From Yoonia sp. (GTDB lineage: Bacteria; Pseudomonadota; Alphaproteobacteria; Rhodobacterales; Rhodobacteraceae): a DNA stretch of 64,000 bases. A model generated the notes under the pieces. That model saw only the letters and a list, made by a program, of their open reading frames with translations. It was not told the origin of the DNA and did no database searches. The translations under genes and the position numbers were made by a program. How positions within the stretch are numbered: the stretch's first letter is position 1; each line of letters starts with the position of its first letter. This document shows positions 1 through 64,000 of this stretch, piece by piece. The stretch lies in contig NZ_JAFMHJ010000009.1 in NCBI RefSeq assembly GCF_017854565.1, forward strand, positions 1 through 64,000. Direction: 5' to 3'.

Positions 1-976
1 GGACCATGCAGGCCTGCTCGCTGGCGCGATCTGTCCCGAACAACCCATTGAACCCGGTGAAGCCATCGGCATGGATCACGCCCTTATATCCCTTGAGATG
101 CGATGAGGGGTGCTCGCCCTTGCGATCCACGCTGAACTGATACCACACGCAGGGCGGGGCTTGCCCGCACCATGGGCGTTCATCGCGCACATAGCTCCAA
201 AGGCGCGCCGTTTGCGCTTTTCCTTTGGCCTGCATCTTGACGGGCGTATCATCAGCGAACAGCGCAGGTCCGGCCCGAACCAATTTGCCGATATGGGCGG
301 CCAGTGGCGCCATCAGCGCCGTTGATCGCCCCACCCAATCGGTCAGCGTGGAGCGGTGCAGGTCGACCTTGTCACGGGCATAGATTTCAGACTGACGATA
401 GAGCGGCAGGTGATCACAATATTTGCCGACCAGCACATGGGCCAACAGGCCCGGCCCCGGGCGCCCGCGGGTAATCGGGCGTGAGGGCAGTTCGGCTTGG
501 GCAAACGCGTCACAACAGGTGCAGGTCATGCGAGGCCGAACGATCCGTTTCACCACAAAATGGCCGGGGACGTATTCCAGCTCTTCTGTCACGTCCTCGC
601 CGAGCGTCTTGAGCGCACCACCGCAATCGCCGCAGGCGTCACCCGGCGACAGGATTTCTTCCTGTCGCTCAAGATGATCGGGCAGCGGTGCGCGATTGTG
701 GGTGCGTTTGGCAGGAGCCTCTTGATCAGTTTCGGGGACTGTCTTTTGCGCCGCGCTGGCGGCAGCAATTTCGGTATCTTCCTGAAGATCGAACGCCAGT
801 TGATCCATGGTCTCGGATTTGCTGCCAAAACGGGCCTTGCGATGAGCGGCCAGTTCCTTCTTCAGTTTCTCGATCTGATAGGCCTGCGCCTTGATTTCGG
901 CCGCCATCAACTCGCTGACAGCGCGCAGCTCAGTGGGGTCTTCAGGCAGGGATTTGAACGTCGCGCGCATGCGCAT
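1..976 (-). CDS. tnpC: IS66 transposase TnpC (partial, C-terminus outside window)
   Basis: I read an open frame of about 325 codons on the minus strand from ATG at 976 (or the second ATG at 970) to the window edge without a stop. It starts MRMRATFKSLPEDPTEL and contains a heptad-rich N-terminal segment (EKLKKELAAHRKARFGSKSE), the zinc-binding CGDCGG...CTCC region and the start of the transposase core (LFADDTPVKMQAKGKAQTAR, with the first catalytic Asp in DDTPV), followed by the HADGFTGFNGLF segment. It catalyses IS66 transposition. Full-length proteins are about 500-540 residues, so roughly the first 60 percent is visible. Confidence 0.9.
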   Translation of the reverse strand, partial: MRMRATFKSLPEDPTELRAVSELMAAEIKAQAYQIEKLKKELAAHRKARFGSKSETMDQLAFDLQEDTEIAAASAAQKTVPETDQEAPAKRTHNRAPLPDHLERQEEILSPGDACGDCGGALKTLGEDVTEELEYVPGHFVVKRIVRPRMTCTCCDAFAQAELPSRPITRGRPGPGLLAHVLVGKYCDHLPLYRQSEIYARDKVDLHRSTLTDWVGRSTALMAPLAAHIGKLVRAGPALFADDTPVKMQAKGKAQTARLWSYVRDERPWCGQAPPCVWYQFSVDRKGEHPSSHLKGYKGVIHADGFTGFNGLFGTDRASEQACMV

Positions 977-1038
977 TTTATATCCGAAAAGCCTTCTGAA
1001 CGGAACACAAAATACGCGTAAACCCATGTTTTATTGAC

Positions 1039-1386
1039 TTATCCGGCCTGCAACGGCCGCCATGTCCGCGCAGGCGTCCGCCAGTCAATGCCCTCCAGAA
1101 GCATCGACAATTGCGCCGCCGTGACACAGATTTTTCCGTCCTTGGCCGCAGGCCAGACGAACCGCCCTTTCTCGAGGCGTTTCATGAACAGGCATGCGCC
1201 CTGCGTATCCCACCAGATGATCTTCAAAAGGTCACCTCTGCGACCCCGAAAGACGAACAGGTGGCCAGAATACGGGTCCTCGGCCAGCAGTTTCTCCGTT
1301 TGTGCGGCCAGCGTGTTGAAGCCACGCCGCATATCCGTAACGCCAGCCGCCAGCCAAACCCGCGTGTTGCTTGGCACTGGGATCAT
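1039..1386 (-). CDS. tnpB: IS66 accessory protein TnpB
   Basis: The 115-residue product has the IS66 Orf2 signature: [20 protein letters not shown] at the N-terminus, then [20 protein letters not shown] and [19 protein letters not shown]. It is required with TnpA and TnpC for IS66 transposition, but its biochemical role is unknown. Its ATG overlaps the tnpA stop by four bases (ATGA), which indicates translational coupling. Confidence 0.93.
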
Positions 1387-1799
1387 GTCGTCAACCCACG
1401 CACCAAGCCCATGACAGATACCAGCGACGTCGGGCCTTCCACCAGAATGCGCCGCCCGTCCGACAGCGCGATGTCCACGCGCTGCGCCAAAACAGCAGGT
1501 CCAGGATCAGCCGCCATGTCATTCATTCGCGCAGGAGCGGTCGGGCCTTCCAAAGCGGACGCTTCTATCTCGACAGGAAGGAAAACGCCTTCAAGAGCGA
1601 TACTCTCCTCTGGCGACGGTCCGCTCTCCACCAGCGCAAACCGGGGATCTTTCAGCCACTTGAAAATCAAGTTCGCGTTCATCGAATAGCGGCGGGCAAC
1701 CTGTGCAACCGAAACGCCCGGCGTCAACGTCTGCGCGCAAATCGTGCGCTTCTCGTCATCCGACCAGACCCGCTTCTTCAAACCCTTCTTCCCAGCCAT
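1383..1799 (-). CDS. tnpA: IS66 TnpA (helix-turn-helix protein)
   Basis: The product is 138 residues, with the start chosen at [17 protein letters not shown] because GAGGG lies just upstream. A longer reading to 1820 exists but lacks such support. The N-terminal half is an IS3/IS66 Orf1-type helix-turn-helix ([20 protein letters not shown], then [20 protein letters not shown]). It is first in the tnpABC operon and presumably binds the element ends. Confidence 0.9.
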
Positions 1800-2061
1800 C
1801 ACAACCCTCAAGATGTCCACTATCGATGGTGAACACTATCACCCACTCCATCATGCAGGCAGGGCAGTCAGACCGGACGGATACGTCTTTTGCCACAGGG
1901 AAAATCCTGCACCGCAGCTTTGCGGCGATCCGGCCAAGGTCGTCCATGGGCCATGATTGGATATACCATGCGGAAAGTTAGAAACACGTTTGGCGCTTTA
2001 GGTGTCGGAAAAGTTTCGATACGTCGAAACCAACCAACGGAATCAGCAGAAAGTTTTATAA

Positions 2062-2433
2062 ATGCGCCCACTGTTAAGCCCTGACGCTATCCACCCCGCC
2101 ATTAACGAGACAGTCAGCACCTATCACAGCGACATTGTGCAAGAGGTCAGCCAAGCGGTAGCTGCGAACGGTGTCGTCGTCGTGGGCATGAAACAAAACC
2201 CAGTCGTCAAAAAGGCCCGCAAATCCCTGCAAGATGCAGGAATTGAATTCAAGTATCTGGAATATGGCAGCTACACTTCACAGTGGCACAAACGACTAGC
2301 CCTCAAGATGTGGTCGGGTTGGGCAACCTTTCCAATGATTTTCGTGGATAAAATGCTGATTGGTGGCAATGCGGAACTACAGTCGCTTCTCAAGAACCCA
2401 GATGCGAAATTGACGTCATTGACGCGCGTTTGA
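2062..2433 (+). CDS. glutaredoxin-fold protein lacking cysteines
   Basis: The 123-residue protein follows the glutaredoxin fold: strand VVVVGMKQ (39-45), the helix after the usual active-site position (NPVVKKARKSL, 46-56), the cis-proline loop TFP (89-91) and the GG turn (101-102, IGGNAELQSLL). The CxxC or CxxS redox motif is replaced by NPVV, and the whole protein has no cysteine. Related proteobacterial glutaredoxin-domain proteins keep the KMWSGW and TFPM segments. A dithiol or monothiol reductase role is therefore unlikely, and iron-sulfur or protein binding is only a guess. No strong ribosome binding site precedes the ATG, so the exact start is uncertain. It stands alone between the IS66 element and the exporter operon. 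Confidence 0.75.
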   Translation: MRPLLSPDAIHPAINETVSTYHSDIVQEVSQAVAANGVVVVGMKQNPVVKKARKSLQDAGIEFKYLEYGSYTSQWHKRLALKMWSGWATFPMIFVDKMLIGGNAELQSLLKNPDAKLTSLTRV

Positions 2434-2815
2434 GTCCCCCTATGCCACGATAGCAGTCCGCAGCTCCCTTGGCATGGGGCTTACTCAGATCCAAAGGTTA
2501 CCCCCATCACCGAAGGGAACGCGGTGATGCGCGACGACAAAAACGGCACGCAAAATCAGGAAGAACACCAAGCAGAGCGGACGCGCGTGCGGCAGCGCAG
2601 AGCCCACTTTTCAAAATGCTGCGCTTTGGCAATGCGCAGGCAGTGGGCACCGCAGATGTCGGAGAGTTCGCGTTACGACGTCCCGGATCATCGACCCATT
2701 TCGGGCGTCATGCTGAGATAGGTTGCAATCGCCGTTCGGGGGAAATCGGGATGGGTGGCCCGCTACGCATGATCTGCGTTTCAGTCGCAATGCCTGCCCG
2801 GGCACATGGACAGGA
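2434..2815. other. gap without a recognisable gene
   Basis: These 382 bases separate the glutaredoxin-like gene from the exporter operon. The reading frames here give low-complexity basic peptides with no family resemblance and no convincing ribosome binding site. I see no tRNA or clear hairpin terminator. Confidence 0.5.
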
Positions 2816-3511
2816 TCAGGGGTTATCCGTCGTGGTGACAATCCTTCCATCTTCCAGTGTCAGGATACGGTCCGCGCGATCAAGGATGCGGTTATCATGC
2901 GTGACCAGCAGTGTCGTCGTGCCCCGCGCAGCGCCAAGGCGCTTGAGCAGGTCGACCACATCCGCTGCGCTGTCCTTGTCAAGCGCGGCGGTCGGTTCGT
3001 CCGCAAGGATCATGTCGGGGTTGCCGACCAGGGCGCGGGCTACCGCGACGCGCTGTTTCTGTCCGCCGGACAGGTTGGCAGGTAAATAATCAAGTCGGTC
3101 GGACAGGCCCACAAGCCCAAGCGCCTGCGCTGCCGCACGCCGCGCAAGATCGTCTGCCACGCCGGGGCGCACCTGAACACCCATGACGACGTTTTGCAGC
3201 GCGGTCAGGCTTTCGTGCAGATTGTGGGACTGAAAGATAAACCCCAGCCGCTGGCGCAACACGGTCAGTTCGGCCTCTGTCGCACCCTTCAACGCGTGTC
3301 CCATCAACTGCACAGACCCGTCCTGCACCCCGCGCAGGCAACCAAGCAGCGTCAGAACCGTGGTCTTTCCCGATCCTGACGGCCCCATCAGCACGGTAAA
3401 ACTGCCGCGCGGCAGGCTGAGATCAATATCGAAAAGGACCTGCTTGCGCGCCTCACCGGTGCCGAACCAATGGTTCATCCCGCGCGCCTCGATGATCATG
3501 CTGCTATTCAT
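2816..3511 (-). CDS. ABC exporter ATP-binding protein, DevA/LolD type
   Basis: This is the 231-residue ATPase subunit of a MacB/DevBCA-like export system. Visible motifs are Walker A GPSGSGKTT (43-51), Q-loop FQ (93-94), signature LSGGQKQRVA (147-156), Walker B MILADEP (167-173) and the switch His in THD (205). GAGGAG lies 6 bases before the ATG. It follows the permease gene by nine bases in an operon with the adaptor gene. By family knowledge, DevBCA exporters work with TolC-like outer-membrane proteins to move glycolipids or small amphiphiles; the substrate here is unknown. No tolC gene is in the operon. Confidence 0.92.
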   Translation of the reverse strand: MNSSMIIEARGMNHWFGTGEARKQVLFDIDLSLPRGSFTVLMGPSGSGKTTVLTLLGCLRGVQDGSVQLMGHALKGATEAELTVLRQRLGFIFQSHNLHESLTALQNVVMGVQVRPGVADDLARRAAAQALGLVGLSDRLDYLPANLSGGQKQRVAVARALVGNPDMILADEPTAALDKDSAADVVDLLKRLGAARGTTTLLVTHDNRILDRADRILTLEDGRIVTTTDNP

Positions 3512-3520
3512 GGTGGCTCC

Positions 3521-4693
3521 TCAAAACAGATCGGCAGGATCAGCCGCTGCAAGGCGTCGGGTAGCGATGACCCCCGACAGGACCGAAAAAACCACGGTCC
3601 CCGCAAAGACGGTGACCGCCATCCCCGGCGTCATCGCGAGCGGCAAGGTCGTGGCCTTGCCCATCAGAGTCAGAATACCGGTGCCGACGACAAGCCCCGG
3701 CAAAAAGCCGAGGACCCCCAGCACCAGTGCCTCCTCGACGACAATGCCAAGGAAAAACCGCGGGCCATAGCCCATTGCCTTGAAGGTCGCATATTCGCGC
3801 AGATGGTCCGCCACGTCTGCGGACAGCACCTGATAGACGATGACCAGCCCCACCAGCACGCCGATCAGCACGCCGAAACCAAAGATGATGCCGGTGGGCC
3901 GCTTGGTCTGCTGATAGCGCAGGTCCTCCTGCGCGGCGTCGCCATAGCTGCGGATGCGCAAGCTGTCGTCCGAAATCAGAATGCGCAGTCGCTCTGCCAC
4001 GGTCGCGACATCGGCGCCGGGACGCAGCCGCAACAGAATGTGGTCCGGCGCGGCCGAACTGCGCGATGCGAACAGCGACAAGAAGGTCTGGTTGGAGACG
4101 AACATATAGCCATCCCCGCCAAAGCCGCCGCCGCCGGCAAAGGTATTCAGCGCCGTCAGGGTCCGGTTCTGCGTCTCAAAGGACAAGGGCGTCTGCGGCC
4201 GGATCGCGGCGGCGGCTTCTTTTGAAATGCCGCGCGCCAGCCGGTCCAGGATTGCGACGTCCTGCACCTGCAGGGACGCGATGTTGCCCGCGATCTGCGG
4301 TGCGACGAATTGGGGTTGGCTGGGGTCGATCCCGAAGGTCGTGAGACTGATATCGGTGTCGCCCCGTTTCAGCGGCGCGTTGGCGATGAAAAGCCCCGTC
4401 CCGGCAATCACGTCCGGATCGGCAAAGGCCCGCAACATCCACTGCCGGGCGACATTTTCGCCCTCTGCCAGCGCATTCGCATCTGCCGCCGAGATCATGA
4501 TATCGGCGTTGAAAAACGCGTAAGGCCGCAGTGTCGCAGTCGCCATTGAGTTCATAATGCCAAGCTGGACGAAAACCAGCACATTGGCAAAGGCGACACC
4601 CGACAGCGCGGCCATGAACCGCCCGCGCTTGTGGCTCAGTTGCAGCCAGCCAATGGGCAGGCGGCCAAAAAGCCATTGCAGAATCCGGCTCAT
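3521..4693 (-). CDS. ABC exporter permease, DevC family
   Basis: The 390-residue protein has the MacB/DevC layout: one N-terminal membrane segment (about 26-48), a large extracytoplasmic domain rich in DevC-like features (SFETQNRTLTALNTFAGGGG), and three C-terminal membrane segments (about 272-295, 315-340, 352-378). It ends in the typical RRLAAADPADLF. It pairs with the ATPase downstream and the periplasmic adaptor upstream, and its ATG overlaps the adaptor's stop by four bases (ATGA). The product is an inner-membrane permease. Confidence 0.92.
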   Translation of the reverse strand: MSRILQWLFGRLPIGWLQLSHKRGRFMAALSGVAFANVLVFVQLGIMNSMATATLRPYAFFNADIMISAADANALAEGENVARQWMLRAFADPDVIAGTGLFIANAPLKRGDTDISLTTFGIDPSQPQFVAPQIAGNIASLQVQDVAILDRLARGISKEAAAAIRPQTPLSFETQNRTLTALNTFAGGGGFGGDGYMFVSNQTFLSLFASRSSAAPDHILLRLRPGADVATVAERLRILISDDSLRIRSYGDAAQEDLRYQQTKRPTGIIFGFGVLIGVLVGLVIVYQVLSADVADHLREYATFKAMGYGPRFFLGIVVEEALVLGVLGFLPGLVVGTGILTLMGKATTLPLAMTPGMAVTVFAGTVVFSVLSGVIATRRLAAADPADLF

Positions 4694-5922
4694 TGCGCGG
4701 CCCGCGTGAATGCGCCGGTGTCGATACGCGCCACGGCCTCGAGGCCGACATACCGCGCCGCAAGCGATGACGACCCCGCATCAAGCGCGACCAGAACCCT
4801 GATCACCCGCGCGTCGGAATTCGCCGCCGCATCGTCCGAAATCAGGCCCTGCCGCCCCACGGTAAGACCGATGCTTTGCACGGTGCCGCGCAGCGACTGG
4901 CCAAGCGCGGGTGCGGCCAGTTCCACCGGCTGACCCACGGCGACCGCGCTGACGCGGTCCTGCCAGATTTCGACCTCGGCCATCATCACGCCGGTGTCGC
5001 CCATCTCCATGATGCCCTCGGCGGGGGGGCGCTGGCCCGGCGTGGCGTTGATCTCGAGGATCGTGCCGCTTACGGGCGCGCGCACTTCGGCACGGGCCAT
5101 ATCCATCTGCGCGCGGGTCACCTCTGCCTGCGCGGCAGCAACATTGCGGGCCGCGACGACGACATCGGGTTGATCGTCAAGCGCACCGGCGGTGAAACGG
5201 GCCAGTGTCGCCTCTGCGCGCCGGACCGCGAGCGTTGCTTCCTCGGCTGCCGTAAGGGCGGCATCCAGCGTGGCGCTGGTAGAAACGCCGCGGTCGACAA
5301 GGTCTTGGGTCCGCGCAAGGTTTGTCGCAGCCTCGCGCGCTGCGGCGCGGGCCGTATCAAGCGTCGCCTGCGCCTCTGCACGGCTCGCCGCAACGGCGCT
5401 GCGGATCTGGGCCAGTGTCGCCTGCCGCACCGCCAGATTTGCCTCGGCCGTCAGCACCCCGCCTTCCAGCGCCGCGCCGTTGTCGAGGCGCGCAACGGGC
5501 GTACCGCGCGTGACGGTGTCGCCTATCGCCACCAATATCTCGGCCACACGCGCGTCGCCCGCGCCGTAAGGTGCCGCCACGATGGCCACGTCGCCGCGAG
5601 GCATCAGCCGCGCCAGCCCCACCACATCCGTCGGCAGCAACGTTTCGGCGATCTCCTGCGGCAGTGCGATGTCGGGTGGCAGCGCAATCGGGCTGTCAGC
5701 CCCGCCGCCGGGTTGCAAGCCGGTCAGCGCATAGAATTTCTGTAGCGCGGGCGGCTGGTAATACATGCCGATCACCCCGCCCGAAAACATGAAGACCGGG
5801 ATCAGCAGAACAAGCAGATACCGTTTGCGGAGCCCGTGACGCGGCCCCTTTCGAAGGGCTCCCGGCCTGTCCGGATCACGTCCGAGATCAAGGGGCAGAT
5901 CGGGTGAATCTTTCGCAGTCAT
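4690..5922 (-). CDS. periplasmic adaptor (HlyD/DevB family)
   Basis: This is the 410-residue membrane-fusion subunit of the exporter. The start MTAKDSPDLPL at 5922 is chosen because AAGGA sits just upstream; the frame stays open to 6060, but that extension looks non-coding. A membrane anchor (YLLVLLIPVFMFSGGVIGMY) is followed by a lipoyl-like half motif, a long alanine-rich coiled-coil hairpin (about 150-270) and a second barrel region (VRAPVSGTILEINATPGQRP). It links the inner-membrane DevC to an outer-membrane channel. It is first in the adaptor-permease-ATPase operon. Confidence 0.92.
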   Translation of the reverse strand: MTAKDSPDLPLDLGRDPDRPGALRKGPRHGLRKRYLLVLLIPVFMFSGGVIGMYYQPPALQKFYALTGLQPGGGADSPIALPPDIALPQEIAETLLPTDVVGLARLMPRGDVAIVAAPYGAGDARVAEILVAIGDTVTRGTPVARLDNGAALEGGVLTAEANLAVRQATLAQIRSAVAASRAEAQATLDTARAAAREAATNLARTQDLVDRGVSTSATLDAALTAAEEATLAVRRAEATLARFTAGALDDQPDVVVAARNVAAAQAEVTRAQMDMARAEVRAPVSGTILEINATPGQRPPAEGIMEMGDTGVMMAEVEIWQDRVSAVAVGQPVELAAPALGQSLRGTVQSIGLTVGRQGLISDDAAANSDARVIRVLVALDAGSSSLAARYVGLEAVARIDTGAFTRAAQ

Positions 5923-6140
5923 ATCAATGGTCCTTGCCGGTGTTGAAAAAGGGCAGCAGCGGGAATGGGTTATTTCGCCGTCTTTCCCATGGGTCAGCCG
6001 GTGGGCCAGATCATCCGCTGCATGACGTTGTTTTGCAGAACCGGCTTGCGGAACGGTCATTGGTCAGGGCTCTCTTTTTCGTCGGGCTGGTGCGGAGAAG
6101 GCGCCAGCTACGTCTTGTCGCGACTGTTACGGCGTATCGG

Positions 6141-6386
6141 TTATGCCTGCGTACCCTTTGAATCCGCGCGGTCATTATTTCCGTCTAGCATGGCAAAGGG
6201 CCGTACGGCCATAGGCTGCGTCCCCTCGGCACCGCTGTCGCATGAATTGCAGACCGGGTTATTGACCATGGCCTGCATCGGCCCACGTCCCGCCGCTCCA
6301 CCGTGCATCATGTGGCCCGGCCCCCAGCCGTCCGGTCGTTCGGCTGTTGCGACGGAACCAAGGCTCAGACTTGTCTTGCGTTTCAT
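6141..6386 (-). CDS. small hypothetical protein, possibly a truncated EF-hand-like protein
   Basis: The 81-residue frame starts MKRKTSLSLGSVATAERPDG at 6386 after AAGGGGGCG, a plausible ribosome binding site. It has Gly/Met/His-rich stretches (GPGHMMHGGAAGRGPMQAM) and ends shortly after FAMLDGNND, which resembles the first half of an EF-hand loop. Small secreted Roseobacter EF-hand proteins have similar N-termini. If that link is real, the gene has lost its C-terminal half. It lies in a stretch with other decayed genes, so it may be non-functional. Confidence 0.35.
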   Translation of the reverse strand: MKRKTSLSLGSVATAERPDGWGPGHMMHGGAAGRGPMQAMVNNPVCNSCDSGAEGTQPMAVRPFAMLDGNNDRADSKGTQA

Positions 6387-6430
6387 GTTATCGCCCCCCT
6401 TGGGTACAAGTCGCGATGACGTCGGGGTGG

Positions 6431-6484
6431 CGCTTCGATTGGATGATCCTTGACGTGATGATGCCCGGCAAAGACCGGTTGTCG
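6431..6484 (+). pseudogene. fragment of a response-regulator receiver domain
   Basis: The plus-strand frame reads RFDWMILDVMMPGKDRLS. This matches the phosphoacceptor strand and loop of OmpR-type receivers (FDLMILDVMMPGxDGLS in intact proteins). Neither the upstream DD region, nor the downstream Thr/Lys region, nor a DNA-binding domain can be read in any frame nearby. It is therefore a gene remnant of about 18 codons. Confidence 0.55.
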
Positions 6485-6853
6485 GGCGGCCACCGGCCCA
6501 AATCATGGGTCAAAGCAGGGGCTTTGTGCGGTTTTGCGCGGTCGGCGATCCGTCGGACAAAGGTCGGACGTCTGTCGGACCTTCTAACAGGCAGCGGCGA
6601 GGTCAAGCGGGCGTGCGGGCGTCATGCCAGCTGCAATTCGACGATTTGGCGCCGGGCCGCCATTCAGTCGCAGGGCGATTTAACGTCGGTGCCGTGCCGT
6701 GACTTGGCGCTATGATTGCGAAATTGATGCCGCACGGCAAAAAATAAACAGGATATGACATATGTATTTGGCATTTTTGCCTTTTTCATGCTTTGTCGGG
6801 GCCCTTTATTAGTGAACGTATCCTTGCATGGCGAAAAATTGAAACTGATATAA

Positions 6854-7294
6854 TCACTTGGCCTTGCAAACATTGCAGCCTTGGCAACGACCACGGTTGC
6901 CGCAGTCGCTGACGAGCTTCCGACTTTTGCCGCCCAATCCACGGTCAATATAACGGCTGCGGCGCCGGAATGGGCCGGTGGTTATGTCGGCGGCAGCCTT
7001 GATTACACGACCAGCAGCGCCCTTTATTGCGATGGGTTCGACGGTGACGAATACGATTGCCACGATCCCGCAGACGGGCTTCCAGAACCATCACCCAAAG
7101 GTAGCATGATCGGCGTCACCGGCGGCTACGATTGGCAGAGCGGTGTCCACGTTTATGGTGTTGCGGGCGATCTGATGTTCGGCGACCTGTCGGATGTCGT
7201 CGGAAACGGCACGGACCCAAACAATGGCTGCAGCGGCGGTTGCGGGCTGGAAGTGTCCAGTATTGCGCGGCTCACGCTGGCTTATCGTTTTTGA
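6854..7294 (+). pseudogene. internally deleted outer-membrane beta-barrel (Omp31-like) gene
   Basis: The frame encodes a signal-peptide-like start (ANIAALATTTVAAVADELP), then barrel strands typical of Omp31/opacity-type porins (WAGGYVGGSLDYTTSSA, GVTGGYDWQSGVHVYGVAGD). It ends directly in SSIARLTLAYRF with a C-terminal Phe, the usual barrel-insertion signal. Intact relatives are about 200-280 residues. Here the middle strands are missing, as if the SSIARLR region had been fused to the last strand. An in-frame TAA at 6851 leaves only a TTG start at 6881. I read this as a decayed gene, though a small product cannot be excluded. Confidence 0.55.
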
Positions 7295-7299
7295 TCATT

Positions 7300-7329
7300 G
7301 GTCCGCCCGCCTATCGCACCGGGCGGACC
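7300..7329 (+). terminator. hairpin after the outer-membrane protein remnant
   Basis: The ten-base arms GGTCCGCCCG (7300-7309) and CGGGCGGACC (7320-7329) pair perfectly around a ten-base loop, six bases after the stop codon. No clear T-run follows, so this is a hairpin-type terminator candidate. Confidence 0.6.
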
Positions 7330-7650
7330 CTGCCCTTGATCCGAATTCCGACAGCGCCACAGATGTTGGTGCAATGGCGGATCATTTGGCGGCGGCCTGA
7401 CCGCTGAACCGGTCGCAAAGGTCCAACACATCATTCAGCAAAGACCTGATGGAAATTGCCGACAGCCCATCGTCGCGCAAACGGCAGGATGCGCCGACAT
7501 CTTCCCATCGGCGCGGATCGGCTGAGTGGACAAGGCCGGACTGCTTGCATGGATATGCGGCTTTGTCATAAGGTCCCTGAAAACCTCTGACAGGGGTCAG
7601 GCAAGACGGCACCAGAAGCGTGCCGCGTATTGGCAGAGCAGGCAGGAACG
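7330..7650. other. gap without a recognisable gene
   Basis: A minus-strand frame (7382-7663) gives a 93-residue peptide with no recognised domain and no ribosome binding site, and it overlaps the next gene. The stretch probably holds the promoter of the downstream metal-permease cluster, but I cannot point to specific boxes. Confidence 0.45.
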
Positions 7651-8007
7651 ATGACATTCGCAAAGAGATTTGGAAAGATGGCGTTTGCCGCGCTTCTTTA
7701 CCTGTCGCTTGTGGTCTGGACCGTCATGCCTGCGGCCACCCATGCACCTGCCGCATTCGTCGGAACGATCCAGACCCATATCCAGATGATCGCTTACCAC
7801 GGACATTCGCACGGCGTTGAGGAAGACCTTTCCTGGGCCATGCACGGCCACAACCACGACGCTGCGGACCACGATCACAGCACGGCATTCCTTGCATTTA
7901 GCACCGGATCGCAGCCGTTCTTTACAGACAAGGACGCTCGGCGCCTTCGGCCTTCGCGGCAAGGCCCGCATCCCAATTTCCGGATCGAACGCCCCCCGCG
8001 TGCATGA
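7651..8007 (+). CDS. His-rich exported or membrane protein, unknown function
   Basis: The product is 118 residues from the ATG at 7651 (MTFAKRFGKMAFAALLYLSL); AGGAACG lies immediately upstream, and an upstream TTG at 7630 is less likely. A single hydrophobic N-terminal segment (about 10-30) is followed by a His/Asp-rich region (HGHSHGVEEDL, MHGHNHDAADHDHS). This suggests an extracytoplasmic metal-binding protein. It precedes a HupE/UreJ permease by 57 bases, so a nickel, cobalt or other metal role is inferred from context. The C-terminal third is Arg/Pro-rich and unlike any family I know. Confidence 0.6.
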   Translation: MTFAKRFGKMAFAALLYLSLVVWTVMPAATHAPAAFVGTIQTHIQMIAYHGHSHGVEEDLSWAMHGHNHDAADHDHSTAFLAFSTGSQPFFTDKDARRLRPSRQGPHPNFRIERPPRA

Positions 8008-8064
8008 TCGCGGCTGCACTTTGCGGCTTTACCGATCAATCAAATGCACAACGGAGACGTATCC

Positions 8065-8793
8065 ATGATTTCCAGTTCACGGGTTCAGCGCGCCCTGGCG
8101 ACACGCCAGTTGGCCGCCCTGATCCTTATGGTGCTGGCGGCGTTCATCCTGAACGTCAGTCAGGCCCTTGCCCATAACGTCACGGAAGGTGACGCGGGCT
8201 ATATTCAAGAAATCTGGGGGGTGAACATCATTCCCTTCATGTATCTCGGCGCCAAGCACATGGTGACGGGCTACGATCACATCCTGTTCCTGCTCGGCGT
8301 CGTTTTCTTTCTTTACAGGATGAAGGACGTCGGTATCTATGTCAGCCTGTTCGCCCTTGGCCATTCAACCACGATGCTGCTTGGCGTCTGGTTCGGCTGG
8401 GGCGTGAACGCCTATATCGTCGATGCCATCATCGGCCTGTCGGTTGTCTACAAGGCGCTCGACAATCTGGGTGCCCATCAGCGCTGGTTCGGGTTTCAGC
8501 CGAATACAATGGCCGCGACCCTGATCTTCGGGCTTTTCCACGGGACAGGTCTGGCCACCAAGATCCTTGACTACGACATCGCGTCTGATGGGCTTCTGCC
8601 CAATCTGCTGGCGTTCAATGTCGGCGTCGAGATCGGGCAGATTCTGGCACTCGCCGTCATCCTGATCGTCATGGGTTACTGGCGCCGCAAACCCGCCTTC
8701 CTGCGTCAGGCCTACACCGCAAATGTTATCATGATGACCCTCGGGTTCATTCTGATGGGCTATCAAATCGTCGGCTACGTCGTGGCCGTTTGA
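8065..8793 (+). CDS. HupE/UreJ-family metal permease
   Basis: The 242-residue membrane protein starts at MISSSRVQRAL (GGAG lies eight bases upstream). A signal-like first segment ends in SQALAHNV. The core carries the family's metal motif as KHMVTGYDHILFLLGVVFF and, later, FALGHSTTMLLG and FGLFHGTGLA, all in membrane segments. About seven segments are predicted by eye. HupE/UreJ proteins are secondary permeases for nickel or cobalt. The neighbouring His-rich and anchored proteins support a metal role, but the metal is not established here. Confidence 0.82.
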   Translation: MISSSRVQRALATRQLAALILMVLAAFILNVSQALAHNVTEGDAGYIQEIWGVNIIPFMYLGAKHMVTGYDHILFLLGVVFFLYRMKDVGIYVSLFALGHSTTMLLGVWFGWGVNAYIVDAIIGLSVVYKALDNLGAHQRWFGFQPNTMAATLIFGLFHGTGLATKILDYDIASDGLLPNLLAFNVGVEIGQILALAVILIVMGYWRRKPAFLRQAYTANVIMMTLGFILMGYQIVGYVVAV

Positions 8794-8806
8794 AAGGAAA
8801 CTTCCT

Positions 8807-9427
8807 ATGTTCAATGCAAACAAGCCTTCGCTTGAGGAACTGCCCAGCACGGCGCAGCTTTTGCGATCGACAGCAATCGCGGCTGTTGCGGCTGTCGCAC
8901 TTCTTGTCACCATCGTCCTGCCGTCCGAATACGGCATCGACCCGACACGTGTCGGCGGCGTTCTTGGCCTGACGGAAATGGGCGAGATCAAACGCCAACT
9001 GGCCCAAGAGGCTGAAATGGACCGTCAAATGGAAGCCGCGGGTGATCAGTCAAGCTTCCTTGACGGGATTTTCGGGATTTTTGTCGGCGCGGCCCATGCG
9101 CAGGAAGCCGTGGTCTGGCGCGACGAAATCAGCTTTACCCTCGCACCCGGAGACTCGGCGGAATGGAAACTGGTCATGCAGCAAGGCCAGACCGCGCAAT
9201 ACCAGATGTTTGTCGCAGGCGGGCGGGTCAACGTTGATCTGCATGGTCACGGGTCCGGTCAATCTGTCACCTACGACAAGAGCCGCGGCTCCACCGGATC
9301 GGAAGGTGACATCATCGCCGGTTTTGACGGCGAACACGGCTGGTTCTGGCGCAACCGCGACAAGACCGATGTTACGGTGACGCTGCAAGTGCGCGGTGAA
9401 TATGCCGTACTGAAAGACGCGAGCTGA
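8807..9427 (+). CDS. membrane-anchored periplasmic protein linked to the HupE-type permease
   Basis: The 206-residue protein has a short cytoplasmic N-terminus, one membrane segment (AIAAVAAVALLVTIVLP, about 23-40), a helical linker (about 57-80) and a periplasmic beta-rich domain (from about 98: EAVVWRDEISFTLAPGDSAEW to GWFWRNRDKTDVTVTLQVRG). Proteins of this type are usually named only transmembrane anchor protein and often follow HupE/UreJ genes. A good AAAGGAAAC site precedes the ATG, 13 bases after the permease stop, so the two are co-transcribed. No catalytic motif is visible. Confidence 0.7.
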   Translation: MFNANKPSLEELPSTAQLLRSTAIAAVAAVALLVTIVLPSEYGIDPTRVGGVLGLTEMGEIKRQLAQEAEMDRQMEAAGDQSSFLDGIFGIFVGAAHAQEAVVWRDEISFTLAPGDSAEWKLVMQQGQTAQYQMFVAGGRVNVDLHGHGSGQSVTYDKSRGSTGSEGDIIAGFDGEHGWFWRNRDKTDVTVTLQVRGEYAVLKDAS

Positions 9428-9563
9428 CACGATTGCTGCCATTCGCGCAACGTGCCGCGAATGGCAGGTCCGGACCGGAAGTGACGGTGCAACCGGTCGA
9501 TACAAAGGCGCGCTTTGCCCGCGCGACGTCCATTTACCGATCAGGACAACGGCACTGCGGAAA

Positions 9564-9586
9564 GCCCCCGGCGTCGCACCGGGGGC
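9564..9586. terminator. bidirectional hairpin terminator
   Basis: The arms GCCCCCGG (9564-9571) and CCGGGGGC (9579-9586) pair around a seven-base loop between two convergent genes that end at 9427 and 9594. The hairpin is usable from both strands. Confidence 0.8.
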
Positions 9587-9593
9587 CATCTTA

Positions 9594-11051
9594 TTACTTG
9601 TGGCCGGCGTGACCGCCCGAGATTTCCTCGGTGCCGTCCATATCCTCGGGCAGCAGCAGGTTCAGCACGATCGCGATTAGCGCGGCGGGCAGAATACCCG
9701 ATGCGGCCAGCACCCGCAGCCCGTCAGGCAGGAATTGCAGCGCATTGGGCGCACCGGGTGCCAGGTTCAGCACCTCGAGCTGCAGACCAAGCCCGATGGA
9801 CAGGGCAATCGCAAAGATCACCATGTTGCGCTTGTTCCACACGACATCCGACAGCATGGACACACCGGCGGCCACGACCATCCCGAACATCACGATCACA
9901 CCGCCGCCCAGCACCTCGATCGGCATGGCGCGCACGATCCCACCCACCTTGGGCACCAGCCCGCAGAAGATCAGGAAGATCGCACCAATCGTCACGACGT
10001 GGCGGCTCATCACGCCAGTCATGGCAATCAGGCCGACGTTCTGGCTGAAGGATGTATTCGGCAGACCGCCAAAGATGCCACCGATCGCCGTGCCGAAACC
10101 ATCGGCAAAGGTCGCGCCCTGAATTTCCTTGTCCGTCGCCTCGCGGCCTGCGCCGCCTTTGGTGATACCCGATACATCGCCCACGGTTTCAACCGCCGAC
10201 ACGAATGCCATCAGGCAAAAGCCGACCAATGCCGCAAAGGAAAATTCGAACCCGTATTTGAACGGCATCGGCACGGAAAACCACGCTGCGTTGTTCCATT
10301 GCTGGGCCACGAATGCAGGCGTTACCACCGGCGTTTCCCAGAAAATCGGCGTGATATACAGCGCATAAAGATACCCTACGACGATCCCGATCAGCACCGC
10401 CGACACCGACAGCATGCCGCGCGCAAAGAACTTGAGACCCAAGGTCACGAAAACCACGACCAAGGCTGCGGACCAATTCATCCAGCTGCCATATTCGGGA
10501 TTGTTGAAACTTTTGGCAGGCACGCCGCCTGCCGCATATTCGATACCGACCTTGACCAGCGCCAGACCGATCATCGTCACCACAAGGCCGGTCACCAGCG
10601 GTGGCAAAGCAAAGCGGATCTTGCCGATCACCGTGCCCAGCAGCGCATGAAACAGACCGCCCAGAAACACCCCCGTCAGCAACGCGCCCATCGCTTCGGG
10701 ACCCTTGCCGGCGACCAGTGGAATCATGATCGGGATAAAGGCAAACGACGTGCCCTGCACAATCGGCAGCCGCGCGCCCACCGGGCCAAAGCCAATCGTC
10801 TGGAACAACGTGGCGATACCGGCAAACAACATCGACATCTGGATCAGATAGGTCATATCCGGAAAGCCAAGCGCGCCCGCGTCGGACCCAAACCCGAAAC
10901 CGGCAGCGCCGGCCACGATGATCGCGGGCGTGACGTTCGAGACGAACATCGCCAAAACATGTTGAATACCCAGCGGCACCGCACGCGCCATCCCCGGAAA
11001 ATAGTCAGGATCGCGCAGTTGCTCTGGCGTTCCTATGCTTGCGTTACTCAT
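9594..11051 (-). CDS. NCS2-family nucleobase transporter, probably urate/xanthine
   Basis: The 485-residue membrane protein has about 14 hydrophobic segments and NCS2 motifs: GLPNTSFSQNVGLIAMTGV and the following GLVPKVGGIVRAMPIEVLGG. NCS2 proteins co-transport purines or pyrimidines with protons or sodium. It is the last gene of the minus-strand set LysR - PuuE fusion - ureidoglycolate lyase - transporter, which points to urate or xanthine as substrate. The last 20 residues are polar (EDMDGTEEISGGHAGHK). Confidence 0.88.
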   Translation of the reverse strand: MSNASIGTPEQLRDPDYFPGMARAVPLGIQHVLAMFVSNVTPAIIVAGAAGFGFGSDAGALGFPDMTYLIQMSMLFAGIATLFQTIGFGPVGARLPIVQGTSFAFIPIMIPLVAGKGPEAMGALLTGVFLGGLFHALLGTVIGKIRFALPPLVTGLVVTMIGLALVKVGIEYAAGGVPAKSFNNPEYGSWMNWSAALVVVFVTLGLKFFARGMLSVSAVLIGIVVGYLYALYITPIFWETPVVTPAFVAQQWNNAAWFSVPMPFKYGFEFSFAALVGFCLMAFVSAVETVGDVSGITKGGAGREATDKEIQGATFADGFGTAIGGIFGGLPNTSFSQNVGLIAMTGVMSRHVVTIGAIFLIFCGLVPKVGGIVRAMPIEVLGGGVIVMFGMVVAAGVSMLSDVVWNKRNMVIFAIALSIGLGLQLEVLNLAPGAPNALQFLPDGLRVLAASGILPAALIAIVLNLLLPEDMDGTEEISGGHAGHK

Positions 11052-11087
11052 TTTTCTTCCCCTGTTGTTGCCGGTCTTTAGCGCCGG

Positions 11088-11567
11088 TCAGTCGTCCAAA
11101 ACTACGCGGTATGGCGTATCGAAAACATGCTCATCAAGGTTGGGGCCGTCGCCGATCCGGTCGATCACGGCAAACAGGCCGGGCCCGGACAATGGGGTCA
11201 GCACCCCGTGCCATGTTCCACGATGGAAATTTATGCCCTCTCCCGGTGCGGTGATGAACGCCTGTGGCGTCAGTGCGGCATCGGCCACGACAACCAAAAA
11301 CGGGTCCATACTCATCGGAATGAACGCTTGGCTGCCCTCAGGATGACGTTCAATCAGATCAAGCGTATAGGGCAGCGTCCGCAGTGTGGACCGGAACAGG
11401 CTGATCCCAACCCGGCCATCGCCGACATCGACAAGGGCCCGGTCATGAAACCGCCCGCACAGCCCCGCATTGATGATCTTGTCGGGGGCACCATCGCAGT
11501 TCAGCACATCGCCAAACGGGGCAAAGGCCGTGGCCGTCAAAGGGGATATCCTGAGATCACGGGTCAC
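11088..11567 (-). CDS. allA: ureidoglycolate lyase
   Basis: The 159-residue enzyme splits ureidoglycolate into glyoxylate and urea. Family features are the N-terminal PLTATAFAPFGDVLN, the RFHD segment, FRSTLRTLPYTLDLIERHPEGSQAF region and FHRGTWHGVLTPL near the C-terminus with the conserved His. Its ATG overlaps the upstream gene's stop by four bases, so it is coupled to the allantoinase fusion. The length is normal. Confidence 0.9.
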   Translation of the reverse strand: MTRDLRISPLTATAFAPFGDVLNCDGAPDKIINAGLCGRFHDRALVDVGDGRVGISLFRSTLRTLPYTLDLIERHPEGSQAFIPMSMDPFLVVVADAALTPQAFITAPGEGINFHRGTWHGVLTPLSGPGLFAVIDRIGDGPNLDEHVFDTPYRVVLDD

Positions 11568-12964
11568 CTTGGCAACATGTCCTTTAACCGATGCAGCGCG
11601 ATGCGTTCGACCTGATGGCAGGCTTGGGCAAACTCTGCCGCCCGATCATTATCCAGCCGGGTCTGAAAGGCTGCCATAATCGACGCCTTGTCGTGGTCGC
11701 GCACGGCAATGATGAAAGGAAACCCGAATTTTGCGGTATATGCGTCATTTGCCGCCGCAAAATGCGCCCGCTCGCCATCGGTCAGTGCGTCCAATCCAAC
11801 GGACGCCTGCTCGGTCGTGCTTTCTGCCGTTAACCGCTTGGCGGCTGCCAGTTTCCCGGCCAAATCAGGGTGCGCCGTCAGCACGCCCAGCCGCGCATCC
11901 TCAGAGGCGGACCGAAACATGCGCGCCAGTGCATTATGCAAGCCAACCGCAGTGTCATGCGCGGGGCCAAGTTCCAGCCCATGCGCCCGCTCGGCAATCC
12001 ACGGTGAATGTTCAAACACGCCGCCATAGGCCGCGACAAACGCAGCCAGATCCATCTGCGAAGGCCGTTCAAAGCGCACAGAGGGGTGCGTCGCGGCCCA
12101 GTGATCAGCGATCTGTTCACGGGTCGCAAACCACACGTCAGCGTGGCCCTGCGCATAATCAATAAACTGGCGCAACGCCTCGACGCGGCCCGGCCTGCCA
12201 ATCAGACGGCAATGCAGCCCAATCGACATCATCCGCCCGCCCTCGCGGTAAAGCGCGTCAAAACTGGCCTTGAGGTAATCGAAAAACTGGGTTCCGGTGT
12301 TAAACCCCTGCGGCGTGGCAAAGCGCATATCATTGGCGTCCAGCGTATAGGGCACGATCAACTGATCATAGCGCCCAAACGCGGACCAATACGGCAGATC
12401 GTCGGCATAGGTATCGGCGACATAGGCGAACTGCCCCGTCTGGGCTGCCAACCGGACCGTATTCATCGAACAACGGCCCGTGTACCAGCCACGCGGCGCG
12501 GTCCCGACAACTTCGGTATGCAACCGAATGGCCTCGGCCATATCCGCGCGCTCCACGTCCTCGGGGGCGTCTTTGTATTCGACCCACTTCCATCCATGGC
12601 TGGCGATTTCCCAGGCCGCGTCTTTCATCGCGGCAACCTGTTCGGGGCTGCGCGCCAGCGCCGTGGCAACCCCGTAAACCGTCACCGGCAAGTCCGCCAT
12701 GAGGCGGTGCAAGCGCCAGAACCCGGCCCGCGACCCATATTCATAGATGCTTTCCATGTTCCAATGGCGTTGCCCAGGCCATGCCGCAGCGCCGACAATT
12801 TCGGACAGGAACGCCTCGGACGCCGCATCGCCGTGCAGCACGTTATTCTCGCCGCCCTCTTCGTAATTGACGACAATCTGCACGGCAATTCTGGCCCCAC
12901 CCGGCCATTTGGCATCGGGGGGATTGGGACCATAACCAATCATGTCACGCGGATATCGCTGCAA
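11564..12964 (-). CDS. puuE: fused allantoinase (PuuE) and OHCU decarboxylase (UraD)
   Basis: The 466-residue protein joins two urate-pathway enzymes. Residues 1 to about 300 form a polysaccharide-deacetylase-like allantoinase (RDMIGYGPNPPDAKWPGGAR, NYEEGGENN, EIASHGWKW, GLHCRLIGRPGR). Residues about 305-466 are the 2-oxo-4-hydroxy-4-carboxy-5-ureidoimidazoline decarboxylase (FVAAYGGVFEHSPWIAERA with the catalytic His, then LTAHPDLAGK and FGFPFIIAVRD). The fusion makes (S)-allantoin and opens it to allantoate. Such fusions are known in proteobacteria. It is followed directly by ureidoglycolate lyase. Confidence 0.92.
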   Translation of the reverse strand: MQRYPRDMIGYGPNPPDAKWPGGARIAVQIVVNYEEGGENNVLHGDAASEAFLSEIVGAAAWPGQRHWNMESIYEYGSRAGFWRLHRLMADLPVTVYGVATALARSPEQVAAMKDAAWEIASHGWKWVEYKDAPEDVERADMAEAIRLHTEVVGTAPRGWYTGRCSMNTVRLAAQTGQFAYVADTYADDLPYWSAFGRYDQLIVPYTLDANDMRFATPQGFNTGTQFFDYLKASFDALYREGGRMMSIGLHCRLIGRPGRVEALRQFIDYAQGHADVWFATREQIADHWAATHPSVRFERPSQMDLAAFVAAYGGVFEHSPWIAERAHGLELGPAHDTAVGLHNALARMFRSASEDARLGVLTAHPDLAGKLAAAKRLTAESTTEQASVGLDALTDGERAHFAAANDAYTAKFGFPFIIAVRDHDKASIMAAFQTRLDNDRAAEFAQACHQVERIALHRLKDMLPR

Positions 12965-13025
12965 TGGACGTACTCCTGTTCGTTACGAAGCTATTCCAGA
13001 ATAATTGAAACGTTTTTCAAATAAA

Positions 13026-13946
13026 TCACGAAGCACTTTCGGCGCGGCGGACAGCCGCGCTGATCCGGTCAATGATGAAATCCATAAAAAGCCGCGTCTT
13101 CGGGTCCTGATGGCGCCTGTGGGTATAAAGGCAGGCCATCTGCACAGGCACCGGCGGGGTCGCTTCGGCCACGACGACCAAAACCCCCGAGGTCAAATGG
13201 TCTTCCACCTCGAATCGGGGCTTCATCGCCACCCCCTGTCCGGCCAGCGCCCAATCGGTCAGCACATCGCCATCGTCGCTTTCTAAACGGCCACTGACGC
13301 GAAATCGTTGCGGACCGTCATCGGTCATCAAACGCCACTGAAACTCTGCCGCGCCGGGAAACCGCAGGTTCAGGCAATCGTGCTTGTCGCGCACCAGCGC
13401 CGGACCATCCACCGGATGCCCGCGCTGCGCGATATAGGCGGGCGCGGCCACCAGTACACGCTCCACGTCGGCGATCTTGCGGATTCGCAAATTGCTGTCG
13501 GCGGGCTGGCCCAGATGAAACGCCAGATCCAGACCCTCGGCTGTCATATCCACATTGCGGTCGGTCAGACGCAGGCGCACGTCAATCTGGGGATACGCAA
13601 CAGTGAACGCAGGCACATTGGGCGCAATCAACCGCCGCCCCACACCCAACGGCGCCGCGACATGCAACAGCCCCTTGGGATTTTCGGTCAGGTCCATGAC
13701 CTGCGCCTCGGCGTAATCCACCGCATCCAACACCGAACAGGCCCCGCCATAAAACGCCTTGCCCTGCGCGGTGGGGGTCAGACTGCGGGTCGTTCGCTGG
13801 AACAGGCGCACCGACAGATGATCCTCGAGCTGTGATATCCGGGCCGACGTGACCGCAGGCGAAATCCGCAAATCGCGGCCCGCCGCCGACATGGAGCCCA
13901 ACTCGTAGACCCGCACAAAGGTTCTGATGTTATCGAGATATGACAT
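13026..13946 (-). CDS. LysR-family regulator, probably of urate catabolism
   Basis: The 306-residue protein starts MSYLDNIRTFVRVYELGS at 13946; the open frame continues to 14108 without coding character. The winged helix-turn-helix is at about 5-62 (SAAGRDLRISPAVTSARISQ), and the substrate-binding domain runs from about 90 to 290. It lies 61 bases upstream of the allantoinase fusion on the same strand and is divergent from puuD with about 90 bases between them. By the usual LysR pattern it would control both sides; the effector is probably a purine degradation intermediate (inference). Confidence 0.88.
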   Translation of the reverse strand: MSYLDNIRTFVRVYELGSMSAAGRDLRISPAVTSARISQLEDHLSVRLFQRTTRSLTPTAQGKAFYGGACSVLDAVDYAEAQVMDLTENPKGLLHVAAPLGVGRRLIAPNVPAFTVAYPQIDVRLRLTDRNVDMTAEGLDLAFHLGQPADSNLRIRKIADVERVLVAAPAYIAQRGHPVDGPALVRDKHDCLNLRFPGAAEFQWRLMTDDGPQRFRVSGRLESDDGDVLTDWALAGQGVAMKPRFEVEDHLTSGVLVVVAEATPPVPVQMACLYTHRRHQDPKTRLFMDFIIDRISAAVRRAESAS

Positions 13947-14037
13947 TATTCCGCAATTTTTGATAGAGCTTGGTAATATCAGGATATACAGAATAACGAA
14001 TGGCCTGACTAGACTGCCTGTAAAAGGGGGACCGCGT

Positions 14038-15258
14038 ATGTATGATATAGCAATTCTGTGGGACTGGGCGGCTTTCGCTGTACGCTGGTTGCATGTGATC
14101 ACGGCCATCGCGTGGATCGGATCATCGTTCTACTTCATCGCACTGGACCTGTCGCTGAACCGCGATATCGACGGGCCTGCGGACGGCGAAGAATGGCAGG
14201 TCCACGGTGGCGGCTTCTATCACATCCAAAAGTATCTCGTCGCGCCTGCAGCGATGCCCGAACACCTGACATGGTTCAAATGGGAAAGCTATGTCACCTG
14301 GCTTTCAGGCTTGGCGATGCTGGCGGTCGTCTATTGGGCCGGGGCGGAACTGTTCCTGATTGACCCCGCCAAAGCCGACCTTGCCACATGGCAGGCCATC
14401 GCGATCTCTGCTGGCTCGCTTGCGATCGGGTGGGTGATCTACGATGCCCTTTGCAAATCGCCGCTGGGCAACCAACCAACCACCCTGATGGTGCTGCTGT
14501 TTGTGCTGCTGGTGGCGATGTCTTGGGGCTATGATCAGGTCTTTACAGGCCGCGCGGCGCTGCTCCATCTGGGGGCCTTTACGGCGACGATCATGACCGC
14601 CAACGTCTTTGTCATCATCATGCCGAACCAGCGGATCGTCGTGGCCGACCTGAAGGCCGGACGCACGCCAGACCCCAAATACGGCAAAATCGCCAAGCTG
14701 CGGTCGACCCACAACAACTACCTTACGCTGCCGGTGATCTTTTTGATGTTGTCAAATCACTACCCGCTGGCGTTTGGCACGCAATATGCGTGGATCATCG
14801 CGGCGCTGGTCTTTTTGATGGGCGTGACGATCCGGCACTACTTCAACTCGATGCACGCGCGCAAAGGCCAGCCATCATGGACATGGGCCGTCGCGGTGAT
14901 CCTGTTCTTGATCATCGCATGGCTGTCCAGCGTACCCCGCTTCGATACCTACGAAGAGGCAGAGGCACGGGCCCTTACCCCCTACGAGGCCCGGTTTGCA
15001 TCCGCCGCCGGGTTTGACGACGCACATGACATCGTCATCGGGCGCTGTTCGATGTGCCACGCCCGTGAACCGGTCTGGGGCAACATGCAATGGGCACCCA
15101 AAGGGGTGTTCCTCGAGACGACGGGCGATATCGCCAAACACGCGCGGCAAATCTATCTGCAGGCAGGCGTCAGCCACGCCATGCCACCCGCAAACATCAC
15201 CAACATCCCCGACGAAGACCGTGCCAAAATCGCCGCATGGTATCGGGCGGGATCGTAG
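14038..15258 (+). CDS. puuD: membrane urate hydroxylase PuuD with cytochrome c domain
   Basis: The 406-residue integral membrane enzyme oxidises urate to 5-hydroxyisourate. The start MYDIAILWDWAAF follows AAAGGGGG. Around eight membrane segments carry PuuD hallmarks (WLHVITAIAWIGSSFYFIAL, GGGFYHIQKY, SNHYPLAFG). The C-terminal soluble domain has a haem c motif CSMCH (337-341) and a distal Met in SHAMPP, so electrons probably go to the respiratory chain rather than to oxygen. It diverges from the LysR gene. The stop codon is the first part of a repeat at 15256. No 5-hydroxyisourate hydrolase gene lies nearby. Confidence 0.93.
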   Translation: MYDIAILWDWAAFAVRWLHVITAIAWIGSSFYFIALDLSLNRDIDGPADGEEWQVHGGGFYHIQKYLVAPAAMPEHLTWFKWESYVTWLSGLAMLAVVYWAGAELFLIDPAKADLATWQAIAISAGSLAIGWVIYDALCKSPLGNQPTTLMVLLFVLLVAMSWGYDQVFTGRAALLHLGAFTATIMTANVFVIIMPNQRIVVADLKAGRTPDPKYGKIAKLRSTHNNYLTLPVIFLMLSNHYPLAFGTQYAWIIAALVFLMGVTIRHYFNSMHARKGQPSWTWAVAVILFLIIAWLSSVPRFDTYEEAEARALTPYEARFASAAGFDDAHDIVIGRCSMCHAREPVWGNMQWAPKGVFLETTGDIAKHARQIYLQAGVSHAMPPANITNIPDEDRAKIAAWYRAGS

Positions 15259-15322
15259 GGCGGGGTTCACCCCGCCACGCCGATCAAGCCAAACCGTAGG
15301 GTGGGTCTTGACCCACCTTACG
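15256..15322. repeat. two hairpin repeats of the TAGGGTGG...CCACCTTA type
   Basis: Two related inverted repeats fill the space between convergent genes: 15256-15280 (GGCGGGG TTCA CCCCGCC) and 15297-15322 (GGTGGGTCTTGACCCACC followed by TTACG). The second resembles the copy after cobN at 62636-62661. The puuD stop TAG is itself the start of the first copy. They probably also terminate transcription from both sides. Confidence 0.75.
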
Positions 15323-15327
15323 CTGCA

Positions 15328-16254
15328 TCAAAACCTGATCTCAAAAACAGCGCCTTGCCCATTGATCAGGTCGATCTGCGCGCCCTGCGCCTGCAACATA
15401 CGGCGCACAATCGGCAGGCCCATTCCGGTGCCACCCTCTGCACGCCGAGTCGTGAAAAACGGATCAAAAACCCGGTCCCGATTACCCGCAGAAATCCCCG
15501 GCCCATCATCCCGCACCATCATGCGGTCGTCCACCAAATCAAACGTAATCACCCGCGCGCCATGCCCCCGCGCATTGCCGATCAAATGTGTGGCGACCAG
15601 CGCCAGCGCGGCGCGCGGCAACGGCACGATCCCATCGTGCAACACCACCACATCGCCAAACTCCGACAGAACATCGGACAGCAAACATGCCCCGGCGGGC
15701 ATCGGCTCTTGCGCAATGGCCAGCGCGCGCTGACTGTCCAGCAGGGCCTCCATGCGCGCCACCGCCCCCATGATATTCGCCAGCATCCGATCCCTGTCCG
15801 TTGCCGCAAGCCCCGGATCATCCAGCAGCTCGGCCGCACCGCGCACGACCGTCAGCGGTGATTTCAGCTCGTGGGTCACATGGTCCGCATAAGACCGCAG
15901 CACCGCCTCGCGTCCGCGCAACGTGGCGCTCATGTCCAGCACCGCCTGCCCCAACTGTGAAAACTCCGGCGTGCCAAAATGCGTCGGCGCGGCCTGCGCC
16001 CCGGTGCTATGCGCATACGCCGTCAGCGCCCGCACCGGCCGCAACACCAGCCGCCACAGCAAAAACCCAAGCACCGCCGTCGCGCCAAAGGCCACCCATA
16101 CGATCATCCAACTGGTTTCCACCCAGCCCAGAACTCCGCCGGCCACCCGAAAATAGACGACCCCCAGCAACGGCAGGCAGAACACGGCCGCCAATGTCCC
16201 CCCCAGCACCAATGCCAGCGGCGGGCGCCACTTGCGGATCACACGCCCCGACAT
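15328..16254 (-). CDS. sensor histidine kinase (CreC-like)
   Basis: The 308-residue inner-membrane kinase has two membrane segments (about 12-36 and 46-70), a short HAMP-like region, H-box DHVTHELKSPLT with phospho-accepting His128, N-box Asn227 (HLIGNARGHG, shortened), G1 DDGPGI (249-254), DPFF (264-267) and G2 GGTGMGL (274-280). The periplasmic loop is very short, so sensing may be intramembrane. It overlaps the response-regulator gene by 16 bases. It is the last gene of the operon DUF4173 - regulator - kinase. Confidence 0.9.
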   Translation of the reverse strand: MSGRVIRKWRPPLALVLGGTLAAVFCLPLLGVVYFRVAGGVLGWVETSWMIVWVAFGATAVLGFLLWRLVLRPVRALTAYAHSTGAQAAPTHFGTPEFSQLGQAVLDMSATLRGREAVLRSYADHVTHELKSPLTVVRGAAELLDDPGLAATDRDRMLANIMGAVARMEALLDSQRALAIAQEPMPAGACLLSDVLSEFGDVVVLHDGIVPLPRAALALVATHLIGNARGHGARVITFDLVDDRMMVRDDGPGISAGNRDRVFDPFFTTRRAEGGTGMGLPIVRRMLQAQGAQIDLINGQGAVFEIRF

Positions 16255-16928
16255 GGTCCCATCCGAACGCCCACGCCATGCACAGTCTCGATCGCATCCA
16301 GACAGGCCGCACCAACAAGTTTCGCGCGCAAATTGCGCAGATGGCTGTCCATCGTGCGATCACTCACATGAACGTTGGTGCCGTAAATCGTGTCCACCAA
16401 CTGCGGGCGCGACAGCACATGATCCGGGCGCAGCATCAACTGCACCAGCAGCGCCATCTCGCGGGCCGTCAGGGTCAGCGGCACATCACAGACGTGGCAC
16501 AAATGCCGGTCCGGATCGACGCTCAGCACACCGCGCCGCAACACCGCCTGCGCCGCAGCCCCCGGCGCTGCGCGTTTCAAGATGGCCCGGACCCGTGCGA
16601 CCAGCTCGCGGGGGGAAAACGGCTTGGACACGTAATCATCCGCGCCTAACTCCAACCCCACGACCCGGTCAATCTCGTCGGCCTGCGCGGTCAAGAACAG
16701 GATTGGGACGTCCGATGACTTGCGCAACGCGCGGCAGACGGACAACCCGTCCATCTCGGGCATCCCAATATCCAGCACGATCAAATCAGGGCGCAGGGCC
16801 TGCGCCATCCGCAATGCGGCACGACCGTCATCGGCCTCGACCACTGAAAATCCGGCCTGTTCCATGGCGATCCGAACGACATCGCGGATCTGCGCCTCGT
16901 CATCTGCCACCAAGATTTGACCGTTCAT
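16239..16928 (-). CDS. OmpR/CreB-type response regulator
   Basis: The 229-residue regulator has a receiver with acidic pair D9/D10, phosphoacceptor D53 (IVLDIGMPEMDG), T80 and K102, then a winged-helix DNA-binding domain (VPLTLTAREMALLVQLML, HVLSRPQLVDTIYG, VHVSDRTMDSHLRNLRAKL). It is coupled to the kinase downstream and overlaps the DUF4173 gene by four bases. The target genes are unknown; the DUF4173 gene in the same operon is the obvious partner. Confidence 0.92.
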   Translation of the reverse strand: MNGQILVADDEAQIRDVVRIAMEQAGFSVVEADDGRAALRMAQALRPDLIVLDIGMPEMDGLSVCRALRKSSDVPILFLTAQADEIDRVVGLELGADDYVSKPFSPRELVARVRAILKRAAPGAAAQAVLRRGVLSVDPDRHLCHVCDVPLTLTAREMALLVQLMLRPDHVLSRPQLVDTIYGTNVHVSDRTMDSHLRNLRAKLVGAACLDAIETVHGVGVRMGPCRGV

Positions 16929-18364
16929 GTCCGCACCTCTGCTTCGATTGCCGCCAAACTAAGGCGCAGCCGCGCATTGCGATAGCCCCATTCACGCCAG
17001 TCACGCGGCGCGCCCAGCCCCGGCCACCCCCGCGAACATAATGGCGCGCCCGAACGCCGTTCATAGGCCGCAATCGCAGGCACGGCCCCCCCGCTCAACC
17101 CACAGACATAATAGGGGTCAACGCGCGGACTGTTCAGATTGGATCGGGCCACATAGCCGTCGACATTCACCAAAGCGCAGACATAAAGCGCCACGATCCC
17201 AAGCCCCGCCGCACGCAACCCAAACCACGCCACCGGTACGCGCTGCACCATCTGCGCGATCAGCAACACAAGCCCAAGCGCCACAACGACCATCCAAACA
17301 AAGGCTGCAAACCGCAGCCGCGTCAGCCCGTAGACATCCACATAAAGATCCAGCCGCAGGATCGACGACACCACCAGCAACACCGTCTGCGCGACCCACA
17401 GATACAGCAGCCCGCGCAACCGCGTACACCCACCCAAATACGGTTGCGACAGCAGCGCAAACGCCCCCGCCAACAGCGCGGTCCCCAACAATGGATAGGC
17501 CCCGCGATGTGCATAGGCCGCATAGGTCATCCCCTCAGGCAACGCGACACCACCCCAAAGATACCCAAGATCAAGCAGGCTCTGCACAAGGAAAATCGCG
17601 TTGAACAGGACCAGCGCGCGCGACACGGACCGATCATTGACCAAGCCACTGCGCCATCGCGGTGGACGCGCGGCGGACACGCAACGCAACCGTCCTGCCA
17701 TCGCCGACAGCCGCAGGAACGGCCATACCAAAACGATCATCACACACCAAAAGGCAACGCGCGCACCGCTCACCGAAAACCCGTTTTCAAACCGGGTCAT
17801 CTTGGCCAACCACAGGTCCACGACCGGGTTGGCCATCACCATCAAGACGACAAACACAGCCCCCACGCCCAGCGGCACAGCCCAGTCCAGGAAAACCCCC
17901 CGCAGCCTGCCCGCAGCAGGCGCAGCAATGCACAACGCGCAGACATCCACAACCGACTGAAGCAATCCTGCTCCCGGAAACCGCCGCATGACCTGCAATA
18001 TCGCCGCCGCGTCCCAGACGGGCACAATCATCAAGGCGGCAAAACCCAAAAGACCCAAACCCGCAAAGATCACCGACAGCATCTGCACCAAATCCACCGC
18101 GGGCACCAAAGCCACGAAAAGCAGCCCCCATGCCGCTGCGGACCGGCCCCGCGGCACCGCCCCCCACCGCATGACCTGCATGGCCAATGCGACAATCAGC
18201 ACCCACGCGACAACCCCAAGACCACCGGTCGCGGCCCAGACCAGCCAATCCGCACAAACCACCGCCACCACCAAAAGCCACATCGGGCGCGGGTGACGTG
18301 GCACGGCATCATCCATCCACCACGCATCTTTCGCCAACCGCTCCGGCAATCCACGCACAACCAT
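16925..18364 (-). CDS. DUF4173 polytopic membrane protein
   Basis: The 479-residue protein is mostly membrane segments (about twelve). It carries the DUF4173 core LVNDRSVSRALVLFNAIF, then LDLGYLWGGVALPEGMTYAAYAHRGAYPLLGTALLAG in two contiguous helices. The C-terminal soluble tail (from about 415) has paired cysteines (DPYYVCGLSGG and APLCSRGW). The function is unknown. It is the first gene of an operon with a two-component pair, which suggests that it is regulated by, or feeds signals to, that system. Confidence 0.8.
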   Translation of the reverse strand: MVVRGLPERLAKDAWWMDDAVPRHPRPMWLLVVAVVCADWLVWAATGGLGVVAWVLIVALAMQVMRWGAVPRGRSAAAWGLLFVALVPAVDLVQMLSVIFAGLGLLGFAALMIVPVWDAAAILQVMRRFPGAGLLQSVVDVCALCIAAPAAGRLRGVFLDWAVPLGVGAVFVVLMVMANPVVDLWLAKMTRFENGFSVSGARVAFWCVMIVLVWPFLRLSAMAGRLRCVSAARPPRWRSGLVNDRSVSRALVLFNAIFLVQSLLDLGYLWGGVALPEGMTYAAYAHRGAYPLLGTALLAGAFALLSQPYLGGCTRLRGLLYLWVAQTVLLVVSSILRLDLYVDVYGLTRLRFAAFVWMVVVALGLVLLIAQMVQRVPVAWFGLRAAGLGIVALYVCALVNVDGYVARSNLNSPRVDPYYVCGLSGGAVPAIAAYERRSGAPLCSRGWPGLGAPRDWREWGYRNARLRLSLAAIEAEVRT

Positions 18365-18454
18365 ATCCTGTCCCTTACCTGTTTGTTGCAGGCAGGGCTA
18401 AGTCACGGTTGTGCAGCTTGTCTGCCAGCAGTCGTGCAGTTTTCGCGCAAGTCA

Positions 18455-18505
18455 CTTCTTCCGAGCGGAAATATCCGCGGGGGTCAGGGGGCAGCCAGCC
18501 CCCTG
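18455..18505. repeat. dispersed repeat copy 1 with terminator hairpin
   Basis: TTCCGAGCGGAAATATCC lies within 18455-18476, followed by arms CAGGGGGC (18485-18492) and GCCCCCTG (18498-18505). It sits just after the end of rpe on the minus strand and probably ends that transcript. It belongs to the family also seen at 23664, 34033, 39178, 51512, 55141 and, inside cobN, 60378. Confidence 0.75.
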
Positions 18506-18513
18506 CGGGCGAT

Positions 18514-19197
18514 TCAGCCCGCTGCAGCGTCGCGAATAGCGCGGATATTGGCGCCATATGGGGCGGGGTCACTGACCGATCCGCCCCGGAACACGGCCGA
18601 TCCGGCAACCAGCACATCAGCACCGGCAGCCACCACCAAAGGCGCCGTCGTCGGATCAACACCGCCGTCGATTTCGATGTGAATAGGCCGGTCGCCAATC
18701 ATTTCGCGCAACAATCGGACCTTTTCGATCTGACTATGAATAAACTTCTGCCCGCCAAATCCGGGGTTCACCGTCATGACACAGACCAAATCAACCATAT
18801 CCAACAGGTCTCCGACGGCCGACGCGGGCGTGCCGGGGTTCAGCGCGACACCCGCCTTGGCACCCGCGCCACGAATTGCCTGCATCGTGCGGTGAATATG
18901 CGGACCCGCCTCGACATGGGCGGTAATCACGTCGGCACCCGCTTCGGCAAATGCCGCAATATACGGATCGACCGGGGCGATCATCAGATGCACATCCATG
19001 ACACCCTTGATGTGCGGGCGGATCGCAGCGCACGTCGCTGGGCCGAATGTGATATTGGGAACAAAATGCCCATCCATCACATCGACATGCACCCAATCGG
19101 CGCCCTGCGCCTCGATCGCGCGGCATTCCGCGCCAAAATTGGCGAAATCAGCAGACAGGATAGACGGGGCAATCTTGACGGAACGATCAAAGGACAT
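18514..19197 (-). CDS. rpe: ribulose-phosphate 3-epimerase
   Basis: The 227-residue TIM-barrel enzyme interconverts ribulose-5-phosphate and xylulose-5-phosphate. The start [18 protein letters not shown] at 19197 follows GAGG. Motifs: APSILSADF (substrate-binding Ser), [15 protein letters not shown] with metal-binding His and catalytic Asp, [17 protein letters not shown] and [11 protein letters not shown]. It ends in a repeat with a terminator hairpin and diverges from the AraC gene. Confidence 0.96.
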
Positions 19198-19412
19198 CGG
19201 GGGGTACCTCACAAGCAGAATTCCACAGCGCAATAGCGCGGCAATCGGCGAATGTCACGGGGAACCCAACAAACGATCCCATATCCACCAGCGGCGATTC
19301 GCGCCGATCACACCTGATGCCGCCCGCCCCGTCACGGATGGCCTAGCACCCGCCCCGTGCGGCAAAAATTCACCCCATTCCGCCAGTTCGATAAATTCAT
19401 GCTGCAGCGCAG

Positions 19413-19429
19413 AAATAACTGTGTTATTT
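19413..19429. promoter_or_regulatory. palindrome before the AraC-type regulator gene
   Basis: AAATAAC-TGT-GTTATTT is a perfect inverted repeat with seven-base arms, ending six bases before the regulator's ATG. Its position would allow autoregulation or translational control. No binding protein is known for it. Confidence 0.45.
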
Positions 19430-19435
19430 TGAGGT

Positions 19436-20269
19436 ATGATCAAAAAACTACACCACCGTGACATCTTGCAAAACGGCGCTCAGATTCATCTGACGCGGGC
19501 TACGCTCACGGCGGAACGGCCAAAGGCGCTGCATGATCACGATTTCTATGAACTCTTTTGGGTCCAGAATGGCAAGGTCCGGCATCATTTGTCGGACCGC
19601 GCCGAAACCCTGACCGAAGGCACCGTCACCTTTCTGCGTCCCGGCCAAAACCACGCGCTGCAAGGGCGCGGCGAACACGCGCTTGTGGTGTCGCTGTGCA
19701 TTCACCCGACAACGGTGCAATCGCTGGCCAAACGCCACCCCAGCCTGACCGGCCACCTGTTTTGGACCGATGGCGCCCCTGCCCAGCATCATCGCGATAT
19801 CCGCCAGCTCGCCGCGCTTAACCATGCCGCCGTCCTGCTTGAACGCAGCGCACGCGATACATTGGCAGCCGAGGCATTTTTGCTACCGCTGTGCGCCGAC
19901 CTGACGGCTGATGCCTATCCCGACACGATGCCCGCATGGCTGACACAGGCCTGCATCGCCGCCAAGGACCCCGCCGTCTTTCGCGACGGGTCCGCCGGGC
20001 TTGTCGCCCTGACCGGCAAGGCGCATCCACACGTCAGCCGCAGCATGCGCAAACATCTGGGCCAAACGCCATCGGACTACATCAACGACATCCGCATGAC
20101 CCATGCCGCACGTGCACTGGTCACAGATGGCGAAGCCGTCAGCCAGATCGCCACCGATTGCGGCATTCCCAACATGTCGCATTTCCACAAACTGTTTCGC
20201 GCCGCCTACGGGCTGACGCCCCTGCAATACCGGCAAAAATACCAACGTCAGGTCATGCAACCCACATAG
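19436..20269 (+). CDS. AraC-family regulator with N-terminal cupin
   Basis: The 277-residue protein starts with a cupin-like sensor domain (LHDHDFYELFWVQNGKVRHH, TFLRPGQNHALQG) and ends with a double helix-turn-helix (about 180-275), whose second half is AVSQIATDCGIPNMSHFHKLF and GLTPLQYR. The GAGG before the ATG is too close to be ideal. It precedes deoC and the dehydrogenase on the same strand with 75 bases between, so control of deoxyribose use is a reasonable guess. Confidence 0.88.
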   Translation: MIKKLHHRDILQNGAQIHLTRATLTAERPKALHDHDFYELFWVQNGKVRHHLSDRAETLTEGTVTFLRPGQNHALQGRGEHALVVSLCIHPTTVQSLAKRHPSLTGHLFWTDGAPAQHHRDIRQLAALNHAAVLLERSARDTLAAEAFLLPLCADLTADAYPDTMPAWLTQACIAAKDPAVFRDGSAGLVALTGKAHPHVSRSMRKHLGQTPSDYINDIRMTHAARALVTDGEAVSQIATDCGIPNMSHFHKLFRAAYGLTPLQYRQKYQRQVMQPT

Positions 20270-20271
20270 CA

Positions 20272-20289
20272 TTTGACCGCTTGGTCAAA
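20272..20289 (+). promoter_or_regulatory. RutR-like palindrome upstream of deoC
   Basis: TTTGACC-GCTT-GGTCAAA is a perfect palindrome 56 bases before the deoC start. It differs at one position from the E. coli RutR consensus TTGACCAnnTGGTCAA, a site of a TetR-family regulator of nucleobase metabolism. That a RutR relative or another TetR protein binds here is an inference. Confidence 0.5.
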
Positions 20290-20344
20290 ACTTGCCAAGA
20301 CAGGCCGATCATGCCACGTTCATCTGGCAATGCAGGAGGCCCCC

Positions 20345-21340
20345 TTGCAGACAAAACTGTCCCCCACACTGACCGCGACGCGCCTGCCGCAACTGCACGA
20401 GCCGCGCAATGACGGCATGCCGCTCGACCTTGATTGGGTCGCCGCCGTGCAGGCCAATACATCAGCTATCGAACGGCGGGCCGCCACATTGCCGGGCCGC
20501 CGCTCGGTCAAGAAAGAGTATCAGGCCGCTTGGCTGTGCAAAGCGATCAGCCTGATCGACCTGACCACCCTGTCGGGCGACGACAGCGCCGGACGCGTGC
20601 GCCGCCTGTGCGCCAAGGCACGCCAACCGGTTCGTGCCGATATCCTTGAAATACTGGGCATGCAGGGCCTGACCACCGGCGCCGTCTGCGTCTATCACGA
20701 CATGGTCGCGACCGCCGTCGATGCCCTGCAAGGCTCCGGCATCCCGGTCGCTGCCGTCTCCACCGGCTTCCCGGCGGGCCTGTCGCCTTTCCACCTGCGC
20801 ATCGCCGAAATCGGCGAAAGCGTCGCGGCAGGTGCAACCGAAATCGACATCGTCATTTCCCGCCGCCATGTGTTGACCGGCAACTGGCAGGCGCTTTATG
20901 ATGAAATGCGCGAAATGCGCGCCGCCTGCGGTGATGCCCACGTCAAAGCGATCCTTGCCACAGGCGAACTTGGCACCCTGCGCAATGTCGCCCGCGCGTC
21001 GCTGGTCTGCATGATGGCCGGGGCGGATTTCATCAAAACCTCCACCGGCAAGGAACCCGTCAACGCCACCCTGCCCGTCACCCTGACGATGATCCGCGCG
21101 ATCCGCGACTATCACGACCGCACCGGGATCAAGATCGGCTACAAACCCGCAGGCGGCATTTCCAAGGCCAAAGACGCACTGGTCTACCTGTCGATGATAA
21201 AAGACGAACTGGGCTGTCGCTGGCTGCAACCCGACCTCTTCCGCTTTGGTGCCTCCAGCCTTCTTGGCGACATCGAACGGCAACTCGAACACCACGTCAC
21301 CGGTGCCTATTCGGCGTCGTGGCGGCACGCGATTGGATAG
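20345..21340 (+). CDS. deoC: deoxyribose-phosphate aldolase
   Basis: The 331-residue enzyme cleaves 2-deoxyribose-5-phosphate to acetaldehyde and glyceraldehyde-3-phosphate. I chose the TTG at 20345 because AGGAGG lies five bases upstream; an ATG at 20330 overlaps that site. Schiff-base Lys231 is in AGADFIKTSTGKEP, the second active Lys267 is in IGYKPAGGIS, and Asp168 is in TEIDIVIS. The protein is longer than E. coli DeoC (259) because of an N-terminal extension, as in many alphaproteobacteria. The dehydrogenase gene follows after four bases. Confidence 0.93.
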   Translation: MQTKLSPTLTATRLPQLHEPRNDGMPLDLDWVAAVQANTSAIERRAATLPGRRSVKKEYQAAWLCKAISLIDLTTLSGDDSAGRVRRLCAKARQPVRADILEILGMQGLTTGAVCVYHDMVATAVDALQGSGIPVAAVSTGFPAGLSPFHLRIAEIGESVAAGATEIDIVISRRHVLTGNWQALYDEMREMRAACGDAHVKAILATGELGTLRNVARASLVCMMAGADFIKTSTGKEPVNATLPVTLTMIRAIRDYHDRTGIKIGYKPAGGISKAKDALVYLSMIKDELGCRWLQPDLFRFGASSLLGDIERQLEHHVTGAYSASWRHAIG

Positions 21341-21344
21341 CGCC

Positions 21345-23663
21345 ATGACCATCAAGGAAATCTTCGACACCATGGATTACGGCCCCGCCCCCGAAAGCGC
21401 ATCCGAGGCCCTGCAATGGCTGGCCGATCATGGCGCCATAGCGGGCCATTACATCAATGGCAAATGGGGCGCGCGGCGCGACGATTTCGCCACCAGCAAT
21501 CCCGCCACTGGCCAAAAGCTGGCAGGTGTCACCAAAGGCACCGCGGATGAAATCGCCGAAGCCGTCAAAGCCGCCCGCAAGGCGCAGCCCGCGTGGGCCA
21601 AATCCGGCCACAAGCGCGCCCGCACCCTCTACGCCATCGCGCGGCTGATGCAGAAACATGCGCGCCTGCTGGCTGTCATGGAAACCCTCGATAACGGCAA
21701 GCCGATCCGCGAATCCCGCGACATCGACGTGCCGCTGGCCATCCGGCATTTCTATCACCACGCCGGTTTCGCCCAGTTGATGAAAGACGAACTGCCCGAC
21801 CGCGAGGCATTGGGCGTCTGCGGCCAGATCATCCCGTGGAACTTCCCGCTCCTGATGCTCGCTTGGAAAATCGCGCCCGCGCTGGCGATGGGCAATACCG
21901 TCGTGCTGAAACCCGCCGAATATACGCCGCTGACCGCGATGATCTTTGCCGATATCTGCACCCAGGCCGGCGTGCCCCCCGGCGTTGTGAACATCGTCAC
22001 GGGCGACGGCGAAACCGGCGCGGCCCTCGTCAACGCCGACGTCGATAAGATCGCCTTCACCGGGTCCACCGAGGTCGGGCGCAAGATCCGCGAAGCGACG
22101 GCGGGATCAGGCAAAGCACTCTCGCTCGAACTTGGCGGTAAATCCCCCTACATCGTGTTCGACGATGCCGATATCGACAGCGCCGTCGAAGGCCTCGTCG
22201 ATGCGATCTGGTTCAACCAGGGCCAAGTCTGCTGTGCTGGATCGCGCCTGCTGGTCCAGGAAGGCATTGCCGACCGTTTCTATACCAAACTCAAATCCCG
22301 CATGGACGGGCTGCGCATCGGCAACCCTCTTGATAAATGCATCGACATCGGCGCCATCGTCGACCCCATCCAACTGGCCCAAATCACCAAGATGGTCACC
22401 GACAACCCCGAAGGCGACATCTACCAAACCGATGCCCCGGCAGGCTGTTTCTACCCCCCCACACTCATCACCGGCCTGTCCTCCGCATCCACCCTGATGC
22501 AAGAAGAAATCTTTGGTCCGGTCCTTGCCGCGACGACGTTCCGCACCCCTGCGGAAGCCGTCGAAATCGCCAATGACACCCGCTACGGGCTGGCCGCGTC
22601 GGTCTGGTCAGAAAACATCAACCTCGCGCTCGACATCGCGCCAAAACTGGTCGCCGGGATCGTCTGGATCAATAGCAGCAACATGATGGACGCAGCGGCC
22701 GGTTTCGGCGGCGTGCGCGAAAGCGGCTTTGGTCGCGAAGGCGGCTGGGAAGGGCTGGCAGGCTATACCAAACCCAGATTCACCGCTAAACCGATCAAGC
22801 AGATCACCCCCTTCACAACCGACGACGGGCACCCCGCCGACCCATTGGACCGCACCGCGAAACTCTATATCGGCGGCAAACAGACCCGGCCCGATGGCGG
22901 CTACTCCAACCCGGTATACAGCGCAGGCGGCAAACTACTCGGCCACGCCTCGATCGCCAACCGCAAAGACATCCGCAATGCCGTCGAGGCATGCAACGCC
23001 GCCAAAAGCTGGTCCAGAACCACCGGCCACCTGCGCGCCCAAATCCTCTACTATATCGCCGAAAATCTGTCCGCGCGGGCCAACGAATTCGCAACCCGCA
23101 TCAACACCATGACGGGCAATAAAACCGGCGCGGAAGAGGTGGAAACCGCCATCCGCACCCTGTTCACGTATGCCGCATGGGCCGATAAATACGATGGGCA
23201 AGTCCACGGCGTCCCGATCCGTGGCGTCGCACTCGCCATGAAAGAACCCGTCGGCAATATCGGCGTCTTCTGCGCCGATGACACCCCGCTTGGCGGGCTG
23301 ATCGCGGCCATGGCGCCCGCCATCGCAATGGGCAACCGAACCGTCCTGATCGCCAGCGAACCGTTCCCGCTCGCGGCGACCGACTTCACCCAGGTGCTCG
23401 AAACCTCAGACCTGCCCGCAGGCGTCGTCAACATCCTGACCGGCAGCCACGCCGACCTGGCCCCGACCCTTGCCCAACATTTCGACATCGCCGCAGTCTG
23501 GTCATTCTCCAGCACGGCCCTGTCAGCCGAAATCGAACGCGGCAGCGCGGGCAACCTGAAACGGACATGGGTCAACAACGGCCTTGGCCTCACGCCGGGC
23601 ACGCATGACTATCTCGCCGCCAGCACAAATGTAAAAAACATCTGGATACCGTACGGCGAATAA
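21345..23663 (+). CDS. double-domain aldehyde dehydrogenase (ALDH16-type)
   Basis: The 772-residue protein starts MTIKEIFDTMDYGPAPESA. Residues 1 to about 480 form a complete aldehyde dehydrogenase: PWNFPLLMLAWKIAPALA, FTGSTEVG, LELGGKSPYIV with the general-base Glu, and GQVCCAGSR with catalytic Cys296. Residues about 500-772 form a second dehydrogenase-like domain (KLYIGGKQTRPDGGYSNP, EPVGNIGVFCADDTPLGG) that lacks the catalytic Cys segment. This matches bacterial ALDH16 architecture, where the second domain is structural. Next to deoC it would oxidise the acetaldehyde released from deoxyribose-5-phosphate (inference). Confidence 0.9.
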   Translation: MTIKEIFDTMDYGPAPESASEALQWLADHGAIAGHYINGKWGARRDDFATSNPATGQKLAGVTKGTADEIAEAVKAARKAQPAWAKSGHKRARTLYAIARLMQKHARLLAVMETLDNGKPIRESRDIDVPLAIRHFYHHAGFAQLMKDELPDREALGVCGQIIPWNFPLLMLAWKIAPALAMGNTVVLKPAEYTPLTAMIFADICTQAGVPPGVVNIVTGDGETGAALVNADVDKIAFTGSTEVGRKIREATAGSGKALSLELGGKSPYIVFDDADIDSAVEGLVDAIWFNQGQVCCAGSRLLVQEGIADRFYTKLKSRMDGLRIGNPLDKCIDIGAIVDPIQLAQITKMVTDNPEGDIYQTDAPAGCFYPPTLITGLSSASTLMQEEIFGPVLAATTFRTPAEAVEIANDTRYGLAASVWSENINLALDIAPKLVAGIVWINSSNMMDAAAGFGGVRESGFGREGGWEGLAGYTKPRFTAKPIKQITPFTTDDGHPADPLDRTAKLYIGGKQTRPDGGYSNPVYSAGGKLLGHASIANRKDIRNAVEACNAAKSWSRTTGHLRAQILYYIAENLSARANEFATRINTMTGNKTGAEEVETAIRTLFTYAAWADKYDGQVHGVPIRGVALAMKEPVGNIGVFCADDTPLGGLIAAMAPAIAMGNRTVLIASEPFPLAATDFTQVLETSDLPAGVVNILTGSHADLAPTLAQHFDIAAVWSFSSTALSAEIERGSAGNLKRTWVNNGLGLTPGTHDYLAASTNVKNIWIPYGE

Positions 23664-23735
23664 CCTTCTTCCGAGATCAAATATCCTGGGGGAGCCCCGG
23701 ACTTGATCCGGGGCGGGGGCAAAGCCCCTAACCAG
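23664..23735. repeat. dispersed repeat copy 2 plus palindromic terminator
   Basis: The stretch begins directly after the dehydrogenase stop with TTCCGAGATCAAATATCC, then CCCCGGA-CTTGA-TCCGGGG (23695-23713) and a GGGGGC-AAA-GCCCC hairpin. It separates convergent genes and probably acts as a bidirectional terminator. The CCCGGA-n5-TCCGGG part also occurs at 29562. Confidence 0.75.
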
Positions 23736-23757
23736 ATTAATCAAGTCGGCGCAGCCG

Positions 23758-24444
23758 TCATTTTTGCGACGGTTTGTCCTTGCCGCGCCACGTCGCCAAC
23801 CAACGCGAAAGGCGGCCCTTCCGCTTCGCGACGCCAGCCTGCACCTCATCGACGCGCTCTCCCGCACTCTCCAACAGCGGATCAACCGTGCGCTCGCGGA
23901 ACTGGCGCCACATGGCGCGGATAAACGCCAACGCGACCATCAAAAAGCCGAAGAAGACGATACTGACCCAAGGAATGATCGTCACATCAGGGCTCGCAAC
24001 CGTCCGCACCCCGATCGCATTGGGGTAAATACTCGCCCAGCGGATACGCCAACCGTAATGGGTGATCACAGCCCACTCATCGCCCTTGGCAATGCGCGCG
24101 GCCTCTGCCTGCAAGTCCGAGCTGTCAAACTTGAAATATGGCGGCCATATCCATCCCGTGTCCTCGTTGCGATAGACCATGACGCCAGTGCTATCGCGCG
24201 GCACGAAACCCAACAGAAACGTCTTTTTCTTATCCGTATTGATCAGGCGCAGATCGCGGGTCGGCTGATCCACCCCGCCGCTGTCGGCCTGCGCATAGAA
24301 AATCCGGTTATAGGCACTGAAATCTGTCCGGATAACTTCGGTCGATGTGATCTTGACCACATCATGCTGCGGCAGCACGTAGTGAAAAAACGCACCGAAC
24401 ACCAACAGCGCCAGAACCCGAACAGTGACCTTAAGACGATGCAT
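23758..24444 (-). CDS. DUF1523 membrane protein (last gene of the AAA operon)
   Basis: The 228-residue protein has an N-terminal membrane segment (VRVLALLVFGAFFHYVLPQ), an extracytoplasmic DUF1523 domain (HDVVKITSTEVIRTD, RLINTDKKKTFLLGFVPRDS, NEDTGWIWPPYFKFDSSDLQ, THYGWRIRWASIYPNAIGV), a second membrane segment (IIPWVSIVFFGFLMVALAFI, about 155-175) and a basic cytoplasmic tail. The function is unknown. It follows the small membrane protein gene by nine bases and is the seventh gene of an operon starting at 30715. Confidence 0.85.
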   Translation of the reverse strand: MHRLKVTVRVLALLVFGAFFHYVLPQHDVVKITSTEVIRTDFSAYNRIFYAQADSGGVDQPTRDLRLINTDKKKTFLLGFVPRDSTGVMVYRNEDTGWIWPPYFKFDSSDLQAEAARIAKGDEWAVITHYGWRIRWASIYPNAIGVRTVASPDVTIIPWVSIVFFGFLMVALAFIRAMWRQFRERTVDPLLESAGERVDEVQAGVAKRKGRLSRWLATWRGKDKPSQK

Positions 24445-24453
24445 CGCAAATCC

Positions 24454-24729
24454 TCAGTTGGTGTTAATCACATAGACAATCACAGAGACGACAATCAACG
24501 GGACCACATAGACCAGTCCAATCAGCTTGGGCCGAAGGGATCGGTGATAGGCCGCCATCCCCTCAGCGATATAGGTATCGCGGGCGGCGGCGTCAGCCCC
24601 TTCGGGCGGATTGGCGTCGAATTCGTCCTCCAACCGTTCACGGCGGACCGACTTGGAATAGACCGCAATCGACACATAGATGATGCTCAGCCCGATAAAG
24701 CCGAAAACAACAAGCTTAATAAACCCCAT
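24454..24729 (-). CDS. small two-helix membrane protein of the AAA operon
   Basis: The 91-residue protein has membrane segments at both ends (LVVFGFIGLSIIYVSIAVY and LIGLVYVVPLIVVSVIVYVI) with an acidic cytoplasmic or periplasmic loop (RRERLEDEFDANPPEGADAA). The start MGFIKLVVFGF is set by AGGAGG upstream and by a one-base overlap (TGATG) with the preceding stop. No family function is known to me. Tight coupling to the DUF6638 gene suggests they work together. Confidence 0.8.
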   Translation of the reverse strand: MGFIKLVVFGFIGLSIIYVSIAVYSKSVRRERLEDEFDANPPEGADAAARDTYIAEGMAAYHRSLRPKLIGLVYVVPLIVVSVIVYVINTN

Positions 24730-26078
24730 CAGCGCCTCCTGCTGACCGCGCCCCATGGGCCAACCCGGTTGATGATATCAGGTTGCTGCACGGCCATGGG
24801 TTCGTCCATCGTGGCATCATGCCCAAACAACGCATCCCGCGTTCCCGCCTTATCAACCTGATACTCGCGGTCAAGAAAATCAACGACATAGGCCTTCTTT
24901 TCATCCGGCCACGTCGCATAGGCCCGATAAAACGCCTCCTTGTGACAGATAAACAACTGCCGAATATCCAGCGGCGTCATCTCGGCCAGCAGCATGTTCA
25001 CCAGATCCGCATCGCCATGCGGCTTGGCCCGCAGCGTGTAGAAATACGCCGGATGCTCTGATGTTATTTTGGGCCATGGCCCATCGTCCTCGGCCCAGCG
25101 GACCAATGCGGCCAGCCCCTGCCATGCCTCTGGCAACAGTTTCGCATGCTGCCGCCCCAAACGGCGCAAATCCCGGCGGGTCGCCCCGGCCAGATCTTCT
25201 TGCATGGATGTCGCAACTGCGGCCACGATGAAATCCATTTTTTGATGCAGGATTGCCGCCGCATCGACCCCGCGCGCCGCGACAATCGGCTCGACCAGAT
25301 CATTGATGTTCAAGAACTTCGCAATCGCTGACCGCTGGCTGAAATCGAACGTGAACGGGATCGGCAGATCGCCCACCGCCGCCTTATCACCCGGCACGAT
25401 TGCCGCTGGATGCGCGACCCCGCGAAACACGTAGATCCCGCCGAAATGATCCGTCCAGAAATTATCCTGCGCAAATTCCATCTGCCGCAAGTTCACCGGA
25501 TTGCGCGATATATCGCCGGTTTCCTTGGCCATGCCAATCATCTGGCCAATCAAGACATCGTCAAACCATGCGTCCTGCTCGTCCTTGAACCGGTCAATCA
25601 GCTTGCCCAGCTTCTTGGCCATGGCCACCGTTCCGCTGGTCGTGTCGGCCTCCATCGTGACCTTGCGAATATCAAACAAACGCGCGGGCGTATCGACCAT
25701 ATAAACCGAATTCACCATCTCGCCCGCCACCGCGTCGCGGGCCGTCAGGGCAAACAACTCGGCCCGGTTCCCTTCAATGAACTGCTTTAAAACCCCCCTC
25801 GAGGTCGAGAATTTCGCGTTGAGCAACGGGGCCCGCGCCTGTTCTGTCGTTAGCAAAATGAACTGGCGATTGACCCCTTGGTGGTTCAGATACAGATCAT
25901 CTTCAAACGCATCGCCAACCTCTGGGCTATACCCGGAAATATCAATATGGAACACATCCAGATCGGTTTCGCGCCCCACAAGATGCTTTAGCGCACGATT
26001 GTACCGCGCGACCAATACCGGACTATCCACCCGAATAAGGTTGCCGAACATCAGGCCCTTTTCAATCAGTCGGTGCAT
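24729..26078 (-). CDS. DUF6638 protein of the AAA operon
   Basis: The 449-residue soluble protein starts MHRLIEKGLMFGNLIRVDS (ATG at 26078, AAGGGGGG six bases before). Conserved-looking blocks are LNHQGVNRQFILLTTEQAR, APLLNAKFSTSRGVLKQFIE, ADTTSGTVAMAKKLGKLIDR, GGIYVFRGVAHPAAIVPGDK and FYTLRAKPHGDADLVNMLL. I can name the family (DUF6638, common in Rhodobacterales) but not a reaction. No signal peptide or membrane segment is seen. It lies between two small membrane protein genes downstream of the AAA ATPase. Confidence 0.82.
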   Translation of the reverse strand: MHRLIEKGLMFGNLIRVDSPVLVARYNRALKHLVGRETDLDVFHIDISGYSPEVGDAFEDDLYLNHQGVNRQFILLTTEQARAPLLNAKFSTSRGVLKQFIEGNRAELFALTARDAVAGEMVNSVYMVDTPARLFDIRKVTMEADTTSGTVAMAKKLGKLIDRFKDEQDAWFDDVLIGQMIGMAKETGDISRNPVNLRQMEFAQDNFWTDHFGGIYVFRGVAHPAAIVPGDKAAVGDLPIPFTFDFSQRSAIAKFLNINDLVEPIVAARGVDAAAILHQKMDFIVAAVATSMQEDLAGATRRDLRRLGRQHAKLLPEAWQGLAALVRWAEDDGPWPKITSEHPAYFYTLRAKPHGDADLVNMLLAEMTPLDIRQLFICHKEAFYRAYATWPDEKKAYVVDFLDREYQVDKAGTRDALFGHDATMDEPMAVQQPDIINRVGPWGAVSRRR

Positions 26079-26093
26079 GCACACCCCCCTTGA

Positions 26094-26435
26094 TCACCAC
26101 GTCTCTTTCACCCACTTGCGCGGCAATCCTGCCACCGACAGCACCATAATCGGTGCCCAGATCATCGCCGCTATCAGGCCCAGCCTGCCAAAGAATACCA
26201 CATTTGCCGCCAGTCCCGGCTCCATGATTTGTGCCACGCTCAACCCCTGCCACAGATACAGGCAGAAAAAGAACAGCCCGCTGATCGCAAACAGCAAAAC
26301 CGTCGATAAAAACGCATTCAGCAACAACGGCTTCACCCCTTCGGGCAACATCCACCCCAACAGACGCGGCACCGAAAATGCGATCCCCGCCAGCACCAGC
26401 GCAGGCAGAAACAATGTGTCCGACAAGACGCCCAA
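26094..26435 (-). CDS. small membrane protein of the AAA operon
   Basis: The 113-residue protein has three hydrophobic segments (TLFLPALVLAGIAFSVPRLL, LNAFLSTVLLFAISGLFFFC, FFGRLGLIAAMIWAPIMVLS). I set the start at TTG 26435, because the frame upstream overlaps the AAA gene and GAAAGGG lies ahead of this TTG. The start is less sure than the gene itself. It begins four bases after the AAA ATPase stop. No known family is recognised. Confidence 0.72.
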   Translation of the reverse strand: MGVLSDTLFLPALVLAGIAFSVPRLLGWMLPEGVKPLLLNAFLSTVLLFAISGLFFFCLYLWQGLSVAQIMEPGLAANVVFFGRLGLIAAMIWAPIMVLSVAGLPRKWVKETW

Positions 26436-26439
26436 TAGA

Positions 26440-28383
26440 CTACCCTTTCTCCGCCAGATACCGACGCTTCGCCTCTTCCTGACGGCCAAAATCACGGACC
26501 ATCGTATCAATCGCCACCTCGTCCGACTTGTCGGCATAGCGGAATTCACTGTCGGCGTAGCGGTTGATTTCCTGAATCACCATGTCCACCGTGATTGGCT
26601 GCCGCAGGTCCTCGATCATTGCTTTTTTGGTGTCATAATCCTTGAACATGAACAGATCAGGGTCTTCCATCCATTCATCGGGCAGTTCAAAATCCATTGC
26701 CCGGACCTTGACGGCATCGGTGATATTCTTGATCGCGCGGCCCGTGAACCGCTCATCCGCCTCCTGAATCGCCTTCAGGTAGGTGCCCATTTTGGCAATC
26801 GTGTCCAGCGCACCTATCTGTGACGAAACCCGGTCATAGACGTTCAGAAGCCCCGGTTCGTGCGGGCGGGCGTGCCCGGCAAAGCTGGCCGCGACCGCCT
26901 TTTTGATCTCTTGCGCGCGGAACAGATCATGATCGCCCACCGGGATCGCATGGTTCTTGCCCATCAGCAGATGCAGGATGTCGATATAATCGTCCCGCGT
27001 CTGCGGGCCATCGACCAGAAACCGGGCGCCCGCGCGTTGGCGCAGCGCATCATCGACATTCTCGGGGTAATTGGAAAACATCCCAAACGTGCAATTTCCG
27101 CGCACCACGGTGTTCGCCCCGGCAAAGCTTTCCATCAGCACCGCCGTGATCTCCAGTTGCCCAGCCGAAGATTGCCGGTCCCCCCGCTTGCCTGCCAGTT
27201 GGTCAATATCGTCAATCGTGCCAAAGCCGATCACCTGCGGATCAAGCACATTGTTGATGAACGCCTTCGCGTTTTGCCCCGACTTGCCCTGATAACTATC
27301 TATACTATCGGTGCTCAGGTTCTGATAGCGAAACGGATAGCCCGCCACCTGGCAATAGTCATTCACCAAGCCCGCCATCATCTGAATAAGGGTCGTCTTG
27401 CCGGTGCCCGGCTTGCCATCGCCCATGAACGTAAAGATAAAGCCGCCCAATTCCGCGAACGGGTTCAGCCGCCGGTCAAAATCATAGGCCATCACCATCT
27501 TGGCCAGCTTCATCGCCTGATACTTGGCGATGTGGTTGCCCACGACCTCATGCGGCTTCTTGAAGGTCATCGTCAGGGTCGATCCCTTGGCCTTGCGCGC
27601 CGGAGTGAACCCCTGCACCACGAAATCATCGGCCTCGACCCGCCAGCTTGCCTGCAAGAACGGCGCCAATCGACCTGCCGTCGTGGCGCGTGCGGCAACC
27701 TTTTCCATCAACTGTTCGCAATAGGCCAGCAGGGTCGCTATCAGCGTGGCTTCGTCGGTGGCGAACTGACCCAGCTTTTGGTCCAACTCCCAAAGCGCGC
27801 CATGCAGGGCGAGTGCGGCGTTATCGGTCAGCACCTCATCGACGCTGCCAACCTCGACACTCTGCTCGCCCGCGCGTGATGCCAGCAGCGATGCCGTGGC
27901 ATTGGCAAATGTGTATAGCACCACCAAAGATTGCGCCGCCAACAGCTCGGTAAACGCGTCGCCCTGCGCAGGCGGCAACCGCCCCTCAAGATTGGCGCGC
28001 TTCAGCTCGACCAACGCGGTCTGCTCGGCATAGGCATCCCCAATCGCCAGCGCGATCGACAGCGCCCGGCGCAGCGCATGGGCACAAGCCGCCTGCGCGG
28101 GTGACGTCAGCGGATCATCGTCATCGGTTTCGGCGATCCGGTCCAGCAACCGCACCCCTTCGGCACGCGCCGTCGACCGTGTGACAAGCCCCGGCGTGGT
28201 GGACCGAAACCTGCGGCGGCCCATCGCGGCAACATCTGGCGACCGTTCCGGCACCTCAAGCGATAATCGGGCCTGCGCCAGCCGCGGGGTATGATCGACC
28301 GCCATCAGCATTTCCGCCACTGCGGCGTAATGCTTGCGAATATCAACCTCGCGCAGTTCCATCTGGTCACTTGTCTGGCTCAT
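26440..28383 (-). CDS. AAA-family ATPase, core of an uncharacterised operon
   Basis: The 647-residue protein has a helical N-terminal region of about 300 residues and one AAA domain: Walker A GKPGTGKTT (323-331), Walker B GFGTIDDID (386-394), a sensor-1-like FGMFSNYPEN (434-442) and an arginine-finger-like DDALRQRAGARF (444-455). The C-terminal part (about 470-640) is helical. No nuclease, protease or membrane segment is seen. AAA proteins usually remodel protein complexes. Its neighbours (coiled-coil protein upstream, three membrane proteins and DUF6638 downstream) suggest a membrane-linked machine, but this is an inference. Confidence 0.85.
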   Translation of the reverse strand: MSQTSDQMELREVDIRKHYAAVAEMLMAVDHTPRLAQARLSLEVPERSPDVAAMGRRRFRSTTPGLVTRSTARAEGVRLLDRIAETDDDDPLTSPAQAACAHALRRALSIALAIGDAYAEQTALVELKRANLEGRLPPAQGDAFTELLAAQSLVVLYTFANATASLLASRAGEQSVEVGSVDEVLTDNAALALHGALWELDQKLGQFATDEATLIATLLAYCEQLMEKVAARATTAGRLAPFLQASWRVEADDFVVQGFTPARKAKGSTLTMTFKKPHEVVGNHIAKYQAMKLAKMVMAYDFDRRLNPFAELGGFIFTFMGDGKPGTGKTTLIQMMAGLVNDYCQVAGYPFRYQNLSTDSIDSYQGKSGQNAKAFINNVLDPQVIGFGTIDDIDQLAGKRGDRQSSAGQLEITAVLMESFAGANTVVRGNCTFGMFSNYPENVDDALRQRAGARFLVDGPQTRDDYIDILHLLMGKNHAIPVGDHDLFRAQEIKKAVAASFAGHARPHEPGLLNVYDRVSSQIGALDTIAKMGTYLKAIQEADERFTGRAIKNITDAVKVRAMDFELPDEWMEDPDLFMFKDYDTKKAMIEDLRQPITVDMVIQEINRYADSEFRYADKSDEVAIDTMVRDFGRQEEAKRRYLAEKG

Positions 28384-28414
28384 GCCGTCTCCTTGCCGTA
28401 GGGTTCACCCCAAC

Positions 28415-29536
28415 TTATCTGTAACTCAACACCCGCCCGCCCGCGCTGACCACAAACTTGCGGACATCGCCAAAGCCGGCTGGGTTACGCTCTGCCAGCG
28501 CCTGATAGGGGCGCTGCGGCATGATCAACGATCGTTCCATGCGCGTCGCGCCGCTATCGGCCCCGCTACCCGCAAATGGATCAAGCGCAAATATCTGCCG
28601 CTCGACCGTGCCGAACCAGCCCGATTTCACCGTTTCAACCCGTTCTGACACCAGCTCTTCTTCGGTCCAGACCAGCGCCCAATCCTCGCCCGAGGGGGCC
28701 CGTGCCGCCTCCAGCACCTCGCGCAGCGGACCCGACTGCAGCGTGAACGCGCTCGAATACATCGGCCCGATGTGGAACCGCCGCAGCCGCACCGGATGCA
28801 GATCGTCGAAATCTTGATCAAACCCCTTGGCAATCGTCAGCAACTTCAGATGTGCCACCGATTGCGCCATCAGATGCGCCTGCACCTCGGGCCAGCGGCG
28901 TTCATCTTTGGGCAGACCTGTGCGGCCCGTATCCTCGACGTCCATCAAATAGATCGTCGGCAGGTTCACCTGACTGTCATAGACCGCCCAATGCAGCAGA
29001 AACCGGCGCCGGGTTCCCTCTGTGCCCAGCCATACCGCCTGCGGGTCATTGCGCGCCCAAAACTGATCACCGCGCTGCAGCTCTTGATAATATAGCCGCT
29101 GCGACAGCGCGTATTGCAGCTTTGTCGGGATCGCCTGTTCGCTCAGGATCACGCGGACCATCTGATCCTTAAGCGCCTCTGACGATGGCAGCGTCACCAA
29201 ATGCCGCTCTGCCTGAAGCGCATCATTGGCCATCTCCAACAGCTCCTGATAGACAGGAAAGCCGCTTTCGACGCGGTCAAACGTCAACTGCCCCGCATGG
29301 GCAAACCGCCCGGCGAAATGGTACTTGTGCGCCAGCGCGGTAAAGGTCCAGTTGAGGCTCGTCAGATATCGGGCCAAAACCGCAATATCCTGCCGCGAAA
29401 ACCGGCCCTCCGCCTCCATCGTCGCGGCCACCTTGGTCAGGTAGCCGGTGATCTTGGCGAACTTGCCGAAATACCGGCGCGTCACGCGGGTATCTTCCAG
29501 CTTCATGTGGTCTGCGGAAAGGTTCGTCTGGGTCAT
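28415..29536 (-). CDS. conserved protein of unknown function in the AAA operon
   Basis: The 373-residue protein starts MTQTNLSADHMKLEDTRVTR (a later Met at residue 11 is possible). The first half is helical (RRYFGKFAKITGYLTKVAAT, ALAHKYHFAGRFAHAGQLTF). The second half contains LLHWAVYDSQVNLPTIYLMD and a conserved-looking C-terminus (KFVVSAGGRVLSYR). No motif of an enzyme class is visible, nor a signal peptide. It lies 31 bases before the AAA gene and 96 bases after the coiled-coil gene. I do not recognise the family. Confidence 0.75.
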   Translation of the reverse strand: MTQTNLSADHMKLEDTRVTRRYFGKFAKITGYLTKVAATMEAEGRFSRQDIAVLARYLTSLNWTFTALAHKYHFAGRFAHAGQLTFDRVESGFPVYQELLEMANDALQAERHLVTLPSSEALKDQMVRVILSEQAIPTKLQYALSQRLYYQELQRGDQFWARNDPQAVWLGTEGTRRRFLLHWAVYDSQVNLPTIYLMDVEDTGRTGLPKDERRWPEVQAHLMAQSVAHLKLLTIAKGFDQDFDDLHPVRLRRFHIGPMYSSAFTLQSGPLREVLEAARAPSGEDWALVWTEEELVSERVETVKSGWFGTVERQIFALDPFAGSGADSGATRMERSLIMPQRPYQALAERNPAGFGDVRKFVVSAGGRVLSYR

Positions 29537-29561
29537 ATCAGTCCAAGCAAAGCACAACGCA

Positions 29562-29582
29562 GTCCCGGACCTGATCCGGGAC
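29562..29582. repeat. palindromic repeat inside the AAA operon
   Basis: GTCCCGGA-CCTGA-TCCGGGAC is a perfect inverted repeat with eight-base arms, between the coiled-coil gene and the next gene. The same core occurs at 23695-23713. It could stabilise or attenuate the operon mRNA. Confidence 0.65.
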
Positions 29583-29632
29583 CTCGGGTCATCATCAATG
29601 GTCCCGGGTCACACCCAAGACCTGCGCACACG

Positions 29633-30715
29633 TCAGGATTCCGCCCCATACTGATTGCTGTCATGCTTCTCCACGATCTTTGCGAACCGCCGAATAAACC
29701 GCTCGTCCGCCTTCGCCTTCTGCTCCAGCACTTCGCGGGCAAAAACCATATGATCCCCATGCGCTTCCAGCATATCGGCCATCCGTGCGTTTGTGGCGGC
29801 ACCAATGGCGGCCATCGCAGTCTGCGCCTCCTGGTCGGTCTTCACGCCGATTTCGTTGATCTTATGCGCCACGTCTTGCTGTTGCGCGGTCTTCAGCGAC
29901 TTGGACAGCGCATCGTACAACACAACACGCTGCTTGGTGTCGGTCTGCAATTTGTTGATCAGCACCATCTGCGTCGCTGCCTGATTTTGCAGCGAATCCG
30001 TCCAGGTTTTCCCCTTCTCGATATACCGCTCCAGCGTCTGTGATTTCGCCAAATGCACCTGCTCGCCTTGCACCATCTCATTGTACGTGCTGTTCAGCGC
30101 GGCCAATTCCGTCTCAAGCTTGGTGCGCGCCGCCGCATCCTGCTCAACCGCGATTTTACCCTCAAGCGTGATCATCGACGGGTCCAGCGCCAAAATATCC
30201 GCGCGCAGCGTCTCAAGAGTGCCCACCGCCAATTCCCGCTCTTCCAACGTCGCGGTCAGGTTCTGTTCGACACGCACCTTCTGCTCGTTCAGCACAGCCA
30301 ATTGGCCTTCCAACAGCTTCAGGATCACATCCGATTTGCTGATCAAATCCTGCAACTTGTCATCGACCGATGCGGTGCGGATACGTTCCTGCCGCATGCT
30401 GTCCGCCTTGGCCTTGCTGAAAAAGCCGATCACGCTTTCCATGCCGGTCTTCGACCGCATCTCATCGAAATCCTTGGAAAACGCGGTCGTCACATCGTCC
30501 AGCCCCATAATCAGTTCGGCGATATTGGCGTTCATCAGCTCGGTATGGGCATGCACGTCCTCAAGGCTGGCATTTTCGATATCCACCGAAATATCCGTAC
30601 CTTCGGCCATTTTATTGCGTGCCGCTTCGATCCGACTGGTCATTTCAGAAATTTTGCTTTGCGCCTGGGCCACCTGGGCCTGTGATTCCTGAATCTGGGT
30701 GTCGAAACTGGCCAT
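29633..30715 (-). CDS. long coiled-coil protein, first gene of the AAA operon
   Basis: The 360-residue protein is almost wholly helical and heptad-rich (QESQAQVAQAQSKISEMTSR, VLNEQKVRVEQNLTATLEER, RTKLETELAALNSTYNEMVQ). It has no cysteine, signal peptide or membrane segment. The helix pattern around 130-300 is loosely reminiscent of TelA-type toxic-anion-resistance proteins, but I see no diagnostic motif, so this is only a hint. It is cytoplasmic by sequence. It presumably acts as a scaffold or substrate for the AAA ATPase encoded downstream (inference). Confidence 0.75.
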   Translation of the reverse strand: MASFDTQIQESQAQVAQAQSKISEMTSRIEAARNKMAEGTDISVDIENASLEDVHAHTELMNANIAELIMGLDDVTTAFSKDFDEMRSKTGMESVIGFFSKAKADSMRQERIRTASVDDKLQDLISKSDVILKLLEGQLAVLNEQKVRVEQNLTATLEERELAVGTLETLRADILALDPSMITLEGKIAVEQDAAARTKLETELAALNSTYNEMVQGEQVHLAKSQTLERYIEKGKTWTDSLQNQAATQMVLINKLQTDTKQRVVLYDALSKSLKTAQQQDVAHKINEIGVKTDQEAQTAMAAIGAATNARMADMLEAHGDHMVFAREVLEQKAKADERFIRRFAKIVEKHDSNQYGAES

Positions 30716-30847
30716 CTAGTATCCCTTTTTTATCGCGTGTTACCGGAGACCTATGGACGGTGGCCGCCAATTTCAAATCCAAGGCGCAAAAATACACGCC
30801 CTGTTCCGACGCAATTATTACCCAACCACCGACCGAATGTAAGCCGC

Positions 30848-31639
30848 TTATGCCGCGTCGAATTGCGGTGGCCGATCATTCGCTTCGGCCTCGGCACCCA
30901 GCAAATCCTCGGGCGATATGATCTTGGGCGGCAACTCAATCCCGCGCTCATAGTTCTCTGGGTCCACCCGCCGCGATTCCTCGGGGGATCGGATGAAAAC
31001 CTGCATCGGCACGTCGATCTGATCGAACAGATGGATAATGTCCTGATTGAACATCCGAATACAGCCCGCCGACCCGGAATTTCCGATTGATTCCAAATCG
31101 TTCGTGCCATGTATCCGGTAATATGTGTCGCGGTTGCCGCGGTACAGATACAGCGCCCGCGCGCCCAGCGGGCTGCGCAGACCGCCCGGAATACCCCCGC
31201 GGAATGCCTCGTAGACCTCAGGCTCGGTGCGCAGCATGTTCTGCGTCGGCGTCCAGCCCGGCCAATGCCGTTTCATCTTGATTGTCGCCATGCCGCGAAT
31301 GGATTTACCCGCGCGCGCCACACCCACCGGATAGCGCGTCGTCGTGCCATCTGCGCGCACGTGATACAGAAATTTCGCATAAGGGTCGATGTCGATCGTA
31401 TTGGGGCCAGATTCCCCATTATAAATCCCCGACATCCGCCGGTTAACGCCCCGCAAATACCGCAAAGGAATACCGGGCAGCACATAACCGTCATCCTCAA
31501 TCGGGCCATAACCGTCGAGAAACGGGTCCGGCTCGGGAATAAGAGGCGCGGTCACGGGGACCTGTTGCGCACAGGCCGCGACGCTTGCCATCATCATCGC
31601 CCCAAAGGACCGGCGTGTCAGATTCTTCATTGGTTGCAT
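30848..31639 (-). CDS. L,D-transpeptidase (YkuD), probable lipoprotein
   Basis: The 263-residue protein starts MQPMKNLTRRSFGAMM, with AAGG seven bases upstream. A Tat-like RR and a lipobox VAAC (Cys23) suggest export and lipid anchoring. The YkuD domain carries HGTNDLESIGNSGSAGCIRM with His177 and catalytic Cys193. It makes L,D-cross-links or attaches proteins to peptidoglycan in the periplasm. It lies alone between the AAA operon and the creatinase gene, all on the minus strand. Confidence 0.92.
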   Translation of the reverse strand: MQPMKNLTRRSFGAMMMASVAACAQQVPVTAPLIPEPDPFLDGYGPIEDDGYVLPGIPLRYLRGVNRRMSGIYNGESGPNTIDIDPYAKFLYHVRADGTTTRYPVGVARAGKSIRGMATIKMKRHWPGWTPTQNMLRTEPEVYEAFRGGIPGGLRSPLGARALYLYRGNRDTYYRIHGTNDLESIGNSGSAGCIRMFNQDIIHLFDQIDVPMQVFIRSPEESRRVDPENYERGIELPPKIISPEDLLGAEAEANDRPPQFDAA

Positions 31640-31820
31640 TATCAGACCTTGTATTTCATCGCCCCCTCTTAACACCCATGTCAGAAAGGGCAAATCACCG
31701 CACCGGCAACTTTCCGCGAGCGCACCGGGAGGCTGGGCCAATGCGCCTGCCGGGCGGTCCATCCTGAACCGCCCGACCGCGCCGTTGGGGGCATGCGGCC
31801 CCTTCTTTGGCGGCTGCTCC

Positions 31821-33026
31821 CTATCCGACCACGTTGAACGCAGGGCCATAGGGATAGCCCGTAATATCCTCATTGCCATCGTCGGTGATAAACAGAATGT
31901 CATGTTCGCGGTAACCACCGGCACCCGGCGCCCCATCGGGGATGGTCAGCATCGGCTCCATTGAAATCACCATGCCGGGTTCCAGCACCGTATCAATATC
32001 CTCGCGCAACTCCAGCCCGGCTTCGCGGCCATAGTAATGCGACAGCACGCCGAACGAATGACCATACCCGAACGTGCGGTACTGCAACAAATCCCGCGCC
32101 TCTAGGAAATCATTGATCTGCGCGGTCACATCCGAACACTTCGCCCCCGGCACCAACAGCGACATGCCGTATTCATGCGCGGCCACATTCGCCTCCCAAA
32201 TTGCCAAACTCGCCGCATCGACCTCGCCGACAAACAGCGTCCGCTCAAGCGCGGTATAGTAGCCGCTGATCATCGGAAACGTGTTCAACGACAAGATATC
32301 GCCACGCATCAACGCACGCGATGTCACCGGATTATGTGCGCCATCGGTATTGATCCCCGACTGGAACCAGACCCAGGTATCGCGGTATTCCGCATCAGGA
32401 AAGCGGCGGGCAATTTCCAGCTCCATCGCATCCCGTCCCGCCATGGCAACATCAATCTCGCGGACGCCGGGCTTAATGCTATCACGAATAGCATAGCCGC
32501 CAACGTCAGCGACAGCCGCACCTGCGCGGATCAAATCCAACTCGGCGGGCGACTTATGCATCCGCTGGGTCATGGTCAGGGCCGCAATATCCACCAACCG
32601 GGCCGGTTGCAGATCGTCGCGCAGCGCCATGCGCACAGCGACCGTCATGTGATCGGCTTCATACCCGATCACCTTGCCCAACCCCGTAACCGACCGGATC
32701 GCGCGCCAGTAATTGCCACGCTGCCAATCGGTATAGGTGATGTTATCGCCATACGACCGGCGCCACGGCTGGCCTGCATCAATACCTGCACTGATCGTGA
32801 CACATTCGGTCGCCGTCACGACCAACCCATACTGGCGGCCAAAGCTGCAATACAGAAACCCCGAATAATAAGCGACATTGTGCATCGACGTGAAAACAGC
32901 CGCCTCCACACCTTTGCTGGCCATAATCGCCCGTAGCCCCGCAAGACGCGCGGCATACTCGGCTGCGGCAAACGGCAGCACTTCAGCACCCTGATGGAAA
33001 CGATAAAATTGTGGACGTTCAGTCAT
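31821..33026 (-). CDS. creatinase (creatine amidinohydrolase), M24 fold
   Basis: The 401-residue enzyme hydrolyses creatine to sarcosine and urea. It matches the creatinase family along its length: MHNVAYYSGFLYCSFGRQYG, SAGIDAGQPWRRSYGDNITY, WFQSGINTDGAHNPVTSRA with the catalytic His, RTFGYGHSFGVLSHYYGREA and GAGGYREHDILFITD. Metal ligands of M24 peptidases are replaced, as usual in creatinases. The start at 33026 has GAGGG upstream. No sarcosine oxidase or creatinine amidohydrolase gene is adjacent. Confidence 0.9.
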   Translation of the reverse strand: MTERPQFYRFHQGAEVLPFAAAEYAARLAGLRAIMASKGVEAAVFTSMHNVAYYSGFLYCSFGRQYGLVVTATECVTISAGIDAGQPWRRSYGDNITYTDWQRGNYWRAIRSVTGLGKVIGYEADHMTVAVRMALRDDLQPARLVDIAALTMTQRMHKSPAELDLIRAGAAVADVGGYAIRDSIKPGVREIDVAMAGRDAMELEIARRFPDAEYRDTWVWFQSGINTDGAHNPVTSRALMRGDILSLNTFPMISGYYTALERTLFVGEVDAASLAIWEANVAAHEYGMSLLVPGAKCSDVTAQINDFLEARDLLQYRTFGYGHSFGVLSHYYGREAGLELREDIDTVLEPGMVISMEPMLTIPDGAPGAGGYREHDILFITDDGNEDITGYPYGPAFNVVG

Positions 33027-33123
33027 GTCAGACCCTCGCAAAAAGGTCCCGGCGTTCAGGACAGATATATGAGAATCGCAACGACGCCATCGCTACCTCG
33101 GGCAGGCTAACGGTTGCGCCGTA

Positions 33124-34026
33124 TCAGATCAATACGGCAGGCATGGACAACCCGCGCAAAGCCTCTGCGGCAGCCATCGCCTTCTTGCCTTGGCGCTGCA
33201 CAAGGGTCACTTCGACAGCGCCCTGCCCGCAGGCAATCGTAAAGCCCTCCAATACCTGCCCCGGCACCCCCGCGCCCACGGCCACACGCGACCCAAGCAA
33301 CTTTACCCGCTCGCCAGCCACATCGCACCACGCTCCCGGAAACGGCGAAAGCCCCCTGATCAAACGGTCCACCTGCACCGCTGGCCGGGACCAATCCACG
33401 CGGGCTTCGGCCTTGTCGATCTTGGCGGCATAGGTCACGCCCGCCTCGGGCTGCACCACGGGCTGCAACTGCGGCAACCCGGTCAGGGCCTGCACCACCA
33501 ACCGCGCGCCCAGCGCTGACAGCCGGTCATGCAATGCGCCGGTCGTTTCCTCGGCCTCGATATCCAGCGCCGCGCGCAGCAAGACGGGACCCGTGTCCAA
33601 CCCCGCCTCCATCTGCATGATGCAAACGCCGGTCTGGGCATCCCCCGCGATAATCGCACGATGGATCGGTGCCGCGCCCCGCCAGCGGGGCAGCAACGAC
33701 GCATGAATGTTCAGACAGCCAAATCTGGGCGCATCCAAAACCCGCTGCGGCAAGATCAACCCATAGGCCACCACGACAGCCACATCCGCCTGCAACGCGG
33801 CAAATTCGGCCTGCACCTCTGCATGCTTCAAGGAAACCGGACAGCGCACCGGCAGAGCCAGCGCTTGCGCGCGCAACTGCACAGGTGACGGGCGGTCTTT
33901 CTTGCCACGGCCCGCAGGGCGCGGCGGCTGGCAATAAACGGCGGCGATCTCGTGCCCGGCAGCCACAAGCGCATCCAGAACAGGCACCGAAAACGCAGGC
34001 GTCCCCATAAAAACAACGCGCATCAT
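33124..34026 (-). CDS. fmt: methionyl-tRNA formyltransferase
   Basis: The 300-residue enzyme formylates initiator Met-tRNA. N-terminal hydrolase domain: [27 protein letters not shown], and the active site [20 protein letters not shown] with Asn106 and His108, plus Asp144 in [12 protein letters not shown]. The C-terminal OB-like domain runs from about 205. It lies downstream of three deformylase genes on the same strand, the usual def-fmt arrangement. Confidence 0.96.
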
Positions 34027-34032
34027 CTACCC

Positions 34033-34091
34033 CTTCTTATGTCCCAAAATACTCTCACGCGAAGCGCATCAAATTTCTGGAAATTTGATCC
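34033..34091. repeat. dispersed repeat copy 3 with ATCAAATTTC palindrome
   Basis: TTCTTATGTCCCAAAATACT is followed by a perfect inverted repeat with arms ATCAAATTTC and GAAATTTGAT. It fills the space between the degenerate deformylase gene and fmt. The same composite occurs at 55141-55194. A shorter relative is at 39178. Confidence 0.75.
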
Positions 34092-34094
34092 CCT

Positions 34095-34595
34095 TCAGCC
34101 ACGGCGCAGCTTGCGCGCCTTCTTGATCAACATATCGCGCTTCACCCGGCCCAAATGATCAAAGAACATCCGCCCGGCCAAATGATCAATCTGATGTTGC
34201 ACCGACGTCGCCCAAAGACCAACGAAATCCTTGCGGTCCCATTGCCCCTGCGCATTCATGAACCGAACGGTCACCGCACGCGGACGGCTGACCTTGGCCC
34301 AGACCCCCGGCAAATTCGGTGACCCTTCGTCATGCACCCGGTATTCCACGCTGGCATGCAGCACCTCGGGATTGGCCATACGCACCGCCTGACCGCGCGC
34401 GTCCGACGCATCGACCACGGCCAGCGCCAGCCCAATCCCCAACTGCGGGGCGGCCAGACCAACGCCGGGCATCGTATCCATCGCCCGGATCATCTCATCC
34501 CAAATCGCGCGCACCTCATCGGTCACTTCGGCCACAGATGCGGCTACAGTCCGCAGCGCGGCATCGGGCCACATCACATAAGGCCTATGGATCAT
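34095..34595 (-). CDS. degenerate peptide deformylase paralogue, probably inactive
   Basis: The 166-residue protein keeps the fold and motif 1 (GVGLAAPQLGIG, 45-54) but has lost catalytic residues. Motif 2, normally EGCLS, reads EGSPN (the metal-ligand Cys is Ser92). Motif 3, normally HEIDH, reads HQIDH (134-138), so the catalytic Glu is Gln. It would not be expected to deformylate. It is translated in overlap with the active paralogue (four bases) and precedes fmt, so it is kept in the operon. A regulatory or binding role is possible. Confidence 0.88.
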   Translation of the reverse strand: MIHRPYVMWPDAALRTVAASVAEVTDEVRAIWDEMIRAMDTMPGVGLAAPQLGIGLALAVVDASDARGQAVRMANPEVLHASVEYRVHDEGSPNLPGVWAKVSRPRAVTVRFMNAQGQWDRKDFVGLWATSVQHQIDHLAGRMFFDHLGRVKRDMLIKKARKLRRG

Positions 34596-35053
34596 ATCTC
34601 GGTCCCACTATCGGTGATCAGCACACCATTCAAATGATCCAGCTCGTGACAGACGCAAACGGCACTGATGCCGTCAAACCGGGCGGTCTGCCCAATGCCT
34701 GCGGGGCTGGTCCAGCCTAAATCCACCCAAACCGGGCGCAGCACGTTGAACGTCCGGTCCGGAATCGACAAACAGCCCTCGGGACCCTGCCGCAGCACGG
34801 AGGCCGCCGCAATAATTTCGGGATTAACAAAGGCAACCGGATGCGGTGCGGCATCTTTCCACGTCGTGTCGATCACGAAAACCCGCTGTGAAACGCCCAC
34901 CTGCGGGGCCGCCAACCCGCGCCCCTTGGCCGCATACATCGTCGCGAACAGATCAGCGATCAGTGCCGTCAGGCTTGCGTCGAACTGCACCACCGGCGCG
35001 GCAGCTTCACGCAGCACCGGATCACCATCCAACCGCAAATGCTGCACCGCCAA
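34592..35053 (-). CDS. peptide deformylase, second copy
   Basis: The 153-residue enzyme carries all deformylase motifs: GRGLAAPQVGVS (45-54), EGCLSIPD with metal ligand Cys94, and CHELDH with His136, Glu137 and His140. It removes the formyl group from nascent proteins, using iron or zinc. It is slightly shorter than the canonical copy next to it, lacking the long C-terminal helix. It starts three bases after the first copy. Confidence 0.93.
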   Translation of the reverse strand: MAVQHLRLDGDPVLREAAAPVVQFDASLTALIADLFATMYAAKGRGLAAPQVGVSQRVFVIDTTWKDAAPHPVAFVNPEIIAAASVLRQGPEGCLSIPDRTFNVLRPVWVDLGWTSPAGIGQTARFDGISAVCVCHELDHLNGVLITDSGTEI

Positions 35054-35056
35054 CGG

Positions 35057-35578
35057 TCAGTCCCGCGCCATTTCACGCTTCAGCTTCTGCATTTTGCGGG
35101 TGATCATCTGGCGCTTCAGAGGCTTGAGGTAGTCAATGAACAGCTTGCCGTCCAGATGGTCTATCTCATGCTGCACGCAGGTCGCCCATAGCCCGTCAAA
35201 ACGCTCGCGCCGGGTCTTGCCATCCAGCCCCATCCACGCCACCTCAACCTCGGCGGGGCGTTCGACCTCTGCATATTGATCCGGGATCGACAAACAGCCC
35301 TCATCATAGACATTGCGGTCCTCTGACGTCCACAACACCTGCGGATTAAGCATGACCATCGGCTGCGGCCTCGCCTCCGCATCCTTCTCGCAATCCATCA
35401 CGATCATCCGGTTCATCATCGCAACCTGCGGGGCCGCCAAACCGATCCCCGGCGCTTCATACATCGTTTCAAGCATGTCATCGGCGAAACGGCGCAGGTC
35501 ATCCGTGACGCTTGCCACAGGTTCAGCGACCTTCTTAAGTCGCGAGTCGGGGTGAAGAAGAATTTTAAGTATAGCCAT
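35057..35578 (-). CDS. def: peptide deformylase, canonical copy
   Basis: The 173-residue enzyme has motif 1 GIGLAAPQVAMM, motif 2 DEGCLSIPDQ (Cys95) and motif 3 QHEIDH (His137, Glu138, His141), with a C-terminal helix KPLKRQMITRKMQKLKREM typical of type I deformylases. It is the first gene of the def-def-def'-fmt operon. The start codon lies within the long upstream reading of the divergent aminotransferase gene, which is why that gene's start is set further downstream. Confidence 0.95.
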   Translation of the reverse strand: MAILKILLHPDSRLKKVAEPVASVTDDLRRFADDMLETMYEAPGIGLAAPQVAMMNRMIVMDCEKDAEARPQPMVMLNPQVLWTSEDRNVYDEGCLSIPDQYAEVERPAEVEVAWMGLDGKTRRERFDGLWATCVQHEIDHLDGKLFIDYLKPLKRQMITRKMQKLKREMARD

Positions 35579-35692
35579 GACGCCGATTTAGTCGTTCACA
35601 GCGGCCACTGCAAGACGGTGTTGAAATTACCCTTGCACCCCGGCGCGCATCACAGCACCTTGCCATGGAACCTCAACCCCGGAGACGCCCCC

Positions 35693-36865
35693 ATGACATT
35701 TAACACCCCCATTGACCGGCGCGGCACGCTCAGCACCAAATGGGATCTGATGGAAAAACTCTATGGCGTGTCACCTGATGACGGGCTTGCGATGTGGACG
35801 GCGGATTGCGATTATCAGACCGCGCCCTGCGTCCGCGATGCGTTGCAACGCGCCGTCGATCACGGCGCCTTCGGCTACTCATGGCAAGATGAAACCTATC
35901 TGGGCGCGATCCAATGGTGGATGCAGACGCGGCACAATTGGCCCATCGAAACCGACTGGATCCTCACGACCCAGGGGCTCGGCAACGGCATTGCGCTCTG
36001 CCTTGATGTCTGGACCGATCCGGGCGACGCGGTGGTCATCTTTTCCCCCGTTTACCATGAATTCGCAAACAAGATCAAAAATGCGGGCCGGGCCGTCACC
36101 GAATGCCCACTGGTACGCGATGGCGACACCTACACGCTTGATCTCGACGATGCGCAGGCGCGGCTGACGGGCAAGGAAAAGCTGCTGATATGGTGCTCTC
36201 CGCAAAATCCCTCCGGGCGAATTTGGACAGCCGGGGAACTGCGCGCCCTCGCCGACTTTGCACGCAAAAACGGCCTGATCATCGTTAGCGACGAAGTGCA
36301 CCACGATCTGATCATGCCCGGCAATACGTTCACGCCCATGGCCGTCGCCGCCCCTGATGCGCAAGACCGGACAGTCTATCTGACAGCCGCCTCGAAAACC
36401 TTTAACATCGCCGGTCAGCGCACTGGCAATATGATCATCCCAGATGAAACACTGCGCAGCGCGATGCGGGCACGCCTCAAAACGATTGACTACAACCCCT
36501 CCGCGCTTGGCGTCAGAATGGTGACTGCCGCTTACTCCGCGCCGGGGGCCACTTGGGTCGACGCGCAGGTCGCGCATCTGCAAGGCAACCGTGACCTGTT
36601 CGATGCGGGGGTCAACGCGATCCCCGGCGTCCACTCCCTGCCCCTGCAATCAACCTACCTCGCTTGGGTCGACTTCGCTGGTACGGGCATGACGCGCGAA
36701 GACTTCACCGCAAGGGTAGAGCGGACAGCCAAAATCGCGGCCAGCCATGGCAACGGCTTTGGTGCAGGCGGCGAAACCTTCCTGCGCTTCAACCTCGGCA
36801 CCTCCCGGTCCGTGATCGAAGACGCGGTCGCACGTCTGCAAGACGCATTTGGGGATCTGCAGTAA
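35693..36865 (+). CDS. PatB/MalY-type cystathionine beta-lyase
   Basis: The 390-residue PLP enzyme starts MTFNTPIDRRGTLSTKWDLM with GGAGAC upstream. Family features: MWTADCDYQTAPCVRDAL, GYSWQDETYLGAIQWWMQ, WCSPQNPSGRIWT, VSDEVHHDLIMPG and the PLP Lys235 in LTAASKTFNIAGQRTGNMI. It cleaves C-S bonds of cystathionine or related cysteine conjugates to thiols, pyruvate and ammonia. It stands alone and diverges from the deformylase operon. Confidence 0.92.
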   Translation: MTFNTPIDRRGTLSTKWDLMEKLYGVSPDDGLAMWTADCDYQTAPCVRDALQRAVDHGAFGYSWQDETYLGAIQWWMQTRHNWPIETDWILTTQGLGNGIALCLDVWTDPGDAVVIFSPVYHEFANKIKNAGRAVTECPLVRDGDTYTLDLDDAQARLTGKEKLLIWCSPQNPSGRIWTAGELRALADFARKNGLIIVSDEVHHDLIMPGNTFTPMAVAAPDAQDRTVYLTAASKTFNIAGQRTGNMIIPDETLRSAMRARLKTIDYNPSALGVRMVTAAYSAPGATWVDAQVAHLQGNRDLFDAGVNAIPGVHSLPLQSTYLAWVDFAGTGMTREDFTARVERTAKIAASHGNGFGAGGETFLRFNLGTSRSVIEDAVARLQDAFGDLQ

Positions 36866-36905
36866 AGTCAGGTCTTACCGCCATCCGTCACTGTCTTTTC
36901 AACGC

Positions 36906-37809
36906 TCACCGATGCGGCACAGGCCGCCTGCGCCGCATCGGCCAAACTTCCAGAACGCCAGCAAGCAAAACCAAACAGCCGCCCGCGATTTCAACCGCGG
37001 ACAGGTGTTCGTTTACCATTACCGCAGCCGAAATCGCCCCCGCCAAAACCTCGGCGATCAGCAATATACCAACGCGCGCCGGGTCCAGCCGGACCGTGGC
37101 CCACATCAGACCCGCAATCGACGCGATCCACCAAAGAACACCGGTCGCAACGGCCAAAAATGCCGCGCGACCGACCCCTCCGGCGCTCATACTGGCAGGC
37201 CAAGGCTCTAGAAATGGCGCAAGAACTAACGCCATGACCAGCGCACCCGATGCAAAGACAAACGCCGCCTCAAGCAGTCCGATGTCTGATGTCGCGCGCA
37301 TACCCGTCGTGCCAACTGACCACAAAATGCCCGCGATCAGCGCCCTCCACTCTCCCGCACCCTGCGGAACAGGCCACCCGCCGTGCGCGCCCAGCATCAC
37401 AACAAGCCCCGCCAATCCGACGGCGATGGCCAAAACCCGCGAACGCGGCGTGTCCCAACCCATCACATAACGACCGATCAACGTGCTCCAGACCGGCGTC
37501 AGGAAATACAGCAGAATAATGATCGCGACCCGCCCATAGACAAAACCAACGGAATAAAGCGCGAACGCGGCCCCGCCCAGGCCGACAGACAACAGCGCGA
37601 CACCCTGCGCCCGCGCCAGCCTGCGCCACCTGACGGCCGCAACGGGTGCCAGAATGACCGCCGCCGCAAGCGTGATCGCAACCGTACCCCATGCCCCCGG
37701 CAGGCCCGCCCCCGCAAGTCCGCGCACCGGCACCCAATAGAACCCCCCAGAAGGCGCCTGTTGCGAAAACGATGGCCGTGGCCAACAATGTGGTGCGGTC
37801 GTGGTCCAT
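36906..37809 (-). pseudogene. DMT/EamA transporter gene with a frameshift
   Basis: Two overlapping minus-strand frames together make one EamA transporter. From ATG 37809 one frame reads MDHDRTTLLATAIVFATGAF then WG; the other frame continues FYWVPVRGLAGAGLPGAWG and runs to the stop at 36906. The switch is at a run of six identical bases (C6 on the plus strand, 37743-37748). Deleting one base restores a normal protein of about 300 residues with ten membrane segments. It may be a sequencing error, a true inactivation or a phase-variable tract. Remaining residues are well kept, so inactivation, if real, is recent. Confidence 0.75.
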
Positions 37810-37962
37810 ATCCTGCCACTAGCCCAATGACACAACGGAAACAAAGCCTTTCACGCATGATCACGGGCGCGCGCATTTGGCCGAAACGAACGCCCCCGCG
37901 ATGCGGCCGACACATGTGGCGGTTGCCATTGCCTCCGGCAATTTCGCCGATCCGCCGCGTGT

Positions 37963-38310
37963 CTACCGCCCCAACAGCCCCGCGGGCACAAAGTCAGGTC
38001 GCACAAAATCCGCCGCAGGTCGGTCCGTCACAGGTGTCAGCCACTTGAATTCAAACACCCGCTCATTGTCCTCAACGATCGAAGACACGACCAGACACCG
38101 GTACAAATGCCGCGGCCCGTCATAAATATCCACATGCCCGCGCAACCGGTCTGACCCCTTGAGGTCAAGCGCGAAACCGCCATCCCAGAACCGCCTGATG
38201 CGATAGGTGTGATCCCCGTCATGCACCGCCAGCCGATCCTTGCGGCGCAGCGCGGCCTTGCGTGCTTCTTGCAAACCTTGGCGCACCGCCTTGGGTAGAA
38301 AATCATACAT
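37963..38310 (-). CDS. small conserved protein, unknown function
   Basis: The 115-residue protein starts MYDFLPKAVRQGLQEARKAA, with AGGAGGGG about eight bases before the ATG at 38310; the frame extends to 38361 without support. It has a basic N-terminal helix (KAVRQGLQEARKAALRRKDR) and a beta-rich rest (YRIRRFWDGGFALDL, GHVDIYDGPRHLYRCLVVSS). No membrane segment. Resembles small Rhodobacterales hypothetical proteins; no function is known. Confidence 0.78.
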   Translation of the reverse strand: MYDFLPKAVRQGLQEARKAALRRKDRLAVHDGDHTYRIRRFWDGGFALDLKGSDRLRGHVDIYDGPRHLYRCLVVSSIVEDNERVFEFKWLTPVTDRPAADFVRPDFVPAGLLGR

Positions 38311-38403
38311 AACAGCCCCTCCTGTTCCCCCCAAGGATGCGCCAGTATTTGTAAATATCAAGTAACCAAATCCGCTGCAGCGCGGCGAAAACCGCCAAAA
38401 CCC

Positions 38404-39177
38404 CTAAGAATCCGCCTTAACGCGGGGTCTCAGCACATGCGGCTTTCTGGCATCATAAAGCGCAGAATCGGGAAACCCATGCGAATCGCTCAACGCAGGC
38501 CCGACCAAAATCAACGCCGTCCGTGTGATTTTCGCCGCCCGCACCTTCTCGCGGACATCCGTCAGCGTGCCGCGAATAATCAACTGATCCGGCCAGCCGA
38601 CACGGTACACCACCGCAACCGGGCAATCGGCCCCATAAAACGGCACCAACTGGCGCTCGATCTCGCGCAACGCGCGTATGCCAAGATGAATGGCCAGGGT
38701 CGCACCCGTCCGTGCAAAATTCTCAAGCGTCTCGCCCGCAGGCATCCCGGTCGATTTCATCGACATCCGCGTCAGAATGATAGATTGTGCCACCTCAGGC
38801 ACGGTCAATTCCGTCCCCAATGCCGCCGCCGCCGCCGCATAGGCAGGCACGCCGGGAATAATCTGATACGCAATCCCATCCGCCTTCAACCGCCGGATCT
38901 GCTCGGCAATCGCACCATAAAGCGACGGATCGCCCGAATGCACCCGCGCCACGTCCTGCCCCTTGCGATGGGCCTCCAAAATCACCCCATGGGTGTCATC
39001 CAACGTCATCGGCGCCGTATCCATGACACGCGCCCCATCCGGCGCACAGGCAACAACCGCCTCGGGCACCAAAGACCCCGCATAAAGACACACCGGACAG
39101 GCGCCGATCAGCCGCGCCGCCTTCAACGTCAGCAATTCGGGATCACCCGGCCCGGCCCCGATAAAATACACAGTCAT
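38404..39177 (-). CDS. cobM: precorrin-4 C11-methyltransferase
   Basis: The 257-residue SAM-dependent enzyme methylates C-11 of the corrin precursor. N-terminal MTVYFIGAGPGDPELLTLKA, RVHSGDPSLYGAIAEQIRRL, IPGVPAYAAAAAALGTELT and LTRMSMKSTGMPAGETLENF are typical of CobM/CbiF. It is the last gene of the minus-strand cobalamin operon, separated from the cobJ fusion by a dispersed repeat. Confidence 0.95.
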   Translation of the reverse strand: MTVYFIGAGPGDPELLTLKAARLIGACPVCLYAGSLVPEAVVACAPDGARVMDTAPMTLDDTHGVILEAHRKGQDVARVHSGDPSLYGAIAEQIRRLKADGIAYQIIPGVPAYAAAAAALGTELTVPEVAQSIILTRMSMKSTGMPAGETLENFARTGATLAIHLGIRALREIERQLVPFYGADCPVAVVYRVGWPDQLIIRGTLTDVREKVRAAKITRTALILVGPALSDSHGFPDSALYDARKPHVLRPRVKADS

Positions 39178-39211
39178 TTCTTATGTCCCCAAATACTCCC
39201 GCCGGAGGCGC
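39178..39211. repeat. dispersed repeat copy 4 between cobJ and cobM
   Basis: TTCTTATGTCCCCAAATACT followed by CCCGCCGGAGG fills the space upstream of the cobM ATG. On the minus strand it reads CTCCGGCGGGAGTATTTGGG and ends in ACATAAGAA right before the start codon, so it forms the cobM leader. Confidence 0.75.
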
Positions 39212-39213
39212 GA

Positions 39214-41019
39214 TCAGCCAACCGCCAGATCCCCATCAATCTTGCGCGCATAGCCGCGTGGCGTATACATCCGCGGCCCCGTGCCCAATTGGGCCAGACG
39301 CGAATGCGACGACCCCACCAGCACCACGGTCAGCATATCCACCTCATCGACCTGCAATTCATCCAGACGCCGATAGCGGATATATTCTTCGGGCCGCCCC
39401 AGACTCGAGGCCAACATCACCGGCGTATCCGCCGGGCGATGCTGCAGCAATATATCGCGCGCCTCCGCCAGCAAGGTCCGCCGCCGCATCGACACCGGAT
39501 TATAGAAAGCGATCACAAAATCCCCCTCCGCCGCCGCCCGCAACCGCTTCACGATATCGGCGCGCGGCGTCAGCAGATCCGACAGCGAAATCGCACAGAA
39601 ATCATGCCCCAGCGGCGCACCCGCCCGCGCGGCCGCGCCCTGCAACGCACTCACGCCCGGCGAACACAGTACCTCGACCCGGCGTGCGGCATCCGAAACC
39701 CCCATCTGATCCGGCCCCCGGTCCAGCAACTCGAACACCAGCGCGCCCATCGCATAAATACCCGCATCGCCCGAACACACCAAGGCGACGTTCTTGCCCG
39801 TGCCCGCCTGCTCCAACGCATACCGACAGCGGTCTTCCTCTCCACCCAGCGGGAAATCCGACCGCGCCTTGCCCACGGCCAATGGCCCCAGCAAATCAAT
39901 ATACAGCCCGTAGCCCACCAGTTCCTCGGCCTGCGCGACCAGCTGCGACACCTCTGGCGTGCGCCATGCGGCCTGACCGGGACCAATCCCCACAACCGAC
40001 AACCGCCCACGGGCACGCCCGGCCAAGACCACCAGCGGCTCTGACGTGACAACCAAAGCGCATGTCGCATTGGCCGTCTTGCGTTTCGTCACCAGAAACT
40101 CACCTGCAGCGCCCGCCTGCGCCAATGCCGCCGCTTCCGCCACACCATGGGTGCCAACTTCTGCAAAAACCACCGCCGAAGGATTGGCCAGCCGCGGCGT
40201 CTCTGCCTCAAGCGCGGCCGCCTCAAACAGCCGCAAAGGCACACCCAGCTCCGCCGCCAGATCAATGATCGCAGGCTCGTCCGCCTTCAGCGTGATGGTG
40301 TTCACCGAATGCACCGCCTCTGGTGCCACCCCCGCCTCGGCCAGAACACCGCGCACCAATTCAGCCAATTCAGCCGGTGCGCAATTGCGCGCGCAGCCCA
40401 CCCCCAAGGTCAGACGCTGCGGCGCAAATTGCAAATGCGACGTGCCCAGATCGTCGTACCGCTCCATTGTACACGACACCCGCACCGCGTCACCCTGCGG
40501 CAAATCCGCCAACCATGGCGCATGCCCGTGCACATCCGCACCACCGCCCGACAAAAGCGCCGCCATCGCGCCCTTGGCATCCGCATGGTTCACCAACCGC
40601 CAGCCTCGGGGCGGCGCATCCAACGCGACACCCAGCGCCACGTCGCCCGCCGTCGTCACCGCCGCGACAGCGCCCAGCGCCTGCGCAATCTGTGCGGCCA
40701 CCCTGTTGGCGCCGCGATGGCCACCCAACAACGGCACCACGACGGCCCCGTCATCAGACACCGAAATCACCGGCGGCTCGACCGACTTGTCGGCCAGCAA
40801 CGGCGCCACCGCCCGGATCAAAATCCCCGAGGCACAAACCCCGACAATCGGCACGCCCGCCGCAAACAAATCCCGCGCATGATCCAGCGCATTGCCAAAG
40901 AACGCATCCGCCACCGCCACGCGGCCTGCACGGCCATGCACGTGACACCCCAGCACCTGCGCCACACGGTGCGCCGTCTTCTCGCCCGAACGGGACAGCG
41001 CCAGAACAACAGGTTTCAT
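39214..41019 (-). CDS. cobJ: CbiG/CobE - CobJ fusion (precorrin-3B C17-methyltransferase)
   Basis: The 601-residue protein fuses two steps. Residues 1 to about 340 resemble CbiG with the CobE-like part (PVISVSDDGAVVVPLLGGHRGANRVA; then LGVGCARNCAPAELAELV and VHSVNTITLKADEPAI). Residues about 345-601 are CobJ: LSVVGIGPGQAAWRTPEVSQ, GYGLYIDLLG, VCSGDAGIYAMGALVFELL, CSPGVSALQGAAARAGAPLG, LSDLLTPRADIVKRLRAAAE and FYNPVSMRRR. CobJ methylates C-17 and contracts the ring. The start MKPVVLALSRSG overlaps the cobI stop by four bases (ATGA). In aerobic organisms the CbiG part may act like CobE. Confidence 0.92.
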   Translation of the reverse strand: MKPVVLALSRSGEKTAHRVAQVLGCHVHGRAGRVAVADAFFGNALDHARDLFAAGVPIVGVCASGILIRAVAPLLADKSVEPPVISVSDDGAVVVPLLGGHRGANRVAAQIAQALGAVAAVTTAGDVALGVALDAPPRGWRLVNHADAKGAMAALLSGGGADVHGHAPWLADLPQGDAVRVSCTMERYDDLGTSHLQFAPQRLTLGVGCARNCAPAELAELVRGVLAEAGVAPEAVHSVNTITLKADEPAIIDLAAELGVPLRLFEAAALEAETPRLANPSAVVFAEVGTHGVAEAAALAQAGAAGEFLVTKRKTANATCALVVTSEPLVVLAGRARGRLSVVGIGPGQAAWRTPEVSQLVAQAEELVGYGLYIDLLGPLAVGKARSDFPLGGEEDRCRYALEQAGTGKNVALVCSGDAGIYAMGALVFELLDRGPDQMGVSDAARRVEVLCSPGVSALQGAAARAGAPLGHDFCAISLSDLLTPRADIVKRLRAAAEGDFVIAFYNPVSMRRRTLLAEARDILLQHRPADTPVMLASSLGRPEEYIRYRRLDELQVDEVDMLTVVLVGSSHSRLAQLGTGPRMYTPRGYARKIDGDLAVG

Positions 41020-41762
41020 AGCCATGGATCAGCCCCTTTAGTCAGTAAGATCATTGAAAAATATGGCGCCGTTTCAGGGGCATCCACCAGCGGCAACACG
41101 ACCTCTTCGGGCAATGTCGCCCGCTCCACATAGACAGCACGATCCGTCAGCCCCAGCGCGTCAATCACACCACGTATCTTGGTCAAATGCCGCCCCACCT
41201 TCATAATCACCACACTTTCCGCGCCATCAATCCGTGCGCGCAACGCGTCTTCCGGCAACGGCCCCGGCAATACCGTCAGTTGCTCATTGCGCGCAGCCAG
41301 CGGCATCCCGGCCCGCGCAGCACATGCCGTCACCGACGTCACCCCCGGCACAACCTCAATCCGGTAACGCGCCGACAACCGTGCAAACAGATACATAAAC
41401 GACCCATAGAAAAACGGGTCCCCCTCGCACAGGCACACCACATCCTTGCCCGCATCCAAAGCCGCCGCAATTGCCGCGGCTCCTTGATCATAGGCGGCCT
41501 GCGCCGGGGCGCGCTCAACCGACATGGGCACATCCATGACAATCTCCTGAGCATCCCGCGCAATCAAATCCGCCGCAATCGCGCGGGCAAAACTCGCCCC
41601 CCCCGCCAGCGTCGGATAAGCCACGACAGCGGCCCCCTCGATCAACCGCGCCGCGCGCAGCGTCATCAGGTCCGGCGCCCCCGGACCCAAACCAACACCA
41701 TAAAGCGTGCCTTGGGATGGCGGGTGGGGCGATGGCGTCAGCCGAGCGTCAGCCACCGTCAT
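41016..41762 (-). CDS. cobI: precorrin-2 C20-methyltransferase
   Basis: The 248-residue SAM-dependent enzyme starts MTVADARLTPSPHP and contains GTLYGVGLGPGAPDLMTLRA, CLCEGDPFFYGSFMYLFARL, VPGVTSVTACAARAGMPLA and a C-terminal block. It methylates precorrin-2 at C-20. The ATG at 41762 overlaps the cobL stop, and its own stop overlaps cobJ, so the cob genes are translated in a coupled series. Confidence 0.95.
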   Translation of the reverse strand: MTVADARLTPSPHPPSQGTLYGVGLGPGAPDLMTLRAARLIEGAAVVAYPTLAGGASFARAIAADLIARDAQEIVMDVPMSVERAPAQAAYDQGAAAIAAALDAGKDVVCLCEGDPFFYGSFMYLFARLSARYRIEVVPGVTSVTACAARAGMPLAARNEQLTVLPGPLPEDALRARIDGAESVVIMKVGRHLTKIRGVIDALGLTDRAVYVERATLPEEVVLPLVDAPETAPYFSMILLTKGADPWL

Positions 41763-42961
41763 CGCTTCACCAAACTCCACTGCGTCACCGGCATCAACGG
41801 GCGCCAGCCGGTCAGTCGGCCCACAGGCTCCGCACGATGCACCGACAGCTTGACCAGATCACCACCATGCAGCTTGTGCAGCGCAAACAGCTCCGCCTCA
41901 CTTTCCAGCGTCACCGCATTGGCCACCAACCGGCCCAGCGGGCGCAGCGCGGCCCAAGCCGCATCAAACGTCGCCCGGCTCAGGCCGCCACCAATGAAAA
42001 TCGCATCCGGCGCATCCAGCCCCATCAGGGCCTCCGGCACCGTTCCATCAATCAGTTCCAGCTTCGGCGCGCCCAGCGCCAGCGCATTCGCCGCCGCCAT
42101 CGCACGCCGATCCGCACGGGGTTCGATCCCCACAGCGCGTGCATAACGCGCCGCGCGCATCCACTCGATCGCCACAGATCCGCAGCCACAGCCGATATCC
42201 CACAAAAGCGCACCGCGCATCGGCATCAGCTTGGCCAGCGTCGCCGCGCGCACCTCTTGCTTGGTCATCGTGCCATCTGACACAAACAAATCATCGGCCA
42301 GCCCCGGCACCCGCGGCAGCAATGCCGCATCCGGCGCCGCCACACAGTCCACCGCCAGCGTATTGAACGCAGGCACCACATGATCCCAGCTTGCGGCAAT
42401 CCCGTCAAAGCGCGCCTCGTCCTTGCCGCCCATCGCAGCCAATACCGTCATGCGCGACTGACCAAACCCGCGCTCTGTCAAAAACCGCGCAATCTGCCCC
42501 GGTGTCTCGGCACCGGTCGTCAGTATCAGCAACCTCACATCGGGCTGAATAAACGCGATCATCTGCTCCACCGGACGGCCATGCACGGTCAGCGTTTCCA
42601 CATCCGGCAACGACCACCCCATGCGTGCTGCGGCCAGTTGAAACGCGCTTAGCTGCGGATGATAGACGATCTCGGCAGGATCAATCGCGCGGCCAATCCG
42701 GGCGCCGATCGAAAACCACAGCGGATCACCCGTGACCAACACGACCGCCCTGCGGCCCCGCAAACCCGAAATCGTCTCGATCATCGCGTTGAACGGGGAT
42801 GGCCAGGCGATCCGCTCCGCCGCGACATTTCCCGTCAGGTCGTGATGGCGATCACCGCCGACGATCACCTCGGCGGCTTCGACCACGGCACGGGTCGCGG
42901 GCAGCAGGCCATCCAGCCCGTCCTCGCCAATCCCGACGATATGCAACCAAGGATCAGACAT
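41759..42961 (-). CDS. cobL: precorrin-6Y C5,15-methyltransferase (decarboxylating)
   Basis: The 400-residue bifunctional enzyme starts MSDPWLHIVGIGEDGLDGLL. The N-terminal CbiE-like half (VIVGGDRHHDL, VVLVTGDPLWFSIGARIGRA) methylates C-5 and C-15. The C-terminal CbiT-like half (LPMRGALLWDIGCGCGSVAI, IFIGGGLSR, LGRLVANAVTLESEAEL) is a Rossmann methyltransferase that also decarboxylates the acetate at C-12. The start overlaps the cobH stop by eight bases. Confidence 0.95.
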   Translation of the reverse strand: MSDPWLHIVGIGEDGLDGLLPATRAVVEAAEVIVGGDRHHDLTGNVAAERIAWPSPFNAMIETISGLRGRRAVVLVTGDPLWFSIGARIGRAIDPAEIVYHPQLSAFQLAAARMGWSLPDVETLTVHGRPVEQMIAFIQPDVRLLILTTGAETPGQIARFLTERGFGQSRMTVLAAMGGKDEARFDGIAASWDHVVPAFNTLAVDCVAAPDAALLPRVPGLADDLFVSDGTMTKQEVRAATLAKLMPMRGALLWDIGCGCGSVAIEWMRAARYARAVGIEPRADRRAMAAANALALGAPKLELIDGTVPEALMGLDAPDAIFIGGGLSRATFDAAWAALRPLGRLVANAVTLESEAELFALHKLHGGDLVKLSVHRAEPVGRLTGWRPLMPVTQWSLVKR

Positions 42962-43589
42962 CTTCCGGCAACCCCGCAGCCAAAGCATTCACCGCAGCCG
43001 ACGCCATCGCCGACCCCCCGCGCCTGCCGCGCAGGGCCACAAATTCACACCCGCGCGGATTGCCCGCCAGTTCCGCCTTGCTTTCGGCAGCACCGACAAA
43101 CCCCACCGGAAACCCAAGGATCACCGCAGGTTTGGGCCAGCCCGCATCCAGCAGCTCCAGCAAATGAAACAGCGCCGTGGGTGCATTGCCAATCGCCACG
43201 ACCGCGCCCGCAATCCGGTCACGCCACAACTCGACCGCCGCCGCCGACCGGGTATTGCCGATCTCTTGCGCCAGCGCGGGAACGCCGGGGTCGTTCAATG
43301 TGACCACCACGTCGTTGCCGCGCGGCAGATACCGCCGAATGATCCCCGCCCCGACCATCTCGCAATCGCACAGGACCGGCGCACCGGCCTGCAACGCGGC
43401 ATGGCCCGCCGCACGCGCACCGGGTGAAAACGCCAGCCGATCCGCGATTTCAACCATGCCGCACGAATGGATCAACCGCGTGACCAATGGCTGCATATCC
43501 GGCGCGAACCGCTCAAGCCTTGCCTCGGCGCGCACCATGGCAAAGCTTTGCGCATAAATCGCGGCAGGATTGGTCTCGTAGGGTCTCAC
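42954..43589 (-). CDS. cobH: precorrin-8X methylmutase
   Basis: The 211-residue enzyme moves the methyl group from C-11 to C-12 to form hydrogenobyrinate. I set the start at GTG 43589 (VRPYETNPAAIYAQSF), which overlaps the upstream cbiX stop as GTGA and fits the family N-terminus; the frame upstream is the cbiX gene. The catalytic His lies in VTRLIHSCGMVEIADRL, and GFPVGFVGAAESKAEL and ALRGRRGGSAMASAAVNAL are conserved. Confidence 0.93.
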   Translation of the reverse strand: MRPYETNPAAIYAQSFAMVRAEARLERFAPDMQPLVTRLIHSCGMVEIADRLAFSPGARAAGHAALQAGAPVLCDCEMVGAGIIRRYLPRGNDVVVTLNDPGVPALAQEIGNTRSAAAVELWRDRIAGAVVAIGNAPTALFHLLELLDAGWPKPAVILGFPVGFVGAAESKAELAGNPRGCEFVALRGRRGGSAMASAAVNALAAGLPEDV

Positions 43590-44779
43590 GCCTTGGTTTT
43601 CCGCGCGCTTTCCGGCCCATGCGGATGTGCCGCGTGGGGGTAGGTGGCGTGATGATGGTGATCGTGATCGTGGGCGTGGCCATGCGCGTGGGCATGATCG
43701 TGATGATCCTGCGCCTGCAACCGGCACAGGCCCGTGCAAAACGTGTCGCACAGCGCACAATCTGCCACGTTCGACCCCGGCGCATTCGCGCCTTGACCCT
43801 CGACATGGTGGTGGTGGCTTTCCTGCACCGCGCCGACCTCGGCCTCGAACCCCAGAACCTGGGTGCGATATTTGCACAGCACGCAGGTCGGCGGCGGCAC
43901 GGCCCCAAAGGCGGGATGGCTCCGGTCGGCGACACTGATCTTGCGGCTCTCACCATCCTCAAGCGCAAGCACCTGACTGCGATAGCCGCAAATGCCGCAG
44001 TTCGGCGGTGGCGTATCGCTGTCCTGCTCCATAATCCGCTCGGCAAACGTCTCGAGCACCTTGGGATGATCCCCCAGATAGCCCGCTTTCACGAACTGAA
44101 TACCAGGATGTTCGGCGGCGACCTGATCCGTGAACCCATAAATCCGGTCGATCAAAATCCCCGAGAACAAGAAGTAAGGGAAAACAATCACCCGCTTGTA
44201 GGGCAAAAGCGCGACATGCTGCAGGCACGGTTCCACCAGCGGAAATGTCACCCCCGAATAGCCCACTTCGCACCAGCCAAAGCCCATACCTTCCTGAACC
44301 ATCCGCGCCACCTTGGCGACATTGCCATTGGCATCAGGGTCCGATGCACCGCGCCCGATGACAACCAGACAGGTCTCGGCCAGCGGCAGCGCGCCGTATT
44401 TCGTGTTGGCCCGGTCGACGGCTTCGCGCACACGCCCTGCGGCAGCGGCGATCATCTTGGGGTCGATGCCCAGCTCGCGACCATAGCTGACGTTCATCCC
44501 GTGCTTGGCGGCATAGGTGTTCAGCACCGTGGGAATATCGTTCTTGGCATGCATCGCGGCAAACAACATGCCGGGCACCGCCAAAATCCGCGTGCAACCC
44601 GCCGCGCGCAGCTTGTCCAGACCATCGCGGATCACCGGATTGGCGAACTCCAGATAGCCATAATCAGTCATCCAATCGTCCGGCAGATACGCAGGCAGCT
44701 TTTGCGCCAACGTGGCAAATTCATCGACCGCCGACTGGCTGCGCGACCCGTGGCCGCAAATCATCACACCGGTTTTCAT
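43586..44779 (-). CDS. cbiX: sirohydrochlorin cobaltochelatase CbiX with Cys- and His-rich tail
   Basis: The 397-residue protein starts MKTGVMICGHGSRSQSAVDE. Two chelatase modules cover about 1-260 (GHGSRS, AVPGMLFAAMHAKNDIPTVL, VVIGRGASDPDANGNVAKVA, VIVFPYFLFSGILIDRI). The tail carries three cysteine clusters (NCGICGYRSQVLAL, TCVLCKYRTQVLGFE, DCALCDTFCTGLC) and a His-rich stretch (DHHDHAHAHGHAHD). CbiX inserts cobalt early, into sirohydrochlorin, as in the anaerobic pathway. Cys-rich tails with Fe-S clusters are known for some CbiX proteins. Here it lies between DUF6732 and cobH. Confidence 0.9.
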   Translation of the reverse strand: MKTGVMICGHGSRSQSAVDEFATLAQKLPAYLPDDWMTDYGYLEFANPVIRDGLDKLRAAGCTRILAVPGMLFAAMHAKNDIPTVLNTYAAKHGMNVSYGRELGIDPKMIAAAAGRVREAVDRANTKYGALPLAETCLVVIGRGASDPDANGNVAKVARMVQEGMGFGWCEVGYSGVTFPLVEPCLQHVALLPYKRVIVFPYFLFSGILIDRIYGFTDQVAAEHPGIQFVKAGYLGDHPKVLETFAERIMEQDSDTPPPNCGICGYRSQVLALEDGESRKISVADRSHPAFGAVPPPTCVLCKYRTQVLGFEAEVGAVQESHHHHVEGQGANAPGSNVADCALCDTFCTGLCRLQAQDHHDHAHAHGHAHDHDHHHHATYPHAAHPHGPESARKTKA

Positions 44780-44982
44780 GCCATTTCCTCTTCCATCTCT
44801 TCTTCGGGCTCTTCTTTGGCCTTCTTGCCCTTCAAAGCGCCCCAGATCGCGGCCAGCCCGGCCAACCCGATCGCCGCACCGGCAACCCAATGATCATGCC
44901 CCGCCACATCCGCCCAATGGCCGGGATGGGCCGCAGCCGCAGACCCGGCAAACACCAACATCAAAGAATAAAGAAAACGCAT
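44776..44982 (-). CDS. DUF6732 small membrane protein at the head of the cob operon
   Basis: The 68-residue protein has a signal peptide (MRFLYSLMLVFAGSAAAAHP), a short His/Asp segment (GHWADVAGHDHW), one membrane segment (VAGAAIGLAGLAAIWGAL) and an acidic tail (KEEPEEEMEEEMA). GGAGG precedes the ATG. It overlaps cbiX by four bases, so it opens the cbiX-cobHLIJM operon. The His/Asp/Glu content suggests metal handling, but no function is established. Confidence 0.8.
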   Translation of the reverse strand: MRFLYSLMLVFAGSAAAAHPGHWADVAGHDHWVAGAAIGLAGLAAIWGALKGKKAKEEPEEEMEEEMA

Positions 44983-45078
44983 CGGTTCCTCCGTTTCATA
45001 TCACGACCAGAGGCCCGCAAACGGGGTGCAAGGACGATGTGGCGCTGTGGTCCCCGTCTTGGGTCAACCGTCACACCT

Positions 45079-45117
45079 CCAACCTTTCTGGCCCATAGGG
45101 CTTCGTCTCGCGGTTGG
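45079..45117. other. nested inverted repeat between the cob operon and the GST gene
   Basis: In the 293-base divergent gap 44983-45275, arms CCAACC (45079-45084) and GGTTGG (45112-45117) enclose a second hairpin GCCC-ATA-GGGC (45091-45101). On the minus strand it would fall in the leader of the DUF6732-cbiX operon, about 100 bases before the start. I looked for cobalamin riboswitch boxes there and did not find them in the right order. Confidence 0.35.
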
Positions 45118-45275
45118 TATATGTGGGCAGGCCCAGCGCTGCAAACGGTTAAACGCCGCACCATGGGCAAATCCCGACATGTGCAAAAATGCAAAGGCAC
45201 CTGCGCCTTCGCGCGGGTTGGTGAATTTCTGCGGTGGCGCTACACCGCGTTCAAGCAATGAAACAGGAGGCCGCG

Positions 45276-46250
45276 ATGGGTCAGTTGGTTGATGGCGTCT
45301 GGCATGACGTCTGGTACGATACGAAACAATCCGGCGGGGCCTTCGTCCGTGCCAATGCCACATTCCGCAACTGGATCACGGCGGACGGGTCTGCCGGGCC
45401 ATCGGGCACCGGCGGTTTCAAAGCGGAATCAGGGCGTTACCACCTTTATGTGTCCTACGCCTGCCCATGGGCACACCGCACGCTGATCTTCCGCACCATC
45501 AAAGGGCTGACCGATCACATCAGCATCTCGGCGGTCCACCCCGACATGCTGACCGAAGGCTGGACGTTTGAAACGGACGACAAGGGCGCAACCGGGGACA
45601 CCCTGTTCGGACTCCCCTACGCCCGCGACATCTATCTGCGCGCAAAACCTGACATGTCGGGCCGGGTGACGGTGCCGATCCTGTGGGACAAACAGCAAAA
45701 CACCATCGTCTCCAACGAATCATCCGAAATCATCCGGATGTTCAACAGTGCGTTCGACGATATCACCGGCAACACCGATGATTACTGGCCGCAGGATCTG
45801 CGCGCCGCGATAGAACCCGTAAACGACCGGATCTACGACACGGTCAACAACGGTGTCTACAAATCCGGCTTTGCGACAACACAAGATGCCTACGACAGCG
45901 CGGTGCATCCGCTGTTCGACAGCCTTGATTGGCTGGAAACCCGTCTTGGCGAAAACCGTTACCTGATGGGCGACAAGATAACCGAGGCCGACTGGCGCCT
46001 TTGGACCACATTGGTCCGCTTCGACCCGGTCTACCACCTGCACTTCAAATGTAACCGCAAGCGGATCATGGACTATCCCAACCTGATGGGCTTCACCCGC
46101 GAGCTATACCAATGGCCGGGGGTCGCAGCGACGGTGAACATGGATCATATCGTGCGGCACTACCACTACAGCCACGACACCATCAATCCACACCGCATCA
46201 TTCCGATCAACCCGATCATTGATCTGAACGCTACGCACGGGCGTGGGTAA
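45276..46250 (+). CDS. glutathionyl-hydroquinone reductase (Xi-class GST)
   Basis: The 324-residue enzyme starts MGQLVDGVWHDVWYDTKQSG with AGGAGG upstream. Family hallmarks are the catalytic Cys63 in SYACPWAHRTLIFR, LWDKQQNTIVSNESSEIIRM, GLPYARDIYL and the C-terminal helical domain with YLMGDKITEADWRLWTTLVR and MDYPNLMGFTRELYQ. It reduces glutathionyl-hydroquinones with glutathione in the cytosol. Its last 20 bases overlap the convergent receiver-domain gene. Confidence 0.93.
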   Translation: MGQLVDGVWHDVWYDTKQSGGAFVRANATFRNWITADGSAGPSGTGGFKAESGRYHLYVSYACPWAHRTLIFRTIKGLTDHISISAVHPDMLTEGWTFETDDKGATGDTLFGLPYARDIYLRAKPDMSGRVTVPILWDKQQNTIVSNESSEIIRMFNSAFDDITGNTDDYWPQDLRAAIEPVNDRIYDTVNNGVYKSGFATTQDAYDSAVHPLFDSLDWLETRLGENRYLMGDKITEADWRLWTTLVRFDPVYHLHFKCNRKRIMDYPNLMGFTRELYQWPGVAATVNMDHIVRHYHYSHDTINPHRIIPINPIIDLNATHGRG

Positions 46251-46605
46251 CGCTGCCATAGTGATGAACGATCTCGGCCAAATCCTTGGCCGGGGTCGTG
46301 GTTTCAATGAATGCACGTGCATTGGCGCTGTGACGAAAGATCGACCCGTCTGAAAAGAATGTCGTGTCGGTCACAAAGACCACATTAGCGTCCGGCTGAC
46401 GGAACTGCGCCAAATCCGCAACCGTCAGCGCACTGCCCTCACGCAGCACCAGATCAAGAACGATCACGTCGAATACTGTGGTTTCAATCAGGTTCAGCGC
46501 CCGTGCCCCGGTCTGTACAAGAACGACGTTCGCATCCAGACGCTCCAGGTGCCGTTTCCACAGCTCCCCCAGGTTCGCATTGCTCTGGACAATAAGGACG
46601 CGCAT
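46231..46605 (-). CDS. single-domain receiver protein with altered acidic pocket
   Basis: The 124-residue protein has the receiver fold: VLIVQSNANLGELWKRHL, VFDVIVLDLVLREGSALTVA with candidate phosphoacceptor Asp51, and VVFVTDTTFF with the switch Thr. The usual acidic pair after strand 1 is replaced by QSN (7-9), and the conserved Lys context is changed (ETTTPAKDL). Phosphorylation may be weak or absent. There is no output domain. The gene is single and convergent with the GST gene, overlapping it by 20 bases. Confidence 0.82.
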   Translation of the reverse strand: MRVLIVQSNANLGELWKRHLERLDANVVLVQTGARALNLIETTVFDVIVLDLVLREGSALTVADLAQFRQPDANVVFVTDTTFFSDGSIFRHSANARAFIETTTPAKDLAEIVHHYGSVTHARA

Positions 46606-46827
46606 GCCGTCTCCGATACTTGGCCGAATTAACTAAGGTAAATGAACAACATGAACCCAAGAAGAATATATAACGAATTAACCTTCTACAAACACAACTC
46701 TGCCCAATTTACTAACGAAGTATTAACGCAGCCCGTGACCCTGTACCAAAGGACAGTGATTGGTCGCACACCTTGCCAAATCAGCAAGAATCCGCTTGAA
46801 ATGCGATGAAAATTTACGGGCAACACG

Positions 46828-47202
46828 ATGACAACATGGATTACGACCTGCGACACCTGCAAGCGCGCAGGGTGGGAAGAAGGCGAAATGCGGCAAACCG
46901 ATGGTGAGTCGCTGGCAGCCCTCATCGAAGCGGCGGCAACCGGCCTGTCCGATATCAGGACCCGCCGGGTATCGTGCCTGATGGGCTGCAAGCGGGCCTG
47001 CAACGTCACGATTCAAGGTGCGGACAAACTCAACTACACTTTGGGGGAATTCGAACCGACAGCCGTTTCGGCGGCAGGCATCGTCGCCTATGCCATGGCG
47101 CACGCCAGCAGCCCCAGCGGTCAGGTCCCCTACCGCGACTGGCCGCAAGCGATCAAAGGCCACTTTGTGACCCGCCACCCGCCATTGCCCAAAGACGAAT
47201 GA
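46828..47202 (+). CDS. DUF1636 cysteine-rich protein, first gene of cobC-cobD set
   Basis: The 124-residue protein belongs to DUF1636, small predicted metal-binding proteins found with cobalamin genes. Cys8/Cys11 (TTCDTCKRAGW) and Cys50/Cys54/Cys58 (SCLMGCKRACNV) would form the metal site, in a thioredoxin-like ferredoxin layout. Its stop overlaps the cobC start by four bases (ATGA). A second, shorter DUF1636 gene lies at 56829-57161. A role in cobalt or Fe-S handling is inferred from context. Confidence 0.85.
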   Translation: MTTWITTCDTCKRAGWEEGEMRQTDGESLAALIEAAATGLSDIRTRRVSCLMGCKRACNVTIQGADKLNYTLGEFEPTAVSAAGIVAYAMAHASSPSGQVPYRDWPQAIKGHFVTRHPPLPKDE

Positions 47203-48134
47203 AGACACCCCGCGATCACGGCGGCGGCCTTGATGCCGCGATTACCCGGTACGGCGGCACCCGCGCCGATTGGCTTGACCTGTCCACCGGGATCAACCCG
47301 GTGCCCTACCCCATCCCCACGCTGCCCGCCGATGTCTGGACCGCCCTGCCCGATCAGGCCGCCTTTGACCGGCTTTATGGCCTTGCGCGCAGGTTTTGGA
47401 ACGTCCCGCCCGACGCGACCATCATCGGGGCCTGCGGCGCATCCGCGCTGATCGCGGCGCTGCCACGGATGGTGCCCACCGGACAGGTCTGCATCCCCGG
47501 CCCCACGTATAACGAACACGGTGCCGCCTTTCGCGCCGCAGGCTGGGCGCTTGGCCAAGCCCCCACAGACGCCATCGTCGCGGTCCACCCCAACAACCCC
47601 GACGGGCTGCTGTGGACTGCGGATCAACTGACCGCCCCCTTCACGATCATCGACGAAAGCTTTGGCGATGTCGCGCCCGATCAATCACTGATCGCACTGG
47701 CCGACCGCCCCGGCACGGTCATCCTCAAGAGCTTCGGCAAATTCTGGGGGCTGGCCGGTTTGCGCCTTGGCTTCGCAATCGGCGATCCCGCAATCATCGC
47801 CAGACTGGGCGATATCCTTGGCCCTTGGCAAATTTCAGGCCCCGCCCTGTCCATCGGCGCCGAAGCATTGGCCGACCCGCAATGGGCCCGCGAAACCCGC
47901 GCCCGGCTCACGACCGATGCCGCCCGCCTCGACACGCTACTGGCCTCCAAAGGCGCCAAGATCATCGGCGGCACCACCCTGTTCCGGCTGTACAAAGTGC
48001 AAGACGCCGCCGCCGCCCAAACCCGACTGGCACAAAACCACGTTTGGTCACGCACCTTTCCCTATGCCCCCGATTGGCTGCGACTGGGCCTGCCCGCGCA
48101 CGGTCGCTGGGCGCAGTTGGAACAGGCGTTTTGA
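47199..48134 (+). CDS. cobC: threonine-phosphate decarboxylase-like aminotransferase
   Basis: The 311-residue PLP enzyme starts MKTPRDHGGGLDAAITRYGG. Features: DWLDLSTGINPVPYPIP, YNEHGAAFRAAGW, VHPNNPDGLLWTADQL and LKSFGKFWGLAGLRLGFA with PLP Lys181. In cobalamin synthesis it supplies (R)-1-amino-2-propanol phosphate or its equivalent for CobD. It is slightly short for the family. The stop overlaps the cobD TTG start (TTGA). Confidence 0.9.
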   Translation: MKTPRDHGGGLDAAITRYGGTRADWLDLSTGINPVPYPIPTLPADVWTALPDQAAFDRLYGLARRFWNVPPDATIIGACGASALIAALPRMVPTGQVCIPGPTYNEHGAAFRAAGWALGQAPTDAIVAVHPNNPDGLLWTADQLTAPFTIIDESFGDVAPDQSLIALADRPGTVILKSFGKFWGLAGLRLGFAIGDPAIIARLGDILGPWQISGPALSIGAEALADPQWARETRARLTTDAARLDTLLASKGAKIIGGTTLFRLYKVQDAAAAQTRLAQNHVWSRTFPYAPDWLRLGLPAHGRWAQLEQAF

Positions 48135-49030
48135 CCCTCCTGCTTGGCATGCTGCTGGATGCCGCATTGGGCGAACCGCGCTGGCTTTGGACCCGCGCAC
48201 CGCATCCGGCGGTCCTGATGGGGCGCCTGATCGGATGGTGCGACACCCGGTTCAACCAAGGCGAAACCCCACGCCGCAACGGCATCCTGACCCTGATCGC
48301 GCTCTGCTGTGGCGCCGGGGCACTGGGCCTGATCATCCAGGCCATGCCCTGCCAGATACTCGATGTCATCGTGCTGGCGGTCCTGCTTGCCCAACGCTCG
48401 CTGGTGCAGCACGTCAGCGCCGTGGCCGACGCCTTGCGCCTGTCGCTGGGTGACGGCAAACGCAGCGTCGCCATGATCGTCGGGCGCGACACCCGCACGA
48501 TGGACACCGCCGCCGTCGCCCGCTCCGCCATCGAAAGCGCGGCTGAAAACCTCTCCGACGGCGTCATCGCCCCGATTTTCTGGTTTGCCGTCGCGGGCCT
48601 GCCCGGCCTGCTGATCTACAAGATCACCAATACCGCCGACAGCATGATCGGCTATCGCACGCCAAAGCATGCCCGCTTTGGCTGGGCTGCTGCCCGCTTT
48701 GACGACCTGCTAAACCTTATCCCGGCGCGGCTGACCGCGCTTTTGATCTGGGCCGTCACAACCCGGCCCAACCCCATGCTGATCCTCCGCGACGCACCGC
48801 TGCACCGTTCGCCCAACGCCGGCTGGCCCGAGGCGGCGATGGCCCACGGGCTCAACATCGCGCTCTGTGGTCCGCGCAGCTATGACGGCACCCTGCGCGA
48901 TTATCCTTTCGTCAACGACCGGGGCGCACATGCCCTGACCCCCGATCACATCGACGCAGCCGTCACGACCCTGTGGAAAACATGGGGCCTTGCCGCCGCT
49001 CTGGCACTGATCATCGCCATTGTGCATTAG
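48131..49030 (+). CDS. cobD: adenosylcobinamide-phosphate synthase
   Basis: The 299-residue membrane protein (CbiB in anaerobic nomenclature) attaches aminopropanol to adenosylcobyric acid. The start is TTG 48131, coupled to cobC; an ATG at 48149 is possible. Motifs: LLLGMLLDAALGEPRWLWTR, HPAVLMGRLIGW, IVGRDTRTMDTAAVARSAIE, SAAENLSDGVIAPIFWF, YKITNTADSMIGYR and NAGWPEAAMAHGLNIAL. Several membrane segments fit the family. Confidence 0.94.
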   Translation: MTLLLGMLLDAALGEPRWLWTRAPHPAVLMGRLIGWCDTRFNQGETPRRNGILTLIALCCGAGALGLIIQAMPCQILDVIVLAVLLAQRSLVQHVSAVADALRLSLGDGKRSVAMIVGRDTRTMDTAAVARSAIESAAENLSDGVIAPIFWFAVAGLPGLLIYKITNTADSMIGYRTPKHARFGWAAARFDDLLNLIPARLTALLIWAVTTRPNPMLILRDAPLHRSPNAGWPEAAMAHGLNIALCGPRSYDGTLRDYPFVNDRGAHALTPDHIDAAVTTLWKTWGLAAALALIIAIVH

Positions 49031-49102
49031 GCCCCATCAACTGGATGTTTCATGCGATTTCTGCTTTGATCAACCGCAGACACCCCAACAGGACCCCGCG
49101 AC

Positions 49103-49471
49103 ATGCCCGCCAACCACAACGGCTTTACCCGCCGCCACCGCACGGCAATCCGACGCCTGCTTATCACCGTGCTGGCGCTGGCGCTGCTCGGCACGACCTT
49201 CTTTGCCGTGCGACTGACCACCGCAACCGCCGTCTGGACCGACCCCGCACGTCAGTTCGAACCCATCGCGGGCTGGATGACACCGCGCTACGTCGCCATG
49301 TCATGGCAGGTGCCCCCCGAAGTCGTCGGTGCAGCGCTGAGTTTGGAACAAGACGGCATGGGGCGCAAAATCACGCTGGCTGAACTGGCGGACTTGCGCG
49401 GTGTGCCGCTGCACAGCCTGACAGGCGACCTCACGACCGCCATCGCCGCCTACCGGGCGCAGCACCCTTGA
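49103..49471 (+). CDS. small membrane-anchored protein, unknown function
   Basis: The 122-residue protein has a basic N-terminus, one membrane segment (LLITVLALALLGTTFFAV, about 19-36) and a periplasmic domain (WTDPARQFEPIAGWMTPRYV, AMSWQVPPEVVGAALSLEQD, ITLAELADLRGVPLHSLTGD). CAGGAC lies upstream. Its stop overlaps the DedA-like gene's TTG (TTGA), so the two are co-translated. No known domain is recognised. Confidence 0.75.
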   Translation: MPANHNGFTRRHRTAIRRLLITVLALALLGTTFFAVRLTTATAVWTDPARQFEPIAGWMTPRYVAMSWQVPPEVVGAALSLEQDGMGRKITLAELADLRGVPLHSLTGDLTTAIAAYRAQHP

Positions 49472-50076
49472 CGGACCTGTTTTTCAGCCTTGTGGCCAAC
49501 TGGGGCCTATTGATTATCGGCCTCTCGGCCTATTTTTCGTGCCTCGCCATGCCGATCCCCACATTCGCGGTCATGCTGGCAGGTGGCGCCTTTGCCGCTG
49601 CGGGCGATCTGGTGCTGTGGCAGGTGATCACCGTTGCCTATACTGCGGCAGTCGCGGGTGACCAAACCGGGTTCCAGCTTGGCCGCTTCGGCGGCCAATG
49701 GCTGACCGCACGCCTTGTCGACCGCCCCCAACGGGCCGCCCTGTTCGCACGCGCGGTCAAGGTCGTCGATCGCTGGGGCACCGTGGGCGTGTTCTTCAGC
49801 ACTTGGGCTGCAGCCCCGCTTGGCCCCTGGGTCAACTTCGCCGCCGGGGCGGCACGCCTCAGCCGCTGGCGCTTTACCCTATGGGACGCACTGGGAGAGG
49901 CGATCTGGGTCGCCGCTTATGTGTCACTGGGCTATTTCTTCGGCACCCGCCTCGACGCGCTGACCGAACTTGTCGCTGACTGGGGGGGCCTGATCACAGC
50001 GCTTTGCCTCGCCACTGCAGCCTGCATCGGACTGATCCGCCACACCCAAAACAGCCACAAGCCACCCGACCATTAA
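49468..50076 (+). CDS. DedA/VTT-family membrane protein
   Basis: The 202-residue protein starts at TTG 49468. The VTT domain shows as PIPTFAVMLAGGAFAAAGDL, AGDQTGFQLGRFGGQWLTAR, VFFSTWAAAPLGPWVNFAAG and GEAIWVAAYVSLGYFFGTRL, with re-entrant-like hydrophobic stretches and a C-terminal membrane helix. DedA proteins take part in lipid flipping and membrane homeostasis; the substrate here is unknown. Coupled to the anchored protein upstream. Confidence 0.85.
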   Translation: MTDLFFSLVANWGLLIIGLSAYFSCLAMPIPTFAVMLAGGAFAAAGDLVLWQVITVAYTAAVAGDQTGFQLGRFGGQWLTARLVDRPQRAALFARAVKVVDRWGTVGVFFSTWAAAPLGPWVNFAAGAARLSRWRFTLWDALGEAIWVAAYVSLGYFFGTRLDALTELVADWGGLITALCLATAACIGLIRHTQNSHKPPDH

Positions 50077-50311
50077 CCATTTCCCGGCGCACGGTGGCTT
50101 AAACGTACCAAAGCCGTACACCCGTACATACGCAATCTGCACGGGTTCCGCACGCGATCTTGCAGGTCGCAGCGCCCTTTTTTTCAACGCATTAACGGCG
50201 CAACTGCCCCCGACCGCCATCGCGCGCCCGGACCGGACCGCGCGCGGCCTTAACGGGTTGCGCCCGGCCCCCGCGCTGTTACCCTCCCCGCTCCACAATC
50301 CGGAGAGACCC

Positions 50312-51478
50312 ATGCGCCTTCTTGCCGTTGCCCTGACCGTTTTTGCCGGCACCGCCAGCGCACAAACCTGCGGCGGCTCCGTCAGCAGCTTCATTGACGG
50401 CATAAAGGCCGAGGCCCGCGCAAACCGCATCCCCGCAGCAACCGCCGACCAGTTCTTCCAAGGGGCTGCAATCGACGAAAACGTCATACGCGCCGACCGC
50501 GCCCAAGGCGTCTTTCAAAAGGATTTCATCAGCTTTTCCCGCGCGCTCATCAGCCAGAACCGGATCGACAACGGGCGGATATATAGCCAACGCTACGACA
50601 GCACGTTCAAGGCCATAAAGGCACGCTTTGGCATCCCGCGCGGCGTCCTTCTGGCCTTTTGGGCGTTCGAAACCGATTACGGTCAGGTTCAGGGCAACTT
50701 CAACACCCGCAACGCGCTGCTGACGCTGGCCCATGACTGCCGTCGAGCAGAGCTGTTTCGCCCGCAACTCGTTGCCGCGATTGAGCTTTTTCGCCGCGGC
50801 GGCATGGACCCAGCCACCACGACAGGGGCATGGGCGGGTGAAATCGGACAGGTGCAAATGCTGCCCCTCGACATCATCGCACATGGCATGGATGGCGATG
50901 GCGACGGTCATGTGACGCTCAAGACCTCCGCCCCCGATGCGCTGATGTCAGGCGCGAATGTGCTGTCCTCGCTTGGCTGGCGCCCCAATGAACCCTGGCT
51001 GCAGGAAATCACCGTACCCGCCAATCTGGACTGGTCCCAAACCGGCCTGAACCACAAGGCCCGCGTGCGCGACTGGGCCGCCATCGGCGTGGCCGCCCGC
51101 CAAGGTGCGCTTGGCCCATCCGACCTGCCCGCGTCCATCCTGCTACCGATGGGCCGCGACGGCCCGGCGTTCCTCGCCTACCCCAATTTCGACGTCTATT
51201 TCAAATGGAACAAAAGCTTCGTCTACGTCACGACCGCCGCCTATTTCGCAAACCGATTACAAGGCGCTGCGGCCTATGATGCAGGCACCCCAAGCACGCC
51301 TTTGACCGGCCCGCAAATGCAACAATTGCAACAAAAACTGACTGATCGCGGCCATGACGTGGGTGGCATTGATGGAATCCTCGGCGCCCGGACCCGCCAA
51401 GCCGTCCAAGCCGAACAATCGCGCCTCGGCCTGCCCGCAGACGCATGGCCGACGGTTGACCTCATCAACAGGCTCTGA
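50312..51478 (+). CDS. lytic murein transglycosylase (MltB-type) with peptidoglycan-binding domain
   Basis: The 388-residue periplasmic enzyme starts MRLLAVALTVFAGTASAQTC with a signal peptide cleaved after ASA; GGAGAG precedes the ATG. The SLT_2 domain contains YDSTFKAIKARFGIPRGVLL, the catalytic Glu120 in WAFETDYGQVQGN, GQVQMLPLDIIAHGMDGDGD and LNHKARVRDW. A C-terminal peptidoglycan-binding domain (MQQLQQKLTDRGHDVGGIDG, about 335-385) follows. It cleaves glycan strands to 1,6-anhydro products. Confidence 0.92.
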   Translation: MRLLAVALTVFAGTASAQTCGGSVSSFIDGIKAEARANRIPAATADQFFQGAAIDENVIRADRAQGVFQKDFISFSRALISQNRIDNGRIYSQRYDSTFKAIKARFGIPRGVLLAFWAFETDYGQVQGNFNTRNALLTLAHDCRRAELFRPQLVAAIELFRRGGMDPATTTGAWAGEIGQVQMLPLDIIAHGMDGDGDGHVTLKTSAPDALMSGANVLSSLGWRPNEPWLQEITVPANLDWSQTGLNHKARVRDWAAIGVAARQGALGPSDLPASILLPMGRDGPAFLAYPNFDVYFKWNKSFVYVTTAAYFANRLQGAAAYDAGTPSTPLTGPQMQQLQQKLTDRGHDVGGIDGILGARTRQAVQAEQSRLGLPADAWPTVDLINRL

Positions 51479-51511
51479 TCGCTTGCAGATTGTAATTCTC
51501 TTTCAAAACAA

Positions 51512-51545
51512 CTTCTTCCGAGCGCAAATATCCCCGCCGGAGGCA
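51512..51545. repeat. dispersed repeat copy 5 between transglycosylase and smc
   Basis: TTCCGAGCGCAAATATCC followed by CCGCCGGAGGCA lies between the two convergent genes. It is one of the copies closest to the one found inside cobN. Confidence 0.75.
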
Positions 51546-51556
51546 CAAAAGCCAGA

Positions 51557-54500
51557 TCAGGCCACCATCGCAGCCGCTTTTTTCAGATCCACCGACACCA
51601 GCTGCGACACCCCCTGCTCTCCCATCGTCACCCCAAATAACCGGTCCATCCGGCTCATCGTCACCGCATGGTGCGTGATGATCAGGAACCGCGTTTCGGT
51701 CCGCCGTGTCATCTCATCCAGCAGGTCACAAAAGCGCGTGACGTTGGCGTCGTCCAAGGGCGCATCAACCTCGTCCAGCACACAGATCGGTGCCGGGTTC
51801 GCCAGAAAAACGGCAAAGATCAACGCCAGGGCCGTCAGCGTCTGCTCGCCCCCCGACAACAAGGACAGCGTGCTGAGTTTCTTGCCCGGCGGCTGACACA
51901 TGATCTCCAGACCCGCCTCGAGAGGGTCATCGGATTCGACCAAAACCAGCTTTGCCTCACCGCCGCCAAACAGATGCGTAAACAGCAATCCGAAATTGTC
52001 GTTCACTTGCTCGAACGCGGTCAACAGCCGCTCGCGGCCTTCTTTGTTCAGGCTTGCAATACCACTGCGCAACGCCGCGATTGCCGCCTCCAGGTCAACC
52101 TTCTCAGACACCAGATTGTCATGCTCGACCCGCACGTCCTTGGCGTCTTCTTCGGCCCGCAGGTTCACAGCACCCAGCGCGTCACGCTGGCGCTTCAACG
52201 CGTTCACCTGCCCCTCGACCACATCAGACGCGGGCATCTTGTCAACCTCGACATCCAGCGTTTCCAACAACTTATCTGGGGTGACCTCTTGCGCTTCCAT
52301 GATCCGTTCGGCCGCATAGGCGACGGTTTCGCGTGCTGCATCCGACCGCGCCTCAGACCGCGCACGCGCCTCACGCGCTTCAGAGGCAAGACGCTCCGCG
52401 TCACGCTCCAGATGTCCGGCATCGCGCAATGTCGTATCCGCCGCCGCCAGCTTGTCCGCAGCCGCCATACGGCGCGTTTCAGCCTCGTCGATCGCATCTG
52501 CCAACTCGGAACGCTTGGCCGCTATCTCCTCGGGCGCGGCGGTCGCTTCGACCAGTTCCACCTCCGAACTCGCCTTGCGATCAGCCAATTCCGCCGTGCG
52601 TTTATTGGCTGTTTCCAAACGGTGTTTCCAGCCGCTCACCTCTTGCGTAATCTGCTGCGACCGCTTCAGCCGCGCTTCACCCTCGCGGCGCACTTCGTCA
52701 TGGGCCGACCTGCGGGACATCATGGTGATCCGCGCCGCCTCGACTGTCATCTTGACGTCGTCAACCGCCGCCCGCGCCGTTTCCAAATCGCCCAAATCGT
52801 GCGCTGCCGCTTCGGCCTCGGACAGTGCCCCGCGGGCATTCATCGCCTCTTCTTCGTGCCGCTTCAGCGCAAGGCCCAGACTTTCCTGTCGGCCTTCAGA
52901 CAGGTTGCGATCCGCCTCGGCCCGGCTGGCCGCCCTGTTCGCCTCTCCGACCATCCGGTCCGCATCACGACGCGCGTGCCGCGCAGCCTGATCCGCCTCA
53001 GTCTGCGCTTGCAAACGTGCTGTCAGCACGTCATGAGTCGCCGCCGCCCCTTCTGCCGTGGCCGATGCGGCATCAAGATCGCGCTTCAGCTCCGTCAACC
53101 GGTTCAACTGCTGCAGCCGCAATGCCGCCGCCGAAGGCGCATCCTCAGCGCCTGCGCGGAACCCGTCCCAACGCCACAAATCACCTGCGACCGACACCAG
53201 CCGCTGCCCCGGTTTCAGGTCCGCCTGCAGGCGCGCGCCATCCACCGCATCGACAACGCCGACCTGACTGGTCCGGCGTGTCAAGACGTCGGGCACAGTG
53301 ACATAATCGGTTAGCGCCTTGACGCCATCGGGCAAAGCCTGCGGCGCGGCATATCCCGGCAACAGCGCCCAGCCTGATTTTCCGCTCGCTTCAACCACCG
53401 GCGCACGCAGATCATCAGCCAAAGCCGCCCCCAGCGCCTTTTCGAATCCGCCCTGCACGCGCAACAGGTCAAGAACCTGGCCACCATCACCCGCATCGCG
53501 CGCAACAAGCTTGGTCAATGCCGCAACCTCGGCACGCAATGCATTCGCCTCGCCCTCAGCCGCAGAGCGCAGCGCGCGCGCATCACTCTCGTGGCTTTGC
53601 GTCTCGGCCCGTGCAGCCTCGGCAGCCGACAGCGCGGCATCCGCAGCCTCGGCTGCCGCAACAGCCGTCTTTTCCGCCGCCCCGGCAGATGCAAAATCCG
53701 CCTCTGCTTTGGCAAGGGCCGCAGCTGCGGCCTGCATCGCAACCTTGGCGCGCGCCGCTTCACTTTCGCTCTTGGCCAAGGTGGTGCGATTATCGTCCAA
53801 CAGCCGTTGCGCTGATTGGTGACGAGCCGCCAGCCGCGCCACATCTTCGGTCAGTTGTGACAAAGCAGATTCGCGTTCCTGCAACACACCACCCGCCTCG
53901 CGGGCTGCAACCTGCGCCGCCTCTAATCGCTGATCATGCCCCTCACCTGCCTTGGCAATCTCGCGGGCTTCCCAATCCAGCCGCTCGATCGTCTCGCCAG
54001 CGTCTTTGTTCAGCCCGGTTTCACGCTCCATATCGCGGGTCAACTGGTCAATGCGCGCCCGCAGCGTCGCAATTGTCGCCAATGCACGGGCTTCTTGATC
54101 TTTCAATGTATCGCGCTGAACCTGCAGACGCTGCAAAACAGCCGCTGCAATCGCCTCTTCTTCGCGCAGCGACGGCAGCGCATCCTCTGCCACAGTCCGC
54201 GCCTTGGCCGCTTCACGCGCCGCCTTTTCAGCCTGTGCAGCCGCCGTTGTCCGCTCGCGCAGCTGTGCAGAGGCAGCCGACATTGCCTCATCCGCCTCTT
54301 TCCAGCGCCGGAACAACAACAAACCTTCTGCACGGCGCAAATTCTCACCGATCTCGCGATAGCGCGCCGCCTGTTTGGCCTGACGGGCAAGCTGGGCCAG
54401 CTGCGCAGCCAACTGCTCGATCACATCATCAACGCGGGTCAAGTTACTCTCGGCCCCCTTCAGCTTCAACTCAGCCTCATGGCGCCGCTGATAAAGACCC

Positions 54501-55012
54501 GAAATCCCCGCCGCTTCTTCCAGAATACGACGGCGGGATTTTGGCTTGGCATTGATCAGCTCGGAAATCATTCCCTGCCGCACCAATGCAGGCGAATGGG
54601 CGCCGGTTGATGCATCGGCAAACAGCATCTGAACATCGCGGGCGCGGACATCCTTGACCCCTACCTTATAGGCCGACCCGGCATCACGGGTGATCCTGCG
54701 AATAATTTCCAGCTGATCGTTATCGTTAAATGCTGCGGGCGCCAAACGCTCGCCATTGTCGATAATCAGGGACACTTCCGCAAAGTTCCGGGCCGGGCGT
54801 GTGGACGCACCGGCAAAGATCACATCCTCCATCCCGCCACCGCGCATCGCTGTCGGACGGTTTTCGCCCATGACCCAACGCAAAGCCTCAAGCAAATTGG
54901 ACTTGCCACAGCCGTTTGGCCCGACAACGCCAGTCAAACCATCCGCAATGATCAGATCGGTCGGGTCCACAAAGCTTTTAAAGCCATTCAGTCGCAATTT
55001 GCTAAAGCGCAA
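51557..55012 (-). CDS. smc: chromosome segregation protein SMC
   Basis: The 1151-residue SMC ATPase organises chromosomes with ScpA and ScpB. Walker A GPNGCGKSN (31-39) lies after MRFSKLRLNGFKSFVDPTDL. Long coiled coils flank a hinge (about 500-640: VLDLLRVQGGFEKALGAAL, QVGVVDAVDG). The C-terminal head has LSLLSGGEQTLTALALIFAV and the Walker B ICVLDEVDAPLDDANV. The length is normal. The usual scp genes are not adjacent here. Confidence 0.97.
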   Translation of the reverse strand: MRFSKLRLNGFKSFVDPTDLIIADGLTGVVGPNGCGKSNLLEALRWVMGENRPTAMRGGGMEDVIFAGASTRPARNFAEVSLIIDNGERLAPAAFNDNDQLEIIRRITRDAGSAYKVGVKDVRARDVQMLFADASTGAHSPALVRQGMISELINAKPKSRRRILEEAAGISGLYQRRHEAELKLKGAESNLTRVDDVIEQLAAQLAQLARQAKQAARYREIGENLRRAEGLLLFRRWKEADEAMSAASAQLRERTTAAAQAEKAAREAAKARTVAEDALPSLREEEAIAAAVLQRLQVQRDTLKDQEARALATIATLRARIDQLTRDMERETGLNKDAGETIERLDWEAREIAKAGEGHDQRLEAAQVAAREAGGVLQERESALSQLTEDVARLAARHQSAQRLLDDNRTTLAKSESEAARAKVAMQAAAAALAKAEADFASAGAAEKTAVAAAEAADAALSAAEAARAETQSHESDARALRSAAEGEANALRAEVAALTKLVARDAGDGGQVLDLLRVQGGFEKALGAALADDLRAPVVEASGKSGWALLPGYAAPQALPDGVKALTDYVTVPDVLTRRTSQVGVVDAVDGARLQADLKPGQRLVSVAGDLWRWDGFRAGAEDAPSAAALRLQQLNRLTELKRDLDAASATAEGAAATHDVLTARLQAQTEADQAARHARRDADRMVGEANRAASRAEADRNLSEGRQESLGLALKRHEEEAMNARGALSEAEAAAHDLGDLETARAAVDDVKMTVEAARITMMSRRSAHDEVRREGEARLKRSQQITQEVSGWKHRLETANKRTAELADRKASSEVELVEATAAPEEIAAKRSELADAIDEAETRRMAAADKLAAADTTLRDAGHLERDAERLASEAREARARSEARSDAARETVAYAAERIMEAQEVTPDKLLETLDVEVDKMPASDVVEGQVNALKRQRDALGAVNLRAEEDAKDVRVEHDNLVSEKVDLEAAIAALRSGIASLNKEGRERLLTAFEQVNDNFGLLFTHLFGGGEAKLVLVESDDPLEAGLEIMCQPPGKKLSTLSLLSGGEQTLTALALIFAVFLANPAPICVLDEVDAPLDDANVTRFCDLLDEMTRRTETRFLIITHHAVTMSRMDRLFGVTMGEQGVSQLVSVDLKKAAAMVA

Positions 55013-55140
55013 GGGATTTGGCCTTCTTGATTCCTAAAGGTCCAAAACCATCGCCCCACACAAGGCAATGAGTCAACGGCCATCCCCCCGCATGTGCCAT
55101 GTTCCGCTTGCTTATCCACAAGATATTGCGACTTTTCGGC

Positions 55141-55194
55141 TTCTTATGTCCCAAAATACTCCCGCCGGAGGCATCAAATTTCTGGAAATTTGAT
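55141..55194. repeat. dispersed repeat copy 6 with ATCAAATTTC palindrome
   Basis: TTCTTATGTCCCAAAATACT, then CCCGCCGGAGGC and the arms ATCAAATTTC/GAAATTTGAT, as in the copy at 34033. It lies in the 269-base space between smc and the riboswitch; the rest of that space shows nothing I can name. Confidence 0.75.
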
Positions 55195-55281
55195 CGCCCG
55201 TGCCAAATCATGGTGCCCCAAACCAACCTGATGAACTGTTTCCACCTTGACGCAGCACCCCGCAAAGGCGCACAACAAACT

Positions 55282-55468
55282 GCATGGTTCCCCAACGATG
55301 CCAAGCATCAGGGGATCAAATAGGAATGTGGACAGACCGATCCGAACAGGAGGTCAAATGCCACAGCCGCCCCCGCGACTGTATGCGGAGAGTGCCTTGT
55401 TAAGACGCCACTGGGTATACCTGGGAAGGCAGCAAGGTGCATCGACCCGCGAGCCAGGAGACCAGCCA
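55282..55468 (+). ncRNA. cobalamin riboswitch upstream of cbtB-cbtA
   Basis: All core elements appear in order: GGTTCCCC (55286-55293) with GGGGATCAAATAGGAA (55311-55326), GCCACAGCCGCCCCCGCGAC (55360-55379), GCCACTGGG (55407-55415), CTGGGAAGGC (55421-55430) and the B12 box GCGAGCCAGGAGACCAGCC (55449-55467). Downstream, two mutually exclusive hairpins are possible: CACACC pairing with GGTGTG, or CCCGTC (55486-55491) with GACGGG (55498-55503), the latter ending just before the AAGGAG of cbtB. This fits control of cobalt import by adenosylcobalamin at the translation or termination level. Confidence 0.93.
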
Positions 55469-55517
55469 TGCAAAGACACACCAACCCCGTCGGGTGTGAC
55501 GGGATAAGGAGCAAAAG

Positions 55518-55700
55518 ATGAAGACCCAGACCAAGGCGATTTACGCCGCACAAACAAAGATCAATACAAACATTCTGTCGTTGATCGCCGTCGCGTTCAT
55601 CGGGATCGGCATTATTGCCGTCGCAGGGCACGTTCAGGCAGCCACGCTGCATGACGCGGCCCATGATATGCGCCATGCAACCGGCTTTCCCTGCCACTAA
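55518..55700 (+). CDS. cbtB: cobalt transporter subunit CbtB
   Basis: The 60-residue protein has one membrane segment (LSLIAVAFIGIGIIAVAGHV) and a His-containing C-terminus (LHDAAHDMRHATGFPCH), the predicted metal-binding part of CbtB. AAGGAG precedes the ATG by six bases. It follows the cobalamin riboswitch and is three bases upstream of cbtA. Confidence 0.92.
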   Translation: MKTQTKAIYAAQTKINTNILSLIAVAFIGIGIIAVAGHVQAATLHDAAHDMRHATGFPCH

Positions 55701-55703
55701 GAT

Positions 55704-56375
55704 ATGTTCAGCAAAGTTTTGACCAGCGCGTTGATCGCTGGCTTTGGTGCGGGGCTGATTGCCGCAACGCTCCAACTTGCCTTTTTGCAACCTATCTTGC
55801 TGTTTGCCGAACTCTATGAGGCAGGGGTTTTGCAGCATTTCGCCACCACGCCTGCTGCGGTGGTGCCTCCGGGGTATGTTTTTGACCTGTACCGCGACGT
55901 CCTGACCGTCGTATTTACAGCGCTGATTTACGTCGGTTATGCTTTGGTTCTTTTGCCGGCCATGGCTTTCGCGCAATCGCGCGGCGCAGCGATCACGCCG
56001 CGCACCGGCCTGATCTGGGGTATCGGTGGTTTTGCGGCGGTCCAGCTCGCGCCAGCCTTCGGTCTGCCGCCAGAGCTGCCCGGCATTGCGGGCGCCGATG
56101 TCGATCTGCGCCAGATCTGGTGGGGTGCAACGGTCATCGCAACGGCAATGGGCCTGTGGCTGATCGCGTTTGGGCAAAACTGGGCCCTTTGGGGGACGGC
56201 AATCATTCTGATCGCGGCGCCACAGATTATTGGCGCACCACAACCAGACGCATTCACCGGCCCAGCCCCACCCGAGCTGGGCGCGGAATTTGCCTCACGC
56301 GCCCTCGGTGTCGGCTTTGCGGCATGGGCCAGCTTGGGGCTGTTCACCGCAACGATCTGGGGTGCTGACGACTAA
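55704..56375 (+). CDS. cbtA: cobalt transporter CbtA
   Basis: The 223-residue protein has five to six membrane segments (KVLTSALIAGFGAGLIAATL, TVVFTALIYVGYALVLLPAM and others) and the CbtA sequence GLIWGIGGFAAVQLAPAFGL and LPPELPGIAGADVDLRQIWW. Predicted to import cobalt together with CbtB. Its stop overlaps the next gene's ATG (TAATG). Confidence 0.93.
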   Translation: MFSKVLTSALIAGFGAGLIAATLQLAFLQPILLFAELYEAGVLQHFATTPAAVVPPGYVFDLYRDVLTVVFTALIYVGYALVLLPAMAFAQSRGAAITPRTGLIWGIGGFAAVQLAPAFGLPPELPGIAGADVDLRQIWWGATVIATAMGLWLIAFGQNWALWGTAIILIAAPQIIGAPQPDAFTGPAPPELGAEFASRALGVGFAAWASLGLFTATIWGADD

Positions 56376-56827
56376 TGCGCAATTTACTAGTTTTGATCAT
56401 TGGCCTGTTCTTTGGGGCCGGCATGGGCTTTGTTATCGCGGGCGGCACCGGCACCCCTGCGCATGATCATGATCATGCTGGCCATAGCGATACGGCACAT
56501 GACCATACCGCACTCGCACAATGGGCAGGCCCGCCACCGACGTTGGACATCGCACTGACCCAAGATTTAGGCCACGCGCTGAACCTGCAAATCATTACCG
56601 ACGGTTTCAGCTTTGCACCTGAACAGGTGAACGGCCCGCTGACACAAGGCACAGGCCACGCACATGTCTATATCGACGGGGTCAAATATGCACGGGCCTA
56701 CGGTCCCTGGATGCATCTGGCGATGGTCCCTGCGGGCGCGACAGTCCGCGTCACCCTCAATGCAAATAATCACAGCGTATGGGCAATAGACGGCACGCCA
56801 CTGGCCGTCCAGGCAACCGCACCATGA
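56375..56827 (+). CDS. His-rich periplasmic protein linked to CbtAB
   Basis: The 150-residue protein has an N-terminal signal or anchor (LLVLIIGLFFGAGMGFVIAG), a His/Asp-rich linker (HDHDHAGHSDTAHDHT) and a beta-sandwich-like domain (LNLQIITDGFSFAPEQVNGP, GTGHAHVYIDGVKYARAYGP, GATVRVTLNANNHSVWAIDG). It is translationally coupled to cbtA. Its place under the riboswitch suggests extracytoplasmic cobalt binding or delivery (inference). No named family is recognised. Confidence 0.72.
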   Translation: MRNLLVLIIGLFFGAGMGFVIAGGTGTPAHDHDHAGHSDTAHDHTALAQWAGPPPTLDIALTQDLGHALNLQIITDGFSFAPEQVNGPLTQGTGHAHVYIDGVKYARAYGPWMHLAMVPAGATVRVTLNANNHSVWAIDGTPLAVQATAP

Positions 56828-56828
56828 C

Positions 56829-57161
56829 CTACAGCGCGGGCACCCTTGACTTGAGACAAAACCGCAACCGGCCAGCCGGACGCGCATCGTCGATCCAGCC
56901 GTCAGGTGCCGCGTCATATAACCGCGTGAAGACGGCCAAATCCGCTGCATCAGCGCTGGTAACGCCCGCAAAGACATATGTCGCCTTACCCTGCGCCTGC
57001 ACCGCCACGGCAACAGGCTCTGCACAGACCGACAGACAGGCATGCATCTGCAATTCCCATCCGTCTTCGGTCAGGCCCCGCATGGCGTCAGCCAGCGCGG
57101 CCCCCTGCGCGTACGCGCCAGAGACCGCACATGTTTCACATATGGTCAGCCGTTTTATCAT
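56829..57161 (-). CDS. DUF1636 protein, second copy
   Basis: The 110-residue protein starts MIKRLTICETCAVSGAYAQG (ATG 57161; another ATG at 57173). Cys8, Cys11, Cys42 and Cys46 (MHACLSVCAEPVAVAVQ) match the DUF1636 pattern, one Cys fewer than the copy at 46828. It lies between convergent His-rich gene and divergent cobW, in a cobalamin setting. A metal or ferredoxin-like role is inferred. Confidence 0.82.
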   Translation of the reverse strand: MIKRLTICETCAVSGAYAQGAALADAMRGLTEDGWELQMHACLSVCAEPVAVAVQAQGKATYVFAGVTSADAADLAVFTRLYDAAPDGWIDDARPAGRLRFCLKSRVPAL

Positions 57162-57202
57162 CGCGGCCCCCATACCCCAGCGCCCAATGATTGGAAACTA
57201 GA

Positions 57203-58267
57203 ATGACCACCAAAATTCCCGCCACCGTCGTTACCGGCTTTCTGGGTGCTGGCAAAACCACCCTCATCCGCCACATGTTGCAAAACGCCAAAGGCATGCG
57301 GATCGCCCTGATCATCAACGAATTCGGCGACCTCGGCGTCGACGGGGACCTCCTCAAAGGCTGCGGCGATGAGGTCTGTTCAGAAGATGACATCGTGGAA
57401 CTGTCAAATGGCTGCATCTGCTGCACCGTCGCCGACGATTTTATCCCGACGATGAAAGCGCTGCTGGCGCGTGAAAACAAACCTGACCACATCGTTATCG
57501 AAACCTCTGGTCTGGCCCTGCCGCAGCCGTTGGTGCGGGCATTCAACTGGCCCGGGATTTCGACGAAAGTCACCGTCGATGGCGTCATCACGGTGATCGA
57601 CGGGCGTGCCGTCCATGATGGCCAGTTTGCCCATAACGTCGCCGCTGTCGATGCGCAGCGGGCACAGGATGAAAACCTTGACCATGAAACGCCGCTGTCC
57701 GAGCTTTTTGAAGATCAGATCGCCTGCGCCGACATGATCGTGGTCAATAAAACCGACCTGCTCAGCCCGGAAGAGGCCGAAACGCTGACCGTTCGCCTGA
57801 AATCCCAGTCGCGCGATGGCGTGCAGGTCGTCAAGGCATCTATGGGCGCGTTGCCCGTCGATGTCCTGCTGGGTCAGGGCATTGGGGCCGAAGCAGACCT
57901 CGCCGCGCGGCATGAAGTCCATCACCACCACCACGATGATGATGATGATGACGGTCACCACGATCACGCGCATGAACATGGCCACGACGAATTCGAAAGC
58001 TTTATCGTCACCCGTGAAGAAGTGACCGACGCGGCGGCATTCGCCACGCAGGTTGCCGATGTGATCCGCGCCAACAATATCCTGCGGCTCAAAGGGTTTG
58101 TTGCCGTCACGGGCAAGCCCATGCGCCTGGCCCTACAGGCCGTGGGGCCGCGCGTGGACACCTATTTCGACCGGCCGTTTGGTGCCGCCCCACGCGAAAC
58201 CCGGCTGGTGGTCATCGGCGAAGCCGGGCTTGATCAGGCCGCAATCACGATGGCCCTACAGGCATGA
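57203..58267 (+). CDS. cobW: CobW GTPase
   Basis: The 354-residue protein starts MTTKIPATVVTGFLGAGKTT with Walker A at 12-20. The metal-binding CxCC motif is GCICCTV (Cys71, Cys73, Cys74). NKTDL gives the guanine base specificity. A His/Asp-rich loop (VHHHHHDDDDDDGHHDHAH, about 237-260) precedes the C-terminal CobW domain (FESFIVTREEVTD, ILRLKGFVAVTGKP). CobW is a GTP-dependent cobalt chaperone for cobalamin synthesis. It directly precedes cobN apart from two small genes. Confidence 0.95.
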   Translation: MTTKIPATVVTGFLGAGKTTLIRHMLQNAKGMRIALIINEFGDLGVDGDLLKGCGDEVCSEDDIVELSNGCICCTVADDFIPTMKALLARENKPDHIVIETSGLALPQPLVRAFNWPGISTKVTVDGVITVIDGRAVHDGQFAHNVAAVDAQRAQDENLDHETPLSELFEDQIACADMIVVNKTDLLSPEEAETLTVRLKSQSRDGVQVVKASMGALPVDVLLGQGIGAEADLAARHEVHHHHHDDDDDDGHHDHAHEHGHDEFESFIVTREEVTDAAAFATQVADVIRANNILRLKGFVAVTGKPMRLALQAVGPRVDTYFDRPFGAAPRETRLVVIGEAGLDQAAITMALQA

Positions 58268-58713
58268 TCATCGTCGAACGGACCGACCCGCATCACCCGG
58301 GAGTCGTGGCTTTGCTCAAACAAAGCCACGCCCTGATGCAGGCGCTGTTCCCACCTGAAGACAACTATTATCTGGAAATAAACGATCTTGTCGCACCCGA
58401 AATCCATTTCTTCGCCGCCCGCGAAGGGGATCAAATTCTCGGCACGGGTGCGCTCAAGACCTGCGGCGACTACGGCGAGATCAAGTCCATGTTCGTGGCA
58501 GAGGATGCGCGCGGCAATGGTGTTGCCGATGCGATTCTACGCCAGATCGAAGATCAGGCCCGCAAGGAACGCCTGTCCGCAATCAAGCTTGAAACCGGCA
58601 ACACATTGTACGCGGCTCACAAGCTTTATGTGCGCCACGGTTTCACCGAATGCGGTATCTTCGGCGACTATGCCCCGGCCAAAAGCTCAATTTTCATGGA
58701 AAAAACGCTGTGA
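58264..58713 (+). CDS. GNAT-family N-acetyltransferase
   Basis: The 149-residue enzyme has the acetyl-CoA-binding motif region EIKSMFVAEDARGNGVADAI and the C-terminal LETGNTLYAAHKLYVRHGF then TECGIFGDYAPAKSSIFMEK. The substrate is unknown. Its ATG overlaps the cobW stop by four bases, so it is co-translated with cobW, which is unusual for a GNAT enzyme and may be incidental. Confidence 0.88.
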   Translation: MIIVERTDPHHPGVVALLKQSHALMQALFPPEDNYYLEINDLVAPEIHFFAAREGDQILGTGALKTCGDYGEIKSMFVAEDARGNGVADAILRQIEDQARKERLSAIKLETGNTLYAAHKLYVRHGFTECGIFGDYAPAKSSIFMEKTL

Positions 58714-58715
58714 GA

Positions 58716-58844
58716 CTACTTCTTAGCCTCAGCCGCTTTTTTCATGCGCGCCAACAATTCTTCTTTGCTCGGGCGTTGACCAAACGGCTTTTTCTGCGAC
58801 CCATGGGCATTATGTTCCTCATGCTTTGGTCCTTTTTTAGCCAT
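58716..58844 (-). CDS. very small basic protein between cobW-GNAT and cobN
   Basis: The minus strand encodes 42 residues starting MAKKGPKHEEHNAHGSQKKP and ending ARMKKAAEAKK; AGGAG lies eight bases before this ATG. A longer start at 58874 gives 52 residues. It is Lys/Glu/His-rich with no hydrophobic segment, and PSKEELLARMKKAAE is helical. It is convergent with the GNAT gene (two bases apart) and divergent from cobN. Its length makes it easy to miss. The function is unknown. Confidence 0.65.
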   Translation of the reverse strand: MAKKGPKHEEHNAHGSQKKPFGQRPSKEELLARMKKAAEAKK

Positions 58845-58921
58845 TTTCGGTGCTCCTGCAGCTTTGTAATCCATGGTGTTAACCTCTCATTTGCGCACCC
58901 TTTAGCACGAGGATTTGGCTG

Positions 58922-61900
58922 ATGCACCTACTCGCAGCGACCCCCGGCGCAATCTCTGACGGGACCGAACCCGTTGATCTGGGCCAAACCCCCGCCGACG
59001 TCATTATCATCTCTGCCGCCGACACCGAACTTGCGGCGCTGTCAGATGCGCGATCCGAAATGCCCGACCCGCCTACACTGCGGTTGGCCAACATGATGCA
59101 CCTGCAACACCCGATGTCCGTCGATCTGCACCTCGATGATTGCGCTACGAAATCCCGCCTTGTGATCGCGCGCATCCTTGGCGGCGCAGGCTACTGGAAA
59201 TACGGGCTGACCCAATACGCCGCCCGGTTGTACGCGGCGGGCATTCCCTTCGCAGCCCTGCCGGGCGACGACAAACCAGACGCCGAATTACGCGGACTGT
59301 CCACCGTCAGCCCCGCAGACTACGACGCGCTGTGGTCCTACTGCGTCGAAGGCGGCCCCAAAAACAGCACAAACCTGCTAGACTACGCCAAAGCGATGCT
59401 GGACGGCAGCGAAAAACCCCCGGCGGCCAGCCCGCTATTACGCTGCGGCGTCTACTGGCCCGGCGCGGGCATCGCCGACCTGACGGCGGCGCAAGCGACG
59501 TGGACAGACGGCGCCCCGATCATCCCGATCATCTTTTACCGCGCATTGGTGCAGGGCGGCGGCCTGAACCCGATCAACCGCCTGACACGCAGCCTGGCGC
59601 GCGCCGGGTTAAACCCGCTGCCGATCTTCGTCGCATCTCTCAAAGATCCGGTCAGCATGGCCACCCTTGGCACGCTGTTTGATGTCGCGCCGCCGGACGT
59701 GATCCTCAACTGCACCGCCTTCGCAGTCGGATCACCACATGACGGTGACGACAGCCCGCAAAACCCGCTGCTGTCAAATAACGCGCCCATATTCCAGGTG
59801 GTCCTCTCCGGCGCCACCGAAGCATCGTGGGACCAAGGCATGCACGGCCTCACGGCCCGCGACATCGCCATGAACGTCGCCCTACCAGAGGTGGACGGGC
59901 GCATCCTGTCGCGCGCAGTCAGCTTCAAAGGCGAAGCCTTCTTCGACGCGGCCACCCAGTGCCCCATTGCGACCTACCAGGCCGTCGGCTCCCGGATCGA
60001 CTATGTCACCCAGCTTGCCAAACGCTGGGCACGGCTGCGCCAGACGCCGACCCGCGCCAAGAAGATAGCTGTGATCCTCGCCAACTATCCCAACAAAGAC
60101 GGGCGGTTGGCCAATGGCGTTGGCCTCGACACGCCCGCTGCCACTGCCCATGTCCTCAACCTGCTGAAATCCGAAGGTTACGCGATCACCCCGCCCGCTG
60201 ACAGCGCGGCATTGATGCAGCAAATCATGGAAGGCCCCACCAATTGGCTGACCGACCGCGCCAATCGCAGCGGCGGCGAACACCTGCCGGTTGCTATCTA
60301 CAAAACCTACTACGACGCCCTGCCGTGGGACGTCAAAGAACAGATCACTGCCCGCTGGGGCACTCCCGAACAAGACCCCTTCTTCGGAGCGGAAATATCC
60401 CCCCCGGAGGGTCGGCCCGCCACAACAGGCTTTGCGCTGTCCATCCACCGCTTCGGCAATGCCGTTGTCGGCCTGCAGCCGGCACGCGGCTACAACATCG
60501 ACCCGACGGATAGCTACCATTCACCCGATCTGGTTCCACCGCATAACTATCTGGCGTTCTACTTTTGGCTGCGGCATCACTGGGGCGCGGATGCGATCAT
60601 ACACATGGGCAAACATGGCAATCTCGAATGGCTGCCAGGCAAAGCCGTGGCGCTGTCGGAAACCTGCTGGCCCGAGGTTGCGCTGGGTCCGACCCCGCAT
60701 ATCTACCCGTTTATCGTCAATGACCCGGGCGAAGGCACACAGGCCAAACGGCGGGCCAGTGCAGTTATTATCGACCATCTGACTCCGCCCCTCACCCGCG
60801 CCGAAAACTACGGCCCTCTGCGCGACCTCGAAGCGCTCGTCGATGAATACTACGAAGCTGCGGGCATTGATCCCCGCCGCATCGCCCACCTGCGCCGCGA
60901 GATCCTGTCACTCTCCGAGGTCACAGGCCTGTCAAGAGACGCTGGGTTCACCGGTGACAACGATACCGACCTTGGAAAGCTGGACGCCTACCTGTGTGAG
61001 TTGAAAGAGGCGCAAATTCGCGACGGCCTGCACATCTTTGGACAATCACCAACAGGTCAACAGGAACGCGACCTCGCGCTTGCCCTCGCCCGCGTGCCAC
61101 GCGGCAATGGCAAGGGTGCCAATGCATCGTTGCTGCGGGCCTTGGCCACTGATTTGAACCTCGGCATTGACCCCCTCGACTGCGACATGGCAGCTCTGGC
61201 AGCGCAAAAGCCCGAACGGCTGGCGAATGACGCGACATGGCGCACCAATGGCGACACAATAGAGCGGCTGGAAAACCTGAGCCAAAACCTCTTGCGGGAC
61301 GGCGGGATGGGCGATGGCGCAAGCCAAGCGGCTCCCGGCCCCGCCTCACAAGCTGTCCTGCAAGAGATTGAGACCCAGATCAGACCGACCATCGCGCGCT
61401 GCGGCGCGAACGAGGAGGCGGGCCTCCTCAGCGCCCTTGCCGGGCACTTCGTCAGCCCGGGCCCGTCCGGTGCGCCCACGCGCGGGCGGCTTGATGTCTT
61501 GCCGACCGGCCGCAACTTTTTCAGCGTCGACAGCCGGGCCGTCCCCACACCCACCGCCTGGGCTCTGGGATGGAAATCTGCCAATCTGCTGATTGAAAAA
61601 TACCTGCAAGACCATGGCGATTGGCCACGTACACTGCTGATCACGGCATGGGGCACCGCAAATATGCGCACCGGCGGTGATGACATCGCACAAGCTCTGG
61701 CGCTGATGGGCGTTAAACCCAAATGGGACAGCGCCAACCGACGGGTCACAGGATTCGATGTCTTGCCGCAAACTGTCCTTGGTCGACCACGCGTCGACGT
61801 GACCCTGCGCATCTCGGGTTTTTTCCGTGATGCATTCCCACAACTCATCGCGCTGGTCGATAGTGCGGCCCGCGCCGTACAAGCACTTGACGAACCTGAC

Positions 61901-62638
61901 GATCTGAACCCGGCTGCCGCCCGAACCAGACAAGGCGGCGACCAAACCCGCGTCTTCGGATCAAAGCCCGGAGCCTATGGTGCCGGCCTGCAAGCACTGA
62001 TCGACGAACGCATCTGGACTGACAAATCCGACTTTGCCGAAGCCTATTTGGAATGGGGCAGTTATGCCTATGGATCAGGCGCCGCGGGCCGCAAAGATCG
62101 TGCCGCCTTTGAGGCCCGTCTGGCCCAAACCGAAGCCATCGTGCAGAACCAGGACAACCGCGAACACGACATTCTTGACAGTGACGACTACTACCAATTC
62201 CACGGCGGGGCCGCCGCAGCCATCAGCGCGCTTCAAGGCAAGGACCGGCCGATATATCACAACGACCATTCACGCCCCGAACGCCCCATCATCCGCACGC
62301 TGGAAGATGAAATCGGGCGCGTTGTGCGGTCGCGCGTCGTGAACCCAAAATGGATCGACGGTGTTAAACGGCACGGCTACAAGGGTGCTTTCGAAATTGC
62401 AGCAACTGTGGATTATCTGTTCGCGTTCGCCGCAACGACAGGGGCGGTGCAGAACCATCACTTTGATTTGGTCGAAGAGGCGTTCATCAAAGACGACGCC
62501 ACACGCCGTTTCATCGCGGACGCGAACGCGCCAGCCCTGACCGAAATCGCCCAGCGCCTGCAAGAAGCCATCGACCGAAACCTGTGGCAACCCAAATCCA
62601 ACTCTGCCCGCGCCCGTATTGCAGGACTTCTGGCGTAG
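58922..62638 (+). CDS. cobN: cobaltochelatase subunit CobN
   Basis: The 1238-residue protein is the large subunit of the aerobic ATP-dependent cobaltochelatase, which inserts cobalt into hydrogenobyrinate a,c-diamide with CobS and CobT (not in the window). Features: ILANYPNKDGRLANGVGLDT, LQPARGYNIDPTDSYHSPDL, IHMGKHGNLEWLPGKAVALS, TLLITAWGTANMRTGGDDIA, RISGFFRDAFPQLIALVD and a C-terminal VNPKWIDGVKRHGYKGAFE. GAGG precedes the ATG. Residues 487-497 (FFGAEISPPEG) are a dispersed repeat inserted in frame. The stop TAG lies in another repeat. Confidence 0.96.
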   Translation: MHLLAATPGAISDGTEPVDLGQTPADVIIISAADTELAALSDARSEMPDPPTLRLANMMHLQHPMSVDLHLDDCATKSRLVIARILGGAGYWKYGLTQYAARLYAAGIPFAALPGDDKPDAELRGLSTVSPADYDALWSYCVEGGPKNSTNLLDYAKAMLDGSEKPPAASPLLRCGVYWPGAGIADLTAAQATWTDGAPIIPIIFYRALVQGGGLNPINRLTRSLARAGLNPLPIFVASLKDPVSMATLGTLFDVAPPDVILNCTAFAVGSPHDGDDSPQNPLLSNNAPIFQVVLSGATEASWDQGMHGLTARDIAMNVALPEVDGRILSRAVSFKGEAFFDAATQCPIATYQAVGSRIDYVTQLAKRWARLRQTPTRAKKIAVILANYPNKDGRLANGVGLDTPAATAHVLNLLKSEGYAITPPADSAALMQQIMEGPTNWLTDRANRSGGEHLPVAIYKTYYDALPWDVKEQITARWGTPEQDPFFGAEISPPEGRPATTGFALSIHRFGNAVVGLQPARGYNIDPTDSYHSPDLVPPHNYLAFYFWLRHHWGADAIIHMGKHGNLEWLPGKAVALSETCWPEVALGPTPHIYPFIVNDPGEGTQAKRRASAVIIDHLTPPLTRAENYGPLRDLEALVDEYYEAAGIDPRRIAHLRREILSLSEVTGLSRDAGFTGDNDTDLGKLDAYLCELKEAQIRDGLHIFGQSPTGQQERDLALALARVPRGNGKGANASLLRALATDLNLGIDPLDCDMAALAAQKPERLANDATWRTNGDTIERLENLSQNLLRDGGMGDGASQAAPGPASQAVLQEIETQIRPTIARCGANEEAGLLSALAGHFVSPGPSGAPTRGRLDVLPTGRNFFSVDSRAVPTPTAWALGWKSANLLIEKYLQDHGDWPRTLLITAWGTANMRTGGDDIAQALALMGVKPKWDSANRRVTGFDVLPQTVLGRPRVDVTLRISGFFRDAFPQLIALVDSAARAVQALDEPDDLNPAAARTRQGGDQTRVFGSKPGAYGAGLQALIDERIWTDKSDFAEAYLEWGSYAYGSGAAGRKDRAAFEARLAQTEAIVQNQDNREHDILDSDDYYQFHGGAAAAISALQGKDRPIYHNDHSRPERPIIRTLEDEIGRVVRSRVVNPKWIDGVKRHGYKGAFEIAATVDYLFAFAATTGAVQNHHFDLVEEAFIKDDATRRFIADANAPALTEIAQRLQEAIDRNLWQPKSNSARARIAGLLA
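60378..60412 (+). repeat. dispersed repeat copy 7, in frame inside cobN
   Basis: TTCGGAGCGGAAATATCC plus CCCCCGGAGG, closest to the intergenic copies at 18455 and 51512, lies within the cobN coding sequence. It adds about a dozen residues between WGTPEQDP and the conserved FALSIHRFGNAVVG without breaking the frame. Confidence 0.75.
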
Positions 62639-62661
62639 GGTGGATCGAGATCCACCTTACG
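62636..62661. repeat. hairpin repeat TAGGGTGG...CCACCTTACG after cobN
   Basis: GGTGGATC-GA-GATCCACC is a perfect inverted repeat followed by TTACG, related to 15297-15322. Its first three bases TAG are the cobN stop codon. It probably terminates the cobN transcript. Confidence 0.75.
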
Positions 62662-62816
62662 GTCACCATCCGAAGCGCCTGTTTGTCTGGCCAAACCAGC
62701 GGTCGTGAACGCAAAAAGCACACTCCTGCAGATTACGTAGACAATCAGGTAATCAGGTCGCTTTAATACAGCGTTCCCATTAAGCTTATAGCCTCACAGA
62801 ACGAGTGGAAATATAT

Positions 62817-63353
62817 ATGAACAATCTGTTTAAGATCGCATTGACCGGGCTGCTTTTGACAGCATGTACCACTGTCGATATCTCGCAACCTCCCATCGCT
62901 GTAACACCCACCAACCGGGCGACCGCCATTGGGCTTGATGTCTACGGACGCGACCGGGCACGCGGTGCAACTGTCCCACGCTTTCGCGGTCAGGAACTTT
63001 TCGAAGTCAGAACCTTTGGCAACCGCAACGGCGATGGCTACGGCGAGATGACCGGCGCATCCTGCAATCTTGACTCCGGCCTCTACCAGGCAACTTTCAC
63101 GACGCCGGCAAACATCCTTGTTCCCGACTATGGCCCGGATTCCCCGGCCATCTTCATTCAATGCGCCATTGATGGAAAAACCTCGTCGGCGACTGTCAAC
63201 GCAGTGAACCTGACAAGCCAGCAACGGTCGCAATCTGCAGCAGGTGCCGGTCTGCTTGGCGCGCTCATCATTGGAGCCGTCAACGAATCCAAGCGCAACA
63301 ACGAAACCGACGATTTCGGCTATAATCCGATCCGTATCAATATCGACCGCTAG
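62817..63353 (+). CDS. lipoprotein, unknown function
   Basis: The 178-residue protein starts MNNLFKIALTGLLLTACTTV with a lipobox LTAC; a Met four codons upstream is less likely. The mature part has GNRNGDGYGEMTGASCNLDS, LVPDYGPDSPAIFIQCAIDG with two cysteines that may pair, and a glycine/alanine-rich hydrophobic stretch (AAGAGLLGALIIGAVNE) near the C-terminus. Resembles small alphaproteobacterial lipoproteins without an assigned role. It is convergent with the next gene, two bases apart. Confidence 0.78.
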   Translation: MNNLFKIALTGLLLTACTTVDISQPPIAVTPTNRATAIGLDVYGRDRARGATVPRFRGQELFEVRTFGNRNGDGYGEMTGASCNLDSGLYQATFTTPANILVPDYGPDSPAIFIQCAIDGKTSSATVNAVNLTSQQRSQSAAGAGLLGALIIGAVNESKRNNETDDFGYNPIRINIDR

Positions 63354-63354
63354 G

Positions 63355-63645
63355 TCAGCACCGCAGGTCAGCGGTCACAAAGATCGGGTCGCCCATCAGG
63401 CTGCCATCTACGATCTGACATCCGCTGGCCAGCTCAATCGCCACCCGTGCGCGTGGCGCCACCGCTGCCAGGTTCGGCGCAAATTCACTGTTGACCCGCA
63501 AAGCATGGGCGCGCCCGTCCTTTACCCGCACATCAAACACGCTCTGTTCGACCTCGACACGAACAGGATCAATCCCCGCAAATCCAAGCGGCGGCGTATT
63601 GCAGCCCCCCAGAAAAATGGCTGCCACTAGCATTGTTCGGCGCAT
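63355..63645 (-). CDS. small lipoprotein, unknown function
   Basis: The 96-residue protein starts MRRTMLVAAIFLGGCNTPPL with a lipobox LGGC; AAGGA precedes the ATG. The mature domain is short and beta-rich (PVRVEVEQSVFDVRVKDGRA, RARVAIELASGCQIVDGSLM) with two further cysteines (C75 and the C-terminal C96) that could form a disulfide. No known family is recognised. Confidence 0.72.
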   Translation of the reverse strand: MRRTMLVAAIFLGGCNTPPLGFAGIDPVRVEVEQSVFDVRVKDGRAHALRVNSEFAPNLAAVAPRARVAIELASGCQIVDGSLMGDPIFVTADLRC

Positions 63646-63833
63646 GCTTTATCCTTTTCAGACCTCATGCCACCGTCCCGAATCTAGGTTAACAACCTCT
63701 TAAAATTCGCACGCATTTTGCAGAAATATGGCAATGGCCCGGCTGATAAATCGGTATCCGGTGCCTCTGATGATGCTGGTCACCGCCGCGCGCCGCCCCT
63801 AGCATGATCAAACAGCGGGAAAGGCCGAAGCCA

Positions 63834-64000
63834 ATGATACTGCACCTCACGACCCTCTTGGTTTTCCAATTGATCGGCGAAATTACATCGCGCGTGCTGG
63901 GTCTGCCCCTGCCCGGCCCCGTCATCGCAATGGCGCTACTTTTCGCGACGCTGGTCATCAGCCCCAGATTGGCGGCTGCGATTACGCCGACAACCAAAGT
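63834..64000 (+). CDS. CidA/LrgA family membrane protein (partial, 5' end)
   Basis: The frame MILHLTTLLVFQLIGEITSR, followed by LGLPLPGPVIAMALLF, is the conserved start of CidA/LrgA proteins, which are holin-like membrane proteins usually paired with LrgB. AAAGG lies about ten bases upstream of this ATG; an in-frame ATG at 63804 would add ten residues. The gene runs off the right edge after about 55 codons. Confidence 0.85.
   Translation, partial: MILHLTTLLVFQLIGEITSRVLGLPLPGPVIAMALLFATLVISPRLAAAITPTTK

What the first reader, a model, noticed from the sequence alone, without database searches (positions are those of the whole stretch)
23758..30715. Uncharacterised seven-gene operon built around an AAA ATPase
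Seven minus-strand genes lie close together: coiled-coil protein, unknown protein, AAA ATPase, small membrane protein, DUF6638, small membrane protein, DUF1523. Several junctions overlap or are under 16 bases. The ATPase has intact Walker A, Walker B and finger-like residues, so it should be active. The mix of a coiled-coil protein, an AAA motor and three membrane proteins suggests a membrane-linked remodelling machine. I know of no described function for this set. The parts are seen in the sequence; the joint function is an inference.
Basis: partly seen in the sequence, partly recalled or inferred. Interest (0 to 1): 0.75.

Follow-up and report, generated by a model that had tools for sequence, protein, structure and literature searches.

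The report
Conserved ATPase operon with swappable slots
A conserved set of bacterial genes built round a molecular motor has two gaps in which close relatives keep exchanging small membrane-protein genes and defence- or toxin-like genes, which makes it a candidate for an undescribed bacterial immune or envelope-protection system.

Summary
The seven genes are real and correctly placed. G1 (coiled coil), G2, AAA and DUF6638 form a co-inherited core: in order in 39 of 40 Rhodobacteraceae loci chosen for DUF6638; DUF6638 follows in 74 of 77 AAA-chosen loci long enough to tell. The core recurs in Rhizobiaceae, on large Vibrio replicons and in a 359-kb phage-like contig. G6 and DUF1523 are the usual membrane partners; Rhizobiaceae have DUF2333. 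G4 is not core but the commonest occupant of a hypervariable slot.

Among 123 distinct loci AAA|DUF6638 holds extra genes in 95, G1|G2 in 53 of 122, G2|AAA in 5 of 123. Of 46 pairs with AAA at least 95% identical and slot 2 filled in both, 9 share related cargo; G6 is related in 94 of 94. In Ruegeria-type loci synonymous-site identity is high beside both slots and falls to about 0.5 away from them, as cassette exchange would leave; other groups show this weakly or not. Cargo: small membrane proteins plus Mrr, DUF559, PIN, AbiJ, putAbiC, DUF2971, Fic.

Best reading: an ATP-driven, membrane-linked machine with exchangeable effector-like genes, in phage or envelope conflict. Architecture shown; function inferred.

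The parts
29633..30715 (-). G1, 360-aa coiled-coil protein, core gene 1; no Pfam family over its cut-off
   Evidence: ORF; present in 39 of 40 loci; 83% mean column identity over 28 sequences; Rhizobiaceae up to 45%, Vibrio 38% identical
29537..29632 (.). Slot 1 (G1|G2 junction); no gene in the window, only a palindromic repeat; holds small membrane-protein genes in relatives
   Evidence: co-oriented ORF of 70 aa or more in 53 of 122 distinct loci; palindrome at 29562-29582
28415..29536 (-). G2, 373-aa protein of unknown fold, core gene 2
   Evidence: Vibrio and Sinorhizobium relatives about 30% identical
26440..28383 (-). G3, 647-aa AAA ATPase, core gene 3
   Evidence: PF00004 1.3e-11; invariant Walker A, YQG, sensor-1 Asn and Arg residues; Walker B Asp-Asp
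26079..26439 (.). Slot 2 (AAA|DUF6638 junction), hypervariable cargo slot
   Evidence: filled in 95 of 123 distinct loci; high synonymous identity on both sides in Ruegeria-type loci
26094..26435 (-). G4, 113-aa small membrane protein, the slot-2 occupant here; member of the commonest cargo family
   Evidence: 35 of 130 slot-2 ORFs in one BLAST cluster; 36 of 124 after profile iteration, window included
24729..26078 (-). G5, DUF6638 protein (449 aa), core gene 4
   Evidence: PF20343 1.9e-231; 90 of 198 Rhodobacteraceae genomes, one per genus
24454..24729 (-). G6, about 91-aa small membrane protein, conserved partner in Rhodobacteraceae
   Evidence: one such ORF in 110 of 119 DUF6638-to-membrane-gene junctions, none passing the filter in 9, never two; related in 94 of 94 close pairs
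23758..24444 (-). G7, DUF1523 membrane protein (228 aa); Rhizobiaceae loci have DUF2333 in this place
   Evidence: PF07509 2.2e-57; 39 of 40 loci plus the remnant L071; DUF2333

Best explanation
The operon encodes an ATP-driven machine of four co-inherited proteins (G1 coiled coil, G2, AAA, DUF6638) tied to the inner membrane by small membrane partners (G6 and DUF1523 here, DUF2333 in Rhizobiaceae). It carries two internal cassette slots, G1|G2 and AAA|DUF6638. Exchangeable genes enter these slots by homologous recombination in the flanking core genes and are often overlapped with them, so translationally coupled. The cargo is mostly 70-140-aa membrane proteins, with nuclease, PIN, Fic and Abi-type proteins. 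Most likely mechanism: the AAA ring threads or remodels a partner through its YQG pore loop, G1 being the scaffold and G2 and DUF6638 adaptors. This senses or handles damage to, or intrusion through, the cell envelope, for example by phage; the slot protein acts as the interchangeable effector or adaptor. Shown by computation: gene order, core, slots, cargo turnover, the recombination signature in one group, cargo type, phage-like copy. Inferred: membrane action of the core, AAA threading, roles of G1, G2 and DUF6638, effector role of cargo, and the link to phage conflict.
For: Core order in 39 of 40 loci. Same core in Rhizobiaceae and Vibrio and in a phage-like 359-kb contig. Slot 2 filled 95/123, slot 1 53/122, against G2|AAA 5/123, and never more than the one G6-sized ORF in 119 DUF6638-to-membrane-gene junctions. 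Pairs with AAA at least 95% identical: 9 of 46 share related cargo, G6 94 of 94. Ruegeria-type loci: fourfold-site identity 0.80-0.82 at the G1 end, 0.80 at the G2 start, 0.80-0.86 in the last AAA blocks, 0.88 at the DUF6638 start, about 0.5 at the G1 start, late G2, early AAA and late DUF6638. 4-base overlaps with the AAA stop in 39 and with the DUF6638 start in 44 of 100 filled loci. Cargo Pfam hits: Mrr_cat, Mrr_N, DUF559, PIN_10, DUF433, AbiJ_NTD4, DUF2971 among others, putAbiC and Fic. PADLOC: 23 models hit among 48 cargo representatives, 1 among 45 flank controls.
Against: G1 and AAA are very conserved (83% and 78% mean column identity), unlike most arms-race proteins (general knowledge). 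No core protein matches a defence model except weakly or generically (TRIP13 1.1e-5 for the AAA). 13 of 116 Rhodobacteraceae-type loci have no cargo passing my filter (at least five of them have gaps over 400 bp that may hold missed genes), and three Vibrio records looked at have none in slot 2: cargo is not obligatory. Nor is DUF6638: L101 and L126 have G1-G2-AAA and L138 AAA alone, with 10 kb downstream free of it. The recombination signature is strong only in Ruegeria-type loci. AAA identity is already high from mid-gene (0.80 at codons 301-350), a four-locus subset of which three have no filtered slot-2 ORF shows the same peaks, the Yoonia group has equally high blocks inside genes, and Rhizobiaceae show no peak. 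Flank controls are ordinary genes, not a defence island. Most cargo has no known function, and TM counts rest on a crude hydropathy rule.
Confidence: 0.45

Rival explanations
1. The core is a housekeeping or envelope-stress machine (working like PSP or ESCRT-III/Vps4) and the slots are only a well-expressed docking site where defence and orphan genes hitch-hike without working with the core.
For: High core conservation; ordinary flanking genes and partly conserved position (creatinase-type gene upstream in 35, aldehyde-dehydrogenase-type gene converging downstream in 34 of 128 loci); cargo-free loci; a PspA/IM30 gene near the operon in L196. PMC11237479 (passages; section 18 read) links PspA or Snf7 with classical AAA proteins in membrane remodelling.
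Against: Cargo sits mainly at two junctions, often overlaps core genes by 4 bases and is mostly one physical type; DUF559 genes occupy slot 2 in five of nine Rhizobiaceae loci and two Rhodobacteraceae loci.
Confidence: 0.38
2. Membrane-protein quality control: the AAA ring extracts or inserts small membrane proteins, and slot genes are its clients or adaptors.
For: Predicted membrane segment in 90 of 124 slot-2 and 54 of 59 slot-1 ORFs; best solved-structure match of the AAA is the ATPase domain of an i-AAA protease (1.7e-5 and 7.5e-5).
Against: No protease domain found; nuclease- and toxin-type genes use the same slot; the AAA match is superfamily level.
Confidence: 0.1
3. One reading: a fixed seven-gene membrane remodelling machine.
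For: Conserved core plus G6 and DUF1523.
Against: G4 is exchangeable and its family is a minority of slot-2 ORFs; G1 has no PspA profile match.
Confidence: 0.05

Closest known systems
ESCRT-III/Vps4 and PspA-AAA associations (PMC11237479; passages and section 18 read)
   Same: A coiled-coil protein encoded beside a classical AAA ATPase, with membrane partners in longer operons
   Different: G1 gives no profile match to PspA (hhalign probability 1.1%; a positive control with the genome's own PspA gives 96%); no MIT domain was found by Pfam; exchangeable cargo
Type I restriction-modification loci with embedded accessory genes such as prrC (PMC12707154; passages read)
   Same: A toxin-type gene embedded inside a conserved operon
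   Different: No restriction or modification gene in the core; two slots; mostly small membrane cargo
Defence systems with swappable effectors (CBASS, Lamassu; recalled, tested only through PADLOC)
   Same: Conserved core, variable effector-like gene
   Different: No specific PADLOC match for any core protein; cargo optional
TelA/Ter stress proteins (recalled)
   Same: Helical soluble protein in stress operons
   Different: G1 is not TelA by profile (2.0%); the genome has its own TelA elsewhere

Membership tests
Active classical AAA ATPase | Walker A, sensor-1 Asn, SRH arginines, aromatic pore loop | tested here: met
   Invariant in alignments A1 and A9; motif assignment recalled
Active classical AAA ATPase | Walker B ending Asp-Glu | tested here: not met
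   Asp-Asp in all aligned members, phage copy included; activity needs an assay
PspA/ESCRT-III (PF04012) | Detectable family profile in G1 | tested here: not met
   hhalign 1.1%, positive control 96%, no Pfam hit
TelA (PF05816) | Detectable family profile in G1 | tested here: not met
   hhalign 2.0%, no Pfam hit
Known anti-phage system (PADLOC 2.0) | Core proteins match system models specifically | tested here: not met
   only weak coiled-coil and generic AAA matches for seven proteins
Operon with exchangeable cargo | Conserved flanks with unrelated cargo in close relatives | tested here: met
   9 of 46 close pairs share cargo, G6 94 of 94
Operon with exchangeable cargo | Recombination signature at the cargo borders | tested here: inconclusive
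   strong in 16 Ruegeria-type loci, weak in Yoonia and a mixed group, absent in five Rhizobiaceae loci
Anti-phage system (function) | Protection from phage | not testable with these tools
   needs plaque assays

The most novel reading that the evidence does not exclude
A new class of bacterial conflict system: a conserved AAA/coiled-coil machine at the inner membrane that works with a library of interchangeable effectors, swapped within a genus by homologous recombination at two fixed operon slots, and carried also by a jumbo phage, perhaps as its own exclusion or counter-defence device.
Probability: 0.3. Interest if true: 0.9.

Novelty: new variant of a known kind. Interest (0 to 1): 0.72.

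Why it matters
DUF6638, the marker of this operon, is in 90 of 198 sampled Rhodobacteraceae genera, yet its proteins are DUFs or unnamed. The slots make it a natural trap for small toxin, Abi and membrane-protein genes: some fifty uncharacterised clusters came from reading one junction. If core and cargo work together, it is an undescribed immune or envelope machine; if not, it is an unusual case of a core operon used as a dock for defence genes. Either is directly testable in non-pathogenic marine bacteria.

Tried and rejected
G1 as a TelA relative: suspected by eye, not supported by profile comparison. G1 as PspA/ESCRT-III: not supported (positive control). Known defence system: no specific PADLOC match for the core. 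G2 and DUF6638 as relatives of each other: no. G1, G2 and DUF6638 against solved structures: best E-values 0.047, 0.63 and 0.33. All small membrane cargo as one diverged family: 36 of 124 slot-2 ORFs join the G4 profile at 1e-3; a [WF]xP motif near the C-terminus is over-represented (47 of 79 against 18.7 in shuffles), but G4 members supply much of it. Terminase PF03237 on the phage contig: not found. The phage AAA against annotated phages gives only partial matches (24-29% of its length) to generic AAA proteins in 6 records.

Limits. Gene calling was a home-made ORF picker, not a trained gene finder. Before the Pfam and PADLOC tallies I dropped 6 of 54 cargo representatives that looked spurious and the nine control ORFs (of 54) that came from the more distant loci L166-L202. 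The ten cargo proteins scanned singly were chosen because they looked promising. The putAbiC match is for L038; L114, which stands for its cluster, did not match putAbiC at 1e-3 there (L038 itself matches AbiP at 1.7e-6). Locus pairs in the turnover test are not independent; most of the listed close pairs with unrelated cargo are Ruegeria-type. Six loci were left out: L085, L125 and L149 end too soon after AAA, while L101, L126 and L138 lack DUF6638 within 10 kb. Counts on 128 loci include 5 genomes held twice; removes them. My notebook says cargo is constant in 4 of 5 Rhizobiaceae loci; the calls show DUF559 in 3 of those 5.
Full report
OBSERVATION. Pfam names AAA, DUF6638 and DUF1523; G1, G2, G4 and G6 have no match over a curated cut-off. 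The AAA protein keeps Walker A (GDGxPGTGKT), a YQG pore loop, the sensor-1 Asn and three finger-region arginines in every sequence aligned (29 sequences; 15 wider ones). The second Walker B acid is Asp, not Glu, throughout, the phage copy included. It is therefore probably, not certainly, a normal hydrolysing motor (motif names are recalled).

DISTRIBUTION OF THE CORE. DUF6638 is found in 90 of 198 Rhodobacteraceae genomes, one per genus, and in 3 of 190 genomes drawn over the class, all of that family. From the 91 genomes with a match I fetched 40 loci of about 20 kb; G1, G2, AAA, DUF6638 and DUF1523 are colinear in 39, and the fortieth (L071) keeps only a DUF6638 tail and DUF1523. In 80 loci found instead through the AAA protein, G1 is present in 78, G2 in 79, DUF6638 in 74 and DUF1523 in 72. 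Three of the six without DUF6638 end within about 630 bases of AAA. The other three (L101, L126, L138) have 10 kb without it, and L138 has AAA alone: the set is not quite unbreakable. Class-wide searches with the AAA and G2 profiles find only Rhodobacteraceae (3 of 190 each). A phylum-wide search with a broader AAA profile finds 26 of 398: 14 of the own family, 10 of a Rhizobiaceae-like family, one of a further family of the class and one of another class (families are unnamed there). Named records show Sinorhizobium, Shinella, Rhizobium and Vibrio. Their fourth core gene is DUF6638 by Pfam (8.2e-76 in Sinorhizobium, 2.7e-59 in Vibrio). Rhizobiaceae put a DUF2333 membrane protein where Rhodobacteraceae have G6 and DUF1523. 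So the core is four proteins with a replaceable membrane partner. Pairwise distances of the four core proteins correlate at 0.94-0.97 over 36 loci (not corrected for common phylogeny). No annotated phage matched the window AAA.

A PHAGE-LIKE COPY. One IMG/VR contig of 359,044 bases carries, in order, a DUF2333-like gene (23% over 237 aa, 2.6e-7), G1 (47%), G2 (34%), AAA (47%) and DUF6638 (35%). Of 62 ORFs found in the 39.5 kb that I hold, 46 were scanned: PHROGs names DNA topoisomerase II subunits, an ATP-dependent protease, a DNA polymerase exonuclease subunit, HNH endonucleases, methyltransferases and a virion structural protein; there are two tRNAs. Two small genes at the right end look like spanins by eye only. 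It is very likely a jumbo phage; a terminase search with one Pfam model found nothing. A second viral-collection hit, for G1 alone, is a 51-kb contig end that is 83% identical to Sinorhizobium G1 and need not be viral.

THE SLOTS. The stretch between AAA and DUF6638 varies in length and content. Over 123 distinct loci it holds a co-oriented ORF of at least 70 aa in 95. The G1|G2 junction does so in 53 of 122 and G2|AAA in 5 of 123; the DUF6638-to-membrane-gene junction holds one small ORF, the G6 position, in 110 of 119, none passing the filter in 9, and never two. Cargo ORFs overlap the AAA stop by 4 bases in 39 of 100 filled loci and the DUF6638 start by 4 bases in 44. Their G+C is on average 5.3 points below the core of the same locus, lower in 72 of 100. 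BLAST puts 130 slot-2 ORFs (60 aa or more) into 54 clusters; the largest, 35 ORFs, is the family of the window's G4.

CARGO TURNOVER. For locus pairs whose AAA proteins are at least 95% identical and whose slot 2 is filled in both, 9 of 46 share related cargo, while G6 is related in 94 of 94 pairs; at 90-95% it is 27 of 60 against 66 of 66. In Ruegeria-type loci slot 2 holds genes clustering with the AbiJ-type gene of L033 (L112), with the Mrr-type gene of L146 (L128), with the putAbiC-type gene of L038 (L092, L114), and several unrelated membrane proteins.

RECOMBINATION SIGNATURE. Fourfold-degenerate-site identity was computed per 50 codons in 16 Ruegeria-type loci (13 titled Ruegeria). Along G1 it goes from 0.50 to 0.82 and 0.80 (a last partial block of few codons is 0.29); along G2 from 0.80 to 0.50 and 0.63; along AAA from 0.61, 0.55, 0.52 to 0.87, 0.69, 0.86, 0.80, with 0.80 already at codons 301-350; along DUF6638 from 0.88, 0.84, 0.82 to 0.50-0.64; DUF1523 stays at 0.39-0.53. 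High values lie on both sides of both slots, which is what replacement of cassettes by homologous recombination in the flanking core genes would leave. Limits: strongly conserved AAA regions are also high; a four-locus subset, three of them with no filtered slot-2 ORF, shows the same pattern, so it does not depend on present cargo. In the Yoonia/Loktanella group of the window (12 loci, slot 2 always with G4) G2 starts at 0.63 and G1 ends at 0.52-0.54 against mostly 0.41-0.50, and DUF6638 starts at only 0.48; but single blocks inside G2 (0.65) and AAA (0.59) are as high. A mixed group of 11 loci shows a mild rise (DUF6638 0.68 falling to 0.47-0.53). Five Rhizobiaceae loci, three with DUF559 in slot 2, show no peak.

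WHAT THE CARGO IS. By a simple hydropathy rule 90 of 124 slot-2 ORFs and 54 of 59 slot-1 ORFs have a membrane segment. Among 48 slot-2 representatives 11 Pfam families are hit at 1e-3: Mrr_cat, Mrr_N, DUF559, MTES_1575, NA-iREase1, PIN_10, DUF433, AbiJ_NTD4, DUF2971, HATPase_c_2 (below its cut-off) and RRG7. Single scans add putAbiC (L038), Fic (L199, at G2|AAA) and a sub-threshold HNH (L040). Twenty-three PADLOC models were hit at 1e-3, several by the same protein; of ten chosen cargo proteins scanned singly, five have a PADLOC hit at 1e-3 or better. Of 45 flank controls, the 25 Pfam families listed (of 56) are ordinary metabolic, transport or structural ones, and one PADLOC model is hit. The slot is thus enriched for toxin- and defence-type genes, but most cargo has no known function.

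HOW IT MAY WORK. Shown: conserved core, membrane partners, two variable slots, cargo type, phage-like copy. Inferred: G1 is a scaffold, the AAA ring threads a partner through its pore, DUF6638 and G2 are adaptors, and the slot protein is an interchangeable effector or adaptor in phage or envelope conflict (0.45). The main rival is that the core is an envelope-stress machine and the slots a dock for hitch-hiking genes (0.38). High core conservation, loci without cargo (13 of 116 Rhodobacteraceae-type loci by my filter) and ordinary flanking genes favour the rival. Preference for two junctions, tight coupling, mostly small-membrane cargo and recurrence of DUF559 in slot 2 of two families favour the first.

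KNOWN SYSTEMS. G1 is not TelA or PspA/ESCRT-III by profile, and no core protein has a specific PADLOC match. PMC11237479 (passages; section 18) describes PspA or Snf7 with classical AAA proteins as likely membrane remodellers; the resemblance is architectural. PMC12707154 (passages) describes prrC embedded in a type IC restriction locus and other accessory genes thought to be toxins: the closest analogue for the slots. DUF6638 occurs in no held paper; DUF1523 in four, none about this operon by title and abstract start (listing only); DUF2333 in one, on a type VI secretion locus (listing, passages). Further searches returned none or listings in which no title or abstract start points to this operon; those papers were not opened, PMC12707154 excepted.

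Noticed in passing
window 29562-29582 and 23694-23714: Two copies of a palindrome, one in the G1|G2 slot and one just downstream of the operon. The pattern was made from the first copy; 3 matches (one site read on both strands) against 0.01 expected.
   Followed up: partly
   Followed up: partly
L168:7794-10148 (R. leguminosarum pSK03): A diverged G1-like gene (32% over 203 aa) next to DUF2333 without G2, AAA or DUF6638, beside the same choline-transporter and thymidine-kinase genes as in Sinorhizobium: a remnant or a minimal form.
   Followed up: no
L167, L207, L208 (Vibrio replicons of 0.88-0.94 Mb): The core sits beside an mfd gene on large replicons of two Vibrio species; the AAA proteins of four such replicons are 98-100% identical to that of L167.
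   Followed up: no
L146:8401-9966 and L101:8363-9964: ORFs of 521 and 533 aa sit between G2 and AAA; the first resembles a membrane glycosyltransferase by eye.
   Followed up: no
L138:10001-11929: AAA gene alone, with none of the other core genes within 10 kb on either side.
   Followed up: partly
G000:C33:25939-26928 and G000:C79:16203-16871: The window's own genome has separate TelA and PspA/IM30 genes, so G1 does not stand in for either.
   Followed up: yes
   Followed up: partly
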